From NCBI GenBank assembly GCA_029577135.1, contig JARQPW010000006.1:1-64000 (forward strand): DNA of 64,000 nucleotides, read 5' to 3'. The DNA comes from Acidimicrobiales bacterium (GTDB lineage Bacteria > Actinomycetota > Acidimicrobiia > Acidimicrobiales > MedAcidi-G1). Positions 1 to 64,000 of the stretch are shown piece after piece. The number at the start of each line of letters is the position of its first letter. Positions within the stretch are counted from its first letter, which is position 1. Position numbers and translations under genes: made by a program. The notes under the pieces are model-generated. The model saw nothing but the letters and a program-made list of their open reading frames with translations. It was not told the origin of the DNA and made no database searches.

Positions 1-1
1 C

Positions 2-2131
2 CAGGTCCTCGGCCACACGGGCTCTGAGATCACTGCCGAATCGGACGGCAGTTACATCATCACAGCGGCCGAACCCAACCTGAGCGGCACCGTCATCGAC
101 CCGACGACCGGTGTGGCGCTGTCACTCTCGGGTCATGACCGGGGACACCTCTGCGCCGAAGAGACCACGGCTCGCACCTGGGATTGCGCCAGCGTGGGGA
201 CCACCGGCACCTTCGGCATCGCCCTGGATGACGGCACCTACACGGTGCGTGTCGAACCGCCGCACGGCAGCACCACCATGTCCGCCGTCTCGTTCACTGC
301 CACCATCGCCAATGGTGTCGCGACGGCCAGCGGGGCGGCGGCGACCCAGAGCGCAGCCGGTGCTTCGATTTCGGTCACGTTGGGCACACCCAACCTGATC
401 GGCACGATGCAGAAGAGCGGCGAAGGGGCAGGTGACGGCCACCTGGCGATCAAGTCGCCACAGGACGAGAACGGCGACGATGTTGCGGACTGGTGGAGTT
501 ACACCAAGGGGGTCCACATCTCCTCCAGCGGCGCCTTCGCGACCGAAGTCGCCGAGGGCACCTACAAGATCACCGCGGAACCGGGCTGGAACATGTCCGG
601 TGCCTCCCCCGTCGACGGCTACATCGACGTGGCCTCAGACGGCACAGTGACCTGTGACACCGACTACGGACCCGGTGGTTGCACGATGTCCAGCGGTTCG
701 GTGGTCATGTCCTGGGGGACGCCGAACTTCCAGGCGGTCATCTACAACCCGACCAACGAGGCCGGAGAGATCGATGGCGGACTAGACGTGGAGCGTTGGT
801 ACCAGTCCGACGGCAGTTTGGCCACCAATCTCGATAACGCGCAGTGGACCCGGTGGACCGGTTGGGGCAACGGCGGCACCACAGGCCTTGTCGAACTCAC
901 GCTGGCCGATGGCCTCTACAACGTCAGGACCCGACCAGGTTGGGGAACCGCAGACCTCGCAGGTGCCAGTTTCACCATCACCGTCGCAAGCGACACAGTC
1001 ACTGCGTGCAAGACAACTGCCAGCACCCCGGCAGACTGCAGCACCAACAGCGGCGCCTACGTGCTTCCCCTCCAGACCCCGAACTTCTCGGGATCCGTCG
1101 TCCAGGGCGACTTTTCGACCGCCGCCACTTGGGCCCACATCTCAGTGATGCAGTGGCAGGATTCGGACAACAACGGCGTTATCGACCAGAACGCGTGTTG
1201 CGACCATCCCGAGTGGATCGGAGGCAGCAACGCCCGACCCGTCTCGGTCAACAACGTGACGGTCGCCAAGTTCGGGATGAACCTCGACGCCGGGGCGTAC
1301 GAACTCGACGTCCACCCGTCGTGGGAGGACACGACCTCGATCCGTCGGAAGCTCAACTTGACGATCGCCGCCAACGGTTCGGTGACGGCCTGCACCCCGG
1401 CTTACGCCTGTGTGTCAGACGGCGAAGGTGGGTACACGCTGGCGTTGGCCTCCGCGAACGTCTCGGGAATTCTCACAGACTCTGACGGGGCCGTCGTCCA
1501 GTACTCGTTCGTTGACGTGATGGTGGACGACGACGGCCAGTCCAACACGGGTGAGAACGGCTACGAGTCGTTCGTGACCTGGGCCGACGTCAACGAATTG
1601 GGCGCATTCAGCCTCTACCTCGATGCCGGCCAAAACGGAGCCGCCCGCAACTACCAGTTGGCGGCCTTCCCGTCGTGGTCCGATACCACCCACCAGCGCA
1701 CGTTGGTCACAGTCGAAGTCTCTGGTGACCCCGCCGCAGCCACCAACTGCACGAAGGCCACTTCGGGCGACTGCATCAGCAACGGGAACTTGGCGATCAG
1801 TTTGTCGAAGGGCAACTACTACGGGACCATCAAGAGTTCGACAGGCGACAACCTCTCGAATGCGCTCGTGATGCTCCTCGACGGCAGCGGCGCCGTGATC
1901 ACCGACTCGCTGACCAACTCGAACGGCGTCTTCTACCTGAACATCAGCGACGGCGACATCAACGACAACAGTTGCACGAGCAACAACCAGTGCGACCTCA
2001 AGGTGCAGCCCGCCTCGCTGGCGATCGGATCCGCCGTTGACCAGGATACGACCTTCCAACTCGGGACAGATATTACGACTGGCCAAACTGCGAAGGACCT
2101 GGGTTCCAAGACCCTGACGGCCGCCAGTTAG
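2..2131 (+). CDS. Large secreted/surface repeat protein, 5' end beyond the window
   Basis: The reading frame is open from the first bases of the window, so the true start lies upstream; 709 residues are visible. At least six repeat units of about 105-125 residues follow one another, each beginning with a P/A/G-N-x-x-G/A-x-V/M/I/L motif (PNLSGTV, PNLIGTM, PNFQAVI, PNFSGSV, ANVSGIL, GNYYGTI) at visible residues 25, 130, 241, 360, 485 and 604. Most units have a Cys pair just before the next motif, suggesting disulfide-closed beta domains. The pattern resembles carboxypeptidase-regulatory-like or SpaA-like beta sandwiches. No sorting signal or C-terminal membrane segment is seen. It lies 57 bases before the fibronectin-domain gene on the same strand, so the two may form a cell-surface locus. 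The exact function is unknown. Confidence 0.75.
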   Translation, partial: QVLGHTGSEITAESDGSYIITAAEPNLSGTVIDPTTGVALSLSGHDRGHLCAEETTARTWDCASVGTTGTFGIALDDGTYTVRVEPPHGSTTMSAVSFTATIANGVATASGAAATQSAAGASISVTLGTPNLIGTMQKSGEGAGDGHLAIKSPQDENGDDVADWWSYTKGVHISSSGAFATEVAEGTYKITAEPGWNMSGASPVDGYIDVASDGTVTCDTDYGPGGCTMSSGSVVMSWGTPNFQAVIYNPTNEAGEIDGGLDVERWYQSDGSLATNLDNAQWTRWTGWGNGGTTGLVELTLADGLYNVRTRPGWGTADLAGASFTITVASDTVTACKTTASTPADCSTNSGAYVLPLQTPNFSGSVVQGDFSTAATWAHISVMQWQDSDNNGVIDQNACCDHPEWIGGSNARPVSVNNVTVAKFGMNLDAGAYELDVHPSWEDTTSIRRKLNLTIAANGSVTACTPAYACVSDGEGGYTLALASANVSGILTDSDGAVVQYSFVDVMVDDDGQSNTGENGYESFVTWADVNELGAFSLYLDAGQNGAARNYQLAAFPSWSDTTHQRTLVTVEVSGDPAAATNCTKATSGDCISNGNLAISLSKGNYYGTIKSSTGDNLSNALVMLLDGSGAVITDSLTNSNGVFYLNISDGDINDNSCTSNNQCDLKVQPASLAIGSAVDQDTTFQLGTDITTGQTAKDLGSKTLTAAS

Positions 2132-2188
2132 TCGGCGAGCGTCTAGGGCGGGCGAGATAAGACCGGGAAATCCGCGATCGGGGGAGTG

Positions 2189-4900
2189 ATGACCAACAGC
2201 ATGGACTGGCAGGCAAGCCGTCGAGTTCGCGCGGTGTGCCTTGTAGCGCTGTCAGGGTTCTGGTTGTGGGCAATAGCGAACCCCGCGGCTGCAGTGGCAC
2301 CCAGCGCCCCGGCGGCGCCGACAGTCACTGCGGACAACGCGTCGGTCGACGTAACCTGGAAAACGGTTACGTCCACCCCGATCGTCACGGCCTATACGTT
2401 GGCGACGCTCAACGAGGACGGCACCGTGCTCATCTCCACGATCAGCGTCGATGCCGCGAGTGGCGATGATGCATCGGTCACCGTCACCGGACTCACCAAC
2501 GGCACCGCCTACACCTTCAAGGTGCTGGCCAGGAACGTCGACGGCAACTCCGACTATTCGGAGATCTCCACCGCGGCCACTCCGCGAACCACGCCCGACG
2601 CGCCGGGCATTCCAACTCTCGTGGCTGCCGACGAAAAAATCACTGCCACCTGGACTGCTCCTGCCAGCAACAACGGCGCCGAGATCACCGGATACACGGC
2701 AACGGCCTCGACGGCCGGATCGGCCGCTGGCACGTGTTCGACCACGTCGAACACGGACCTCGACTGCGCCATCTCGAGCCTCACGAATGGCACCTCCTAT
2801 GAGGTCACCGTCACGGCAGCCAACTCTGCAGGCAACAGCAACGCATCGACCGGCGCAGCCGCTACCCCGTCAACCACGCCCGGAGCTCCGACCGGCGTCG
2901 CCGGTACCGCCGGCGCAGGACAGGTCACGGTGACGTGGTCCGCGCCGACCGAGACCGGCGGGTCGGACATCACGCAGTACACGGCGACAGCGACACCCGA
3001 CGGAGCGTTCTGCATATCGACCTCTGCCCTCACCTGCGACATCACGGGCCTCACCAACGGCACCGAGTACACCTTCCGGGCGAAGGCCACCAATGCCAAC
3101 GGTGCAGGATCCAACTCGAGTGCCAGTGCGGGCGTGACCCCGGTGACTACGCCCGGAACGCCGACCGCACTGGCGGGGACGGCCGCCGACGCGTCGGCTG
3201 CGCTGACCTGGACCGCCCCGACGGACACCGGCGGTTCGGCGATCACCGACTACACCGTCGAGTCGTCGTCCGACTCGTCCACATGGACGACGTTCGCCGA
3301 CGGCACCTCGACAACCGCCTCGGCGACGGTGACGGGCCTGACGAACGGCACGGCCTACACCTTCCGGGTGACCGCCGTGAACGCCCAGGGCTCCGGTACT
3401 GCGACGTCCGCCTCCTCGGCGGTCACGCCGGTCACCACACCCGGCACGCCGACCTCGTTGTCCGGCACCGCCGACGACGCCTCGGTCGTATTGAACTGGA
3501 CCGCACCGACGGTCACCGGCGGCACGGCGATCACCGACTACACGGTCGAGTCGTCGTCCGACTCGGGTACGACCTGGACGGCGTTCACCCATGACGTTTC
3601 CACGACGGCCTCGTTGCGGGTCACCGGCCTCACAAACGGCACGGCCTATACCTTCCGGGTCAGCGCCGTGAATGCCGTCGGCACCGGCACCGCCTCGGCG
3701 ACGGCCTCCGCCACCCCGGTCACCACGCCGACGGCGGCGACGGCGGTGGCCGGTACGGCCGGCAACGCCCAGGTCGCACTTACCTGGACCGCTCCGACGG
3801 ACAACGGCGGTTCGGCGATCACCGACTACACCGTCGAGTCGTCGTCCGACTCCGGCACCACCTGGACGACGTTCGCCGACGGAACGTCGACGACGGCCTC
3901 GGCCACGGTCACGGGCCTGACCAACGGCACCAGTTACACGTTCCGGGTCAGCCCGGTCAACGCCGTCGGCACCGGCACGGCGTCGACGGCCAGCGCCGCG
4001 GTAATCCCGGTCACCACGCCCGGTGCGCCGACCGCCGTTGCGGCAAGCGCCGACGGCACGACCGCGACCGTCACCTGGACGGCACCCACGGACACCGGCG
4101 GCAGCGCCATCACGGGCTACAAGGTCGAGCAGACCGTCGACGACGGCGCCACATGGGCGACCGCTACCGCCGATACCGCCTCCACGGCTGTCACCGCCAC
4201 GTACAGCGACCTCACCTCGGGCGCCAGCTACTCCTTCCGGGTCTCGGCCATCAACGCCGTCGGCACCGGAACGGCTTCGACGGCCAGCGTCGCCGTCCAG
4301 ACCGGCCCGCCGGCCGCCGCGGTCAACGCCTGGCTGGCGACCGACGACGCCCCGAACTTCCTCGCTATCCTCGCCTTCGCAGGCCAGGAAGCGGCCGACC
4401 AGGTCGCTGCCGCCGCCGCCGAGGTCGAGGTCTGGGTCGACAGCGCCGACGGGCGCCGTTTCCTGGGCCTGCCGACCAAGGCCGAGGAAGAGGTCGCAAG
4501 CGCCTGGGCCGACAGCGCCGATGGGCGCCGTTTCCTGGGCCTGCCGACCAAGGCCGAGGAAGAGGCCGCAACCCTCGTATGGCTGGCCACGGACGAGGCC
4601 ACCAACTGGCTGGGCGAGGCCCCGACCACGACCGACGAGTGGCTCGCCACGGACAACGCGACGGCCTTCCTCGAGGCGATCGCGGCAGCGGAGGCAGCAG
4701 AGGCGGCAGCAGCGGCAGCAGAGGCGGCAGCCTTCTTCGAGGCGATCGCGGCAGCGGAGGCAGCAGCGGCGGCAGAGGCGGCAGCGGTCGCAGCCTTCCT
4801 CGAGGCAATCGCGGCAGCGGAGGCGGCAGAGGCGGCAGCGGCCACCACCGCCTGGTTGGCGACCGACGAGGCCACCAACTTCCTGGCCTCGCTGGGCTGA
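2189..4900 (+). CDS. Secreted protein with seven fibronectin type III domains and a Trp-motif/Ala-rich tail
   Basis: The protein has about 903 residues. An Arg-containing N-terminus and a hydrophobic stretch ending near AIANPAAA form a likely Sec signal peptide. Seven tandem FN3-like domains of 90-100 residues follow (about residues 40-710). Each ends in a TxLTNGTxYTFRV-type strand, and neighbours are joined by short TP-rich hinges. The last 190 residues differ: W-x-A/D-T/S-x motifs at residues 715, 749, 773, 798, 818 and 889, two almost identical DSADGRRFLGLPTKAEEE blocks, and a long Ala/Glu stretch. Candidate starts are GTG 2186, ATG 2189 and ATG 2201. I chose 2189 because a GGGGGAG lies just upstream, although its spacing is short. 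An adhesive or scaffold role outside the cell is inferred from the FN3 domains only. Confidence 0.85.
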   Translation: MTNSMDWQASRRVRAVCLVALSGFWLWAIANPAAAVAPSAPAAPTVTADNASVDVTWKTVTSTPIVTAYTLATLNEDGTVLISTISVDAASGDDASVTVTGLTNGTAYTFKVLARNVDGNSDYSEISTAATPRTTPDAPGIPTLVAADEKITATWTAPASNNGAEITGYTATASTAGSAAGTCSTTSNTDLDCAISSLTNGTSYEVTVTAANSAGNSNASTGAAATPSTTPGAPTGVAGTAGAGQVTVTWSAPTETGGSDITQYTATATPDGAFCISTSALTCDITGLTNGTEYTFRAKATNANGAGSNSSASAGVTPVTTPGTPTALAGTAADASAALTWTAPTDTGGSAITDYTVESSSDSSTWTTFADGTSTTASATVTGLTNGTAYTFRVTAVNAQGSGTATSASSAVTPVTTPGTPTSLSGTADDASVVLNWTAPTVTGGTAITDYTVESSSDSGTTWTAFTHDVSTTASLRVTGLTNGTAYTFRVSAVNAVGTGTASATASATPVTTPTAATAVAGTAGNAQVALTWTAPTDNGGSAITDYTVESSSDSGTTWTTFADGTSTTASATVTGLTNGTSYTFRVSPVNAVGTGTASTASAAVIPVTTPGAPTAVAASADGTTATVTWTAPTDTGGSAITGYKVEQTVDDGATWATATADTASTAVTATYSDLTSGASYSFRVSAINAVGTGTASTASVAVQTGPPAAAVNAWLATDDAPNFLAILAFAGQEAADQVAAAAAEVEVWVDSADGRRFLGLPTKAEEEVASAWADSADGRRFLGLPTKAEEEAATLVWLATDEATNWLGEAPTTTDEWLATDNATAFLEAIAAAEAAEAAAAAAEAAAFFEAIAAAEAAAAAEAAAVAAFLEAIAAAEAAEAAAATTAWLATDEATNFLASLG
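4331..4897 (+). repeat. Repeat-bearing C-terminal tail of the FN3 protein
   Basis: Two copies of a 72-base unit (from 4433 and from 4505) encode W-x-DSADGRRFLGLPTKAEEE. Four further WLATD motifs start at 4331, 4580, 4640 and 4853. Between about 4660 and 4850, three copies of a F-L/F-EAIAAAEAA block are built from GCAGCGGAGGC-like triplet runs. The section probably forms short helices ending in an aromatic cap. I do not recognise it as a known domain. Confidence 0.8.
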
Positions 4901-4925
4901 GCCGGACGGCCCGGCCGCCGGGCCC

Positions 4926-6203
4926 ATGACCGACCTGACGCCCGCGGGGGCGGCGGCGCTCGACGCCGTCGACCCGCTGGCCGGGTTCCGCGAAGCGTTC
5001 ATCCACGACGACGCCGACCCGGACCTCGTCTACCTCGACGGCAACTCACTCGGACGCCTCCCGATGGCCTCGGTTGCCCTAGCCGAGGACGTGCTGCGCC
5101 GCCAGTGGGGACAGCGCCTCATCCGCAGTTGGAACGAGGGCTGGTTCGAAGTCCCCCGGCTGATCGGCGACCGCATCGCCGAACTCGTTGGCGCCGGGCC
5201 GGGTGAGGTTGTCCTGGCCGACGCCACGTCCGTGGTCCTCTACAAGGCGGCGGTCGCCGCCCTGAAGGCCCGCCCGGGACGTACCCGGATCCTGACCGAC
5301 GACCTCAACTTCCCGTCGGACGTCCAGGTCCTACGGGCGGCCGCACAGGCCGCAGGACCCGACCACGAGGTCGTGATCCTGGAGTCCGACGGCCTGCACG
5401 GTCCCGTCGACGGACTGGCCGAGGCCCTCACCGGGCAGGAGGCCGCCGACGTGGCGCTGGTGTCCCTCAGCCACGTCGCCTACGGGTCGGGCTGGTGCTG
5501 GGACCTGGCGACGACGACCCGGACGGCCCACGAGGCCGGCGCCCTCGTGCTCTGGGACCTCTGCCACTCGGTCGGCGTCGTCCCGATCGACCTCGGCGCT
5601 GCCGACGTTGACCTGGCGGTCGGATGCACCTACAAGTACCTCAACGGCGGCCCCGGGTCACCGGCGTTCATCTACGTGAATGCCGATCGGAACGGACTCC
5701 GGAACCCGGTGCGCGGCTGGTACGGCTCCGACGACCCGATGGGCTTCGGCTTCGACGCCGGCCCCGCCGCCGGTGCCTCGCGCTTCCTGACGGGAACCCC
5801 GCCGATCCTGTCCACCGTGCTCGTCGAGCCCGGCGTGGACCTCATCCTGGAGGCCGGGATCGACCGCCTCCGGGCCAAGTCCGTGGCCCTGACCGAGCGG
5901 TTCATCGCCCTCGTGGACCTGCACCTGGCACCCCTCGGCTTCGAGGTCCGTTCGCCCCGCGCCCCCGCCCAGCGCGGCTCGCACGTCTCGTTGCGCCATG
6001 ACGCTGCCCAGGCCGTGAGCCAGGCCCTCGTCAACGAGGCCAAGGTGATCTCCGACTCCCGGCCGCCGGACCTCATCCGCTTCGGGTTCGCCCCGCTCTA
6101 CATCGGGTTCGCCGACGTCGACGAGGCCGTCCGGCGAATCGTGGAGGTCGTCGAGTCGGGCGGCATCGACCGTTGGCGGGACCTCCAGCCGGTGGTCCCG
6201 TAG
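4926..6203 (+). CDS. kynU: Kynureninase
   Basis: PLP enzyme of fold type I that cleaves L-kynurenine to anthranilate and alanine (EC 3.7.1.3). The 425-residue length fits the family. The N-terminal YLDGNSLG motif, the FPSD segment and the TYKYLNGGPGSP segment are typical; Lys237 in the last is the expected Schiff-base lysine. The ATG at 4926 gives the normal N-terminus; the frame stays open upstream through the FN3 gene, but that part is not kynureninase-like. It follows the FN3 gene by 25 bases. No tryptophan dioxygenase or kynurenine formamidase gene is nearby, so the rest of the pathway must lie elsewhere or be absent. Confidence 0.93.
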   Translation: MTDLTPAGAAALDAVDPLAGFREAFIHDDADPDLVYLDGNSLGRLPMASVALAEDVLRRQWGQRLIRSWNEGWFEVPRLIGDRIAELVGAGPGEVVLADATSVVLYKAAVAALKARPGRTRILTDDLNFPSDVQVLRAAAQAAGPDHEVVILESDGLHGPVDGLAEALTGQEAADVALVSLSHVAYGSGWCWDLATTTRTAHEAGALVLWDLCHSVGVVPIDLGAADVDLAVGCTYKYLNGGPGSPAFIYVNADRNGLRNPVRGWYGSDDPMGFGFDAGPAAGASRFLTGTPPILSTVLVEPGVDLILEAGIDRLRAKSVALTERFIALVDLHLAPLGFEVRSPRAPAQRGSHVSLRHDAAQAVSQALVNEAKVISDSRPPDLIRFGFAPLYIGFADVDEAVRRIVEVVESGGIDRWRDLQPVVP

Positions 6204-6258
6204 CCCCGGCGGGAAGGGGAGTAGGGCCGCCAGTGAGGCATTGGGACATGATCTCGGG

Positions 6259-7869
6259 ATGAGACGTCGGCGCGACCAGCACGGAGGCCTCCCCATCAGG
6301 TTGGGTCCGGCGTCGAACGGGGAGTTCGTGCCGCCGCCCGCCTCGCCAATCGTCCGGGAGGCCATCCGCCGGGCGAACCAGGAGGCCGAGGTGGTGGCCC
6401 GACGCCTGGGGATGTCGAGGCGGCGGTTCCTGGCCTCGCTCGGCGGATCGGCCCTGACCCTGCTCGCCCTCGAAGCCTGCGCCTCGGCCGAACGGGCCAC
6501 CCGGACCACGTCGACGTCGACCACCTCGACGTCCACGTCGATGCCGGCGACGTCGACCAGCACCTCCACCACGTCGACCAGCACCACCAGCACGACCAGC
6601 ACCACCAGCACCACCACCACCACCACGACGCTGCCGCCGACCACGACCGGCGGCACCTACGAGGTCCCTCCCGAGGCGACAACCGAACCGGAGGTGGCCG
6701 AGGAGGTGCTGGCCGGCGACGAGTTCGTGATGGACCTCCAGGCCCACCTGCTGGACTACGACCTCACGCCCGACGTGCCGTGGGACGGCACCCCGTTCCT
6801 CGGCCAGATCTTCCCCCAGGTCGCCTGCGGCGAGACTGATCCCCGGGCCTGCTTCTCGATCGAGGCGTTCCTCGACCTGTTCTTCCTGCAGAGCGACACC
6901 TCGCTGGCGGTGCTCTCCGCCATTCCGGTGCCCGGACCCGACAACCCGCTCTCCGCCGAGGTCATGGCCGCCACGCAGCGCATGGCCGACGCCCTGTGCG
7001 CCGAGGGCCGGGTCCTCGCCCACGGTCAGGCCATGCCCAACCTGGGCGACCCGGCGGCGCTGGTCGGGTCGATGGCCGAGCTGCGCGATCGCTACCCGAT
7101 CGTCGCCTGGAAGGCCTACACGCACCTGCCGGCGGCCGTCCCGTTCTTCCTCGACGACCACGATCCGGACGGCGTCCCCGTCGGCCGCCCGTTCCTCGAG
7201 GCGGTGCGCCAGGTCGGCCCTCCGGTGGTGTGCGTCCACAAGGGGTTCCGCGGCGTGGGCGGGGGCTCCGGTAGGTTCGCCGACCCGGTCGACGTCGGGC
7301 CCGCCGCCGCCGCCAACCCCGACATCTCGTTCGTCGTCTACCACTCGGGCTTCGAGGCGGACGTGGCCGAGGGCCCCTACGACCCCTCGGCTCCCAACGG
7401 CGGGGTCGACCGGCTGGTCGCCTCACTGGAGCGGGCGGGAGTCGAGCCCGGCCAGAACGTCTATGCGGAACTCGGGTCGACGTGGCGCTTCCTCATGTCG
7501 CGGCCCGACGAGGCCGCCCACGTGCTGGGCAAGCTGATGTCCGCCGTGGGGACGGACCACGTGGTGTGGGGCACCGACTGCCTCTGGTACGGATCCCCCC
7601 AGGACCAGATCGAGGCGTTCCGGGCTTTCGCCATCACCGAGGCCTACCAGGAGGTCTACGGGTACCCGGCGCTCACCCCGGAGGTGAAGGCCGGCATCCT
7701 CGGCCGCAACGCCGCCCGGCTGCACGGCGTCGAGCCGGTGCACCGGGACTGTGCGTTCTCCCGGGCGGAGCTCCGGCAGGTGCGTGCCGAGCTGGCGCTG
7801 CCGACACCGACCCTCGGTCCGGCCACGGCCGACGAGGTCGCCCGCGCCATCGCCGCACATCTGGTCTGA
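6259..7869 (+). CDS. Tat-exported amidohydrolase lipoprotein with Thr/Ser linker
   Basis: A 536-residue protein. Residues 53-58 read SRRRFL, a twin-arginine motif, followed by a hydrophobic segment ending in LEAC, a plausible though imperfect lipobox with Glu at -2. This predicts folded export by Tat and lipid anchoring. The n-region before the Tat motif is unusually long. Residues of about 80-135 form a Ser/Thr linker made of TST and TTT runs. The rest is an amidohydrolase_2 (COG2159) TIM-barrel-like domain with MDLQAHLLDY near its start, VVWGTDCLWYG near its end and a GRNAARLHG terminal helix. The substrate is unknown. ATG 6259 is preferred over an in-frame TTG at 6241. The linker DNA (about 6499-6640) is a low-complexity ACC/TCG repeat. 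Confidence 0.85.
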   Translation: MRRRRDQHGGLPIRLGPASNGEFVPPPASPIVREAIRRANQEAEVVARRLGMSRRRFLASLGGSALTLLALEACASAERATRTTSTSTTSTSTSMPATSTSTSTTSTSTTSTTSTTSTTTTTTTLPPTTTGGTYEVPPEATTEPEVAEEVLAGDEFVMDLQAHLLDYDLTPDVPWDGTPFLGQIFPQVACGETDPRACFSIEAFLDLFFLQSDTSLAVLSAIPVPGPDNPLSAEVMAATQRMADALCAEGRVLAHGQAMPNLGDPAALVGSMAELRDRYPIVAWKAYTHLPAAVPFFLDDHDPDGVPVGRPFLEAVRQVGPPVVCVHKGFRGVGGGSGRFADPVDVGPAAAANPDISFVVYHSGFEADVAEGPYDPSAPNGGVDRLVASLERAGVEPGQNVYAELGSTWRFLMSRPDEAAHVLGKLMSAVGTDHVVWGTDCLWYGSPQDQIEAFRAFAITEAYQEVYGYPALTPEVKAGILGRNAARLHGVEPVHRDCAFSRAELRQVRAELALPTPTLGPATADEVARAIAAHLV

Positions 7870-7931
7870 GGGGAGACGCCCCCCGGATGCGACGACGGCC
7901 ACCCGCCCGGGGGCGGATGGCCGCGGTCTGG

Positions 7932-7950
7932 GGCTCCCGCCGGGGGAGCC
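7932..7950. terminator. Candidate bidirectional terminator hairpin
   Basis: GGCTCCC (7932-7938) pairs with GGGAGCC (7944-7950) over a 5-base loop. It sits in the 87-base gap between two convergent genes, the amidohydrolase and alanine dehydrogenase. There is no clear U-tract, so function is inferred from position and pairing. Confidence 0.4.
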
Positions 7951-7956
7951 GGTGCG

Positions 7957-9078
7957 TCAGCGGCGGTCGAGTGCCTCGAGGGGATCGACGTAGTCGAGAT
8001 CGAAGGTGTCGGCCACGGCGCGGTCGGTGACCATGCCGGCGCAGACGTTGAGGCCGTTGCGTAGGTGGGCATCGGCCCGCAGGGCGGCGTCGGCGCCCAG
8101 TCCGGCCAGCGCCAGGGTGTAGGGGAGCGTGGCGTTCGAGAGCGCCAGGGTGGAGGTGCGGGGCACTCCGCCCGGCATGTTGGCCACGCAGTAGTGGACG
8201 ATGCCGTCGACCACGTAGGTGGGCTCGAGGTGGGTGGTGGGCCGGGTGGTCTCGACGCAGCCGCCCTGGTCGACGGCCACGTCGACGATCACCGAGCCGG
8301 GGCGCATGCCCGAGAGCATCTGGCGGGAGACGAGGTGCGGCGCCCTGGCGCCCTTGACCAGCACGGCGCCGATCACGAGGTCGGCGTCGTGGACCGAGGC
8401 CTCGAGCTCGGACCGGGTGGAGAAGACCGTGCGGAGCGTGGCGCCGAAGCGCTTGTCGAGCCGGTCGAGGGCGGCCGGGCTGCGGTCGAGGACCGTGACG
8501 TCGGCGCCGAGGCCGATGGCCATCTCGATGGCGTTCTCACCCACCACGCCCCCACCGAGGACGACCACCTTGGCCGGACGGACGCCGGGCACGCCGCCCA
8601 TGAGGAGGCCGGCACCGCCCTGGGTGGACTCGAGGGCGTGGGCGCCGGCCTGGATCGACATGCGGCCGGCGATCGCCGACATCGGCGCCAGCAGCGGGAG
8701 GCGGTCGGAGTCGTCGGTGACGGTCTCGTAGGCGATGCAGGTGGCGCCGCTGGCGAGCAGTTCGTCGGTCTGGGTCCGGTCGGCGGCCAGGTGCAGGTAG
8801 GTGAAGAGGGTGTGGTGGGGGCGCAGCATGGCCCGCTCGGAGGCCTGCGGCTCCTTGACCTTGACGATCATCTCCGAGGCCCCGAAGACCTCGGCGGCCG
8901 AGCCGGCGATGGTGGCGCCTGCCTGCTTGTAGGCGACGTCTTCGAAGCCGGCGCCTTCGCCGGCCCTGGTCTGCACCATGACCTCGTGGCCGCTGGCGGT
9001 GAGCTCGCCGACGACGGCAGGGGTGGCGCCGACGCGTCGTTCCGCGGTCTTGATCTCGGTGGGAATGCCGATGTGCAT
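7957..9078 (-). CDS. ald: Alanine dehydrogenase
   Basis: NAD-dependent oxidative deamination of L-alanine to pyruvate and ammonium (EC 1.4.1.1), in the cytoplasm. The 373-residue protein starts [10 protein letters not shown] and shows the IVKVKEP and TYLHLA segments, which hold the substrate-binding Lys and catalytic His of the family, and a Rossmann GGGVVGENA motif. The start at 9078 is supported by an AGGAG eight bases upstream; a longer in-frame extension to 9201 lacks family similarity. It is divergent from an Lrp-type regulator with an inverted repeat between them, the usual arrangement for alanine-responsive control. Confidence 0.95.
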
Positions 9079-9196
9079 GGAGTGCGCTCCTGGGGGAACC
9101 TCGGGGCCCGTCCGGTCAGGAGGGGCGTCTGGGGAAAAGGGTACGGATGCGTCGGCGACACACGATTGTCGAGCGCGATCGGATTTGGGCTGCTGG

Positions 9197-9211
9197 CGCA
9201 ATTAAGTTGCG
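9197..9211. promoter_or_regulatory. Inverted repeat in the ald/lrp divergent promoter region
   Basis: CGCAA-TTAAG-TTGCG is a perfect 5-base inverted repeat around a 5-base AT-rich centre, just upstream of the regulator start and 118 bases from the ald start. Lrp/AsnC proteins bind short palindromic, AT-centred sites, so this is a good candidate operator. Binding is inferred. Confidence 0.5.
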
Positions 9212-9230
9212 TTGATATATGATTAGCTGC

Positions 9231-9719
9231 ATGTCTGAAGCGCCACTGGATCTCGACCAGGTTGATCATGCGATCCTGGAGATCCTCCAGCAGGACGGCC
9301 GGAGGGCCAACGTCGACCTCGCCGACGCCGTCCACCTCTCGCCCTCGGCCTGCCTGCGACGGATCCGACGCCTCGAGGAGGCGGGGGTGATCGACCGCTA
9401 TGCAGCGCTCCTCGACCCCTCCCGGGTGGGCCTCGGTACCGACGTGTTCGTCGAGATCACGTTGGCCGGCCAGGACGAGGCCACCCTCGACGCCTTCGAG
9501 GTGGCGGTCGTCGAGCGGCCCGAGATCATGAGCTGTCACCTGATGGCGGGGGAGTTCGACTATCTGGTGCACGTGGTCGTGTGCGATGTCGCCGACTATG
9601 AGGTCCTCCACCGCACCCACCTGGCGCAGTTGCCGGGCGTGGCGCGGATGGTTTCGAGCTTCGCCCTGCGGCCAATCTGCGATCGCACCGCCTTCCCGCT
9701 GGACGCTCCTGCCGGCTGA
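9231..9719 (+). CDS. Lrp/AsnC family transcriptional regulator
   Basis: A 162-residue protein with an N-terminal helix-turn-helix (about residues 10-55; LADAVHLSPSACLRRIRRL) and a C-terminal RAM/AsnC ligand-binding domain (about 70-150; FVEITL and MAGEFDYLVHVVV segments). This is the common full length for the family. It is transcribed away from ald and probably activates it in response to alanine, as AldR-type regulators do in other Actinobacteria. ATG 9231 (MSEAPLDLD) is favoured over ATG 9219, which adds only MISC. Confidence 0.9.
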   Translation: MSEAPLDLDQVDHAILEILQQDGRRANVDLADAVHLSPSACLRRIRRLEEAGVIDRYAALLDPSRVGLGTDVFVEITLAGQDEATLDAFEVAVVERPEIMSCHLMAGEFDYLVHVVVCDVADYEVLHRTHLAQLPGVARMVSSFALRPICDRTAFPLDAPAG

Positions 9720-9726
9720 CCGCGCC

Positions 9727-10485
9727 TCAGGCCAGCCCGCCGTCGACCTTGAGCACGCTTCCCGTCGTGAAGCTCGAGGCGTCCGATGCCAGGTAGAGGG
9801 CGGCGCCGACGATCTCGGCGGGCTCCCCACCCCGTCCGAGTGGCATCGTGCGGCGTGCCGTCTCGGCGAAGGCCTCGAGGTCCCAGGCCCGGGCGATGTC
9901 GGTCAGGAACGGGCCGGGCATCAGGCAGTTCACCCGGACCTCCGGCCCGAGTGCCCTCGCCAGCGAGGACGTGAGGTTGTTGACCCCGGCCTTGGCCATG
10001 GCGTAGACGACCTCGCCGGGGGTGGGGCGCACGGCGGCCACGGAGCTCACGTTGACGATCGAGCCGCGGCCGTCTGCCTTCATGCGCTCGCCGATCACGA
10101 CCGAGAGTCGGAAGACGCCCTTGAGGTTCACGTCCATGACCTTGTCGTACAGGGCCTCGGTGACCGCGGTCAGGGAGTCGTAGAGGGGGGACATGCCGGC
10201 GTTGTTGACCAGGATGTCGACACGACCGAACTCGTCGTAGGCGGCGTCGGCGAGTCGGTCGACCTGCTCCCAGTGGCCGACGTGGCATTCGAGGGGCAGC
10301 GCCCGGCGGCCGAAGCGCTCGACGACCTCTGCGGCGAGCGCCTCGCAGTTCTCGAGCTTGCGGCTGGCGATGACCACATCTGCGCCGTGTTCGGCGAAGG
10401 CCAGGACCATCTCGCGGCCGAGGCCCCGGCTGCCGCCGGTCACGACCGCCACGCGGTCGGTGAGGTCGAAGCGGTCGGTGGGCAT
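9727..10485 (-). CDS. SDR family oxidoreductase
   Basis: A classical short-chain dehydrogenase of 252 residues. It has the TGGSRGLG nucleotide-binding motif, NNAG, catalytic Ser in NVSS, the YxxxK pair in YAMAK, and a C-terminal DGG close. It is likely an NAD(P)-dependent 3-oxoacyl or alcohol dehydrogenase; the substrate cannot be read from sequence. The frame is open far upstream, but the Rossmann fold fixes the start at 10485. The next minus-strand gene upstream, a TetR regulator, ends 44 bases away, so the two may be co-transcribed. Confidence 0.9.
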   Translation of the reverse strand: MPTDRFDLTDRVAVVTGGSRGLGREMVLAFAEHGADVVIASRKLENCEALAAEVVERFGRRALPLECHVGHWEQVDRLADAAYDEFGRVDILVNNAGMSPLYDSLTAVTEALYDKVMDVNLKGVFRLSVVIGERMKADGRGSIVNVSSVAAVRPTPGEVVYAMAKAGVNNLTSSLARALGPEVRVNCLMPGPFLTDIARAWDLEAFAETARRTMPLGRGGEPAEIVGAALYLASDASSFTTGSVLKVDGGLA

Positions 10486-10529
10486 GGTGCAGTATCCCCC
10501 GTGGCCGCGGGAGGGGCGAATCCCGACGG

Positions 10530-11111
10530 TCAGGGTGCGGCCGGGACGCCGGCTGCCGAGCGGATGCCGTCCACCAGCAGGTCGACGAGGAACCCGAACT
10601 CGGCGTCGTGGTCGCCTCGGCCCATGACGTCGAGGTTCTCGAGTCGGGTGAAGCCGTCCATGGCGGCCCGGAGTGATCGCCCGGCCTTGACGGCCTCGGA
10701 GTCCTCGAGCCCGAAGCCGCGGATCACGGCCTGGACGGCACCCAGGGCGAGGCGGGCGCCGGCGCGTCTTTCGGCGTCGTCCGGGTCGATCGGCGTGAGC
10801 GTCAGGTCGTAGCGGCCGGGGAAGGTCGTGGCCCAGGAACGGTAGGCGTGGGCGAAGGAGCGGACGGCGTCCTCGTCGCTGCGACCCAATACGGAATCGC
10901 GCAGGATCTCGCCGAACTCGACGGTCGCGGCGTGGGCGAGCTCGCGGCGCAGGCCGGGCAGGCCGTCGACGTGCGAGTAGAGGGAGGGGGAACGGACCCC
11001 GAGGCGTTCGGCGACGGCGGCCAGGCTGACGGCGGCGGCCCCGTCGGCGTCCACGACCGCCAATCCGGCGGCGACCACGTCCCGGCGGGTGACCCCCCGC
11101 TTCCTTGCCAT
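10530..11111 (-). CDS. TetR family transcriptional regulator
   Basis: 193 residues. The N-terminal HTH covers about residues 8-55 (RRDVVAAGLAVVDADG and SLYSHVDG, the typical recognition-helix region). The C-terminal helical domain resembles the WHG-type TetR ligand domain, with FAHAYRSWA and PGRYDLTL segments. It is upstream of the SDR gene on the same strand and divergent from an amidohydrolase, so it may repress either or both. The ligand is unknown. Confidence 0.88.
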   Translation of the reverse strand: MARKRGVTRRDVVAAGLAVVDADGAAAVSLAAVAERLGVRSPSLYSHVDGLPGLRRELAHAATVEFGEILRDSVLGRSDEDAVRSFAHAYRSWATTFPGRYDLTLTPIDPDDAERRAGARLALGAVQAVIRGFGLEDSEAVKAGRSLRAAMDGFTRLENLDVMGRGDHDAEFGFLVDLLVDGIRSAAGVPAAP

Positions 11112-11119
11112 GTTGCAAG

Positions 11120-11140
11120 CATAGTAGGGATATGCCTATG
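11120..11140. promoter_or_regulatory. Candidate TetR operator
   Basis: CATAG (11120-11124) and CTATG (11136-11140) form an inverted repeat separated by 11 bases. They lie nine bases upstream of the TetR start and within the 94-base divergent region shared with the amidohydrolase. Size and place suit a TetR dimer site; no binding evidence is available. Confidence 0.4.
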
Positions 11141-11205
11141 ATCATTAGATAGGAAGTCCAACTCGGGGCCACCACCTCCGAGTCGACCCCCCAGGAGTCG
11201 GAGCA

Positions 11206-12429
11206 ATGACCACCGCCACCGAGACCACCGGCACCGAGACCCCCGCCCCGTACACGATCATCTCGTCGGACTGCCACGCCGGCGGCAACATGGCGATGTA
11301 CGAGGAGTACCTCGAGGCCCAGTGGAAGGATGCCTTCAAGGAGTGGCGGGGCGCCTACTCCAACCCGTTCCGCGACCTCCAGGACGACGGTCGCTCCCGC
11401 AACTGGGACAACGAGCGGCGCATCGACGACCTGAACGCCGACGGGGTCGTCGCGGAGATCACCTTCCCGAACACCGTGCCACCGTTCTTCCCGACCGGAA
11501 CCCTCATCACCTACCCGGCCACCGACCCCGCCGAGTACGAACGGCGCCTCGTCGGGGTCCGCACCCACAACCGCTGGCTGCTCGACTGGTGCAACGAGCA
11601 CCCCGAACGCCGTTGCGGCCTGCCCCAGGTGTTCCTCAACGACCTCGACGACACGATCGCCGACCTCGAGTGGACAGCCGAGAACGGCTTCCGAAGCTTC
11701 ATGCTCCCGGCCATCCCGCCCGACATGGGCATCCCCGGCTTCTGGGACCCGTTCTACGACCGCCTCTGGGCTGCGGTGCGCGACCTCGACCTGACGATCA
11801 CCCAACACGGCGGTTCCGGCGGCCCCGACTACGGGAAAGCCCCGACGGCGACCCTCGTGTACCTCATGGAGGTTCCGTTCTTCGCCCAACGGAACCTGTC
11901 GCACCTGATCATGTCGGGCGTCTTCGAGCGCTTCCCCGAGTTGCGCTTCGTCATGACCGAGCAGGGCGTCGCCTGGGTGCTCGACGAGTTGCGCCGAATG
12001 GACGGCTACCACGCCCAGATGTCGTCGGGCCGGGTCGGCGAACTCGGATTCGACGCCGACCTGGTGCTCCCCATGAAGCCCAGCGAGTACTTCGACCGAA
12101 ACGTCTGGATCGGCGCCAGCTTTCCGAGTCCGTCCGAGGCCGCGGCCATCCGCGAGGTGGGCGTGCACAACGTCATGTGGGGCAATGACTACCCGCACAA
12201 CGAGGGAACGTTCCCCAACTCCCGTGAGTCGCTGCGCCGCTCGTTCTGCGACTGGGACGAGGCCGACCTGCGCACCATCTTCTGCGACAACGCCGTCGAG
12301 GTGTACCGCTTCGACGCAGAGGCGCTGGCCCCGTATTCCGCCGAGCACGGCCCCACTGTCGACGAGGTGGCCACGCCCCTGGACGAGGTCCCGAAGGGCA
12401 ACTGGAGCCCGGCCTTCACCCGGCCCTAG
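11206..12429 (+). CDS. Amidohydrolase family protein (COG2159 type)
   Basis: A 407-residue amidohydrolase_2 protein without a signal peptide, hence cytoplasmic. ISSDCHAGG near the N-terminus is in the position of the family's metal-binding motif. TQHGGSGG and MWGNDYPHNEGTFP follow, the last carrying the conserved Asp and His of the barrel's final strands. Such proteins hydrolyse or decarboxylate ring-cleavage or amide products. A second, diverged copy of the family lies at 13932-15143 in the opposite direction. ATG 11206 is preceded by GGAG about six bases upstream. Confidence 0.85.
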   Translation: MTTATETTGTETPAPYTIISSDCHAGGNMAMYEEYLEAQWKDAFKEWRGAYSNPFRDLQDDGRSRNWDNERRIDDLNADGVVAEITFPNTVPPFFPTGTLITYPATDPAEYERRLVGVRTHNRWLLDWCNEHPERRCGLPQVFLNDLDDTIADLEWTAENGFRSFMLPAIPPDMGIPGFWDPFYDRLWAAVRDLDLTITQHGGSGGPDYGKAPTATLVYLMEVPFFAQRNLSHLIMSGVFERFPELRFVMTEQGVAWVLDELRRMDGYHAQMSSGRVGELGFDADLVLPMKPSEYFDRNVWIGASFPSPSEAAAIREVGVHNVMWGNDYPHNEGTFPNSRESLRRSFCDWDEADLRTIFCDNAVEVYRFDAEALAPYSAEHGPTVDEVATPLDEVPKGNWSPAFTRP

Positions 12430-12440
12430 CTTGTCGCCGG

Positions 12441-13886
12441 TTACCGCAGGCCCGTTGCGCTGATCGGGTCGCCGATGGCCACCAGGTGGCCGAGGTCGGG
12501 GTCGTAGGCGAAGCGTCGCAGCAGGTCGCCGGCGCCGTGCTTGCCGGGTCCCAGTGACGCCTCGGCCAGCCCGGGCAGGCTGAACGACCCGATCGATCCG
12601 ACGGCGTCGACGAAGGTCGCCGGAGTGAGTTCTTCGCCGGCTCCGTCCAGGAGCTTCATCGCCAGCCGGAACACCTGGCAGGCGTGCATTGCGTCGAGTC
12701 GGGTGCCGGTGGATGCGTTCCCCTTGAAGTCGTTCCGCTCGTCGACGCACCTCTGCACCGACGGGTCGGCGAGCAGTTCCTCGGGACGGGGAACGTCCAT
12801 GGTCAGTGCCGAGACCCGGCCGCCCACGAAGGTGGAGAGCCCGGCACCGCCGGGGAAACCGGGGTCCACGGCCTCGGGGTCGGTGATCACGAGCTCGACG
12901 ACCGAGCCGACCCGCTCGAGGGCGATGGCATGGTTGCCGGCATCCTCGAGGACCAACACGACATCGACGCCGTCGGCCCCGAAGTGGTCCCGGAGGGGTG
13001 CGTCGAGTTGGTTGATGTCGGCATGCTGCGTCTCGAAGTCCGCCTCCGAGGCGAGGTCGAGGGTGAACTCCTCGATGAGTTCCCGTACGTGGTCCCGGAA
13101 CACCGACGTGGCTCCCGTCCAGACCGTGCCGAGCCGGAGGTCGTCGAGGTCGCCGCGCCGCACGAGTGCGGTCAGCCCGAGGAGGCGAGCGTCGTCCGGG
13201 GCCATCTCGACGGTGACCAGGAGGCCGCCGAGGTCGGTGTCGAGGCCCGCGTCGAGGCCGGACCGGGCGACGACGGGGGCGCCATAGCGCTCACTCACAC
13301 AGCGGACCGCTTCCTCGTCGGCCGTGTCCATGAGGGCCAGGAAGACGGCGGCTTCCTCGAGGAGGGAGGTGCAGGCCTCGTCGGCCGAACCGGTCCGGTA
13401 CGGGTTGAATCGGGCCACGTGCAGGATGACCTGACGACCCCGGATGCCGCCACGGTCGTTCCGAGCCCGGACAAAGGACTCGAACAGGTCCTCGCCCGTC
13501 GGGTCGGTCGAGTCGAGGAGCAGGCCCACATGGAGTTCCGTGGGGGTGACGCCCTGCCAGGAGGCGGGGAGCACGGACCCGGTCGTCGTCGGAGGCCCGC
13601 TCGTCGTGGTGCTCGAGGTCGTGGTGCTCGAGGTCGTGGTGCTCGAGGTCGTGGTGCTCGAGGTCGTGGTGCTCGAGGTCGTGGTGCTCGAGGTCGTGGT
13701 GCTCGAGGTCGTGGTGCTCGTGGTCGTGGTGCTCGTCGTCTCGGGAGCAGCGCTCGTGGTCGTCGAGGTGGTCGTGGTCTCGGGAGCAGCGCTCGTGGTC
13801 GTCGGCGTCGGGTCGGAGCCTCCGCCACAGCCGGTGGCCACCAGTACGACGGCGAGCAGCGCCGGGAGCCACGTCCTCACGGCCAC
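12441..13886 (-). CDS. Binding lipoprotein with Thr/Ser linker (periplasmic binding protein type I-like)
   Basis: 481 residues from a GTG start; an in-frame GTG at 13880 is equally possible. A Sec signal ends in the lipobox VATGC. Residues of about 25-95 form a linker of TTTSS repeats. The remaining 380 residues resemble the substrate-binding protein of branched-chain amino-acid-type ABC transporters (Peripla_BP_6): ELHVGLLLD at the domain start, [13 protein letters not shown], then a C-terminal [10 protein letters not shown] segment. No permease or ATPase gene is adjacent, so it may act as an orphan receptor or pair with a distant transporter. It is the last gene of a five-gene minus-strand run. 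Confidence 0.78.
13606..13740. repeat. 15-base tandem repeat in a lipoprotein linker
   Basis: Seven perfect copies of GTGGTGCTCGAGGTC (13606-13710) are followed by two variant copies to 13740. Read on the minus strand they encode the TTTSS linker. Perfect identity between copies suggests recent slippage, so copy number may vary between strains. Confidence 0.9.
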
Positions 13887-13931
13887 GACGTTACGACAAC
13901 GCGCCCGCTATCGGCGGGCAGCGTTCAGGAA

Positions 13932-15143
13932 TCAGGCTGTGATGCCGAAGCGTTGGAGGCCGAAACAGTCGATGGCGTTGCCGCGCATGAGCTTGTACGT
14001 CTCCTCGTCGGAGAGGCCCGCCGCGGTACAGATCTTCGTCGCGATGTCGAGCGTGTGCGGATAGGTCGAGTCGGAGTGGGGGAAGTCGACCTCGAAGCAG
14101 ATCTGGTCCATGCCGATGACATCCCGGTTCCGCAGGCCGGTCTCGTCGTCGAAGATGCAACCCCAGATGTGGCCGGGGATGTAGGTGCTGGGCGGCTCGG
14201 GAAGGTCGATGCCGAAGGTGGCGTCGCCCCGCTCGGCCCAGATCTTGTCCATGCGCTCGATCACGTACGGCATCCAGCCGACCTGGCCCTCCGAGTAGGC
14301 GATCTTGAGCCTCGGGAACCGGACGAACACGCCCGAGAGGATGTAGTCGCACATCGACCCCATGGCGTTCGAGAACGTGAGCGTCGACGAGACGGCGAAC
14401 GGGGCGTCGGGCGAGGTGCTGGGCATCTTGGACGACGACCCGATGTGCATGCAGACGACGGTGTCGGTCTCCTCGCAGGCCCGGAGGAACGGATCCCAGA
14501 AGCGGTCCTTGTCGTGGATCGAAGGCAGGCCCAGCGGGTAGGGGTTCTCCGAGAACGTCACTGCGAACGAGCCCTTTCCGGCGCAGCGCTGCACCTCGGC
14601 AGCCGCCGCTGTGGGATCCCAGAGAGGAATGAGCGTGAGCGGAATGAGGCGCCCCCTGCCGTCGCCGGCACACCACTCGTCGATCATCCAGTCGTTGTAG
14701 GCCTGGACGCAGAGCATGGCGAGCTCCTTGTCCTCCCGCTCGTAGAAGGTCTGGCCGCAGAATCGGGGCAGCACGTTCGGGAAGCAGACCGAGACGTCGA
14801 CGTGGTTCTCATCCATGGCGGCCAGGCGGTCCTTCTGGATCCAGCCGCCGGGATGGATCTCGTCGAACGTGACGGGGGTGATGTCCAGGTCGTCGAAGCC
14901 GACGGCTGCCGAGAGCTTGGGGAACGGGTAGACGAGGTCGTCGTAGAGCCACCAGTCGCAGGCGGTGCCGCCCTCGACGCCCTTCTCGTACGAGAAGACG
15001 CCGCCCTCGAAGTTGAAGACGGCGGTGTCGCGTTCCACGCGCGGGCAGCGGTCCTGGTACCTGGCGGGGAGGCGGGACGTCCACAGGTCTGGGGGCTCGA
15101 CGACGTGGTCGTCGACGGAGATGATCCGGGGGATCTCGGGCAT
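13932..15143 (-). CDS. Amidohydrolase family protein (COG2159 type)
   Basis: 403 residues, cytoplasmic, amidohydrolase_2 fold. [15 protein letters not shown] occupies the place of the N-terminal metal motif, VCMHIGSSS carries a conserved His, and [13 protein letters not shown] carries the late Asp/His pair. These features match a large actinobacterial group of uncharacterised amidohydrolases. It is downstream of an LLM oxidoreductase and an SRPBCC protein in one run, which fits degradation of an aromatic or cyclic compound; this is inference. The frame is open upstream, but the family begins at MPEIPRIIS, fixing the start at 15143. Confidence 0.85.
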
Positions 15144-15253
15144 CCGGGCTCCGGGGGTCGTCGGTTTCTGACGGTCCGTCAGGCAGGCCCACGGTAGCGC
15201 GGGGTGCGTCGGGTCGGCCAGACGGCGGCGGGCCGATTGCCCCGCTTGGACGG

Positions 15254-16165
15254 TCAGGCCAGGCTGGACAGCAGCGAGCGGGTCTGGGCGAACTCGTCGG
15301 CCGTCCGGCCGAACTCGAGGGCGACGAAGTCGGTGGCGCCGGCCCGTGCGAGGCCCTCGAGCCCGGCGGCGACCTCCTCCTCGTTCCCGATGATCGCCAC
15401 GTCGCCCGGGCTGGCCGCCCCCTCGCGGTCGAGCATGGCCCGATACGAGGGCAACTCGCCGTAGATGGCGAAGACCTGCGCAGCCGCCTCGCGGACTGCG
15501 TCGGCGTCGTCGGTGACGCAGATCGGGAGGCTGCACACGATCCGTGGGTCGGGCCGGTCGACCTCGGCGGCGGCGTCGGAGAGCCGTGGCCGGATGTGGT
15601 CCCCGATCGTGCGCGGTCCGACCATCCAGAGGATGGTGCCGTCGGTGCGCCGGCCAGCGACGCGCAGGGCCTGCTCGCCGAGTGCCGCCACCATCACGGA
15701 CGGGACGCGGTCGCTGGGGCGGGCCGACTCCATGTGGGCCGCGAACGCCTCGCCGTCGTAGTCGACCCGGCCGGCGTCGAGCAGCGGCATGAGCACCTCG
15801 AGGTAGTCGATCAGGTGGCGGATGGGCCGGTCGAAGGAAAGGCCGAGGGCACCCTCGATGACCGGCTTGTGCGAGAGGCCGATGCCGAGCACCAGGTTCC
15901 GGTCGCCGAGCACCGCCTGGGTCGTGAGGGCCTGGCCGGCCAGCATCGTGGGATGGCGGGGGAACGTCGGGATGACCGCCGATCCGAACTCGAGCCCCGG
16001 TGCGGCATCGGCCACCGCCGGGAAGACGGTCAGGGCGTCGACGAGGCCGGTCTGGGCGAGCCACCAGCCGGAGAACCCGTCTTCGGCGGCGCGGGCGGCG
16101 TGTTCGCGCAGTCGTCCGATGTCGGCGTGGAGCAGTTCGGCCGAGGCGTTGACGGCGATGCGCAT
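15254..16165 (-). CDS. LLM class (F420-type) oxidoreductase
   Basis: A 303-residue luciferase-like TIM barrel. It begins MRIAVNASAE and has the GIGLSHKPVIEG and GRRTDGTILWMVGPRT segments typical of the F420-dependent subgroup (TIGR03564-like). Members transfer hydride between F420 or flavin and an organic substrate. The gap to the SRPBCC gene upstream is 37 bases and to the amidohydrolase downstream 110 bases. The preference for F420 over FMN is inferred from subgroup resemblance. Confidence 0.85.
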   Translation of the reverse strand: MRIAVNASAELLHADIGRLREHAARAAEDGFSGWWLAQTGLVDALTVFPAVADAAPGLEFGSAVIPTFPRHPTMLAGQALTTQAVLGDRNLVLGIGLSHKPVIEGALGLSFDRPIRHLIDYLEVLMPLLDAGRVDYDGEAFAAHMESARPSDRVPSVMVAALGEQALRVAGRRTDGTILWMVGPRTIGDHIRPRLSDAAAEVDRPDPRIVCSLPICVTDDADAVREAAAQVFAIYGELPSYRAMLDREGAASPGDVAIIGNEEEVAAGLEGLARAGATDFVALEFGRTADEFAQTRSLLSSLA

Positions 16166-16202
16166 GGGGTCCTCCGGGAGGAAAGAGAGAAGAAGGGGTC
16201 GG

Positions 16203-16634
16203 TCAGTCCCCTGATTCGACCATGGCCTGCAACCGGTCGACGAACCCGGTGAGGAAGGCCTCGGCCACGACGAGGAAGCCGTCGCTGGCGCCGTCGGCCA
16301 GGGGATCGACCACGATCGACCAGGCCAGCAGGCAGGAATCGCCCCGGTCCGTGATGGCCGTCGTGCCCTGGTAGAGCGCCACCGGGGCACCGGTCAGCTC
16401 GTAGACGCGCCGCCACGGGGGCTCGAACGAGATGACCTCCTCGCGGAAGGACAGGCCGTCCATCCCGAACTCGAAGACCGCCCCCAGCCCGTGTGGCGCC
16501 GGCTCGCCCTCGACCACGAAGCCTCCGGTCGCCGTGGCGATCATGTCGAGCAGGGCGTCCCACACCACCTGTCGGGGCGCAGCGATCTCCCGCTCGATGA
16601 CGATCGACGTGTAGGTCCTGCGTTGTTCCGTCAC
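16203..16634 (-). CDS. SRPBCC family protein
   Basis: 143 residues from a GTG eight bases after the end of the gamma-glutamyltransferase-like gene. REIAAPRQVVWDALLD at the N-terminus is the usual start of the START-like/polyketide-cyclase fold, and the C-terminal AEAFLTGFVDRLQAMVE helix closes the pocket. Such proteins bind hydrophobic ligands and sometimes catalyse cyclisation or dehydration. The ligand is unknown; the setting suggests a role with the neighbouring oxidoreductase and amidohydrolase. Confidence 0.75.
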   Translation of the reverse strand: MTEQRRTYTSIVIEREIAAPRQVVWDALLDMIATATGGFVVEGEPAPHGLGAVFEFGMDGLSFREEVISFEPPWRRVYELTGAPVALYQGTTAITDRGDSCLLAWSIVVDPLADGASDGFLVVAEAFLTGFVDRLQAMVESGD

Positions 16635-16641
16635 GTGCAGA

Positions 16642-18210
16642 TCATGCCCCGGCCGCCTCGCCGATGAGTGCTCGGGGGTCGGCGGCACCGGCCAGGCCGC
16701 CGTCGACGACCTCGATGCAGTGGGCGTGGCCGTAGTTGGCGTCAGTGACATGCGCTCGATGGCCGCGGGCGGTGAGGCCGTGGGCCCAGGACTCCGGCGC
16801 ATGGGCCTCGATCAGCACCTCGACGTCGTCCGGATCCGCCCAGGTGTCGAAGCCGCCACCCCTGCCACCCAACACCCAGCGACCTCCGCCGACCACATGG
16901 CCGGGCGAGGCACCGTCAACCAGGAGGTGCACCAGCATCTGCAGTACCACCTGCGGCTGGGCATCGCCGCCCATGGTCCCCAGGACCGAGCGCAGCGAAC
17001 CGTCCGGGCGGGTGACCAGCGCAGGTGCCAGCGTGTGAGGCGGTCGACGGCCGGGCCCGTAGCGGGCCGGGTGGCCGGGCTGGAGGCTGAACCCGAGGCC
17101 CCGGTTGTGCAGGAAGATCCCGAGGTCCGGCAGGGTCACGTGGCTGCCGAATCCGTCGGCGTTCGACTGGATGAGCGACACCGCCATGCCGTCTCCGTCG
17201 ACCACGCACTCGTACATCGTGTCTCCGTCGTGCCAGGCGTCTCCGAGCACGGCTCGCCGGTCGGGATCGATGGCGTTCCGTCGGGGACCGAGCCGTTCCG
17301 GGGCGAGCAGGGCGGTTCCGTCGGCGTGCTCGTGCAGCACCCCGTGCCGGTCATGTCCGGCCTGCCGCATCGCCTCGACGAGGATGTGTGCACGCAACGG
17401 GTCGTCCTCCCGGGGCAGGTCGAGGCCTTCGGCGATCAGGGCCGATGCCAGCGTCAGGTAACCCTGTGTGTTGGGTGGCACCGTCCAGACGTCGTGGCCC
17501 CAGACCCTGGAACCGAGGGGCTCGACCCAGTCGGCCTGTGGGCGGCGCAGGTCGTCGTCGCTGAACTCGCCGGTACCGACGGCGAGCAGCTCGTCGCCGT
17601 ACCCGCCCAGGTACACGGCATCGCGGCCACCCTCCGCCAGGGCCCGCAGAACGCGTGCCACGCCGGGTCGGCGGACCACCTGGCCGGTCCGCACCAGTCC
17701 ATCGAAGTCCTGTGCGCCGGGAACTCCCCGGACTCCGGCGGCAGCACGCACCAGGTGGGGCGACGCCTCGAAGCCCCCCTCGGCGAGCGTGATCGCCGGC
17801 GACAGGACCTCGGCCAGCGGCATCGAACCGAAGCGGTCGTGGAGCGCCGCCCAGCCGTCGACGCAACCGGGAACGGTCACCACCCGCACGTCGTCCCGCC
17901 TCGGCATCGACCCGTGGCCCTCGGCGGCCAGGCGCTCAGGATCGGCACCGGAGCCGGAGCGCCCGGAGGCGTTCAGGCACTCCGGCGGACCGTCGCCACG
18001 GTGGACGAGGGCGAACAGGTCGCCACCGAGTCCGCACATGTGCTGGGCGGTCACGGCCAGCACGGCATTGGCGGCGATGGCCGCATCGGCGGCATTCCCG
18101 CCCGCCCCGAGGATTCCGACGCCCGCCCTCGAGGCGAGGGCGTCGATCGTGCACACCATGGCGGTTCCGAAGCGCCGCTCGGGGTCCTCCCACGGTGCCG
18201 GAGTACTCAC
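16642..18210 (-). CDS. Gamma-glutamyltransferase family protein (YwrD-like)
   Basis: A 522-residue Ntn-hydrolase of the gamma-glutamyltranspeptidase family. The N-terminal half holds GGNAADAAIAANAVL and the CGLGGDLF segment. GDTMYECVVD around residue 331 marks the autoprocessing point: Thr331 is the predicted catalytic nucleophile, but the usual second Thr is Met, as in YwrD-type members. No signal peptide is visible, so it is probably cytoplasmic, unlike classical exported GGT. GTMGGDAQPQ near the C-terminus is the conserved oxyanion region. It is the first gene of the five-gene minus-strand run. Whether it acts on glutathione-like peptides or another gamma-glutamyl compound is unknown. Confidence 0.88.
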   Translation of the reverse strand: MSTPAPWEDPERRFGTAMVCTIDALASRAGVGILGAGGNAADAAIAANAVLAVTAQHMCGLGGDLFALVHRGDGPPECLNASGRSGSGADPERLAAEGHGSMPRRDDVRVVTVPGCVDGWAALHDRFGSMPLAEVLSPAITLAEGGFEASPHLVRAAAGVRGVPGAQDFDGLVRTGQVVRRPGVARVLRALAEGGRDAVYLGGYGDELLAVGTGEFSDDDLRRPQADWVEPLGSRVWGHDVWTVPPNTQGYLTLASALIAEGLDLPREDDPLRAHILVEAMRQAGHDRHGVLHEHADGTALLAPERLGPRRNAIDPDRRAVLGDAWHDGDTMYECVVDGDGMAVSLIQSNADGFGSHVTLPDLGIFLHNRGLGFSLQPGHPARYGPGRRPPHTLAPALVTRPDGSLRSVLGTMGGDAQPQVVLQMLVHLLVDGASPGHVVGGGRWVLGGRGGGFDTWADPDDVEVLIEAHAPESWAHGLTARGHRAHVTDANYGHAHCIEVVDGGLAGAADPRALIGEAAGA

Positions 18211-18366
18211 GGGTCAAGCATGCCACGCCGGTCGGGCACGTGTGGCCTCCCGACCCGCCGGGCTGGGAGAGTGGAGGCAGTCGGCGACCAGGGAGACATG
18301 AGATGGGTGACCAGCAGGTACGGGAGGCCCTGGAGGAGGCGACGTGAGCCGCCGGACGGCCTGACG

Positions 18367-19302
18367 GTGCGCTTCTCCTTCACCCACCCGATGTCGGCCG
18401 GCGATCATGACACGCGGCTCGTGGGCCGGGAGGGCCTGACCCGGCTGGCCCTGGCCGCCGAAGCCGCAGGCTTCGACGCCATCGGGTTCACCGACCACCC
18501 GATGCCGGGCAGTCGCTGGCTGGCGGCGGGCGGGCACGACGCCCTCGATCCGTTCTCTGCGCTCGCCTTCTGTGCCGCCGCCACCGAGCGGCTGCGCCTC
18601 ATGACCAACATCGCCGTGCTGCCCTACCGGAATCCGTTCGTCCTGGCCAAGGCCGCGGCGACGGTCGACGTGCTCTCCGACGGCCGGTTGATCCTCGGCA
18701 CCGGCACCGGGTACCAGAAGGCGGAGTACCGGGCGTTGGGCGCCGACTTCGACGAACGCAACGACCGGTTCGACGAGGCAGTCGAGGCCCTGATCGCCGC
18801 CTGGACGACCGACGACCTTGCGTTCGAGGGGCGCCGGTTCACCGCCGTGGGCAACACCGCGCGCCCCCGACCCGTGCAACAGCCACATCCCCCGATCTGG
18901 ATCGGGGGCAACTCGGCGAGGGCCCGGGCCCGGGTCGCCCGCTACGGCCAGGGATGGAGCCCGTTCCCGACGCCTGCAGCTTTGGCCGGCACCGCCAGGA
19001 CGGCGGCCCTCGAGACCGTCGACGACCTGCGCCCGATGCTCGACGACCTCTGGCGTCGGCTGGAGGAGGCCGGCCGGTCCGATCCGGTCGACGTGCACTT
19101 CGCCTGTGCGGCGGGTGGGCGGCCCGGCGACGACCGCTTCGACCCCGAGGAGCACCTGACGGGCCTGGACCGGTTGGCCGGGACCGGCGTGACCTGGATC
19201 GGGGTGGCGGTCCCGGGCGACGACCTCGGGCGGGCAATCGAGGCGATCGAGCGCTACGGCGAAGAGGTCATCGGGCCGGGCCGAGGCGGCCACGGCCGGT
19301 AG
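18367..19302 (+). CDS. LLM class (F420-type) oxidoreductase
   Basis: A luciferase-like barrel of about 311 residues starting VRFSFTHPM, with DAIGFTDHP, RLRLMTNIAVLPYRNPF, LGTGTGYQKAEY and PPIWIGGNS, all conserved in the TIGR03619-type F420 group. The start is uncertain. GTG 18367 gives the canonical N-terminus. ATG 18298 is in frame, has AGGGAG three bases upstream and would add 23 Arg-rich residues. It opens a plus-strand run with an acyl-CoA dehydrogenase, a molybdenum hydroxylase subunit and an acyl-CoA ligase. Confidence 0.82.
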   Translation: MRFSFTHPMSAGDHDTRLVGREGLTRLALAAEAAGFDAIGFTDHPMPGSRWLAAGGHDALDPFSALAFCAAATERLRLMTNIAVLPYRNPFVLAKAAATVDVLSDGRLILGTGTGYQKAEYRALGADFDERNDRFDEAVEALIAAWTTDDLAFEGRRFTAVGNTARPRPVQQPHPPIWIGGNSARARARVARYGQGWSPFPTPAALAGTARTAALETVDDLRPMLDDLWRRLEEAGRSDPVDVHFACAAGGRPGDDRFDPEEHLTGLDRLAGTGVTWIGVAVPGDDLGRAIEAIERYGEEVIGPGRGGHGR

Positions 19303-19361
19303 AATCGGCCTGAGGCGGCGGCGGTACTGTTGGCAGACAGCGAGGCAGGCGAAGGGGAGTG

Positions 19362-20519
19362 ATGGCCACCGATCAGGCGACGGCAGACGAGATCGTCGGC
19401 GCGGTGCGCGCCTGGGTCGAACGCGACGTCGTCCCCAACGTCGCCGAGTTCGAGCTCGTCGACGAGTTCCCGCAGGCCATGTTCGAGCAGATGTGCGCCT
19501 TCGGCCTGTTCGGATCGACGATCCCCGAGGAGTACGGCGGCCTTGGGCTCGACATCACCACCTACGCGCGCCTCATCGAGGAGATCTCCCGCGGGTACAT
19601 GTCGCTGGCCGGACTCCTCAACACCCACAAGATCGGCGCCACCATGATCGGGCGCTACGGCACCGACGAGCAGCGACAGCGGTTCCTGCCCCGGATGTGC
19701 GACGGGTCGTTCCGGGCCGCCTTCTCGCTCTCGGAGCCCGACGCCGGCAGCGACACCGGCGCCCTGCGGTGTCGGGCCGAACGGGACGGCGACGAGTGGG
19801 TGGTCAACGGCACGAAGATGTGGGTCACCAACGGCATGCGGTCCTCGCTCGTCATGCTGCTGGCCCGCACGCCCGATGACCGCATCACCTGCTTCCTCGT
19901 CGAGAAGGAGCCGGGCGAGTCGTTCGAGGGGATCACGGTGTCGAGGAACATCGACAAGCTCGGCTATCGCGGCCTCGAGACCGTCGAGATGTCCTACGTG
20001 GACCACCGGGTCCCGAACGCCAACGTGCTCGGCGGCGAAGAGGGCATCGGGAACGGCCGCCGCTACGCCCTCTCGGCGTTGGAGCTCGGGCGCATCAACG
20101 TGGCGGCGCGGGCCGTCGGGGTGGCCCAGGCCGCCTTCGAGGCGGCGATGGCCTACTCACAGCAGCGCGAGACCTTCGGCCGGCCGATCTTCGAGCACCA
20201 GGCCATCCAGTTCATGCTCGCCGAGATGGCCACCAAGCTCCAGGCCGCCCGCCTCATGACCTACGACGCCGCCCGCCGGGCCGACGCCGGAGAACGCGTC
20301 GACATGGAGGCCGGCATGGCCAAGTTGTTCGCCTCCGAGGCCGCCTTCGAGATCTCCTTCGATGCGATGCGCATCCACGGTGGCAACGGCTACACCACTG
20401 AGTTCCCCGTCGAGCGCTACTTCCGCGACACGCCGCTGATGATCATCGGCGAGGGGACCAGCGAGATCCAGAAGCTCGTCATTGCCCGCAAGCTGCTCGA
20501 ACGGTTCCCGATCGAGTGA
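19362..20519 (+). CDS. Acyl-CoA dehydrogenase
   Basis: A 385-residue FAD enzyme that introduces the alpha-beta double bond into an acyl-CoA. It has the SLSEPDAGSDTG and KMWVTNG flavin/substrate segments, QQRETFGRPI, and MRIHGGNGY. Glu364 in IIGEGTSEIQ is the expected catalytic base, at the position found in short- and medium-chain enzymes. A GTG at 19359 directly precedes the chosen ATG. GGGGAG lies upstream. It probably passes electrons to ETF, which is not in the window. The acyl substrate is unknown but is presumably activated by the ligase at the end of the run. Confidence 0.93.
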   Translation: MATDQATADEIVGAVRAWVERDVVPNVAEFELVDEFPQAMFEQMCAFGLFGSTIPEEYGGLGLDITTYARLIEEISRGYMSLAGLLNTHKIGATMIGRYGTDEQRQRFLPRMCDGSFRAAFSLSEPDAGSDTGALRCRAERDGDEWVVNGTKMWVTNGMRSSLVMLLARTPDDRITCFLVEKEPGESFEGITVSRNIDKLGYRGLETVEMSYVDHRVPNANVLGGEEGIGNGRRYALSALELGRINVAARAVGVAQAAFEAAMAYSQQRETFGRPIFEHQAIQFMLAEMATKLQAARLMTYDAARRADAGERVDMEAGMAKLFASEAAFEISFDAMRIHGGNGYTTEFPVERYFRDTPLMIIGEGTSEIQKLVIARKLLERFPIE

Positions 20520-20561
20520 CCCGGGTTGCCGGCTGAACATCCAATCGAACACGGAGACACC

Positions 20562-22844
20562 ATGAGCCAACAACTCGGCCAGCCCGGGGTCACCAGCACG
20601 TCGATCCTCGGCAACCCGGTGTTGCGCCGCGAGGACGACACCCTTGTCCGCGGCCTGGGAGAGTACGTGGGCAGCGTCCCCCTCGAAGGCGCCCTGCACG
20701 CCCACTTCGTGCGGTCCACGGCGGCACACGGCACCATCGAATCGATCGAGGTCGACGATGCCCGGAGCATGCCCGGCGTCGTCGCCGTGTACACCGCCGC
20801 CGACCTCGGGCTCGACGACCGCCCGGTGACCATGGGCTTCTACCCGTCCGAGATGGGCCGCTCCTTCCTCGCCCGCGACCGGGTGAGGTTCGTCGGGGAG
20901 CCGGTTGCGGTCGTGGTCGCCGAGTCTCCATACCTGGCCGCAGACGCCGCCGAGATGGTCTGGGCCGACATCGAACCCCTACCGCCGGTGTTGGGCCTGG
21001 CCGACGCGCTGGCCGGCGACACCGTGCTGTTCCCGGACCTCGGCCACAACGTCGCATTCCGCAACGCCGTCGAGGATCCGATCGACTTCTCCGGCTACGA
21101 GGTCGTGGTCACGGAGGAGGTCGCCAACTCGCGTGTCGCCGCCGTATCCATCGAGCCCCGCGTGGTCGCCGCCAGCATCGTGGACGGCCGCCTCACCTGT
21201 TGGGCCAGTTCCCAGGGAGCCCACAACTTCCGGCAGGCGGTCGCCGAAATCCTCGGCCTCGAGCCGGAGGACATGCGGGTCTATGTGAAGGACATCGGCG
21301 GCGGCTTCGGTGCCAAGGGGATCCCCTCTGAGGAGGAGGTCATAGTCGTGCACCTGGCCCGACTCCTGGAACGGCCCGTGCGCTGGACCGAGACGCGCAC
21401 CGAGAACCTCACCGGCTACGTCCACGGTCGGGCCCAGGACCAGAAGGTGACGATCGCCGGCACCCGCGACGGCGACATCCAGGCGTACCGGCTCGAACTG
21501 CTCCAGGACAGTGGGGCCTACCCCAAGTACGGGGCCTTCCTCCCCGAGTTCACCAGGCAGATGGCCAGCGGCGTCTACGACATCGGACGGGTCGAGTTGG
21601 AGTTCGCATCGGTCGTGACCACGACCGCCCCCATCTGTGCCTACCGGGGCGCCGGACGCCCCGAGGCCACGGCGGCCATCGAGCGGGCCGTCGACCTGTT
21701 CGCCGCCGAGATCGGCATGGACCCGGCCGAGGTGAGGCGGCGCAACCTTCCCGCCCCCGACGCCTTCCCGTTCACCAACGGCACCGGCACCGTGTACGAC
21801 AGCGGCGAGTACGAGCGTTCCCTCGATGTCGCCCTCGAGGCCGCCGACTACGCGGGCCTCCGGGCCGAACAGCAGCGGCGGCGCGACGCCGGTGATGTCC
21901 GACAACTCGGGATCGGGGTGTGCACCTACGTCGAGATCACGGGCTTCGGCGGCAGCGAATACGGCGAGGTCCGACTCCAGCCCGACGGCACCGTGCTGGC
22001 CGTCACGGGTTCGACCCCGATCGGCACCGGGCACCTCACAACCTGGGCGATGATCGTCGCCGACCGACTGGGCCTGCCCCTCGAGGCCGTCACCGTGTTC
22101 CACGGCGACACCGACCGGGTGCCCTCCGGCCAGATCACCGGTGGGTCACGGTCCGTCCAGATCGCCGGCTCGTCGATGGGTGACGCCGCCGACAAGTTGA
22201 TCGACCTGGCCCGCGAGGCCGCTGCCGACCTGCTCGAGGCCGCTCCGGACGACATCGTGCTCGACCGCGAGCGGGGCGCCTTCCACGTGGCCGGCTCCCC
22301 GACGGCGGCCCGATCGTGGGCCGAGATCGCCGGTGATGCAGGGGAACCACTCGTCGGGATCTCGGACTTCGCCCAGGCCGGTGCGACATTCCCGTTCGGC
22401 ACCCACATCGCCGTCGCCGAGGTCGACACCGAGACGGGGCAGGCGACCGTCGATCGGATTATCGCCGTGGACGACGCCGGCGTGATCGTCAACCCGCTGC
22501 TGGCCGCCGGCCAGATCCACGGCGGGCTGGCGCAGGGCATCGCCCAGGCGCTGCTCGAGGAGTTCCGCTACGACGAGGACGGCAATCCCCAGACCTCCAA
22601 CCTCGCCGACTACACGGCGATCTCGATGATGGAGGTGCCCATGTACGAGCGTTCGTTCACCGAGACGTCGACGCCCCGCAATCCGCTGGGCGCCAAGGGG
22701 ATCGGCGAGGCGGGCAGCATCGGCTCCACGGCGGCCGTGCAGAGCGCCGTGATCGACGCACTGGCACCGTTCGGGATCCGCCACCTCGACATGCCGCTCA
22801 CCCCGGAGCGCATCTGGTCGGCTCTGCAGTCGTCGGTCGCCTGA
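20562..22844 (+). CDS. Molybdenum hydroxylase large subunit (xanthine dehydrogenase / CoxL family)
   Basis: 760 residues with the two Ald_Xan_dh domains. An N-terminal ILGNPVLRREDDTLVRGLGEYV precursor segment is followed by GGGFGAKG and by AYRGAGR at residues 360-366. That signature marks form II CoxL-like proteins rather than the AYxCSFR of true aerobic CO dehydrogenase. GAKGIGEAG near the C-terminus carries Glu716, the expected catalytic Glu beside the Mo site. The medium FAD (CoxM) and small 2Fe-2S (CoxS) subunits are not adjacent; genes on both sides act on acyl-CoA. It may hydroxylate a heterocycle, aldehyde or acyl-CoA-derived ring, with partners encoded elsewhere. Confidence 0.9.
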   Translation: MSQQLGQPGVTSTSILGNPVLRREDDTLVRGLGEYVGSVPLEGALHAHFVRSTAAHGTIESIEVDDARSMPGVVAVYTAADLGLDDRPVTMGFYPSEMGRSFLARDRVRFVGEPVAVVVAESPYLAADAAEMVWADIEPLPPVLGLADALAGDTVLFPDLGHNVAFRNAVEDPIDFSGYEVVVTEEVANSRVAAVSIEPRVVAASIVDGRLTCWASSQGAHNFRQAVAEILGLEPEDMRVYVKDIGGGFGAKGIPSEEEVIVVHLARLLERPVRWTETRTENLTGYVHGRAQDQKVTIAGTRDGDIQAYRLELLQDSGAYPKYGAFLPEFTRQMASGVYDIGRVELEFASVVTTTAPICAYRGAGRPEATAAIERAVDLFAAEIGMDPAEVRRRNLPAPDAFPFTNGTGTVYDSGEYERSLDVALEAADYAGLRAEQQRRRDAGDVRQLGIGVCTYVEITGFGGSEYGEVRLQPDGTVLAVTGSTPIGTGHLTTWAMIVADRLGLPLEAVTVFHGDTDRVPSGQITGGSRSVQIAGSSMGDAADKLIDLAREAAADLLEAAPDDIVLDRERGAFHVAGSPTAARSWAEIAGDAGEPLVGISDFAQAGATFPFGTHIAVAEVDTETGQATVDRIIAVDDAGVIVNPLLAAGQIHGGLAQGIAQALLEEFRYDEDGNPQTSNLADYTAISMMEVPMYERSFTETSTPRNPLGAKGIGEAGSIGSTAAVQSAVIDALAPFGIRHLDMPLTPERIWSALQSSVA

Positions 22845-22874
22845 CTTCAAGTGGCTGGACCAGGGAGTGACGGA

Positions 22875-24551
22875 GTGGGCGATCCCCCGCTGACCTACGA
22901 GCAGGCGACCGCCGCACTCACCGGGCCCGGCGGCTTCTTCGAGCTCGCCACCGAGGACGTCCTCGGGGAGCCGATGCAGGTCTTCGCCAACCGGCCCCGG
23001 TCACTGCGCGACCTCCTGATCGGGGCCGCCCAGAAGGGCGATGGGGAATACGCTGTGTTTGACGACGCCGGCGAGCGACGCGTCCTCACGTTCGGCGGCC
23101 TCCAGCAGCAGGTGGCCTCGGTGGCGGCGGCGCTGGCCGACCGGGGAATCGGCCACGGCGACCGGGTGGCGATCCTCGCCGCCAACTGTCCCGAGTACAT
23201 CCTCACCTTCTGGGCCTGCGCGGCCATGGGCGCCGTGGCGGTCTGCTTCAACGGCTGGTGGACCCGGAGCGAGATCGAGTACGCGCTCGAGGCCACCCGT
23301 CCGGCCCTGCTGGTCGCCGACCGTCTTCGCCTCGCCCGCCTCGAGGGCGACGATCCGGGGGTCCCGACGATCGTGGTCGAGGACGACTTCGCCGACCTGC
23401 TCGCCTTCGCCCCCGATGCCGACCTGCCCGGGACGCCGATCGCCGAGGACGACCCCATCGTCCTGCAGTTCACTTCCGGCACCACCGGACGCCCCAAGGC
23501 AGCGATGGTGAGCCACCGCAGCTTCATCTCGTTCGTGTTGGCGGTATTCGTGATCGGCGCACGCGACTCGATGCTCTCCGGTGCCACCCCGTCGGCCGGT
23601 GGCGCCCGCCTGTCGGTGTTCCCGCTGTTCCACCTCTCCGGGATGCAGAGTTCGACGGTCATGTCGCTCATGGCCGGCGTCAAGACCGTCTGGCCGATGG
23701 GCCGCTTCAATCCCGCACGGGTCGTGCAACTCACCATCGACGAGGGCATCACCGCCTGGAACGGCACCGCAACCCACGTCTACCGCCTGCTCGCCGAGCC
23801 GGACATCGAGGGCCTCGACCCCGGCCAACTCACCTCGGTGGCGATCGGCGGCTCGGCCACCACGCCCGAACTGGTCCGGGCCACCGAGGAACGGTTCCCC
23901 CACCTGGTCGGCACCTTCGGCTCCGGCTACGGGCTCACCGAATCGGGCGGCCTTGTCAGCCACGCCACCAACGCCATGCTCCGCGAGGCCCCCGACAGCG
24001 TGGGTTACCCGTTGCCCACGGTCGAGGTCAGGATCATCGACGACGAGGGCAACGACCTGCCCGACGGGGAGAACGGCGAGATCTGCGTCCGCAGCCCGCT
24101 GGTCATGCTCGGCTACTGGGACGACCCGGCGGCGGACGAGGCGGCGTTCCTGCCGGGCCGCTGGCTACGCACCGGCGACTTCGGCCGCATGGCCGGCGGA
24201 CGCCTCCACCTGGCCTCACGCCTGCGGGACCTCATCCTGCGGGGCGGGGAGAACGTCTACCCGACCGAGGTCGAGCAGCGCCTCGAGGAGCATCCTGCGG
24301 TCGCCGAGGTGGCGGTCCACGGCGTCGACCACCCGACCCTCGTTCAGGAGGTGAAGGCGGTCGTGGTCCTGAACCCGGGAGCCGAAGCCTCGGCCGACGA
24401 GCTCACGGCCTTCTGTGCCGAGACCCTCGCCTACTACAAGGTGCCGACGATCGTGGAGTTCAGGGACGAACCGCTGCCGCGCAACGCCACCGGCAAGGTC
24501 GTCAAGGCCGTCCTCACCGGCGACGCCGAGCCCACGTTCGTGGAGGAATAG
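22875..24551 (+). CDS. AMP-dependent acyl-CoA synthetase (class I adenylate-forming)
   Basis: 558 residues from GTG 22875, chosen because GGGAG lies seven bases upstream; GTG 22851 is an alternative adding eight residues. LQFTSGTTGRPKAAM is the ATP loop, GSGYGLTESGG the A5 motif, WLRTGDFGRM the hinge region, RDLILRGGENVYPTEVE the start of the C-terminal lid, and PRNATGKVVK carries the adenylation Lys. It activates a carboxylic acid as acyl-AMP and then acyl-CoA. Located last in the run after acyl-CoA dehydrogenase and the molybdenum subunit, it probably feeds that pathway. Chain type is unknown. Confidence 0.92.
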   Translation: MGDPPLTYEQATAALTGPGGFFELATEDVLGEPMQVFANRPRSLRDLLIGAAQKGDGEYAVFDDAGERRVLTFGGLQQQVASVAAALADRGIGHGDRVAILAANCPEYILTFWACAAMGAVAVCFNGWWTRSEIEYALEATRPALLVADRLRLARLEGDDPGVPTIVVEDDFADLLAFAPDADLPGTPIAEDDPIVLQFTSGTTGRPKAAMVSHRSFISFVLAVFVIGARDSMLSGATPSAGGARLSVFPLFHLSGMQSSTVMSLMAGVKTVWPMGRFNPARVVQLTIDEGITAWNGTATHVYRLLAEPDIEGLDPGQLTSVAIGGSATTPELVRATEERFPHLVGTFGSGYGLTESGGLVSHATNAMLREAPDSVGYPLPTVEVRIIDDEGNDLPDGENGEICVRSPLVMLGYWDDPAADEAAFLPGRWLRTGDFGRMAGGRLHLASRLRDLILRGGENVYPTEVEQRLEEHPAVAEVAVHGVDHPTLVQEVKAVVVLNPGAEASADELTAFCAETLAYYKVPTIVEFRDEPLPRNATGKVVKAVLTGDAEPTFVEE

Positions 24552-24555
24552 GAAC

Positions 24556-24573
24556 CAGCGCTGCGTGGCGCTG
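24556..24573. terminator. Candidate terminator hairpin between convergent genes
   Basis: CAGCGC pairs with GCGCTG over a 6-base loop in the 33-base gap between the acyl-CoA ligase and the MetE-like gene. It is short and lacks a U-tract. Confidence 0.3.
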
Positions 24574-24584
24574 CGCTTCGATCG

Positions 24585-25631
24585 TCAGACCCGGGATGCG
24601 GCTTTGGTGAGGACCTTCAGCTTCTGGACGGCCAGGTCGCGGCCCAGGTAGCCGAGGCCGCAGTCGGGGGCGGCCACCAGGCGCTCCCGGTCGATGTGGC
24701 GCAACGCCTCGGCCAGCCGGTTGGCCACCTCGTCGACGGTCTCGACCCGGCTGCGGGCGATGGCCACGCATCCGAGGATGACCGTCGTCTGCTGAAACCG
24801 GGGCAGCAGGGCGGCCAGGTCGTTGGGGCGGTGGGCGTCCTCGAGGCTGAACCGGTCGATCGGCGCCGCATCCACGGCCTCGGCGATGTCGAGGTAGGCC
24901 GACGGCGGTGCCTTCTCGTAGTCGTCGTCGTCTAGGTGGCGGGGGTAGCCGCAGCAACAGTGCACGGTACGGGTGACCGGGTCGGGGACGCCTGCGAAGC
25001 ACGTGGCGAGGGCGTCCACGCCGAAGTCGAGGGCGTCGTCGACCCGGCGGGCGAACACCGGCTCGTCGACCTGGATGTGGATGCAGCCGGCGTCGGCCAG
25101 GGCACGCACCTCGGCATTGATGGCGACGGCCAGGTCGGCGACGAGGGCCGCCCGATCCCCGTAGTTCCGGTCGACGACGCTGTCGGTGATGGTCAGCGGC
25201 CCGGGAATCGTGACCTTGACGGGGTGGTCGGTCGCCGCCTGGGCGACCCGCCAGTCGTGGGTCAGGAAGGACTCCGTGGCGACGACGGGGCCGACGATCA
25301 CCGGAAGGACAACCGGCAGCACGCCGCGCATCGTCTCCTCGGCACGGTGCTCGAAGTCGAAGCCGGCGAGGTGTCGGCAGTGGTAGTGGATGTAGTTCTC
25401 GCGCCGTACCTCGCCGTCGGTGACCACGTCGATCCCTGCATCGACCTGGGCGGCGATGACCTCGGCGGCGGCCCGCACGAAGAGGGACTCCGCCTCGTCG
25501 CCGGCGGCCTCCATCTCGTCCGCCCAACGGGCGGCGTAGTCCCGGTCGGACAGGTCGAACCAGTCGGACACCGGCACGTAGTCGGGCTTCGGAAAGGCAC
25601 CGATGACCGTGGTGGGCAGGCAGGGTTCCAT
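24585..25631 (-). CDS. Cobalamin-independent methionine synthase-like protein (MetE C-terminal family)
   Basis: 348 residues matching only the C-terminal catalytic half of MetE. The zinc site is complete: His and Cys in VHCCCGYP, Glu in FSLEDAH and Cys in APDCGLGYL. HIQVDEPVF is the family's substrate strand and TIPGPLT is also conserved. Short homologues of this type transfer methyl groups from donors other than the polyglutamated folate used by full MetE, or have other thiol-methylation roles. The methyl donor here is unknown. It is divergent from the carotenoid oxygenase (59 bases) and does not sit near other methionine genes. Confidence 0.87.
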   Translation of the reverse strand: MEPCLPTTVIGAFPKPDYVPVSDWFDLSDRDYAARWADEMEAAGDEAESLFVRAAAEVIAAQVDAGIDVVTDGEVRRENYIHYHCRHLAGFDFEHRAEETMRGVLPVVLPVIVGPVVATESFLTHDWRVAQAATDHPVKVTIPGPLTITDSVVDRNYGDRAALVADLAVAINAEVRALADAGCIHIQVDEPVFARRVDDALDFGVDALATCFAGVPDPVTRTVHCCCGYPRHLDDDDYEKAPPSAYLDIAEAVDAAPIDRFSLEDAHRPNDLAALLPRFQQTTVILGCVAIARSRVETVDEVANRLAEALRHIDRERLVAAPDCGLGYLGRDLAVQKLKVLTKAASRV

Positions 25632-25690
25632 GTGCCGCGCACCGTAGTCCCGACCGGGAGGCGCGAACGGGCTTGTGCAAGGCTGAAGCC

Positions 25691-27034
25691 ATGAACCCCT
25701 ATGTCGAAGGGTCGATGGCGCCGGTCGCCGACGAGGTGACGGCGTTCGACCTTCCGCTCACGGGCAGGATCCCCGAAGAACTCGAGGGTCGATGGCTGCG
25801 CAACGGCCCGAACCCCCGGAGCGCCGTCGATCCGTCCACCCACCACTGGTTCCTCGGCGACGGCATGGTCCACGGCGTGCGGCTGCGGGGCGGGAAGGCG
25901 GAGTGGTACCGCAACCGGTGGGTGCGGGGAACCCGGATCGCCGCCGAACTGGGCGAGGAACCGCCGCAGGGCCGCTCCTACGGCGACCGCGACTTCGGCC
26001 CGAACACGTCGGTGGGCGGCTTCGCCGGCAGGACCTGGGCGATGGTCGAGGCCGGCACCACGCCCATGACCCTCACCTACGAACTCGACACCATCGGCTA
26101 CGACGGCTTCGACGGCACGCTGCCCGGCGCCTTCACCGCCCACCCGAGGTACGACGCGGCGACCGGCGAACTGCACGCCGTCTGCTACGCCTACCCGGAC
26201 CAGCTCGACCGTGTGCAGCACGTGGTCGTCGGCCGCGACGGCCGGGTGGCGAAGGTGACCGACGTGCCGCTCACCGGCATGCCGATGGTGCACGACATGT
26301 CGCTCACCTCCCGCTACGTCCTCGTCTACGACCTGCCGGTCTGCCTCGACATCGAGGCCGCCATGGGCGGCAACCCGTTCCCGTTCGCCTGGAATCCCGA
26401 CCATCCGGCCCGGGTCGGGCTCCTGCCACGTGACGGAACCGCCGACGACATCGTCTGGTGTGCGGCGCCGCAGTGCTACGTGTTCCACCCCGTCAACGCC
26501 TACGACGCCGACGACGGCACGGTCGTGGTCGACCTCTGCCGCTACGACCGGATGTTCGACGGCGACCGCAACGGTCCGGTCGGCGACAGCGCACCGACCA
26601 TCGTCCGGTGGGTGGTCGACCCGACCACGGCCACCGTCGCCGAGACGCCGCTCGCTGACGGCCACCACGAGTTCCCGACCCATGATCCCCGGGTGGGCGC
26701 CAGTCGGCACCGCTACGCCTACACGGCCAACGGGCTCGAGCTGGGTCCGACACACCGGGTCGACGTCGAGACCGGTGACACCGTGACCCACGACCACGGC
26801 GAGGGGCGGTTCGGCGCCGAGCCGCTGCTCGTGCCCAAGGACGGTTCCACCGACGAGGGCGTCGGTTGGGTGCTGGTGTGCGTCAACGACCGTGGCGGTG
26901 GGCCGGCCGAACTGGTGGTGCTCGACGGCGAGGACCTGGCCGCCGAGCCCGTGGCGCGCATCCACCTGCCGCAACGGGTGCCCGACGGCTTCCACGGCAA
27001 CTGGGTTCCCGACTCGTCGGTGCCCCCCGAATGA
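25691..27034 (+). CDS. Carotenoid oxygenase family protein
   Basis: A 447-residue seven-bladed propeller dioxygenase with Fe(II) held by four His. The candidates are in FTAHP, MVHDMSLT, FHPVNAY and the near-terminal FHGNWVPD. EGRWLRNGPNPR and HWFLGDGMVHG near the N-terminus are typical. Such enzymes cleave carotenoids, apocarotenoids or related alkenes such as lignostilbenes. No carotenoid synthesis gene is adjacent, although an FAD-dependent desaturase-like protein lies near 43 kb. The start is ATG 25691. The stop is four bases before the next gene's ATG, so the two are probably co-transcribed. Confidence 0.93.
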   Translation: MNPYVEGSMAPVADEVTAFDLPLTGRIPEELEGRWLRNGPNPRSAVDPSTHHWFLGDGMVHGVRLRGGKAEWYRNRWVRGTRIAAELGEEPPQGRSYGDRDFGPNTSVGGFAGRTWAMVEAGTTPMTLTYELDTIGYDGFDGTLPGAFTAHPRYDAATGELHAVCYAYPDQLDRVQHVVVGRDGRVAKVTDVPLTGMPMVHDMSLTSRYVLVYDLPVCLDIEAAMGGNPFPFAWNPDHPARVGLLPRDGTADDIVWCAAPQCYVFHPVNAYDADDGTVVVDLCRYDRMFDGDRNGPVGDSAPTIVRWVVDPTTATVAETPLADGHHEFPTHDPRVGASRHRYAYTANGLELGPTHRVDVETGDTVTHDHGEGRFGAEPLLVPKDGSTDEGVGWVLVCVNDRGGGPAELVVLDGEDLAAEPVARIHLPQRVPDGFHGNWVPDSSVPPE

Positions 27035-27038
27035 GCGG

Positions 27039-27674
27039 ATGAGCGCCCGCGGGTGGGCGCAGTCGGAGCGACACGCCCTCTGCGACCTGATGGACGAGGT
27101 CGGTCCCGACGCCCCGACCCTGTGTGCGGGGTGGGACACCGCCCACCTGGCCGCCCACCTGGTGGTCCGTGAGCGCCGCCCCGACGTCGGCCCGGGCCTG
27201 GTGCTGTCGGGGGCACCCGCACGCCACACCGCCCGGGTCACCAACCGCCTCGCAGAACGCGGGAACTTCACGCAGCAGGTCGACCGGGTCCGACGGGGAC
27301 CGCCGGCACACCTGCGGCCCTTCGACGGGCAGATGAACCTCGTCGAGTTCGTGGTGCACCACGAGGACGTGCGGCGTGCCGGCGACGACTGGGCGCCACG
27401 GACCGGCCTGGGCGACCTCGATGCCCTGCTCTGGCAGCGGCTCGGGAAGGGGGCGAGGTTGATGAGTCGCCGGCTCGACGATGTCGACCTCACGCTTGCC
27501 CGTCCGGGCGGCGACACGATCCACGTGGGGAAGGGCGGCCGACCGGCGACGCTCTCCGGGGAACCGGTCGAGTTGGTGAACTTCCTGTTCGGCCGCCGCG
27601 AGCTGGTCAAGGTCGAGGTCATCGGTGACGAGGGTGCCTGCCACGAACTCCGCACCGGCCGCCTGGGGATCTGA
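27039..27674 (+). CDS. TIGR03085 family metal-binding protein
   Basis: 211 residues. The N-terminal third (WAQSERHALCDLMDEVGPDA, TLCAGWDTAHLAAHLVVRERRPD) is the hallmark of TIGR03085, a DinB/maleylpyruvate-isomerase-like four-helix bundle seen mostly in Actinobacteria; NLVEFVVHHEDVRRA supplies the later metal-site His residues. The family is linked to mycothiol-dependent chemistry, but this member's reaction is unknown. It starts four bases after the carotenoid oxygenase stop. Confidence 0.85.
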   Translation: MSARGWAQSERHALCDLMDEVGPDAPTLCAGWDTAHLAAHLVVRERRPDVGPGLVLSGAPARHTARVTNRLAERGNFTQQVDRVRRGPPAHLRPFDGQMNLVEFVVHHEDVRRAGDDWAPRTGLGDLDALLWQRLGKGARLMSRRLDDVDLTLARPGGDTIHVGKGGRPATLSGEPVELVNFLFGRRELVKVEVIGDEGACHELRTGRLGI

Positions 27675-27677
27675 ACC

Positions 27678-29804
27678 TCAGTCCAATAGGCCACTCTCCT
27701 CGAGTACCTGTTCGAAGGCGGCCGGACGTCCGGCGATGATGCCGTCGATGCCGAGGTCCAGCAGGTCGGCGTAGAAGGCGCCCTCCTCCTGCTCGACGCT
27801 GTCGGGCCACACCCAGACCTCGACGCCTGCCTCCTCGACGGCGGTGAAGAACGCCTCGATCAGGACCTCGACGCCCTCGTAGTTGGGTGGCACCTGGACC
27901 ACGGGGTGGTCGCCCAGGGCCTCGCCGCCGAGGATCCAGGCGATCATCTCGTCGGTGCCGGGGCTGGTGGCGACATCGGGGGCAGCCTCCTTGAAGGCAG
28001 CGACCACGTCGCTCGAGAACGAGACCACGACCACCGAGTCGCGCCGGTCGAGGGCATCGAGGTCGGCCACCAGGGCGGAAATGGCGTCGGCTGAGTGCTC
28101 GCCGCGGTTCTTGATCTCGACGTCGAGGGCGAGCGTCGGGAACGCCTCGGCGACCGACCGGAACGTCTCGATCCGGAAGTCGTCGGCGCTGAACCCCTCG
28201 GGTGGCTCGACGTCGCCGCTGCGGACGCCCCGGAACGGATAGTCGTCGTCGGCCAGGTCGCGGCAGGGCCAGCAGGTGGGTGACCACCACCAGGCGTTGT
28301 CGAGGGCCTGGAGCTCGGCGACGGTCATCTCGGCGACCATGCCCTCGCCGCCGGTGGTACCGGACACGTCGGCGTCGTGGTGGACCATGAGGACTCCGTC
28401 GGCGGTGATCCGCACGTCCATCTCGAGCAGGTCGACGCCGGCAGCAGCGGCCTGCCGGAAGGCGTACATGGTCGAGTGCGGATGGTCCTGGTCGCCGCCG
28501 GCGTGGGCCAGGTTGAGGGGCCGGTCGAGTGCCAGCAACTCTTCGATCGTCGGCGGCCGTGGCGGGAGGGTGGTCGTGGGGGGCGGCCGGCCCGGCGGGT
28601 CGTGGCGGGCGCAATCGCCGCCGACGACGTCGACGACGCGGTCGTGGCGGGTGCCTTCGGTGAGGGGCTTGGGCAAACCGGGATCGACGTAGACGTGGGG
28701 GTGGAAGTCCCAGCCCACCATCTGATCGTCGACGAAACGCACCTCGAGCACCACCGTCTCGCCCGCCACGTTGTGAAGGGGCGGGAACACGAAGTTGCCC
28801 AGCGAGTACGCCACCAGACGCCCGTCGCCAAGTTCGATGATCGGCTGGAGCACGTGTGGGTGGTGGCCCAGGATGATCGTCGCCCCGGCGGCGAGCAGTT
28901 TTTCGGCCAGGTTCTCCTGCTCGGCGGCCTGACAGGTCTCGTACTCGTCGCCCCAGTGGACGCTGACCACGACTACAGCGGCCGCCTTGGCGGCCGTGCG
29001 CACGCTGTCCAAGAAGCGCTCCTCCTGGGTGAGGGCCAGCGCCACACCGGACCGGGCCTCGTCGGCACCGAACCCGTACGGCTGGATGTGGGTGGCCGCC
29101 ACGAACGCCACCGCCGGACCGTCGGGAACCTGGACGATCCGGTGTGAGTAGGCCTCGGTGTCGTCGAAACCGGCGCCGACGACCGTCACCCTGGCGGCGG
29201 CCAGGGCATCGAGTGAATCGGTCAGGCCCACCTCGCCGTAGTCACGGGCGTGGTTGTTGGCCATCGCGACGACGTCGATGCCGGCGTCGGCGATCGTCTG
29301 CGCCGCGGTGAGCGGTGCCCGGAACACGAACATCTTGGTGGCGGCCGATCCCCGCTCGGTGATGGCCGTCTCCAGGTTGACAAAGGCGATGTCAGCCGAC
29401 GCCAGAGACGGTTCGAGCAACTCGAACGGGTCGAACCCACCCTGTTCGGGCCGCTCCATCAACACATCGCCGCCGGCCAGCAGCGTCCACTCCCTCGGCG
29501 GTCTGGTCGTCGTGGTCGTGGTGGTCGTCGAGGTGGTGGGGACGAGCGTGGTGGTCGTCGTGGTGGTGGGGACGAGCGTGGTGGTCGTCGTGGTGGTGGG
29601 GACGAGCGTGGTGGTGGTCTTGGTCGTGGTCGTGGTGGTGGGGACGAGCGTGGTGGTGGTCTTGGTCGTGGTCGTGGTGGTGGGGACGAGCGTGGTGGTG
29701 GTCGTAGTGGTGGTCGTGGTCGTCGTCGGGGTGACCGTCTCCCCGCCACCTCCACAGGCAGAGGAAAGGAGCGCGACGAGCAGAAGGGTGCGCAGTACCC
29801 GCAT
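27678..29804 (-). CDS. Lipoprotein fusing a CapA-like phosphoesterase to a glycerophosphodiester phosphodiesterase-like domain
   Basis: 708 residues. The signal peptide ends in the lipobox SSAC, followed by a Thr-rich linker (to about residue 103). Residues of about 105-400 match the PGA_cap/CapA metallophosphoesterase fold: LAGGDVLMER, FVNLETAIT, MANNHARDYG, ILGHHPHVLQP, YSLGNFVF. Residues of about 430-708 match GDPD: LLEMDVRITADG, MVHHDADV, LDVEIKNRG and the closing GIDGIIAGRP. In the GDPD part the usual HRG is HAGG and the usual PENT is PHST, while the metal Glu/Asp ligands remain. Both domains would act outside the membrane on envelope polymers or lipids. The in-frame extension upstream of 29804 is not used because the signal peptide starts there. 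Confidence 0.86.
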   Translation of the reverse strand: MRVLRTLLLVALLSSACGGGGETVTPTTTTTTTTTTTTLVPTTTTTTKTTTTLVPTTTTTTKTTTTLVPTTTTTTTLVPTTTTTTTLVPTTSTTTTTTTTRPPREWTLLAGGDVLMERPEQGGFDPFELLEPSLASADIAFVNLETAITERGSAATKMFVFRAPLTAAQTIADAGIDVVAMANNHARDYGEVGLTDSLDALAAARVTVVGAGFDDTEAYSHRIVQVPDGPAVAFVAATHIQPYGFGADEARSGVALALTQEERFLDSVRTAAKAAAVVVVSVHWGDEYETCQAAEQENLAEKLLAAGATIILGHHPHVLQPIIELGDGRLVAYSLGNFVFPPLHNVAGETVVLEVRFVDDQMVGWDFHPHVYVDPGLPKPLTEGTRHDRVVDVVGGDCARHDPPGRPPPTTTLPPRPPTIEELLALDRPLNLAHAGGDQDHPHSTMYAFRQAAAAGVDLLEMDVRITADGVLMVHHDADVSGTTGGEGMVAEMTVAELQALDNAWWWSPTCWPCRDLADDDYPFRGVRSGDVEPPEGFSADDFRIETFRSVAEAFPTLALDVEIKNRGEHSADAISALVADLDALDRRDSVVVVSFSSDVVAAFKEAAPDVATSPGTDEMIAWILGGEALGDHPVVQVPPNYEGVEVLIEAFFTAVEEAGVEVWVWPDSVEQEEGAFYADLLDLGIDGIIAGRPAAFEQVLEESGLLD
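29527..29730. repeat. Thr-linker tandem repeat of the CapA-GDPD lipoprotein
   Basis: A unit like GTGGTGGGGACGAGCGTGGTG recurs five times with spacers of GTGGTC/GTCTTG type. On the minus strand it encodes LVP-TTTTTT and LVP-TTTTTTKTTTT units. The spacing varies, pointing to slippage expansion. Confidence 0.8.
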
Positions 29805-29841
29805 GGCGCGACCGTAACCGGGAAGGTGCCATCGTGGAGGG

Positions 29842-30948
29842 GTGAGCGACCGACGCAACCCCAGACACGACGTGCTCGTGGTGTGCCCGCCGGGGCTCGA
29901 GGACCTGGTGGCCGCCGAGCTCGCCGGCCTCGGCGTGAAGCGCACACGGATCCACAAGGGGGCGGTGGCGACCGACCTCACCACCCGCCAGCTCTACGCC
30001 GCCAACAGGTCGTTGCGCTGCGCCACCCGGGTGCTGGTGCGGGTCGCCGGCTTCGCCGCCCGCTCGTTCGTCGACCTCGAGCGCCGCATCGGCGAGGTCG
30101 ATTGGACCCACTGGCTGACGGAGGATGTCCGACCCGCCTACCGGGTCACCTCCCGGGGCTCGCAACTCGTCCACACCGGCGCGATCGAGGAACGGTTCGC
30201 CAGGGCCCTGGGTGACGGCCACCCCGACGGTCCCGGGCAACTGGTCGTGGTCCGGGTCTCCCGGGACCGGTTCACCGTCAGCGTCGACTCGTCGGGGGCG
30301 CCGCTGCACATGCGGGGCTGGCGGCAGGCGACGGCAAAGGCACCACTGCGGGAGTCGGTGGCCGCAGGGATGCTCCTCGCGGCCGGCTGGGATCCGACGA
30401 CGCCGCTGATCGACCCGATGTGCGGCTCGGGAACCATTGCCATCGAGGCGGCGCTGTTCGCCGCAGGTCGGGCGCCGGGAGCGGGTCGCACCTTCGCGTT
30501 CCAGCAGTGGCCGTCGTTCGAGCCGGGCACCTGGGCCAGCGTGACGGCGACCCCGGAGGATCCTGTGGCCGTACTGCCGGCGATCATCGGCAGCGACCGG
30601 GATGCCGGAGCGGTCGAGGCCGCCCGGTCGAACGCCGAGCGGGCCAGCGTCGCCGAGCTGGTCGGGTTCCGGCAGGCGACCGTCTCCGACCTCGAGGCTC
30701 CAGGTGGAGGCCCTGGACACCTCGTCACCAATCCTCCCTGGGGCGGGCGGCTCTCACCCGGCGGCGACCTGCGGAACCTCTACGCGACGCTCGGGCGGGT
30801 CGCGGCAGAACGCCTTCCGGGGTGGGGGTTGGGCCTGCTGGTGGCCGACCGGTACCTCGCCCGCCAGGTGCGCCCGGGGCTCAGCGAGGCGTTACACCTC
30901 GACCTGGGCGGCCAGCGGGCCGTCTACCTGACGGGGTGGCTCAGCTGA
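29842..30948 (+). CDS. THUMP-domain RNA methyltransferase
   Basis: 368 residues. An N-terminal THUMP/ferredoxin-like part (about 1-160; CPPGLEDLVAAELAGLG, then VRVSRDRFTVSVDSSG) is joined to a Rossmann methyltransferase (about 165-368) with PLRESVAAGML, DPMCGSGTIAIEAA for SAM binding and NPPWGGR as the catalytic N-P-P-W motif of N2-guanine methyltransferases. It is related to the N-terminal half of RlmL and to Trm14, so an rRNA or tRNA m2G activity is likely. The GTG start has GGAGG almost directly before it. Its last eight bases overlap the end of the convergent lipoprotein gene. Confidence 0.88.
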   Translation: MSDRRNPRHDVLVVCPPGLEDLVAAELAGLGVKRTRIHKGAVATDLTTRQLYAANRSLRCATRVLVRVAGFAARSFVDLERRIGEVDWTHWLTEDVRPAYRVTSRGSQLVHTGAIEERFARALGDGHPDGPGQLVVVRVSRDRFTVSVDSSGAPLHMRGWRQATAKAPLRESVAAGMLLAAGWDPTTPLIDPMCGSGTIAIEAALFAAGRAPGAGRTFAFQQWPSFEPGTWASVTATPEDPVAVLPAIIGSDRDAGAVEAARSNAERASVAELVGFRQATVSDLEAPGGGPGHLVTNPPWGGRLSPGGDLRNLYATLGRVAAERLPGWGLGLLVADRYLARQVRPGLSEALHLDLGGQRAVYLTGWLS

Positions 30949-32410
30949 CGACGATGGTGGTGGTCATGTCGGGGTGGAGGGCACAGAAGAGCGTGTAGTC
31001 GCCGGGCTCCGAGGCGACGAACTCCCAGTTGTCGCCGGGTGCGAGGAGGCCGGAGTCGAACGAGTCGAGGTCGGGGGCGTCGGGGGTGCCGGCGCTGATG
31101 GTGTGGGGGACCGAGTCGCTGTTGTTGAAGTAGACGCCCTGTCCGACGTCGACCTCGACCTCCTTTTCGAAGGCGAAGTTGGTGATGAGCGTCTGGCGTG
31201 CGCCCTCGGGGAAGTCGCTGCCCTGGACCATGGCAGCTGAGCGCATGCTGGGGTTGTCGAGGAACGGGGCGATCGAGGAGTTCCACATCGAGAACACGCC
31301 CAGTTGGTTGTCGTGTTCGGGATCGACCCAGGCGTGGAGCATCCAACCGATGGAGTTGTGGAACCTGCCGCCCGCCTCCCGGCACTCCTCCTCGGTGACG
31401 AAGTTGTCACTGCCCTTGCTGTTCCCCCTGCAGAGGTTGAAGTGGGTGTGCCAGTTGTCGAGGTTGCCGCTGAAGCCCTCGGGGTGTTCGAGCCCGATCG
31501 TGTAGGGCGACAGGAGGAAGGCGGTGCCGACCAGCTGCAGCTGGTCGCCGTCCCAGACGCCTTCGCGGCACTGGCCGATTGCGCCGCTCGGCAACTGGTC
31601 GTCGGCCAGCGAGTAGAGGAGGATCTGTGGCCGGCCGGGGTCGAAGCCGTCGTTCATCGTGGACAGGTTGATGAAGTGTGATCCCATGTTCGGTGTCTGG
31701 ATCCTGTCCGAGATGAAGCCGTCGGCACACGTGTCGTTCACGTCCCGGTGCGCCTCCATGAACTCGTTCAGTTCGTCCAGTTCGGCGACGAGGTCCACCA
31801 ACTCGCCCGGTGTCAGATTGAGTTCGTCCGGGATCGGATCACCGCTCTCGAGCAACGCCCGCAACTCGACGTACGAACACGGCAGGTCAGGGTCCTGGCA
31901 CCTGACCTGGTCCCCGATCGGGCCCTCGACGAGGGTCGGAACCACGCCCGCCGAGGTCTCCCGGAAGACATAGCGGGTGTAGCCGGGAGCACCGCCGGCC
32001 TGGGGGTCCAGGTCGTCGGGGAGCAGGAAGGCCGAGTCGGCCTGCTTGAAGCCCGCCGCCTGGGCGATGTACTCCTGCATCTGTTCGGCGGTCTGGATCG
32101 AGTGGATGTCGATCGTGGTCGTCGGGGGAAGGGTGGTGGTCGTGGTGGTCGTGGTGGTCGTGGTGGTCGTGGTGGTGGTCGTGGTCGTGGTGGTGGTGGT
32201 CGTGGTCGGGGGAAGGGTGGTGGTCGTGGGGGTGGTGGTGGTCGTGGGGACTGCGATGGTCGTGGGAGCTGCGGTGGTCGTCGGCGCCGCCGTCGTCGTC
32301 GTGGGCACAGCGGTCGTCGTCGTGGGCAGGTCCCGGGTCAGGGACGTCGAGGCACAGGAGGCCACCAACAGGATCCCGAGGGTCAGTGGGACGAGGCGCA
32401 GGTTCGGCAC
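30941..32410 (-). CDS. Thr-linker lipoprotein with C-terminal cupredoxin-like domain
   Basis: 489 residues from a GTG start. The signal peptide ends in VASC, and a linker of Pro/Thr runs reaches about residue 100. The middle part (about 105-390) is unfamiliar; it has many His and Trp (NWHTHFNLC, IGWMLHAWVDPEHDN) and Cys residues that may form disulfides. The last 90 residues look like a plastocyanin-type cupredoxin: a His in VPHTIS and CALHPDM at the end give the Cys, His and Met ligands of a type 1 copper site. It is probably an exported electron carrier or copper-binding sensor fused to an unknown domain. Confidence 0.78.
   Translation of the reverse strand: MPNLRLVPLTLGILLVASCASTSLTRDLPTTTTAVPTTTTAAPTTTAAPTTIAVPTTTTTPTTTTLPPTTTTTTTTTTTTTTTTTTTTTTTTTLPPTTTIDIHSIQTAEQMQEYIAQAAGFKQADSAFLLPDDLDPQAGGAPGYTRYVFRETSAGVVPTLVEGPIGDQVRCQDPDLPCSYVELRALLESGDPIPDELNLTPGELVDLVAELDELNEFMEAHRDVNDTCADGFISDRIQTPNMGSHFINLSTMNDGFDPGRPQILLYSLADDQLPSGAIGQCREGVWDGDQLQLVGTAFLLSPYTIGLEHPEGFSGNLDNWHTHFNLCRGNSKGSDNFVTEEECREAGGRFHNSIGWMLHAWVDPEHDNQLGVFSMWNSSIAPFLDNPSMRSAAMVQGSDFPEGARQTLITNFAFEKEVEVDVGQGVYFNNSDSVPHTISAGTPDAPDLDSFDSGLLAPGDNWEFVASEPGDYTLFCALHPDMTTTIVVS
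32114..32260. repeat. Low-complexity Thr-codon repeat in a lipoprotein linker
   Basis: Almost pure GTGGTC/GTGGTG triplet runs, bounded by two GGGGGAAGGGTGGTGGTC blocks near 32125 and 32208. They encode an uninterrupted Thr tract between LPP motifs on the minus strand. Confidence 0.8.
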
Positions 32411-32441
32411 AGGGCGATTCTTCCAGACGGGAACGTGAACG

Positions 32442-33695
32442 TCAGGGCAGCATCGCCGGAGTGATGCGGTAGTCGGGATCGACCGTGCGAGGCCCCTCCC
32501 GCCGGGCGAGGGCGGCCTCGACGGCCGGCGCCAGTCGCTCCTCCTTGGCAGCGACGAGGCCGGGATCCCGCTCCTTGAACTCGGGCATGACCTCGGCGGC
32601 GAAGAGCTCCATCGACTCGCAGATGTCCTCGTGGCGGTTCCGCCCGGCCTGGCTGATGAAGATCACCTGGTCGATACCGGAATCCTCATACTGGCGCATC
32701 AGCGGCCGGATCTGGTCAGGCGTGCCGATCGCACCGCGCAGCGAAAGGACCCCCTGCTCGCCCTCGAGCTGAGCCCGGAGCTCGACGTTCTTCTGCGCCG
32801 CGGTCGCACGGTCGAATCCGTAGGCGCTGCGGTTCTTCTCGAACTCGGCCCACACGTCGGTGGTTCCCGGTTGGTGCTGCCCGTAGACGTAGAAGTGGCC
32901 GAGCGAATAGCCGAAGAAGTGGACGCCGTCGATGCCCCGGTCGATGGCGGTGGCCTCGTCCTCGTGGCACATCAGGGGCAGGACGCTGGCCATGTTGGCG
33001 TTGACGGCGAAACCTGCCGGCACGCACGCCTCGGAGGCGATGGTCGAGTAGTAGTCATCGACCCAGAACTTCGCCTCGTCGGGCTCGACGAACGCGAACG
33101 TGAGGGCCCCGACGCCCTTCGTGGCGGCGAGGTGGATGGTCTCCCGCTGGCTGCAGGCCAACCAGAGCGGTGGGTGCGGCTTCTGGAACGGCTTGGGCAC
33201 CACGTTCCGGGGCGGCATCTGGAGGAACTCGCCGTCCCAGCCGGCGAAGGGCTCCTCGACCATCATCCTGCTGGCGGCCTCGATGTGGTCGAGCCACTGT
33301 GCCCGCTTGGTCTCGCGCTCGATGCCGAAGCCCTCCAGCTCGGCCCTTGACGACGACTCCCCGGTCCCGAACTCGACACGGCCGTCCGAAATCAGGTCGA
33401 GGGTGTTGATGCGCTCCACGACGCGGGCCGTGTGGTTGTAGGAACCGGGCAGCAGGACGATGCCGTGGCCCAGGCGGATGTTGGTGGTGCGCTGGCTGGC
33501 GGCGGCGAGGAACACCTCGGGGGCCGAACTGTGGCTGTACTCCTCGAGGAAGTGGTGTTCGACCTCCCAGACGTGGTCGAAGCCCAACTGGTCGGCCAAC
33601 TCAACCTGGTCGAGGGCGTCCTTGAGCAACTGGTGCTCGTCGCCCTCTTTCCAGGGCCGGGGAATCTGGTGCTCGTAGAAGATGCCGAACTTCAT
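32442..33695 (-). CDS. LLM class flavin-dependent oxidoreductase
   Basis: A 417-residue bacterial-luciferase-like monooxygenase. MKFGIFYEHQIPRPW at the N-terminus, FDHVWEVEHHFLEEYSHSSAPE and LGHGIVLLPG are typical of the longer FMN-type LLM proteins. It also has the EFGTGESSSRAELEGF and PPLWLACSQRET segments. It differs from the other three LLM genes here in length and N-terminus and may use FMNH2 instead of F420. The start at 33695 is fixed by the barrel's first strand; the frame continues open upstream through the divergent YceI gene. Confidence 0.87.
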   Translation of the reverse strand: MKFGIFYEHQIPRPWKEGDEHQLLKDALDQVELADQLGFDHVWEVEHHFLEEYSHSSAPEVFLAAASQRTTNIRLGHGIVLLPGSYNHTARVVERINTLDLISDGRVEFGTGESSSRAELEGFGIERETKRAQWLDHIEAASRMMVEEPFAGWDGEFLQMPPRNVVPKPFQKPHPPLWLACSQRETIHLAATKGVGALTFAFVEPDEAKFWVDDYYSTIASEACVPAGFAVNANMASVLPLMCHEDEATAIDRGIDGVHFFGYSLGHFYVYGQHQPGTTDVWAEFEKNRSAYGFDRATAAQKNVELRAQLEGEQGVLSLRGAIGTPDQIRPLMRQYEDSGIDQVIFISQAGRNRHEDICESMELFAAEVMPEFKERDPGLVAAKEERLAPAVEAALARREGPRTVDPDYRITPAMLP

Positions 33696-33801
33696 CGACC
33701 GGACCCTAGGACAGCGCCCTCGCCCGAGCCGGATCGGCCGGTTGGGAACACATACGATGGGGAGCGGAAACAGCCCGAGCGCCAGTGGCAGAGAGGCTTC
33801 G

Positions 33802-34677
33802 ATGCGACGCAACGTGGTGATGGGGGTGGTCGGCGCTGCCGTGGTCCTTGCGGCAGCCGTCTGGTTCTTCGTGCTGCGCGACACCGCCCCGCCGGCGCCG
33901 GACCTCGGTAGTGCCGCAGCGGTGGCCGCCGCCGCCCAGACGACGACGGCCACGACCGAGGCGCCCACGACGACCGAGGCGCCCACCACGACGATCGAGG
34001 CGCCCACCACGACGATCGAGGCGCCCACCACGACGATCGAGGCGCCCACCACGACGATCGAGGCGGCCACGACGACCACGACGACGACCGAGGCGCCCAC
34101 CACCACCATTGCTGCCCTCGGCGACGAGATCTCCGGCACCTGGACGGTCGATACGTCGATCGGCTCCTTCTCGGAATTCACCAGTGCCTACGTCGGCTTC
34201 CGGGTCGAGGAGGAGCTCGCTCGTGGGATCGGCTCCGCAACGGCCGTGGGTCGCACCCCGATCGTGTCCGGCACCTTCGAACTCGACGGCGCCACGCTGG
34301 TGGCCGCCGAGATCATCGCCGACCTGAGCAAGATCCGCACCGACCGCGCCGGACGGGACGGCAAGGTCAAGCAGGCCCTCGACACCGGCAACCACCCGGA
34401 GGCGACCTTCACGCTGTTCGGACCCGTCGACCTCGGCGACCTACCCGTCGAGGGGGCCGAGGTCGCGATGACAGCAGCGGGCACCCTCATGATCAAGGGC
34501 GTCACCAACGACATCCAGGTCGACCTGGCCGCCACGCTCGTCGGCGAGATCGTGACCGTCGTCGGCACCTTCGACATCACGTTCGCCGACTACGGGGTCG
34601 AAGCGCCGTCCGCGCCGATCGTCGTGTCGGTCGAGGACCACGGGGTCGTCGAGATCCAGTTGTTCCTGACCCGATAG
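33802..34677 (+). CDS. YceI family protein with membrane anchor and Thr-rich linker
   Basis: 291 residues. A single N-terminal membrane segment (about residues 5-24, VVGAAVVLAAAVWFFVL) is not followed by a lipobox Cys, so it is a signal anchor. Residues of about 45-105 are an EAPTTTI repeat linker. Residues of about 110-291 form the YceI-like lipocalin beta barrel: GTWTVDTSIGSF start, GFRVEEEL, SGTFELDG, NHPEATF and IKGVTNDIQV. YceI proteins bind isoprenoid or amphiphilic ligands outside the cytoplasm. GAGAGG is five bases before the ATG. The MFS transporter begins three bases after the stop. Confidence 0.88.
   Translation: MRRNVVMGVVGAAVVLAAAVWFFVLRDTAPPAPDLGSAAAVAAAAQTTTATTEAPTTTEAPTTTIEAPTTTIEAPTTTIEAPTTTIEAATTTTTTTEAPTTTIAALGDEISGTWTVDTSIGSFSEFTSAYVGFRVEEELARGIGSATAVGRTPIVSGTFELDGATLVAAEIIADLSKIRTDRAGRDGKVKQALDTGNHPEATFTLFGPVDLGDLPVEGAEVAMTAAGTLMIKGVTNDIQVDLAATLVGEIVTVVGTFDITFADYGVEAPSAPIVVSVEDHGVVEIQLFLTR
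33961..34062. repeat. 21-base tandem repeat in the YceI linker
   Basis: An 18-base unit (33961-33978) is followed by four perfect copies of a 21-base unit beginning GCGCCCACCACGACG, encoding APTTTIE. Copy identity suggests recent expansion. Confidence 0.85.
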
Positions 34678-34680
34678 CCC

Positions 34681-35961
34681 GTGGGGAAGGCGCCGGGTCC
34701 TGACGCAGGGGACGCACGAGAGGCACCGATTCGACGGCCCTTCGGGACGTTGGCCCCGCTGCGCCATGTCTCGTTCGCACGGTTCCTGCTGGCGAACACG
34801 GTCTGCACCGTGGGCCAGTTCCTGCAGGGCCTGGCCGTGCCCTTCCTCATCAACCAGATGACCGACTCGAACACCTGGGTCGGAGCTGCAGCGTTCGCCT
34901 CCCTGATCCCCGCCGTCGTGTCGACGCCGATCTCGGGCACACTCGCCGACCGCGTCGACCGGAAGCGGATACTCGTGGCGGCCTACGTCCTCCAGGGCTT
35001 CATCACCGGTGGTCTGTTGGCCCTCCACCTGGCCGACCTGCTCACCCCCTGGCGGATCCTCGGGCTGCTCCTGGCCTCCGGCGCCGTCGCCGGCTTCCAG
35101 TGGGCCCCGATCCAGAGCCTCAGCGCGGTGCTCGTGCCCCGGGAAGTGCTGCCGCAGGCGATCCGCCTGCTGTCGATCTCCTTCACGGTCGGACGTTCGG
35201 TCGGGCCGGCGGCGGCGGCCCTGATGCTGGCGTTCGCCGGCCCGGGCCTCGCCTTCGGCGGGACGGTCGGCTGCTACCTGATCGGCCTCCTGCTGCTCAC
35301 CACCGTGCACAGCCACTGGGAGCCCGGCGAGGCGTCCGAGCCCTTTTTCGCCCAGTTCCGGGCGGGCATCGCGTACGTCCGTGCCACCCCGTCCATCCGG
35401 CTGGCATTGCGCCTCTCGTTCACGATGGCCTTCCTCGGCGCGGCCTTCGCCTACACGCTGACCGCAGGGGTGGCGGACGACCTGTTCCGCGCCGGTGGCG
35501 GTGGACTGGGCGCCCTGGCCCTGATGCTGGGCCTCGGGTCCGTGCTCGGTGGCGTCTTCATCTCGGGTCCCGGTGGGCGGATCCGACGTTCACGCCTCGA
35601 GGCGGCCGTCGCCCTGGTCTTCGCCTTCGGCATGCTGATCGTGACCGCCACCCCGTGGCTGGCCGTCGGCTTCGTGGGCTACTTCGTGATGGGGATGGCA
35701 CACATGCTCCACGGTGTCACGGTGAACACGGCCCTCCAACTGCAACTTGACGAGGAGTATCGCGGCCGGGTCATGTCCGTGTGGCTCGTCGCCCTGCTCG
35801 GGGGGCTGCCCCTAGGCTCCTTTGCCGGCGGCGTGCTCGGCGACCTCCTCGGGATGCGTTGGGTGATGCTCGGCTATGCCGTGCTGCTGGCCGGAGTGGT
35901 CGGCAGCATGGCGCGTGGCGACGGCCTCGCCCTGCTCGACGACGAGTCTCCTTATGACTAA
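34681..35961 (+). CDS. MFS transporter (EntS-like MFS_3 group)
   Basis: 426 residues with about 12 hydrophobic segments. SGTLADRVDRKRIL is the loop 2-3 motif A of the major facilitator family, and a second half-motif follows near LDEEYRGRVMSVW, typical of the MFS_3 enterobactin-exporter-like group. It probably exports a small hydrophobic compound or drug by proton antiport. The GTG start lies three bases after the YceI stop, indicating co-transcription. The substrate is unknown. Confidence 0.88.
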   Translation: MGKAPGPDAGDAREAPIRRPFGTLAPLRHVSFARFLLANTVCTVGQFLQGLAVPFLINQMTDSNTWVGAAAFASLIPAVVSTPISGTLADRVDRKRILVAAYVLQGFITGGLLALHLADLLTPWRILGLLLASGAVAGFQWAPIQSLSAVLVPREVLPQAIRLLSISFTVGRSVGPAAAALMLAFAGPGLAFGGTVGCYLIGLLLLTTVHSHWEPGEASEPFFAQFRAGIAYVRATPSIRLALRLSFTMAFLGAAFAYTLTAGVADDLFRAGGGGLGALALMLGLGSVLGGVFISGPGGRIRRSRLEAAVALVFAFGMLIVTATPWLAVGFVGYFVMGMAHMLHGVTVNTALQLQLDEEYRGRVMSVWLVALLGGLPLGSFAGGVLGDLLGMRWVMLGYAVLLAGVVGSMARGDGLALLDDESPYD

Positions 35962-36022
35962 CACGTTTGCGGGGATGTCCGATCATGGGGGACAATGGGG
36001 TCATGTGGACAGGAGGTAGCAC

Positions 36023-36274
36023 GTGACTGATCCAGGCGAGGCGTCCGAGCACCTGCTCGAGGCGATGACGGCACTCGAGGAACTGTCGCGGGTGAGCACG
36101 CCCGCACAGGCGGCCGAGGAACTGGATCCGGTCGTCCTGCAGGCGTTCTGGCGCGAGTGGCCGCAAACGAGTGTCTGGGCGGGCACACTGTGGCGGGTAC
36201 TGAATCGGGACCTCGAGCGGCCTGCGACCCAGCAACGCGATCCCGAACTCGATGAAGTGGGAGGAACGGGCTGA
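36023..36274 (+). CDS. Small hypothetical protein translationally coupled to a CBS protein
   Basis: 83 residues, acidic and probably helical, with no recognisable domain and no signal peptide; WREWPQTSVWAGTLWRVLNRDLER is its only Trp-rich patch (about residues 43-66). A strong AGGAGG six bases before the GTG supports translation. Its stop overlaps the next ATG in TGATG, so the two proteins are probably made in fixed ratio and may interact. Confidence 0.7.
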   Translation: MTDPGEASEHLLEAMTALEELSRVSTPAQAAEELDPVVLQAFWREWPQTSVWAGTLWRVLNRDLERPATQQRDPELDEVGGTG

Positions 36275-36651
36275 TGGTCGAGCTTCGTGAGGTGATGTCT
36301 CCCAACGTCGCAACGGTCGAATCGGATGCTTCGGTCGCCGATGCGGCGAAGGTCATGGTGAAGGGCGGCTTCGGTTCTGTGATCATCATGCACGGGAAGA
36401 TGCTCGTCGGCATCCTCACCGAGCGGGACGTCCTGCGGGCCGCTGCCGAGGAGACGGATCTGTCCGCCGCCTCGATCGAGGACTGGATGACCCCCGATCC
36501 CGAGACCGCCGAGCCCGAGTTCGAGACCGAGGAAGCTGCCGGGATGATGCTGTCCCGTGGCTTCCGCCACCTGCCGGTCACCCAGGACGGCGACCTCGTC
36601 GGCATCGTCAGCCTGCGCGATGTCCTGAGCGCCCGCATCGGGCGTCGCTAG
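36274..36651 (+). CDS. Protein with two CBS domains
   Basis: 125 residues forming a single Bateman module: CBS1 at about 5-60 (VMSPNVATVESDASVADAAKVM, GILTERDVLRA) and CBS2 at about 68-124 (WMTPDPETAEPE, VGIVSLRDVLSA). Stand-alone CBS pairs bind adenine nucleotides and act as energy or redox sensors for partner proteins. The likely partner is the small protein just upstream, whose stop overlaps this start. Confidence 0.92.
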   Translation: MVELREVMSPNVATVESDASVADAAKVMVKGGFGSVIIMHGKMLVGILTERDVLRAAAEETDLSAASIEDWMTPDPETAEPEFETEEAAGMMLSRGFRHLPVTQDGDLVGIVSLRDVLSARIGRR

Positions 36652-36696
36652 CCCGACCGCCGTCACGGCCGTCGGTCGGGTCTCCCCGGGGCGCCC

Positions 36697-37368
36697 ATGG
36701 CGACCGATGCCCGGGAAAGGGCGCGTCGCACCAACGACTCATGGACCGCCGGTCCTGTCTATGCGATGGTCCGGACGGCCGTCCGGTGCCTCCTCTGGCC
36801 GTACTTCCGGGTCCGCACCACGGGCCGTGAGAACATCCCCGTCGACGGTCCGGTCATCCTCGCGCCGGTGCACCGCTCGAACCTGGACTCGTTCCTGCTC
36901 TCACCGCTGACCCGTCGCCGCCTCCGGGCATTGGCGAAGATCAGCCTCTTCAACATGCGTTCCCTGGCCTGGTTCCTCGCCTCGTTGGGGGCCTTTCCGG
37001 TGCGACGCGAGGCGGCCGACCGTGAGTCGATGCGCGTGGCCCGCGACCTGCTCGACGAGGACAACCTGCTGCTGGTGTTCCCCGAGGGGACCCGGCGTGA
37101 TGGACCGCAGGTCGCCGAACTCTTCGACGGCACCGCCTGGCTGGCCGCCAAGGCCGGGGCGCGCGTGGTTCCGGTCGGCATCGCCGGCAGTGGAGAGGCG
37201 ATGCCGTCAGGTGCGAGGTTCCCGAAGCCGCGCCGGATCCGACTCGTCGTCCATCCGGTGCTCGAGCCGCCCGAACCCGGGGCTCCCCGGAGTGCGCTCA
37301 GGGCCTGGACGGCCGACCTCGAGTCGGCCCTGCAGTCCGCCCTCGACGAGGCCAACGCCGGAATCTGA
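36697..37368 (+). CDS. Lysophospholipid acyltransferase family protein (PlsC-like)
   Basis: 223 residues. VHRSNLDS carries the HX4D catalytic motif and VFPEGTRR the acyl-acceptor motif of 1-acyl-glycerol-3-phosphate acyltransferases. VPVGIAGSGEAMP follows as motif IV. A hydrophobic stretch near residues 20-35 suggests membrane association. It likely makes phosphatidic acid or acylates a related lipid. It is followed by an EamA transporter on the same strand. Confidence 0.92.
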   Translation: MATDARERARRTNDSWTAGPVYAMVRTAVRCLLWPYFRVRTTGRENIPVDGPVILAPVHRSNLDSFLLSPLTRRRLRALAKISLFNMRSLAWFLASLGAFPVRREAADRESMRVARDLLDEDNLLLVFPEGTRRDGPQVAELFDGTAWLAAKAGARVVPVGIAGSGEAMPSGARFPKPRRIRLVVHPVLEPPEPGAPRSALRAWTADLESALQSALDEANAGI

Positions 37369-37432
37369 CCCGGGACCTGCACAAGCTTGCGCGGATGCTG
37401 GTCGTCGACCAGTGCCGTGCGAGGGTGGCGCG

Positions 37433-38311
37433 GTGGATCGCCAGGTGGCCATCGGTCGGGGAGCGGCGACGCTCGCGGTGGTCCTGATGGCGTTCGGCCC
37501 GATCATCGTAAAGGTCTCCGACCTTGCCGAGTTGCGCTTCATCTTCTGGCGACTGATGGCGGCGCTGGTCGTCTACCTCGCCGTCCTTTTCGCCCGCGGT
37601 GGTCGTGTGACGATGGCTGCGCTCCGCACGTCGTTCTGGGGCGGACTCCTGTTCGGCCTGAACCTCGTGCTCTTCGTCACGTTCATGCGTCGGACGAGTG
37701 CCACCCATGCCATCATCATGAGTTCGCTGCAACCCATCGTCCTTTTCGGGGTGGCAGGCCCGCTGTTCGGTGAGCGTCCCCGCCGGTCGCTCTACGGCTG
37801 GTCGGTCCTCGCGCTCGGGGGAGTGGCGATCTCGATGCGGGGCGGTGACCCCAGCGGCGTGGCGACCGTCGAGGGAGACCTGTTGGCGTTCGTCGGAATG
37901 TTGTTCTGGTGCTCCTACTACATCGTCAGCAAGCGCACCCGAGTCACGCTCGACTCGGCCACCTACCAGACGGGGCTCACCCTCGTGGCGACGGCCGTGA
38001 TCCTGCCGGCGGCGTTGATCTCGGGTCAGGGGGTGGTACCCCCGTCGGGCGCCGACTGGTGGCCGGTCGTCCTGATGGCGGCGCTTCCCGGCACCGGCCA
38101 CCTGCTCACCAACTACGCCCACGCACACGTGACGTTGACGGTGATGGGCCTCATCAACCTGCTCTTCACGGTCATCGTCCCGCTCTACGCCTGGTGGCTC
38201 GTCGACGAGGCGATCGGCGGCGTGCAGGCGCTGGGCATCGCCGTAGTGATGGCGACCCTCGCCATGGTGGTGACACGTCCCGCCGAACGGCCCGTCGACA
38301 TCGGCCGTTAG
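37433..38311 (+). CDS. DMT/EamA family transporter
   Basis: 292 residues with about ten membrane segments in two EamA repeats (about 10-135 and 150-285); PLFGERP ends the first repeat and PLYAWWLVDE lies near the end of the second, both typical. The start is GTG 37433; the open frame upstream overlaps PlsC and is not EamA-like. Its stop overlaps the convergent amidotransferase stop by four bases (TTAG). It is an exporter of a metabolite of unknown identity. Confidence 0.88.
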   Translation: MDRQVAIGRGAATLAVVLMAFGPIIVKVSDLAELRFIFWRLMAALVVYLAVLFARGGRVTMAALRTSFWGGLLFGLNLVLFVTFMRRTSATHAIIMSSLQPIVLFGVAGPLFGERPRRSLYGWSVLALGGVAISMRGGDPSGVATVEGDLLAFVGMLFWCSYYIVSKRTRVTLDSATYQTGLTLVATAVILPAALISGQGVVPPSGADWWPVVLMAALPGTGHLLTNYAHAHVTLTVMGLINLLFTVIVPLYAWWLVDEAIGGVQALGIAVVMATLAMVVTRPAERPVDIGR

Positions 38312-39006
38312 CCGGACACGACCCGCAGCATCCAGTCGGCGACGGCGATGCGGTCGGTGCCACCGTCGAGCGTCGACAGTGCATCGGTGACGACCTCCTC
38401 GCCGATCCTGACGAGGCGACTGGTGTAGAGGTCGCGGGCGAAGTCGGTGTCGAACTCGGGATGGCCCTGGATGCCGATGATGTGGTCGCCGACGGCGAAC
38501 GACGCCACCGGGCAGTGGGCCGTCGACGAGGTCAGCCTCGCCCTGGCCGGCAGGTCGACGATCTGGTCCTGGTGGCAGTAGGTGATCCCGTACCCGCCGT
38601 CGACCGGAGCCGTCACCGACGAGGGGGCGACCACCTCGGCGTGTCGGACGCCGATGTTCCAGCCGCCGGTGTATCGGACCTCGCCGCCGAGCGCCTGGGC
38701 GACGGCCTGATGGCCGAAGCAGACGCCGATGAGCGGCGCCCGTGCTGCGTCGAGGTCCCTGATCACGTCGAACAGGTCGGCGATCCACGGGTCGTCGTCC
38801 AGGGCCGACGAGCGGGCACCGGACACCAGCCAGCCGTCCTGTTCGTCAGGGGCTCCGGGCAACTGGCCGCCGACCACGTAGTAGTCGGTGACCACGACCT
38901 CGGCATCGACGTCGTGGAAGAGTTCGGTGAACAACTTCTGGTACCCGCCGTAGCGGTCGAGGCGGTCGCCGCCGACCTCGTCGCAGCGCAGGAGTCCGAT
39001 GCGCAC
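38308..39006 (-). CDS. Class I glutamine amidotransferase-like protein
   Basis: A 232-residue GATase1 fold like the amidotransferase part of GMP synthase. GVCFGHQA holds the nucleophile Cys, and IGIQGHPEFD holds the His and downstream acidic residue of the triad. No synthetase domain is attached, so it may hydrolyse gamma-glutamyl groups or serve another enzyme. It is co-oriented with a Usp-like gene that ends two bases before its ATG. Confidence 0.9.
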   Translation of the reverse strand: MRIGLLRCDEVGGDRLDRYGGYQKLFTELFHDVDAEVVVTDYYVVGGQLPGAPDEQDGWLVSGARSSALDDDPWIADLFDVIRDLDAARAPLIGVCFGHQAVAQALGGEVRYTGGWNIGVRHAEVVAPSSVTAPVDGGYGITYCHQDQIVDLPARARLTSSTAHCPVASFAVGDHIIGIQGHPEFDTDFARDLYTSRLVRIGEEVVTDALSTLDGGTDRIAVADWMLRVVSG

Positions 39007-39008
39007 GG

Positions 39009-39572
39009 TCAGGCCTCCTCAGCCCGGAGGAACACCGGTCCGGTCCAGTGGGCGACCAGGTCGGTGACCACGTCGGTGTCGGAACGGAGCGGGATCACGA
39101 CCTGCCCGTCGCGTTCGGGGACCGCCGACGAGAGGTCGTCGGTGGTGGCGTAGCCGAAGCCCAGGACGATGGCGCTGGCCGCCCGGGAATCGGCGTTGCC
39201 ACCGGTGATGCGGCGGTCGATGAGCATCGTGCCGCCGGCGACGTAGTCCTCCGGGGTGCTTGCCGGACCGAAGACCAGCAGGTCGCCGCTCCAGGCGTCT
39301 GCGTAGGGCTGCCACTTCTCGCCCGCATAGACCGCGAGGGGCTCGGGCAGGTTGTCGCCGACGCGTTCCAGGGACGAGGGGAGGTCGACCTCCGTGCGGA
39401 CGACGACGACATCGGGGGCGTAGATGGTGTCGACATCGAGCGACGCGAGCGCCGCCGCGCAGCCGACGAGGATGAGCGTGGCGTCGAAGGAGCGGGCCAT
39501 GGCCGCCGAGGGGTACAACGCCGCCTGCGTCCGGTCATCGCCGTCGAGGGGAACGAGCAGGTGCGAGTACAT
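39009..39572 (-). CDS. Universal stress protein-like protein
   Basis: 187 residues. MYSHLLVPLDGDDRTQAALY and the ATLILVG strand match the N-terminus of UspA-type alpha/beta domains. The C-terminal half diverges from UspA and lacks a clear GxxGxxG-S ATP motif. It lies two bases upstream of the amidotransferase, so the two are likely one operon. Function is unknown. Confidence 0.65.
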   Translation of the reverse strand: MYSHLLVPLDGDDRTQAALYPSAAMARSFDATLILVGCAAALASLDVDTIYAPDVVVVRTEVDLPSSLERVGDNLPEPLAVYAGEKWQPYADAWSGDLLVFGPASTPEDYVAGGTMLIDRRITGGNADSRAASAIVLGFGYATTDDLSSAVPERDGQVVIPLRSDTDVVTDLVAHWTGPVFLRAEEA

Positions 39573-39675
39573 CGGGTGCGAGCGTACGCCCCCCGGTCGG
39601 GAAGCGAGGAGCCGCAGGCGTCGTTTCGCCCGGCCCGAGGTCGCACCTGCCGGTTCGGCCAGAGAGACTGCACCG

Positions 39676-40557
39676 GTGCAGCGGGGATTCCTCTACGCGG
39701 TCGGCGCCTTCACCCTCTGGGGCGTCTCACCGGTCTTCTGGAAGTTTCTCGGACACGTTCCGGCGATCGACATCTTCGGACACCGGGTGGTCTGGACGTT
39801 CGCCTGCGTCGCACTGATCCTGGTCTCCCGTCGCTCCTGGGGTCGGGTGGCCGCAGCGGCAGGCGACCGTCGGATCCTCGGCCTAGAGTTCGCCGCGGCG
39901 GCCCTGCTCGCCTCCAACTGGCTGCTCTGGGTCTGGGCCGTCACCTCCGACCACGTCATCGAGGGCAGCCTCGGCTATTTCATGAATCCGTTGGTGAGCG
40001 TCGTACTGGGGATGTTGTTCCTCGGCGAGTCACTGCGTCGGGCACAGTGGTGTGCGGTCGGCCTGGCGACTGCGGGCGTGGTCTGGCTGACGGTGCAGGT
40101 GGGCACATTGCCCTGGATCGCGCTCGTCCTGGCGTTCACCTTCGGCTTCTACGGCCTCATCAAGAAGAAGCTCGACCTGTCGCCCTTCGAGGGGCTCGGT
40201 ATCGAGATGTCGGTCCTGTTGCTGCCGGCCGTGCTGTTCCTCGTCGTAAGGGCGGCCGCCGGGGACGGATCCATGGGCGTCGGCGTCCCGGCCGACAGCC
40301 TCCTGCTGATGGCCGGCGGGTTGTTCACGGCTGTACCGCTTCTGCTGTTCGGAGCCGCCGTCCGACGGGTGCCGTTGACGGTGATCGGCCTCACCCAGTA
40401 CCTGGCGCCGACCATCAACTTCGCGCTTGGCGTGGCGGTCTACGAAGAGCCGTTCGACGGGACGCGGCTCGTCGGCTTCGCCGCCATCTGGATCGGACTG
40501 GTCGTGTTCTCGCTGGACTTCATCAAAAGCGCCCGTCGGATGCGACCGACGGCCTGA
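39676..40557 (+). CDS. rarD: EamA family transporter, RarD type
   Basis: 293 residues with about ten membrane helices. The RarD group is shown by GFLYAVGAFTLWGVSPVFWK at the start, EGSLGYFMNPLVSV in the middle and GLTQYLAPTINFALGVAVYEEPF near the end. The GTG start is supported by this conserved N-terminus; the in-frame upstream part is not membrane-like. RarD proteins are permeases of unsettled substrate; chloramphenicol-related export has been proposed for the name-giving member. Confidence 0.9.
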   Translation: MQRGFLYAVGAFTLWGVSPVFWKFLGHVPAIDIFGHRVVWTFACVALILVSRRSWGRVAAAAGDRRILGLEFAAAALLASNWLLWVWAVTSDHVIEGSLGYFMNPLVSVVLGMLFLGESLRRAQWCAVGLATAGVVWLTVQVGTLPWIALVLAFTFGFYGLIKKKLDLSPFEGLGIEMSVLLLPAVLFLVVRAAAGDGSMGVGVPADSLLLMAGGLFTAVPLLLFGAAVRRVPLTVIGLTQYLAPTINFALGVAVYEEPFDGTRLVGFAAIWIGLVVFSLDFIKSARRMRPTA

Positions 40558-40563
40558 GTTCGG

Positions 40564-40995
40564 TCAGACCCGGGCGGCTGCCAGCACCTCGGCGGCGAAC
40601 GCCGGAGCCTCGTCGTCGAGGCGGCGACGGTTGAGCGACCGGGCGGCGATCACGTCGGCCCCGTGTCCCTCGAGCAGGGCGGCCAACTTGTCGGCGGCGT
40701 CGCCCGGGTTGACGGCGTGGGTCATGAAGGCGACCACCCGCTTGTTCCAGAGCTTGGGGATGCTGCGCACCATGCCGGCGTCGCCGGGGCGGTGCCCGAA
40801 GAGGATCAGGCCGTCGACCCAGGTGCCCACGAAGACCAGGTCGGCCTCGGCGAGTTCCTTGAAGTCGATGTTGGTGACCGGTCGGACGGCGACCGTGTCG
40901 CCGGCGGCCTCGGCGGCCCCGCCGATCAGTTCGGCAGCGCGACGCGTGTTGCCGGTCCGGCTCTGGTGGATCACGACGATGTTCACGGGGCCCAT
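40564..40995 (-). CDS. Flavodoxin family protein
   Basis: 143 residues. VVIHQSRTGNTRRAAELI at the N-terminus is the FMN phosphate-binding loop; FVGTWVDGLILFG corresponds to the second FMN loop. It is an electron carrier or NAD(P)H:quinone-reductase-like protein. The family begins at MGPVNIVVIHQ, fixing the start at 40995. It is divergent from the FmdB-type gene. Confidence 0.87.
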   Translation of the reverse strand: MGPVNIVVIHQSRTGNTRRAAELIGGAAEAAGDTVAVRPVTNIDFKELAEADLVFVGTWVDGLILFGHRPGDAGMVRSIPKLWNKRVVAFMTHAVNPGDAADKLAALLEGHGADVIAARSLNRRRLDDEAPAFAAEVLAAARV

Positions 40996-41074
40996 GGCTA
41001 CCAGCGCCGCGTACCGATTGCACGCCGTCTGGCGGCTTGCACTCGGCCGGAATCCGGGCCGTACACTTCGCGCC

Positions 41075-41305
41075 ATGCCCCTCTACGACTACCGGTGTGG
41101 GACCTGCGACACCGTCTTCGAGGTCCGGCGGCCGATGTCCGAATCGGGCGATCCGGCCGTCTGTCCCGCCGGCCACGAGGGTGCCCGGCGGCTGTTGTCG
41201 GTGTTCGCTGCGGTCGGCGGCGACGACCAGCGGGCGCCGGCGCCGATGACCGGCGTCCCGATTCCCGGCAGCTGTGGCGGAGCCTGTGCCTGCCACCCCG
41301 GCTGA
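41075..41305 (+). CDS. FmdB-type zinc ribbon protein
   Basis: 76 residues. MPLYDYRCGTCDTVFEV is the standard FmdB/CxxC_CXXC_SSSS start with the first Cys pair; the second knuckle is unusual, reading CPAGHEG rather than CPxC. The C-terminal GGACACHPG adds two more Cys residues. A putative regulatory zinc ribbon. The SDR gene follows 19 bases later. Confidence 0.88.
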   Translation: MPLYDYRCGTCDTVFEVRRPMSESGDPAVCPAGHEGARRLLSVFAAVGGDDQRAPAPMTGVPIPGSCGGACACHPG

Positions 41306-41324
41306 GGAACGGGGAAACCAGAAC

Positions 41325-42098
41325 GTGCCGGGACGCCTCGAAGGGAAGATCGCCTGCATCACCGGAGCCGGGTCCGGCCTCGGGCGGGCCATCGCCGGGC
41401 GGTTCGCCGCCGAGGGGGCGACGATCGTGGCGCAGGACCTCCGGGTCGGGTCCGCTGAGGAGACGGTCGGACTCCTGCCCGATGGCGACCACTTCGCACA
41501 GGGCGGCGACGTCGCAGACCCCGAAGCCGTTGCTGCAGTGTTCGCTGCCATCGACGAGCGCCTCGGTCGTCTCGACGTGCAGGTCAACAACGCTGGTGTC
41601 GACCGCCTGCCGGGCGACGGGTTCGACCGGATGCTGGCCGGCGAGGGGGCCCAGATCCGTCTCATGGAGCACGCCGCGTTCACCCGGATGCTCGAGATCC
41701 ACGCCGGCGGCACGTTCGCCTGCACGCAGGGCGCGGTGGGACTGATGCGCGACGGGGGCTCGGTCATCACCATGTCGAGCATCGCCGGGATCGCCGGCTG
41801 GGGGCCCGTGCACTACAGCGCAGCGAAGGGTGCGATCCTCGGCTTCACCCGGGCGGCGGCCCGTGAGTTGGGCGCCATGGGCATCCGGATCAACGCCATC
41901 GCCCCCGGCGTGATCGACACGCCGATGACGGCGAAGGTCGACGACGCCATGCTGGCGCCGATGATCTCGATGACCCCGCTGGGCCGCAAGGGCACTGCAG
42001 ACGAGATCGCATCCACGGCACTGTTCCTGGCGTCGGACGACAGCTCGTTCATCACCGGCCAGTGGATCTCCCCCAACGGGGGCATCGTCACGGTCTGA
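41325..42098 (+). CDS. SDR family oxidoreductase
   Basis: 257 residues with TGAGSGLGRAIA for nucleotide binding, NNAG, catalytic Ser in MSSIAG, YSAAK as the YxxxK pair, and PNGG at the end. It is a probable NAD(P)-dependent dehydrogenase of hydroxyacyl, sugar or alcohol type. The start is set at GTG 41325, just before the first strand. Confidence 0.9.
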   Translation: MPGRLEGKIACITGAGSGLGRAIAGRFAAEGATIVAQDLRVGSAEETVGLLPDGDHFAQGGDVADPEAVAAVFAAIDERLGRLDVQVNNAGVDRLPGDGFDRMLAGEGAQIRLMEHAAFTRMLEIHAGGTFACTQGAVGLMRDGGSVITMSSIAGIAGWGPVHYSAAKGAILGFTRAAARELGAMGIRINAIAPGVIDTPMTAKVDDAMLAPMISMTPLGRKGTADEIASTALFLASDDSSFITGQWISPNGGIVTV

Positions 42099-42123
42099 GT
42101 GGCGTGCTCCGACCGGAGGCCCG

Positions 42124-42705
42124 TCAGGAACGGTCCAGGTCGACGAGGTGGGCCTCGGCCTCTTCGGGGGTGAGGCCCATCTCCGCCATGCCTTCGGCCA
42201 GCACCTGCCGGTAACTCAGGCTGGGCGGGCCCGGCGGTGGAGGTGCCGTCGAACCGAACGTCACCGCAGGGCGCCCGTCGATCGGGTCCATGCCGATCAA
42301 CAGGTCGATCACGCCGTCGACTACGACGACGGCCTCCCCCGGACCCGGGGGTGGATCGGGAAGCGACGCAGCGTCGGCCGGCATCCCGTTCTCCTGGGCG
42401 ATGACGTCCTGGAGTTGTCCGTAGGCCATCAGCCATGCTCGACCGACGACGGGCAGGGCGTCGGAGAGAGGCGCCTCGGCCGGGCAGAAGCAGCAGCCGC
42501 CGTCCCAGCGGGTCGAGTGTCCACCGAAGTGCACGGGGTGGGTGACCACCACCCTCCGGTCGTCGACGGGAGGGGCCGGGTCGCGGGCTCCCCAGTGCGG
42601 GCCCCAGGGCCGGTCGTCGCCGCAGCCGACGAGGTAGGCGAGCATCCGGTCGGCCAACAGGTTCGAGCCGTAGGCGACGTACCAGACGAGGGGGGTGTCG
42701 CTCAT
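42124..42705 (-). CDS. Gamma-glutamylcyclotransferase-like (YGSN) protein
   Basis: 193 residues. VWYVAYGSNLLADRML is the start of the GGCT-like fold, whose YGSN loop binds the gamma-glutamyl group. The rest is only loosely similar and contains a Pro-rich insertion (GSTAPPPPGPP, about residue 150), so the enzymatic role is uncertain. Its ATG overlaps the upstream FAD-oxidoreductase stop by four bases, indicating coupled translation. Confidence 0.7.
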   Translation of the reverse strand: MSDTPLVWYVAYGSNLLADRMLAYLVGCGDDRPWGPHWGARDPAPPVDDRRVVVTHPVHFGGHSTRWDGGCCFCPAEAPLSDALPVVGRAWLMAYGQLQDVIAQENGMPADAASLPDPPPGPGEAVVVVDGVIDLLIGMDPIDGRPAVTFGSTAPPPPGPPSLSYRQVLAEGMAEMGLTPEEAEAHLVDLDRS

Positions 42706-43973
42706 GGCGTCCCGAGGAGGGTGTCGGCGGCCGCCCAGGCACTGGAGGCGGCGGCGTCGGCCAGCATCCCCTCGGGGCCCACCCAGTCGCCGGCGATGAG
42801 CACGCCGGGCCGATCCGCGGCTTCGATCCCCGGTCGCCCGGCGAGGCCGCCCCGCTCCGCCAACGGGGTGCCGTGGGCGACGGTCATGGAGTGGAGGTAG
42901 CGGTCGGCGAGCAGCGACGAGGCCTGGACGCCGCAGGCGGCGGCGATGTCCTCGAGGGCGGAGCGGTTCTCGCCGGCCGCATCGTCGGCATCGGGGTGCA
43001 GGTAGCGGGCTGCGCTGGCGATCGCCTGTCCAGCGGGTGCGAGTCGGGCCGGAGGACCGTGGACCGAGAAGTAGACGGGGCGGTCGATCCCCAGCACGAA
43101 CTGATGGTCGGGCTGCCGGTCCAGGGCGAGGTCGAGCACGGCGGCCCGGGTGGGCGGGCCGGCGGCTTCGACCAGGCCGGTGGCACCGGTGAGCCGTTCG
43201 GCCGTCTCCGGACCGCCAGCCGCCACGACGGCGTTCCGGGCCGAGAGGTCCTCGGTGGCCGTCCGGATGGTGAGCCGGGGGGAGTCGCCGAGGATTCCGG
43301 TCACGGACCCGTCGTAGCGGAACACCACGCCGGCGGCCACGGCCCTGGTGGTCAACCCGTCGACCAGGGACTGCCAGCCACCGTGGAGGTACAGAACCCC
43401 GTCGTCGAGGGCCATCGACAGCTGCCGGAGGGCGGCTCCGGCGCTCTGCAGTTCGGGACAGTCGGCGTAGGTGGCCAGTCGGAACAGGGCGGCCAACAGG
43501 TTGCGGACGGCCTCACGCCGGGTGACGGAGTCGATCCAGTCGGCCACCGTGACCTCGTCGAGTGGGACGGGGTCCAGGCGGGGGAGTCGGGCAAGTAGTG
43601 CGCCCACTGCCATCTTCTCGACGGGCGACAGGAGCGAGGTGCGCAGCAGCGACACCGGTCCGGCGGGGAGCAGGTGGAGCCGGTCGTCGTAGAGGCCGCG
43701 GGTGCCCCTGGTCGGTGGCGCCTCACCTTCGACCGGGACGCCGAGGTGTCGAAGCGCCCGACTGGCGTGGCCTCCGACGTAGAGGGCGTGCGGGCCCTGG
43801 TTCACGAGGTGGTCGGCAAGCAACGACGTCCGGGCCCGACCGCCGGATGCTCCGAGCCCGTCCAGCACGATGACCGACCGACCGGCGTCGGCCAGCCGAT
43901 TGGCGGCGACCAGGCCGGCCAGTCCGGCCCCGACCACCGCAGTGTCGAACGCATTCTCTCTTGGAGTGTCCAC
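42702..43973 (-). CDS. FAD-dependent amine oxidase / phytoene desaturase-like protein
   Basis: 423 residues. VVGAGLAGLVAANRLADAG is the FAD dinucleotide fold, followed by GGRARTS; the C-terminal PGVLIAGDWVGPEGMLADAAASS motif is the ATG-domain of the NAD(P)-binding_8/amino oxidase family. The overall pattern resembles carotenoid-type desaturases more than monoamine oxidases. The GTG start at 43973 directly precedes the FAD fold. It could relate to the carotenoid oxygenase at 26 kb, but no shared operon supports this. Confidence 0.85.
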   Translation of the reverse strand: MDTPRENAFDTAVVGAGLAGLVAANRLADAGRSVIVLDGLGASGGRARTSLLADHLVNQGPHALYVGGHASRALRHLGVPVEGEAPPTRGTRGLYDDRLHLLPAGPVSLLRTSLLSPVEKMAVGALLARLPRLDPVPLDEVTVADWIDSVTRREAVRNLLAALFRLATYADCPELQSAGAALRQLSMALDDGVLYLHGGWQSLVDGLTTRAVAAGVVFRYDGSVTGILGDSPRLTIRTATEDLSARNAVVAAGGPETAERLTGATGLVEAAGPPTRAAVLDLALDRQPDHQFVLGIDRPVYFSVHGPPARLAPAGQAIASAARYLHPDADDAAGENRSALEDIAAACGVQASSLLADRYLHSMTVAHGTPLAERGGLAGRPGIEAADRPGVLIAGDWVGPEGMLADAAASSAWAAADTLLGTP

Positions 43974-44077
43974 GGCCCCCTCGCCGGTCTGGAGCGTCTG
44001 GCGTCGCCCCGAGTCTGGCATTCCGCAGCCGGCCGGCGGCCAGTCAGCCCGTCGGGTCGGTTGGTCCGACAGGCAAC

Positions 44078-44899
44078 TCAGGCGAACACGCCGTCGAGCG
44101 CCGGGGCAACAGGGTTGCCGGCCGGCGCATCCGACCCGCTGAGGTGGCCGAGCCACGTTGCGCTCACCCAGCCGCCCATGACGGCACCACCGTCGGTATC
44201 CGGGTCGAGGGGCAGCGCCTCTCCCCAGTCCATCCGGATCCGATAGGTGCCCTCGTGGCCCGGCTTCGGCTCGAGGCCGGCGGTGCTCAGGGTGCGAGGC
44301 GGGAGGGCACCGACGGGCGTCTCCTTCCAGCCCCGCATCTCGGGAATCGGCAGGTTGGGCACGTTGAGGTTGAGGACCGACGGCTTGGCCGGCGGGTCGG
44401 CGGCGACGGCCCCGACCGCCACGGCGGCGATCTCGGCGGCGCTGTCCCAGAGTTGGTCGCCGAGCGTCTCCTCTCCTCCCTGGCCCTCGATGCCCCAGCC
44501 CGTGACGGCCTGGCTGACCGCCACGCCGGTGGTGCCGCCATTGCGTGCGGTCAGGGCCGCCCCGACCGTGCCCGAGTGGTAGACGGAGCGCCCGACGTTG
44601 CTGCCGGGGTTGATGCCGGCGACGACGAGGTCGAACGGGTCGCCGAAGAGTCCGAGGCGGCTGTAGACGACGCACAGCCCGGGTGGTCCGCTGACCGACC
44701 AGGCCCGGTCGATGCCGTCGACGCGGGCGTCGTGGATTTCGGGGCGGATCAGGTGCAGGGCGCCGAGCGAGGCTCCGGCGCCGGAATACTCCTTGTCGGG
44801 GGCCACCACGGTGACGTCGCCGAGGGGCCGCATCGCACGGGCCAGGACGTGTAGGCCGACCGAGTCGATGCCGTCGTCGTTGGTGACGAGTATCCGCAT
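44078..44899 (-). CDS. surE: 5'/3'-nucleotidase SurE
   Basis: 273 residues. MRILVTNDDGIDS carries the N-terminal Asp-Asp metal pair, SGAGASL the Ser ligand loop, and GINPGSNVG the Asn ligand; SGTVGAA is also conserved. SurE removes phosphate from nucleoside monophosphates and short polyphosphate. The ATG at 44899 starts exactly at the conserved strand. It lies 64 bases after the ABC-F gene start on the opposite side, and 104 bases precede the next minus-strand gene. Confidence 0.95.
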   Translation of the reverse strand: MRILVTNDDGIDSVGLHVLARAMRPLGDVTVVAPDKEYSGAGASLGALHLIRPEIHDARVDGIDRAWSVSGPPGLCVVYSRLGLFGDPFDLVVAGINPGSNVGRSVYHSGTVGAALTARNGGTTGVAVSQAVTGWGIEGQGGEETLGDQLWDSAAEIAAVAVGAVAADPPAKPSVLNLNVPNLPIPEMRGWKETPVGALPPRTLSTAGLEPKPGHEGTYRIRMDWGEALPLDPDTDGGAVMGGWVSATWLGHLSGSDAPAGNPVAPALDGVFA

Positions 44900-44963
44900 G
44901 TCGGCGAAGGTACCGGCGGTGCAAGGACGACGCCCCAACGGCCGGGCGGTGGGAGTGTGGTCG

Positions 44964-46868
44964 TCAGCCGCCCAGGCGGGCGCTGAGCGCCTCCCATTCG
45001 GACATGAGGTCGGCGGCGCGGTCGCGGGCGGCGTCGTGTGCGGCGACCGCGGCGTTGACGGCCTCCTGGTCGGCGTAGAGGTCGGAGTCGGCGAGCACCG
45101 CCTGTGTGGCGAGCACTTCGGCCTCGGCCTCCTCCCAGACCTTCTCCGCATGATCGAGGCGCCGGAGGAGCGCCTGGTTCGGGTCTCTCTGACGGGAACG
45201 CTTCTTCGGCGGCTTGGATGCCAGTTCCGGCTCGGGTGCAGGCCTGGGCTTCGGGACCACCTGGACCGGGTAGAGCACCCGGTCGGGAACGCCCTCGTGG
45301 AGTACGGCACGGCCGTCCCGGACCTCGACGAGTGCGTCGGCCACCGAGCGGATCAGGTGCCGGTCGTGGGTGATGAGAACGACAGTGCCGGGGTATGCGA
45401 GGAGCGCATCTTCGAGCACGTCGCAGCTGGGGAGGTCGAGGTGGTTGGTCGGCTCGTCCAACAGCAGCAGGTTCACCGGCACGGCGAGTGCCTTGGCGAG
45501 GGCGAGGCGGGTCTGTTCACCGCCCGAGAGGTCGCCCACCAAGCGGTCGACGGTGTCGCCGCGGAACCCGAACGACGCCAGGTAGGTGCGCAGGTTGCGG
45601 TTGCCCTGCTCGACGCCAGGAACGGTCCGTGCCTCCTCGAGCACGGTGCGACGGTCGTCGAGGACCTCGGCCTGGAGTTGGTCGAAGGTCGACAGATCGA
45701 CGTTCGTGCCGATGGTGACCCGGCCGGAGAGCGGTGCCAGCCGGTCGGTCATGAGTTTGACGAGGGTGGTCTTTCCGGCGCCGTTGGGTCCGACCAGCGC
45801 GATGGTGCGTCCCCGTTCGACGGCGAACGACACGTCCGAGAGCACGACCTCGCCGTCATCGTCGTCGTAGCCGGCGGTCACGCCGTCGAACTCGGCGACG
45901 ACCCGGGACGAACGCTGGGGTGCCGGGAAGCCGAAGCGGGTCCTCGGGTCGCCGGGTTGGTCGACGACGAGGCGGTCCAGCTTCTCGAGGGCCTTCACGC
46001 GGCTCTGCACCTGTCGGGCCTTGGTGGCCTTGTATCGGAAGCGCTCGATGAAGCGTTCGGTTTGGGCGACGCGGCGGGACTGCTGCGCGGCGGCGGCCCT
46101 TTGGGCGGCGAGGCGCTCCTCGCGTGCCAGCACGAACTCGGCGAAGCCGCCGATGTACTCGGTGACCCGATTGCCGGAGAGTTCGAGAATTCGGTTGGCG
46201 ACGGCGTCGATGAAGTCGCGGTCGTGGCTGACGAACAACAGGCCCTTCGGCCATGCGGCCAACTGCTGCTCGAGCCAGGCCACGGAGTCGACGTCGAGGT
46301 GGTTGGTCGGCTCGTCCATGACCAGCAGGTCGGGGGCGGAGAGCAGCAGGCGGGCCAGGGCCACCCGCATTCGCCAACCACCGGACATCTCGCCCATGGG
46401 GCGGTCGTGGTCGGCGGGGTCGAAGCCCAGCCCGGACAGGATGCGGTGGGCCTCGGCCTCGACGGCGTAGCCGCCGAGTTGCTCGAACCGGGACTGGGCG
46501 TCTCCGTAGGCGGCCAGCAGGCGTTCGGCCTCGGCGCCTGCTGTCTCGGCCAACCGGTGGCCCAGCGCCTCGATCTCGTGGGCGAGTCCTGTCACCGCCT
46601 CGGCGCCCAACATCACCTGTTGGAAGACCGTGCGGCCGGTCTCGGTGGGCAGTTCCTGGGGCAGGTACCCGATCCGCAGGTCCTTGGGGCGGTGGACGGC
46701 GCCGCTGTCCGGCTCCTGGAGGCCCACCAGCACCTCGATCAGCGTGGTCTTGCCGGTGCCGTTGCTGCCGACGAGGGCGATCCGACGACCCGCCCCGAGG
46801 CGGAGGGAGACCTCCTCGAAGAGGGTGCGGGGTCCGAACGAGCGGGAGAGGCCGGAGGCGGTCAGCAT
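44964..46868 (-). CDS. ABC-F family ATP-binding protein
   Basis: 634 residues, two ABC cassettes and no membrane segments. Cassette 1 has [10 protein letters not shown] and [16 protein letters not shown] with [11 protein letters not shown]. Cassette 2 has [10 protein letters not shown] and [15 protein letters not shown] with [11 protein letters not shown]. The Arg/Lys-rich linker and C-terminal Arg-rich/acidic coiled tail of about 90 residues fit the Uup/EttA/YbiT branch. These act on the ribosome, regulating translation or relieving stalling or antibiotic block. A strong hairpin precedes the start on the transcript. Confidence 0.92.
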
Positions 46869-46888
46869 GGGGGAAGGGCCGGGCGGGA

Positions 46889-46911
46889 CCCGGGCGCCGG
46901 TGGCGCCCGGG
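46889..46911 (-). promoter_or_regulatory. Strong GC hairpin between fabH and the ABC-F gene
   Basis: CCCGGGCGCC (46889-46898) and GGCGCCCGGG (46902-46911) form a perfect 10-base-pair stem with a 3-base loop, ending 20 bases before the ABC-F ATG. There is no U-tract. It may stop transcription from fabH or act as a leader attenuator of the ABC-F gene. Confidence 0.55.
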
Positions 46912-46919
46912 GGTTCGGG

Positions 46920-47855
46920 TCAGGCCTGCGGTGGGTCCCAGCGGATGACCGCTGCGGCCGACGACATGCCGGCGCCGAACCCGACGAGCAGCAGCAGGCC
47001 GCCCGGCTGGATCCGGCCGTCGTCGATGGCGTCGACCATCGCCAGTGGGATCGAGGCGGCCGAGGTGTTGCCGGTGCGGTGCAGCACCATGGCGGCCCGG
47101 TCCATGGTCAGGCCGAGCCGCTTGAAGGCGGCTTCGATGATGCGGATGTTGGCCTGGTGGGGGACGACGAGGGCGATGTCGTCGGAGGTGGCGCCGGCCC
47201 GGTCCATGGCCTTCCTGGCAGCGCTCTCCATGGCGAGGACGGCCCTGCGGAAGACCTCCTGACCGTTCATGACGATCTTGCCACCGTGGTCGCAGTAGAG
47301 GATGTCGGCTGCCGAGCCGTCGGACATGAGGTCCCATCCCAGCAGCGTGGGTTCGTCGGCGCTGCGCTCGATGACGACGGCGCCGGCGCCGTCGCCGAAC
47401 AGCACGCACGTGCCTCGGTCCTCCCAGTCGATGATCGGCGAGAGGGCGTCGGAGCCGATCAGCAACACGCGGTCGAGACCGCCGTCTACGTACTGCATGG
47501 CGGTGACGAGGCCGTAGACGAATCCCGAGCAGGCGGCGTTCATGTCGATGGCTCCGCAGGTCAGGCCCAGGTTGTGCTGGACGACCGAGGCGCTGGCAGG
47601 GAACTGCTGGTCGGAGGAGCACGTGGCCAGCAGCAACAGGTCGATGTCCTCGGCGGCGACGCCGGCCATCTCCATGGCGGACCTGCCGGCCTCGGTGGAC
47701 ATCCCGGTGACGGTTCCGTCGACGTGGCGGGCGCTGATGCCGGTGCGTTCGCGGATCCACTCGTCGGAGGTGTCGACGAGCCTGGCCAGTTCTTCGTTGG
47801 TGAGCACCTTCTCGGGGAGGTGGATGGCCCACCCGGTGATGCGGCCGTGCGGCAT
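46920..47855 (-). CDS. fabH: 3-oxoacyl-ACP synthase III
   Basis: A 311-residue KAS III that condenses acyl-CoA with malonyl-ACP to start fatty-acid synthesis. NAACSGF carries the nucleophile Cys, VPHQANIR the His and HRTGNTSAAS the Asn of the triad. DEWIRERTGISARH and GDGAGAVVI are also conserved. Position 47855 gives the canonical MPHGRITGWA start. It is not next to acpP, fabD or fabF; it is divergent from a CysQ-like gene and followed by the ABC-F gene. Confidence 0.94.
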   Translation of the reverse strand: MPHGRITGWAIHLPEKVLTNEELARLVDTSDEWIRERTGISARHVDGTVTGMSTEAGRSAMEMAGVAAEDIDLLLLATCSSDQQFPASASVVQHNLGLTCGAIDMNAACSGFVYGLVTAMQYVDGGLDRVLLIGSDALSPIIDWEDRGTCVLFGDGAGAVVIERSADEPTLLGWDLMSDGSAADILYCDHGGKIVMNGQEVFRRAVLAMESAARKAMDRAGATSDDIALVVPHQANIRIIEAAFKRLGLTMDRAAMVLHRTGNTSAASIPLAMVDAIDDGRIQPGGLLLLVGFGAGMSSAAAVIRWDPPQA

Positions 47856-47956
47856 GTGGAGGTACTCCGTGGTCGAGCGTGCCGATCGGGGGATCGGCCC
47901 TGCGACACGGTACCGGACGGGAGTGCATGCCGGGCCGGGGCTAGGGTCGGCTGGAC

Positions 47957-48709
47957 ATGGCTCCGGAACCGCTCGACGACCACGCGGTAGCGGGGCTGCT
48001 CGCACGGGAGGCCGGCGACCTGCTGCTCGACCTGCGGGGCCGGTCCCTGGCCGAGGGGATGTCGGGTTGGCGACTCCAGTCGCTGGGCGACCAGGCAGCC
48101 CACGACCACCTGGTCGGCCGCCTCGCCGAGTTGCGGCCCGACGACGCCGTGCTCTCCGAGGAGGGCGCCGACGACCGCGGGCGCCTGACCGCCGAGCGGA
48201 TCTGGATCATCGACCCGTTGGACGGCACGCAGGACTACCCGCGGATCGGCAGCGCCGAGTGGGCCGTGCACGTGGCGCTGGTGATCGACGGCCGGCCGGT
48301 GGCGGGGGCGGTTTCGGTGCCGGCGAACGGGGGCCTCTACGGGACGCTCCAGAGCCCGTTGCCGACGCCGGCCCGCCGTGGGCGGCCCATCGTGGTGACG
48401 AGTCGGTCGCAGTGGGGCCACGCCGAAGGCGTGGCGGCGGCCCTCGGCGGGGAGGTCCATGCCTTCGGTTCGGCGGGGGCCAAGGCCATGGCGGTGGTGT
48501 CGGGCGCCGCCGACGTCTACGTGCATCCGAGCGGTCTCTACGAGTGGGATGTCTGTGCACCGGCGGCCGTGGCGGCCGCAGCCGGCCTCGACGTGACCGG
48601 TGTCGACGGTTCGGAACTGGTCTTCAACAAGGCCCGTCCGGTGGTGCCCGGCCTGCTCATCAGCCGTCCCGAGTACACGGAGCGGGCAAGGGCGGCCCTG
48701 CGCTGGTAG
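47957..48709 (+). CDS. cysQ: Inositol monophosphatase family protein, CysQ-like
   Basis: 250 residues. SEEGADD, IIDPLDGTQDY and YEWDVCAP are the three metal motifs of the Li-sensitive phosphatase family. Its position of Trp-Asp and Gly-Thr-Gln resembles 3'(2'),5'-bisphosphate nucleotidase (CysQ) more than inositol phosphatases. It probably removes phosphate from PAP or PAPS in sulfate assimilation. ATG at 47957; no clear operon partner. Confidence 0.85.
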   Translation: MAPEPLDDHAVAGLLAREAGDLLLDLRGRSLAEGMSGWRLQSLGDQAAHDHLVGRLAELRPDDAVLSEEGADDRGRLTAERIWIIDPLDGTQDYPRIGSAEWAVHVALVIDGRPVAGAVSVPANGGLYGTLQSPLPTPARRGRPIVVTSRSQWGHAEGVAAALGGEVHAFGSAGAKAMAVVSGAADVYVHPSGLYEWDVCAPAAVAAAAGLDVTGVDGSELVFNKARPVVPGLLISRPEYTERARAALRW

Positions 48710-48721
48710 GGGGGCGGAGGC

Positions 48722-49360
48722 TCAGGCCCCACCGGTCAACGTCGCCCAGAGGGTGCCGACCTGGTGTTGCAGGGCGGCGATGTCGCCGTCGTTGACGAGC
48801 ACGTGGTCGGCGATGGTGCGGCGCTCGTCGTCGGTGGCCTGTGACGCCATACGGGCGCGGGCGTCGTCGGCGGACATTCCCCGTTCGAGGAGGCGGGCCA
48901 GGCGCACCGCTGGATCGGCCTCGACCACGATCACCCGGGTGTAGCCACTGCCGTCGGGGAGTCGGCCGAGTTGGCTCTCGGCCAGCACGGCCATGTCGAG
49001 GACCACGACCGGCGGAGGGTCGGTGACCAGAGACTCCAAGTACCGAGCCAGCTCGGCGTTGATGGCCGGGTGGCTGATGGCCTCGAGGTCGGGCAGGCGC
49101 CCGTCGCCGCCGAAGACGGTCGTAGCGAGCGCAGCGCGGTCGATCGAACCGTCGTCGGCCAGCACCCCGTCGCCGAAGGAGTCCCGAACCCGGTCCCGCA
49201 CGTCGTCGTGGGCCAGCACCTCGCGGCCGATGGCGTCGACGTCGATGACGTGGGCACCCCGTTCGGCGAGCAGGGACGCCACGGTCGACTTGCCCGCCCC
49301 GATGCCGCCGCAGAGTCCGATGACCAACACGGTCTCAGGTTGTCGCAGCGGACGGTGCAT
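48722..49360 (-). CDS. coaE: Dephospho-CoA kinase
   Basis: 212 residues; last step of coenzyme A synthesis (EC 2.7.1.24). LCGGIGAGKST is the P-loop, HVIDVDAIGREVL the CoA-binding DxD region, and ISHPAIN and DMAVLAES are conserved. Start ATG 49360 gives a short lead before the P-loop; the frame is open further upstream but through the divergent btu region. Its 5' end must share promoter DNA with the cobalamin riboswitch transcript. Confidence 0.93.
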   Translation of the reverse strand: MHRPLRQPETVLVIGLCGGIGAGKSTVASLLAERGAHVIDVDAIGREVLAHDDVRDRVRDSFGDGVLADDGSIDRAALATTVFGGDGRLPDLEAISHPAINAELARYLESLVTDPPPVVVLDMAVLAESQLGRLPDGSGYTRVIVVEADPAVRLARLLERGMSADDARARMASQATDDERRTIADHVLVNDGDIAALQHQVGTLWATLTGGA

Positions 49361-49399
49361 CACAACACGGGCGGACAACACCAGCGATAGCGTGACGCC

Positions 49400-49515
49400 G
49401 CCCTGCAGTACGGCGAAGCCGGTGAGATTCCGGCGCTGTCCCGCAACTGTGTGCCCGGGTTCCCGTTGGGGAGCGTGGGCGAGCCAGGTCGATCGGCCGC
49501 AGGGTTCGACAACAG
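49400..49515 (+). ncRNA. Cobalamin riboswitch aptamer
   Basis: The B12 box GCCGGTGAGATTCCGGCGCT (49418-49437) is followed by GTCCCGCAACTGTG, matching the conserved core of the class, and GAGCCAGGTC (49481-49490) is the conserved downstream strand. CCCTGC (49401-49406) pairs with GCAGGG (49499-49504) to close the aptamer. A TAGCGT at 49388-49393 could be the -10 element, which would place transcription start near 49400. It lies directly before btuF, and corrinoid binding should lower expression of the importer. Outer borders are approximate. Confidence 0.93.
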
Positions 49516-49536
49516 CTCTCGAGGAAGAGCGGTCGT

Positions 49537-49580
49537 CGGACAGGGCTTCCTGTCTGCGCCCGTGTCTCGACAGACAGGAG
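49537..49580 (+). promoter_or_regulatory. Riboswitch expression platform with mutually exclusive hairpins hiding the btuF ribosome-binding site
   Basis: TCCTGTCTG (49548-49556) pairs with CAGACAGGA (49571-49579), which covers the AGGAG ribosome-binding site (49576-49580) five bases before the btuF ATG. The same 5' arm can instead pair upstream: CGGACAGG (49537-49544) with CCTGTCTG (49549-49556) over a GCTT loop. The two hairpins exclude each other, fitting on/off control of translation initiation. No U-tract follows, so termination is less likely. Confidence 0.7.
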
Positions 49581-49585
49581 AACCC

Positions 49586-50545
49586 ATGAGGATCCGCATT
49601 CCCCGCACACCCCACCGACTCGGCCGCATCGCAGTCGTGCTGCTCATCCTTGCCGCCGCCGGTTGCGGTGGAGACGACGGCTCTGCGACCGGTCCGGTCA
49701 GTGGCGAGACCGCGACGACCACGGCTGCACCCACGACGACCACAGCAGCACCCACGACGACCTCGACGGAGGTGCCGGCTCCGGCCCTTCCCGAGTCGAT
49801 CGTGTCGTTGTCGGCGACGGCGACGGAGATCCTGTTCGCCATCGGTGCCGGCGGCCAGGTGGTGGCGGTGGACGACCAGTCGACGTATCCGGTGGAGGCA
49901 CCCATGTCGGCGTTGTCGGGCTTCACGCCGAACGTGGAGTCGATCGCCGGCTATGACCCGGACCTGGTGGTCATCTCGTACGACCCGGGCGACCTGGTGG
50001 TGGGCCTCGAGGCGTTGGGCATCGACGTGCTGATGCAGGGCGCCGCCAACGCCATCGACGACACGTATGCGCAGATCGCCGAGTTGGGTGGCCTGACGGG
50101 CCATGTCGACGAGGCGGCGGCGCTCAACACGGCGATCGTCGCCGAGCTCGAAGCCCTCGCCGAAGGACAGCCGGGCGCCGGCATGACGTACTTCCACGAG
50201 ATCGACTCGACGCTGTATTCTGCGACCTCGTCGACGTTCCTGGGGCGGCTCTACGCCCTGTTGGGGCTCGAGAACATCGCCGACCCGACGGACGAGGACG
50301 GCTGGGGGTATCCGCAGTTGTCGCCGGAGTACGTGATCGACGTCGATCCGGACCTGATCTTCCTGGCGGACGCCGAGTGGGGCGTGTCGGCCGAGACCGT
50401 CGCCGCCCGACCGGGTTGGGACACCATGTCGGCCGTGCAGGAGGGCAACGTGTTCCCGCTGGACGAGACCGCCGGCCGCTGGGGGCCGCGCATCGTCGAC
50501 TTCCTCATCACGGTCAGGGCCGCGGTCGAGGAAGCGTCGGGTTGA
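49586..50545 (+). CDS. btuF: Vitamin B12 ABC transporter, substrate-binding lipoprotein
   Basis: 319 residues. The signal peptide ends in AAAGC, followed by a short TTTAAP linker and a class III binding-protein fold (about residues 60-319): SIVSLSATATEILFAIG at the start, YDPDLVVISYDPG, and WGPRIVDFLITV at the end. It captures cobalamin or a corrinoid for BtuC. The start is set by the riboswitch layout: AGGAG five bases before ATG 49586. The frame is open upstream, but that part is the riboswitch. Confidence 0.93.
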   Translation: MRIRIPRTPHRLGRIAVVLLILAAAGCGGDDGSATGPVSGETATTTAAPTTTTAAPTTTSTEVPAPALPESIVSLSATATEILFAIGAGGQVVAVDDQSTYPVEAPMSALSGFTPNVESIAGYDPDLVVISYDPGDLVVGLEALGIDVLMQGAANAIDDTYAQIAELGGLTGHVDEAAALNTAIVAELEALAEGQPGAGMTYFHEIDSTLYSATSSTFLGRLYALLGLENIADPTDEDGWGYPQLSPEYVIDVDPDLIFLADAEWGVSAETVAARPGWDTMSAVQEGNVFPLDETAGRWGPRIVDFLITVRAAVEEASG

Positions 50546-50555
50546 TCCTTCGCCG

Positions 50556-51626
50556 ATGACCACCACGGATCGGACCCCGGAGGCAGGCCGGCTCAAGCCG
50601 GCGGGGCTCCGACCGTGGTGGGTGGCGACCGGCGTCCTCGCCGTTCTCGCCGCGGGCATCGCCGGACTGGTGCTCGGCCCGGCCCCGCTCGGTACGTGGG
50701 ACGTGCTCGTCGAGTTGGCCGACCGGCTGCCGTTCATCGACACGGAGTCGGGCCTGGGGGAGCGCCAACAGTCGATCGTCTGGGAGATCCGGCTGCCTCG
50801 GGTCGTGCTGGGCCTGCTGGTCGGGGCCATGCTCGCCACGGCCGGCGGCGCCTACCAGGGCGTGTTCCGCAACCCGTTGGCCGACCCGTACCTGCTGGGC
50901 GTGGCCGCCGGCGCCGGCTTCGGCGCCACCGTGGCCATCGTGTCAGGACTCGGGGACGGGATCGGCATCATCGACCCGATCCCGATGATGGCCTTCGCCG
51001 GGGCCCTGGTGGCCGTCGTGCTGACCTACCTCATCGGCGCCACCGGCGGCCGCCTCGACCCGGTGACCAGCCTCGTGCTGGCAGGCGTGGCGGTGGCCAG
51101 CTTCTTCACCGCCATCCAGACGTTCGTGCAGCAGCGCCACTCGGAGACGATCCGGCAAGTCTATTTCTTCGTGCTCGGACAGCTCCGCACGGCCAGCTGG
51201 GACGAGGTGACGCTGCTGGCCCCGTACACGGGCGTGTGCCTCGTCGTGATCCTCGCCGTGCGGCGTCGCATGGACGCCCTCGGCGTGGGCGACGAGGAGG
51301 CCGGCGCCCTGGGCCTCGACGTGCGCCGGGTTCGCCTCGTGACCGTGGTGGCCGCATCGCTCGGCACCGCCGCAGCGGTGTCGGTGTCGGGCCTGATCGG
51401 CTTCGTCGGGATCATCGTCCCGCACACCATCCGGCTGCTGTTCGGCTCCAGCTATCGGGTGATCCTGCCGCTGACGGTGTTGTTCGGCGGGGCGTTCCTC
51501 GTCGCCGCCGACCTGGTGGCCCGCCTCGCCCTCGAGCCGGCGGAGATGCCGATCGGCGTGGTGACGGCCTTCCTCGGCGCCCCGTTCTTCGTGCTGATCC
51601 TGCGCACCGCACGGAGGTCCCGGTGA
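50556..51626 (+). CDS. btuC: Vitamin B12 ABC transporter, permease
   Basis: 356 residues, FecCD family, with about ten membrane helices. EIRLPRVVLGLLVGAMLATAGGAYQGVFRNPLADPYLLG is the classic region around residues 70-110. SGLIGFVGIIVPHTIRLLFG is the region that contacts the ATPase. It begins 10 bases after btuF and its TGA overlaps the GTG of btuD. Confidence 0.94.
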   Translation: MTTTDRTPEAGRLKPAGLRPWWVATGVLAVLAAGIAGLVLGPAPLGTWDVLVELADRLPFIDTESGLGERQQSIVWEIRLPRVVLGLLVGAMLATAGGAYQGVFRNPLADPYLLGVAAGAGFGATVAIVSGLGDGIGIIDPIPMMAFAGALVAVVLTYLIGATGGRLDPVTSLVLAGVAVASFFTAIQTFVQQRHSETIRQVYFFVLGQLRTASWDEVTLLAPYTGVCLVVILAVRRRMDALGVGDEEAGALGLDVRRVRLVTVVAASLGTAAAVSVSGLIGFVGIIVPHTIRLLFGSSYRVILPLTVLFGGAFLVAADLVARLALEPAEMPIGVVTAFLGAPFFVLILRTARRSR

Positions 51627-52411
51627 CCGCCATCGCCTGCCGGGACGTGGTCGTGGCCTTCGACGGGGTGGAGGTGCTCCGTGGCGTCGACCTGTGGGTG
51701 CCACCGGGCGGTTGGGTGACCGTCGTCGGCCCGAATGGCGCCGGCAAGAGCACCCTGCTGCGTGCCGTGGGCGGCATCGTCGACGCCACCGGCAGCATCG
51801 ACCTCGGCGGTCGGTCGGTTGCCGGGATGGCCCGTCGCGAACTGGCCCGACTGGTGGCGCTGGTGCCCCAGGAGCCGGTCATCCCACCGGGGATGCGGGT
51901 CGTCGACTACGTCCTGCTCGGCCGCACCGCACACCTGGGGTTCTTCGAGGCCGAGGGCGACGCCGACCTGGACGTGGCCGTGAAGGCACTTGTCGACCTC
52001 GACGCCGGTCCGCTCGCCGACCGCACCGTCGACACGCTCTCGGGTGGTGAGCGCCAGCGGATCGTGATCGCCCGCGCCCTGGCCCAGGAGTCCCCGGTGC
52101 TGCTGCTCGACGAACCCACGACTGCCCTCGACGTGGGCCACCAGCAGGAGGTGCTCGACCTGGTCGACCGACTCCGTGCCGAACGCAACCTGACCGTGCT
52201 GGCCACGATGCACGACCTCACCCTGGCCGGCCAGTACGCGGACTGGCTGGTGATGCTCGATGCGGGCAAGGTCGCCGTCGCCGGATCGGCCGACGAGGTG
52301 CTCACCGAGGAGTCGGTCGCCCGTCACTACGGCGCCCGTGTGCGGGTGGTGCCCGACGAGGCCGGCCCGATCGTCGTGCCCGTGCGCCGGGCTGGTAGTG
52401 AAGGGGCATGA
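51623..52411 (+). CDS. btuD: Vitamin B12 ABC transporter, ATP-binding protein
   Basis: 262 residues. GPNGAGKSTLL is the Walker A, TLSGGERQRIVIARAL the signature, [12 protein letters not shown] the Walker B and MHDLTLA the switch His. FepC/BtuD-like. The GTG start overlaps the btuC stop by four bases, and its own stop overlaps the start of the haloalkane dehalogenase gene by four bases, so all four are one transcriptional and translational unit. Confidence 0.93.
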   Translation: MTAIACRDVVVAFDGVEVLRGVDLWVPPGGWVTVVGPNGAGKSTLLRAVGGIVDATGSIDLGGRSVAGMARRELARLVALVPQEPVIPPGMRVVDYVLLGRTAHLGFFEAEGDADLDVAVKALVDLDAGPLADRTVDTLSGGERQRIVIARALAQESPVLLLDEPTTALDVGHQQEVLDLVDRLRAERNLTVLATMHDLTLAGQYADWLVMLDAGKVAVAGSADEVLTEESVARHYGARVRVVPDEAGPIVVPVRRAGSEGA

Positions 52412-53277
52412 GCGAAACCGCCAAACAGTTCAGTGAGGTCCGTGGCCGGCGCATGGCCCATGTCGAGGTGGGGGAAGGCGATCCGATCGTCTTCCTGCAC
52501 GGCAACCCGACGTCGTCGTACCTGTGGCGCAACGTCATCCCCCACGTGGGCAGCGCCGGGCGGTGCATCGCCCCCGACCTGATCGGCCAGGGCGACTCCG
52601 ACAAACTCGACGACTCCGGTCCCGGCTCGTACCGCTACGTCGAGCACCGGGAGTACCTGTTCGAGTTTCTCGAGCAGTTGGGGGTCGACGAGAACGTGAC
52701 GCTCGTGGTCCACGACTGGGGCTCGGCGCTCGGATTCGACTGGGCCCGGCAGCACCCCGACGCCGTGAAGGGCATCTGCTACATGGAGGCCATCGTCCAA
52801 CCCATCGCCTCGTGGGACGAGTGGCCCGAGAATGCCCGGGGCATCTTCCAGGGCTTCCGCTCCGAGGCCGGTGAGGGGCTGGTGCTCGAGAAGAACTTCT
52901 TCGTCGAGGGCGTGCTGCCCAGCGCCATCGTCCGCAACCTCACCGCTGAGGAGCACGATGAGTACCGGCGCCCCTTCGTCGAGCCGGGCGAGTCCCGGCG
53001 TCCGACCCTGACGTGGCCCCGCGAGATCCCGATCGAAGGCGAGCCCGCCGACGTGGCGGCGATCGTCGCCGACTACGCAGAGTTCCTGGCCGGATCACCG
53101 ATCCCGAAGCTGTTCGTGAACGCCGACCCGGGAGCAATCCTCACCGGCGCCCAGAGGGAGTTCTGCCGCACGTGGCCGAACCAGGTCGAGGTCACCGTGG
53201 CAGGCACCCACTTCGTCCAGGAGGACAGCCCCGACGAGATCGGCGCCGCCCTGGCCGACTGGTACGCCGGGCTCTGA
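52408..53277 (+). CDS. Haloalkane dehalogenase
   Basis: 289-residue alpha/beta hydrolase of the HLD-II (DhaA/LinB) group, which hydrolyses carbon-halogen bonds to alcohols. Asp103 in VHDWGSALG is the nucleophile, Glu127 in YMEAI the acid and His268 in AGTHFVQ the base. Asn33 in HGNPTSS and Trp104 supply the halide pocket. All five key residues are present at the spacing of characterised enzymes. It has no signal peptide. Its ATG overlaps the btuD stop, placing it under the cobalamin riboswitch, which is unexpected because the enzyme needs no cofactor. Confidence 0.9.
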   Translation: MSETAKQFSEVRGRRMAHVEVGEGDPIVFLHGNPTSSYLWRNVIPHVGSAGRCIAPDLIGQGDSDKLDDSGPGSYRYVEHREYLFEFLEQLGVDENVTLVVHDWGSALGFDWARQHPDAVKGICYMEAIVQPIASWDEWPENARGIFQGFRSEAGEGLVLEKNFFVEGVLPSAIVRNLTAEEHDEYRRPFVEPGESRRPTLTWPREIPIEGEPADVAAIVADYAEFLAGSPIPKLFVNADPGAILTGAQREFCRTWPNQVEVTVAGTHFVQEDSPDEIGAALADWYAGL

Positions 53278-53283
53278 ATCCGC

Positions 53284-54051
53284 CTACACAGCCGGGGTGA
53301 TGAGGCCGTAGTGGCCGTCGAAGCGCCGGTAGAGAACGTTCCCCCGGTCGAGGTCGGAGTCCGGGTCGGCGAAGAACACGAAGGCATCGTCGGTCTCGTC
53401 GAGCAGCGCCACGGCCTCCGCCAGCGGCAGGTGGTTGAACACCACCGAGCCTGAATGGATCGGCGGTCGGGTGTCGCCCGGGAGGTCCTCTTCGGCGACC
53501 AAGGGCACGACGTGGAGGCTGCCGTCGCCGTTCCGGTACACGACCCGGTCGAGGTCGTGGTCGGCGTCGAGGAACAGGTAGAAGCCGTGGTCCAACTGGT
53601 CCATCTCGTCGGCGGCCTCCTCGAGGCTCATGGGGTGCATGGCGAGCGTCTTGTGGCGGACCACCTCGCGTTCGTCCGAGGACACAGCGCTGTAGCCGGC
53701 GTGGTTCGGGGTCGGTTCGGGCTCGTGGTGCCGGTCCTCGTGGCGGTCGCGTCGTCGGCGGAGTCGCTTCGAGAGCCGGTTATGGAGCAGGTCGACGGCC
53801 TCGGCGATCGAGTGCCCGCTGGCGTGGGCGCGCACGGGCGTGCCATTCAGGTCGATGGAGGCCTCGGCGATCGCAGGCAACTCGAGGGCGGCCTTCTCGC
53901 GGACCTTCAACTTCACCACCGCCGCCAGAACCGGTTCGTGTCCCAACTCGCAGAGCGTCTGGACCTTTTCGACCGCCTGCTCCCGATCTCGTGGGGAGAT
54001 GACCCCCCGGGTGAGCAGCTCGACCTCACAGACGGCATGTGGCTTGACCAC
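53284..54051 (-). CDS. hpf: Long ribosome hibernation factor with two C-terminal S30AE domains
   Basis: 255 residues from GTG 54051, with AAGGTGG upstream on the minus strand. Residues of about 1-100 are a diverged HPF/YfiA-type domain (VKLKVREKAALELPAIAEASIDLNG) ending in a basic RLSKRLRRRRDRHED tail. Residues of about 130-185 form a C-terminal S30AE domain (VVRHKTLAMHPMSLEEA, DHGFYLFLDAD), and about 200-250 repeats the pattern (LPLAEAVALLDETDDAFVFFAD). Two copies and this length resemble RafH-type factors of mycobacteria. It would dimerise or shield 70S ribosomes during stress. Confidence 0.82.
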   Translation of the reverse strand: MVKPHAVCEVELLTRGVISPRDREQAVEKVQTLCELGHEPVLAAVVKLKVREKAALELPAIAEASIDLNGTPVRAHASGHSIAEAVDLLHNRLSKRLRRRRDRHEDRHHEPEPTPNHAGYSAVSSDEREVVRHKTLAMHPMSLEEAADEMDQLDHGFYLFLDADHDLDRVVYRNGDGSLHVVPLVAEEDLPGDTRPPIHSGSVVFNHLPLAEAVALLDETDDAFVFFADPDSDLDRGNVLYRRFDGHYGLITPAV

Positions 54052-54090
54052 GTGTCCACCTTCCGGTTGTCACTTGCGTGCCCCCATCAT

Positions 54091-54125
54091 GGCGCGGATT
54101 TCGACCCTTGTCAGGCGCGAATTTC
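54091..54125. promoter_or_regulatory. Direct repeats in the hpf/FAH divergent promoter region
   Basis: GGCGCGGATTTC (54091-54102) and GGCGCGAATTTC (54114-54125) are 11-of-12 identical and lie 23 bases apart, about two helical turns, on one DNA face. They sit 40-74 bases from the hpf start in a 124-base divergent gap, a likely activator or repressor site. Confidence 0.5.
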
Positions 54126-54175
54126 CCGAAGGGACATCATGGCGTCGCGCCGGTGTGCTGCGAGACTGCGTGCCC

Positions 54176-55036
54176 ATGGCCTACCGACTCTCGACCCTCG
54201 CCGACGGCCGGACCGTCCTCCTCGACGACGGCCAGCTGGAGGGTGAAAGCGCCCGCTGGTGGGACCTCGCCCGCCTCACCGACGGTCGACTCGCCGACCC
54301 GCTCGACGCCCTCGCCGACCCTGCCGGCCTCGACGCCCTGACCGATGCTGCAGGCGTGCCCCATGGCGACCCGGACGGCGAGGTGGCGCTCGGCGGCCTG
54401 GGGCCGTCGGTGCCCCGGCCCCGCAAGGTGTTCGGCATCGGCATGAACTTCGGTGCCCACATCGCAGAGATGGGCCGGTCGGCGCCCGCCATCCCGGTCA
54501 TCTTCACCAAGTGGCCGAACTGCCTCACCGGACCCGGCAGCGACATCGTCCTGGTCGGCGACCGCACCGACTACGAGGTCGAGTTGGTGGCGGTCATCGG
54601 CCGGACCTGCCGGAGCCTCGACCCCTCCGAGGTGTGGGACACCCTCGCCGGCGTGGCCGTCGGCCAGGACGTGTCGGACCGGGCACTACAGCTGGCGTCG
54701 AGTCCGCCACAGTTCAGCCTCGGCAAGAGCCACGACACCTTCGGCCCCCTCGGCCCGGTCACGTCGCTCGACCTGGTCGACGACCCCACCGACCTGACGC
54801 TCCACTGTTGGGTCGACGGCGAGATGCGCCAGGACAGCCACACCAGCCTGATGATCCTCGGCGTGCCGGGCCTCGTCGCCTACCTGTCGGAGGTCTGCAC
54901 GCTCGAGCCGGGCGACCTGGTGTTCACCGGGACGCCGGCCGGCGTCGGCGACCCGCAGGGACGCTGCCTCGAGGTGGGACAACTGGTCGAGTCGGAGATC
55001 CCCGGCGTGGGCCGGCTCGCCAACCGCTGCGTGTAG
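54176..55036 (+). CDS. Fumarylacetoacetate hydrolase family protein
   Basis: 286 residues. A short N-terminal part (1-75) is followed by the FAH barrel: VFGIGMNFGAH, DYEVELVAVIG with the two Glu metal ligands, GQDVSDR with Asp, and FTGTPAGVG near the end. Members cleave or decarboxylate 2-oxo-acids such as acylpyruvates and catechol meta-cleavage products. The exact substrate is unknown; neighbours do not form an aromatic pathway. ATG 54176 fits the family N-terminus. Confidence 0.9.
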   Translation: MAYRLSTLADGRTVLLDDGQLEGESARWWDLARLTDGRLADPLDALADPAGLDALTDAAGVPHGDPDGEVALGGLGPSVPRPRKVFGIGMNFGAHIAEMGRSAPAIPVIFTKWPNCLTGPGSDIVLVGDRTDYEVELVAVIGRTCRSLDPSEVWDTLAGVAVGQDVSDRALQLASSPPQFSLGKSHDTFGPLGPVTSLDLVDDPTDLTLHCWVDGEMRQDSHTSLMILGVPGLVAYLSEVCTLEPGDLVFTGTPAGVGDPQGRCLEVGQLVESEIPGVGRLANRCV

Positions 55037-55051
55037 GGAATCCCCCCCGGG

Positions 55052-56704
<1,653 letters not shown>

Positions 56705-56766
56705 GGCTCCAACCTAACGGTCGCGGGGTGGCGCCAGTGGGGAGTTGTGCGCCGGGCGTCCTCGGC

Positions 56767-57801
56767 TCAGGCGGCCAGGTCCGCCACGATCGGCGTCCAG
56801 AATTCGGCGCCGTGGTCGCCCCCGAGGGCGTAGAAGGTCATGCGGTCGACGCAGTCGCCGTAGCGGGCCCGGATGCCGGCGGCCACCTTGTCGGGCTCGG
56901 CAACGACGGCGAACGTGTCGAGCATCTCGTCGTCGATGAGCTCGCCCATTGCCTGCCACTCGCCGCGCTTGGACATGGCGTTGAGGTCGCCGTGGAGGCC
57001 CTCCCAGCCGTGGATCTCGAGCACGCCCAGGTAGGCGGGGGTCGAGGCGTAGAAGGCGATCTGCTGGCGGATGCCGGTGGCAGCCCTCGCCATGGCCTCC
57101 TCGTCGGGGCCGGTGACCACGAAGCCGGGGCCCATGATCTCGAAGTCGTCGAGCGTGCGACCGGACTTCGCCAGGCCGGCCTTGATCCTCGGCAGGGTGA
57201 CCTCGCGCAGGTACGTCTCGGTGGAGAAGGCGTGGCAGATGATGCCGTCGCAGACCTCGCCGGCGACCTCCGACATGAGCGGTCCGACCGCCGAGATGAA
57301 CACCTTGGGCGGGCCGCACTCGTTGGAGCCGGGGTTGAAGAACGGCGTCATCAGGGTGTGGGTGTAGAAGTCGCCGCGGAACGCCAGCTTCGTACCGTTG
57401 TTCCAACAGTCCCAGATGGCCTGCATGGCGCTCACGAACTCGCGCATCCGGGCGGCCGGGTGGGACCACTCCATGGAGAAGCGCTTGGTGATGTGCGGCC
57501 GGATCTGGGTGCCGAGCCCCATGATGAAGCGGCCGTCGCTGTAGCGCTGTAGGTCGTGGCCGATCTGGGCGAGGATCATGGGGTTGCGGGCGAAGGCCAC
57601 GGCGATCGAGGTGCCCAGTTCGAGGCGCTCGGTGTGCTCGGCGGCGATGACGTGCGGCAGGAAGGGGTCGTGGCTGGTCTCGGCGGTCCAGGCGCCGGCA
57701 TAGCCCTCGTCCTCGAGGCGCTTCGCGGACGCCCCGATGGAGGCGAGTCCGCCGGACAGGGAAGTGGGGTTGGCGGCGCCGAGGCCACCGTCGATCTTCA
57801 C
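56767..57801 (-). CDS. LLM class F420-dependent oxidoreductase
   Basis: 344 residues. It has the segments GYAGAWTAETSHDPFLP, LGTSIAVAFARNP and GLGTQIRPHITKRFSMEW and a C-terminal GGDHGAEFW, close to the TIGR03617 F420 group. It begins with GTG 57801. The upstream neighbour is a divergent histidine phosphatase 47 bases away. The substrate is unknown. Confidence 0.88.
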   Translation of the reverse strand: MKIDGGLGAANPTSLSGGLASIGASAKRLEDEGYAGAWTAETSHDPFLPHVIAAEHTERLELGTSIAVAFARNPMILAQIGHDLQRYSDGRFIMGLGTQIRPHITKRFSMEWSHPAARMREFVSAMQAIWDCWNNGTKLAFRGDFYTHTLMTPFFNPGSNECGPPKVFISAVGPLMSEVAGEVCDGIICHAFSTETYLREVTLPRIKAGLAKSGRTLDDFEIMGPGFVVTGPDEEAMARAATGIRQQIAFYASTPAYLGVLEIHGWEGLHGDLNAMSKRGEWQAMGELIDDEMLDTFAVVAEPDKVAAGIRARYGDCVDRMTFYALGGDHGAEFWTPIVADLAA

Positions 57802-57848
57802 GCGCCGACGGTACCGCGGGCGTTCCCGCTGGCTAGCGTCCGCCGCTG

Positions 57849-58507
57849 ATGGAACTCCTGCTGGTCCGCCATGCGCTCCCGGTACGCGTCGACAACTCCG
57901 CCACGGGCGCCGAGGCCGACCCGGTGCTGTCCGAACTGGGATGGCGCCAGTCGCAGGCCCTGGCCGACTGGCTGATTGGTCCGCTGTCCGGCGGACCGCC
58001 GGCCGAACCGGTGGATGCGGTGTACGCCAGCACGCGTGCCCGGGCCCGCCAGACCGCCGAGCCCCTGGCCGAGCGGCTGGGGCAGGACCTGCGGATCGAG
58101 CCGGGGCTCGACGAGTACGACGACGGCGAGCCCGAGTACATCCCGATCGAGGAGCTCAAGGCGACCGGCGATCCCCGCTGGCACGAACTGGTCTCCGAGG
58201 ACGCCATCCCCGCCCCGGAGGCGTTCATGGCGCAGGTGGTAACCGGCGTCGACCGGATCATCGCCGCCCACCCCGGTCAGCGGGTGGTGGCCTTCTGCCA
58301 TGGCGGGACCATCGCGGCCTATATGGCCTACCTGCTCGGACTCGATCGGATCTTCTTCTTCGAGGCGGCGTACACGTCGGTGAACCGGGTGCTGGCCGCC
58401 TCGACGGGGGAGCGCAGCCTGGGCTCGCTCAACGAGACCGCCCACCTGCGGGTGGCGGGGGTGCCGACGTATCTGCCGGAAGGCCTCCCGAAGAATCTGT
58501 CCGGGGA

Positions 58508-58511
<4 letters not shown>
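57849..58511 (+). CDS. Histidine phosphatase family protein
   Basis: A 220-residue phosphoglycerate-mutase-like protein. [10 protein letters not shown] carries the catalytic RH motif and [12 protein letters not shown] the second His; the [18 protein letters not shown] helix carries the second conserved Arg. A cytoplasmic phosphatase of unknown substrate. Its stop overlaps the stop of the convergent acetoacetyl-CoA synthetase in TTAG. Confidence 0.9.
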
Positions 58512-60439
<1,928 letters not shown>

Positions 60440-60482
60440 GGCCGGCGAGCGTAGTCAGTGTCGCAGGCGGCAGACTGGGCCG

Positions 60483-60965
60483 ATGGGAGACGTACAGGAA
60501 ACGCGGACCGGCCGCTGGTTCGAGGAACTGCCGGTGGGCCTGGTGCTGCGCCACGCCCTGACCCGCACTGTCACCGAGACCGACAACCTGTTGTTCTGCG
60601 CCATCACGCACAACCCTCAGCCGCTGCACCTCGACGCCGAGTTTGCCGCCGGCACCGAGTTCGGCCAGCGTCTCGTCAACAGCCTCTTCACCCATGGCCT
60701 GGTGGTGGGCGTGAGCGTGGCCGACACGACGCTCGGCACCACGATCGCCAACCTCGGGTTCGAGGAGACGACCTTTCCCACGCCCGTCTTTCTCGGCGAC
60801 ACGTTGCGGGTCGAGACCGAGGTCGTGGCCGCCCGGGCTTCGAACTCCCGCCCCGACGCCGGGATCGTCACCTTCGAGCACCGGGCCCTCAACCAGCGCG
60901 ACGAACTGGTGTGCCGGAGCCGTCGCAACGCCCTGATGCGTCGGCGGCCCGTCGGAACTGCCTGA
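60483..60965 (+). CDS. MaoC family dehydratase
   Basis: A 160-residue hot-dog fold. [23 protein letters not shown] contains the Asp/His hydratase pair of the R-specific enoyl-CoA hydratase motif (about residues 28-50), and [17 protein letters not shown] follows. Probably hydrates an enoyl-CoA. It is followed three bases later by a Fur-family gene. Confidence 0.9.
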
Positions 60966-60968
60966 GGC

Positions 60969-61439
60969 ATGGAGCGTAGGCTCGACGACGTGGCGCACGT
61001 GGATGATGACTGGACGGACCTCCATGCCTCCGTCGACCAGCGGCTGCGGGCGGCCGGCCTGCGCAACAGCCGCTCCCGTCAGGTGGTGGCCGACGTGCTG
61101 GTCCGGGCCGGTCGGCCGCTGAGCCTTCCCGAGATCCTCGACGCCGATGCCGAACTGGCCCAGAGCTCGGCCTACCGGAACCTCGGCGAACTGGTGGACG
61201 CCGGCGTCGCCCGCCGGGTCGAGTCGGTCGACGACCACGCCCGCTTCGAACTCCACGAGTCGCTCACCGGGCACCACCACCACCTGGTGTGCACCTTGTG
61301 TGGCCGGGTCGAGGACTTCGACGTCCCCAACGACTTCGAGGTCGGCATCGATGCGATGGTCCATGCCGCCGAGTCACAGGGCTTCCGGATCGACGCCCAC
61401 CGCTTCGACCTGCTGGGCCGCTGCGCTCGCTGTTCGTAG
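60969..61439 (+). CDS. Fur family transcriptional regulator
   Basis: 156 residues: winged helix (about 20-90; LRNSRSRQVVADVLVRAG, SSAYRNLGELVDAGV) and dimer domain with HHHHLVCTLCGRVEDF and terminal CARC, the two CxxC pairs of the structural zinc. The His-rich HHHH run lies at the regulatory metal site. The arrangement suits Fur or Zur; the metal cannot be told. It lies three bases downstream of the MaoC gene, with no metal transporter near. Confidence 0.9.
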   Translation: MERRLDDVAHVDDDWTDLHASVDQRLRAAGLRNSRSRQVVADVLVRAGRPLSLPEILDADAELAQSSAYRNLGELVDAGVARRVESVDDHARFELHESLTGHHHHLVCTLCGRVEDFDVPNDFEVGIDAMVHAAESQGFRIDAHRFDLLGRCARCS

Positions 61440-61459
61440 GGACACAGGGGCCGACTGCC

Positions 61460-61951
61460 ATGTGGCTCAAGCGTGCGGCGGCGCGGGTCGTGCTCCTCGA
61501 CCGCGAGGGGCGCATCTTCCTCGTCAACGCCGAGGACCCGATCGACCCGTTCAAGCGGGCCTGGTGGGAGATTCCCGGTGGCGGAATCGGCTGGGGCGAG
61601 GACTCGGGTTCGGCCGCCGCCCGGGAGCTCTACGAGGAGACCGGCATCGCGGACCTCGAGATGGGACCGGTCATCTGGACCCAGCACGTGCAGTTCGACT
61701 TCGGTGGATGGCACTTCGACAGCGACGAGAAGATCCACGTGGCGTGGTGCGACGGCGGGGAGTATCGACCGCAGCACCTCGAGGCGCTGGAGGCGGCGGC
61801 GTTCCTCGGGGCCCGCTGGTGGGCGCTCGACGAACTGTTGGACAGTGACGAACCGGTGCTGCCGACGCTGCTGCGCGAGCACCTGCCACCGATCGTGGCG
61901 GGTGTCCTACCGGACGTCCCGATCGACATCTCTCCCGTGGCGCTGGACTGA
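61460..61951 (+). CDS. NUDIX hydrolase
   Basis: 163 residues. The Nudix box GGGIGWGEDSGSAAARELYE continuing into ETGI (about residues 38-61) is intact, with the REL-x-E-E metal ligands. It hydrolyses a nucleoside diphosphate linked to another group. It follows the Fur gene by 20 bases on the same strand. Confidence 0.9.
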   Translation: MWLKRAAARVVLLDREGRIFLVNAEDPIDPFKRAWWEIPGGGIGWGEDSGSAAARELYEETGIADLEMGPVIWTQHVQFDFGGWHFDSDEKIHVAWCDGGEYRPQHLEALEAAAFLGARWWALDELLDSDEPVLPTLLREHLPPIVAGVLPDVPIDISPVALD

Positions 61952-61978
61952 ACGGTCGCCGGGACCGGGCCCCGTCGC

Positions 61979-62572
61979 TCAGGACAGGTCTTCGAGGCCT
62001 CCCCAGGCGAGGCGTGTGGTGAGGGTCGCCATCTCGTCCGCCGAGCGCCGGCGTCCCTCGTGCATCCAGTACCGCACCATCCCCTCGGAGATCCCGCTGA
62101 TGCCGGCGGCCATCACCAGGGCCTCGTCGTCGTCGACCCCGTTGATGAGGCGGGCGACCATGGCGATGAAGGTGTCCTGCACCCGGCGGGCCTCCCGCTT
62201 GAATTCGGAGACCGAGCCGAGGCTCGAGCCGTAGAGGACGCTGAAGGCGTCGGGGTGATCGTCGAAGAAGTGGAAGAAGGCGACGAAGCCGGCCTCGACG
62301 CGCTGGCGGGGGGTGTCGACCCCGGCCAAACGCTCGGCGATGGCGGCGTGGAGTCGGTCGCCGGTCCGTGCGAGCAGTTGGGCGAAGAGCTCGTGCTTGG
62401 AGGCGAAGTGCTGGTAGAGGACCGGCTTGGTGACGCCGGCCTTGGTGGCAAGGGCGTTCATGGAGGTCTCGTGGTAGCCGTTCTGGGCGAAGATCCCGAG
62501 GGCGATGTCGAGCAACTGCTGCCGGCGTTCGGCGGCGGGCATGCGCACGGTGGAGGTCGCTGTAGCGCTCAC
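61979..62572 (-). CDS. TetR family transcriptional regulator
   Basis: 197 residues from GTG 62572. The HTH region (RRQQLLDIALGIFAQNGYHE, TSMNALATKAGVTKPVLYQHF) is very typical; the C-terminal domain (about 75-190) is helical with an FFHFFDDHPDAFSVLYG segment. It is the last gene of a minus-strand run with a glycosyltransferase and a membrane protein; no operator is evident. Confidence 0.9.
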   Translation of the reverse strand: MSATATSTVRMPAAERRQQLLDIALGIFAQNGYHETSMNALATKAGVTKPVLYQHFASKHELFAQLLARTGDRLHAAIAERLAGVDTPRQRVEAGFVAFFHFFDDHPDAFSVLYGSSLGSVSEFKREARRVQDTFIAMVARLINGVDDDEALVMAAGISGISEGMVRYWMHEGRRRSADEMATLTTRLAWGGLEDLS

Positions 62573-62624
62573 AGGGCGACGGTAGCCAAAGGCTCGTCGA
62601 TAGGTGAAGGCGGGCGGAGATGCC

Positions 62625-62906
62625 TCAGTGGCGGGAGGGGCGCCCGGCATCCTCGTCGGCGGCGGCCTGCACGGCGTAGTGGAGGATGATGGCGGGGGCC
62701 AGCACGATCGATCCGGCGACGAGGAGCACGATGAGGGTGGTGGCGATGCCGTCGCTGAAGTCTCCGACCATGCCGACGATGAACAGCACGATGGCGGTGA
62801 GGAAGGCGAGGTAGCCGAGCCGCTTGCCGGTGGAGGCCAGGCGGCCCATGCGTGCCCGGCGGACGAGGACGGGATCGGTCGGGGATTCAGGATGTGTGCC
62901 GTTCAC
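62625..62906 (-). CDS. Small membrane protein with two transmembrane segments
   Basis: 93 residues from GTG 62906. Two hydrophobic segments (about residues 32-48, YLAFLTAIVLFIVGMVG, and 55-75, TTLIVLLVAGSIVLAPAIIL) follow an Arg-rich N-terminus. The GTG overlaps the upstream glycosyltransferase stop by four bases, supporting real translation. The family and function are unknown. Confidence 0.75.
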   Translation of the reverse strand: MNGTHPESPTDPVLVRRARMGRLASTGKRLGYLAFLTAIVLFIVGMVGDFSDGIATTLIVLLVAGSIVLAPAIILHYAVQAAADEDAGRPSRH

Positions 62907-63952
62907 GTGAGCCAGCCTGCCTCGTCGAGAAGCGCCCGCAACCGTCCGGCCATGCGGTCCAGCGAGAGTTCCCGGGCGGCAACCTCCCGGTTGCGGTCGA
63001 GGAGTGCCGGGTCGGGGTCGGCCAGCCATGCCCGGACCGGCCCGAGGTCGTCGGCGGGGAACCACTCGAGGCCGAGGGCCCGTAGTTCGTCGGCGACCGG
63101 GTAGTCGCCGACCACGGCCGGCCTTCTGGCCAGGGTGGCCTCGACGGGCGGGTTGCCGAAGCCCTCCCACGTCGAGGGGAACACGACCAGGTCGGCGGCG
63201 GCATAGACGTCGGAGCGGGTGGTGGCCGGCTCCCGCAGCACCGGGCAGAGGCCGTCGGCGAGCAGGCGTTCCAGTTCGGGGCCGTAGCCGTCCTCGGCGG
63301 GGCCGAGCAGCCAGTAGGTGCCGCCCAACTCGGCCGCGATTTTGATGGCCCGACCCACATCCTTGCGGGGGATGGCCCGGACGGGGTGGGCGACGAGCAG
63401 GGTGTCGTCGTCGACCCCGAGGCCTGCCCTGGTTCCGACCCGGTCGCCGGGCGGCGGGTCGGGGTCGAAGCCGTTGTGGATGGTGGTGGCGGCGATCCCG
63501 CGGTCGGCCATTTGCCGGCGGGTCAGGTCGTTGATCGTGACGTGGCGCCAGGCCGGGTCGTCAGGAGGCAGGTCGGTGACGTGGGCGAAGCGCTCCCGCT
63601 GCCAGGGCGGGTCGTGGTGGTGCAGGACCGTCGGGCGGCCACGGAGCACGTCGCCCACGGCGTGGGCGGCGGCCGGGTTGAGTGGGATCGTGCAGAGGTT
63701 CTCGACGACGACGAGGTTGGCACCGGCCAGCGCTTCATCGAGTTCGGACGGGTCGGGAGGGTCGTTGTCGTCGATCCCGAGGCCGGGGACCACGGTCATC
63801 GCGCCGTCGGCGTGCCAGCCCGGCTCGAAGCCGCCGGCCACCCAGTCCACGTCGAAGCCCATCTGGTGCAGCGCGTCGGCCCAGTTCCGTGCTACGACCG
63901 AGACACCGTCGGTCGGTCCGAACCGGAAGGAGATGATGGAACAGCGGGGCAT
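62903..63952 (-). CDS. Glycosyltransferase family 1/4-type protein
   Basis: A 349-residue GT-B fold: FRFGPTDGVSVVARNWADAL N-terminal donor loop, TIHNGFDPDP for linker, LLVAHPVRAIPRKDVGRAI as the start of the C-terminal domain and VFPSTWEGFGNPPVEATLARRP as the E-x7-E nucleotide-sugar motif. It likely transfers a sugar to a lipid or envelope acceptor. Start ATG 63952 suits the family, although the frame is open to the window edge. Confidence 0.88.
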   Translation of the reverse strand: MPRCSIISFRFGPTDGVSVVARNWADALHQMGFDVDWVAGGFEPGWHADGAMTVVPGLGIDDNDPPDPSELDEALAGANLVVVENLCTIPLNPAAAHAVGDVLRGRPTVLHHHDPPWQRERFAHVTDLPPDDPAWRHVTINDLTRRQMADRGIAATTIHNGFDPDPPPGDRVGTRAGLGVDDDTLLVAHPVRAIPRKDVGRAIKIAAELGGTYWLLGPAEDGYGPELERLLADGLCPVLREPATTRSDVYAAADLVVFPSTWEGFGNPPVEATLARRPAVVGDYPVADELRALGLEWFPADDLGPVRAWLADPDPALLDRNREVAARELSLDRMAGRLRALLDEAGWLT

Positions 63953-64000
63953 GGCCCTCCCGGGCCTGGAGGATGTGGGTGCGTTGCGCGACGCCGTGCA

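Follow-up and report, generated by a model that had tools for sequence, protein, structure and literature searches.

The window, a stretch of 64,000 nucleotides from a genome assembled into 68 contigs, carries close to its start a gene on the forward strand that encodes an FN3 protein of 904 residues. Pfam fn3 (PF00041) matches this protein in seven stretches, above the family cut-off (E=9e-82, 269.8 bits), and the protein belongs to that family. At its N-terminus, a hydrophobic stretch at about residues 14-35 is followed by AxA, a putative signal peptide as judged by eye. The protein is probably secreted or exported, like other bacterial FN3 surface and secreted proteins with which it shares the FN3 domains after a signal-peptide-like start, and we infer that it resides at the cell surface. 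The host genus is one that we take to be marine Acidimicrobiia. The protein ends in a tail of repeats that is a genuine coding extension of the same reading frame, up to the TGA stop codon at 4898-4900. The features of the gene are the following:

2186-4900, forward strand: FN3 gene with a 904-aa product, comprising a signal-peptide-like start, seven FN3 domains and the C-terminal repeat tail (open reading frame and Pfam).
4304-4897, forward strand: tail, 198 aa, with a net charge of -28 and 74 Ala, all-helical by prediction.
4331-4363, forward strand: W unit 1, WLATDDAPNFL (pattern and unit profile).
4433-4504, forward strand: W unit 2, 24 aa, WVDSADGRRFLGLPTKAEEEVASA (pattern, unit profile and tandem repeat).
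4505-4579, forward strand: W unit 3, WADSADGRRFLGLPTKAEEEAATLV, near-identical to unit 2 (pattern, profile and tandem repeat; a CGT codon shared with unit 2).
4580-4612, forward strand: W unit 4, WLATDEATNWL (pattern and unit profile).
4640-4672, forward strand: W unit 5, WLATDNATAFL (pattern and unit profile).
4673-4852, forward strand: stretch rich in Ala and Glu, holding three EAIAAAE blocks and falling within a single long helix predicted for tail residues 117-185.
4853-4897, forward strand: W unit 6 and the C-terminus, WLATDEATNFLASLG, differing from two relatives by synonymous changes only.

A kynureninase-like gene, named from reading its sequence, occupies 4926-6203, 25 bp downstream of the FN3 gene. 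Upstream lies an open reading frame cut by the contig start (2-2131), with repeated TPNF/TPNL blocks and a weak similarity to CarboxypepD_reg; a search of 40 related genomes, among them those of the genus, gave no relative at E<=1e-10. On the reverse strand, opposite the FN3 gene and its tail, lies a 710-aa open frame (2870-5002) that probably results from codon usage at high G+C.

The tail is built on a W-x-x-[ST]-x5-[FW]-L unit, found in six copies at tail residues 10, 44, 68, 93, 113 and 184. When the pattern is written as W-x-x-[ST]-x5-[FWY]-L, the same six copies compare with 0.003 on average, and 1 at most, in 20,000 shuffles that keep the composition. The initial annotation described a mosaic of W motifs and FLGLP blocks: both are present, as WLATD motifs and FLGLP units, and they prove to be one repeat with a common W..[ST].....FL spacing, which makes the tail more uniform than first described. 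It placed the start at 4331, where the W of the first motif does lie, although the tail begins slightly earlier, at about 4304; its reading frame and end were correct. Its count of six Trp sites agrees with the motif copies, whereas the tail has seven Trp in all, the seventh standing in for the F of unit 4 (NWL). The modular unit that it suspected is borne out by the six copies of one repeat, as are its twin units and its three EAIAAAE(AA) blocks.

The twin units 2 and 3, starting at 4433 and 4505, are 24 residues apart and form a 72-bp tandem repeat with 95% matches. In both of them the second Arg codon is CGT in the window and CGG in two related species (G004 and G002). A private CGT common to both twins, where the two units are present in all these species, suggests that they homogenise each other through exchange or recombination, on the basis of this one site. 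The Ala/Glu-rich blocks start at about 4673, 4739 and 4802, at spacings of 22 and 21 residues; as DNA, the region is a 66-bp repeat in 2.8 copies with 88% matches. It differs between species, with one to three blocks, as counted in assemblies that are able to collapse repeats.

An AlphaFold2 model of the tail, computed from six sequences of which some are partial, consists of helices throughout (mean pLDDT 76) with a packing that carries no confidence (pTM 0.31). Residues 117-185 form one long predicted helix of about 69 residues; an isolated Ala-rich sequence is readily predicted as helical. In the model a helix tends to finish at the W, with a further short helix starting close to [ST]. No strongly hydrophobic membrane anchor was found in the tail, whose most hydrophobic 19-residue stretch is Ala-rich and contains Glu. 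Nor does the tail carry a signal of the LPXTG or PEP-CTERM type, defined by a motif, a hydrophobic helix and a basic end: a basic end is missing from this highly acidic segment.

The tail is retained in five of the six species of the genus in a search with the tail protein: the window's genome, G001, G002, G004 and G005. It was not found in G003, a 91% complete genome where an assembly gap could account for the absence. All five tails share the final ...FLASLG, which reads ...NFLASLG in the window. Six unit matches were counted in each of the window's genome, G004, G002 (with N bases in the tail) and G001 (with a gap and disturbed sequence), and five in G005, where the copy is cut by the contig start. 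In each of these genomes all units lie at one corresponding locus. Downstream of the tail gene lies the kynureninase-like gene in G002, G004 and G005; in G001 an amidohydrolase-like gene takes its place.

The tails of G004 and G002 share 82-89% identity with the window's, and the G005 fragment shares 76%. Over the tail core, pN and pS are 0.060 and 0.109 against G004 (pN/pS 0.55), 0.069 and 0.135 against G002 (0.51), and 0.157 and 0.379 against G005 (0.41, over 83 codons). Against G002, the FN3 part gives a pN of 0.028 and a pS of 0.248. Evolution is faster in the tail than in the FN3 part, and a ratio of about 0.5 compared to about 0.1 indicates that it is under weaker constraint. With small counts per segment, the last unit has no amino-acid change relative to G004 and G002, with 2 and 3 synonymous changes, and the segment holding the first W unit and its helix has pN > pS in both comparisons. 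A loosely constrained linker fits the weak constraint and the excess of pN around the first W unit as well.

Outside the genus, no relative of the tail emerged. A profile of the W-unit region devoid of the Ala blocks (alignment A3) gave convincing scores for genus members only, among 397 order-level and 396 phylum-level genomes. In a collection of 84,980 genomes the four matches correspond to the loci of G001, G002, G004 and G005, with none beyond the genus; a search of viral contigs and plasmids returned no tail relative either. Weak matches outside the genus were taken as chance; those inspected closely lie at an amidase-like and a HAD-like protein, and others at an acyl-CoA-dehydrogenase-like protein and at ribosomal protein S16 (identities by eye). 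Within the window's genome, a 19-column unit profile, built from the same genus sequences that it was run on, finds exactly six copies (E 1e-8 to 8e-7), the next match being at E = 0.7. A literature search, judged by title, yielded nothing relevant.

We considered the tail next to known families and folds. As the initial annotation had it, no known domain is recognised: nothing in Pfam or NCBIfam scores above cut-off, and a PDB sequence search gave no match. Its expectation of a helical tail is likewise matched by the model. The best Foldseek hit of that model in the PDB has E=2, and a pTM of 0.31 makes any fold match doubtful. The Ala-rich part resembles Ala-rich helical low-complexity segments such as that matched by DPC2, in having EAIAAAEAA blocks and a predicted long helix; the DPC2 match itself is weak, limited to this part (E=0.017, 15.9 bits for a cut-off of 70), and was rejected as explained by composition.

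Altogether, we tentatively favour, with a little less than even confidence, the reading of the tail as a lineage-specific, repeat-born helical segment that would serve for non-covalent self-association or attachment. In each unit a helix would end in W and be followed by a Ser/Thr helix cap and a short helix with F-L, and six copies would make a chain of helices. Between units 5 and 6 an expandable Ala/Glu-rich helix would have been inserted. The tail may have grown by tandem duplication, recombination keeping the twin units alike. The units' aromatic and leucine faces, along with the long Ala-rich helix, could then mediate tail-tail association, or non-covalent docking on an envelope component, and so hold the FN3 array outside. 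This reading is supported by the six units compared to the shuffles, the retention across the genus, pN < pS over the core, the unchanged last unit and the helical prediction, and also by the signal-peptide-like N-terminus, the FN3 domains and the lack of a strongly hydrophobic anchor. It is weakened by the low pTM, the few sequences, the weak constraint and a signal peptide called by eye. A bolder version, in which the array is a new helical module for self-assembly or envelope binding, born in one marine Acidimicrobiia genus and holding an FN3 adhesin on the cell, is conceivable and on the whole unlikely.

The main rival of association or docking is a repeat-born, nearly neutral C-terminal extension, where GC-rich duplications have produced a tolerated Ala-rich helical tail with no specific partner. 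We regard it as a serious possibility: it accommodates the difference in pN/pS between the tail and the FN3 part, the variable Ala blocks, the concerted twins and the failure to find the tail beyond one genus. However, in intact relatives none of the six unit signatures is lost and the C-terminal end is preserved, and the last unit shows no amino-acid change in two relatives in the face of 2-3 synonymous ones. It is improbable, and partly the same as self-association or docking, that the tail binds a genus-private partner instead of itself, be it a polysaccharide or a dedicated envelope protein; a conserved aromatic residue in every unit speaks for such binding and the genus restriction is compatible with it, but the gene neighbours vary, the kynureninase gene being absent in G001 and the upstream gene having no relative in the genus.

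Descent from a known short-repeat family, highly diverged, appears very improbable. ALF repeats (PF03752), which are short and Ala-rich, have a T-D...F-L stretch that resembles the tail with the spacing off by one; yet the ALF profile fails to match the tail even with the threshold relaxed to E=10, its sole match in the genome lying elsewhere at E=0.24. Type I dockerins also have two near-identical segments of about 24 residues, whereas D-x-D-x-D-G calcium loops of the EF-hand kind are absent from units 2 and 3 by eye, and the database and Foldseek searches point the same way. The least probable reading is the one put forward initially, a sorting or docking signal common to many exported proteins: despite a C-terminal position on a probably exported protein, and a tail that opens and closes with the same motif, the unit profile finds a single locus in each genus member and nothing emerged in the order- and phylum-level samples. 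With the motif on one protein only in the genomes searched, an outcome that the initial annotation itself named as a refutation, the idea of such a family fails; the tail is a private extension of that protein and no widespread sorting signal.

As it stands, the finding is modest and limited to one genus. The tail illustrates cleanly what a young repeat domain looks like: one unit in six copies keeps its position within the genus while an inserted Ala-rich helix expands and shrinks. If self-association or attachment is indeed its role, it would show how a private anchor can be gained by a protein with no recognised sorting motif of its own.

Elsewhere in this bacterial family, FN3 proteins carry quite different tails, which also argues against a shared sorting signal. 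Four of them, from three genera (L057, L058, L065 and L048), have a Thr/Pro-rich linker before a short conserved C-terminus, GGIPLPPYYLG, GGIPPTPTYVG or RIPPTPLYVC. Ends of the GGIPLPPYYLG type seem a better candidate for a shared terminal motif than the window's tail.
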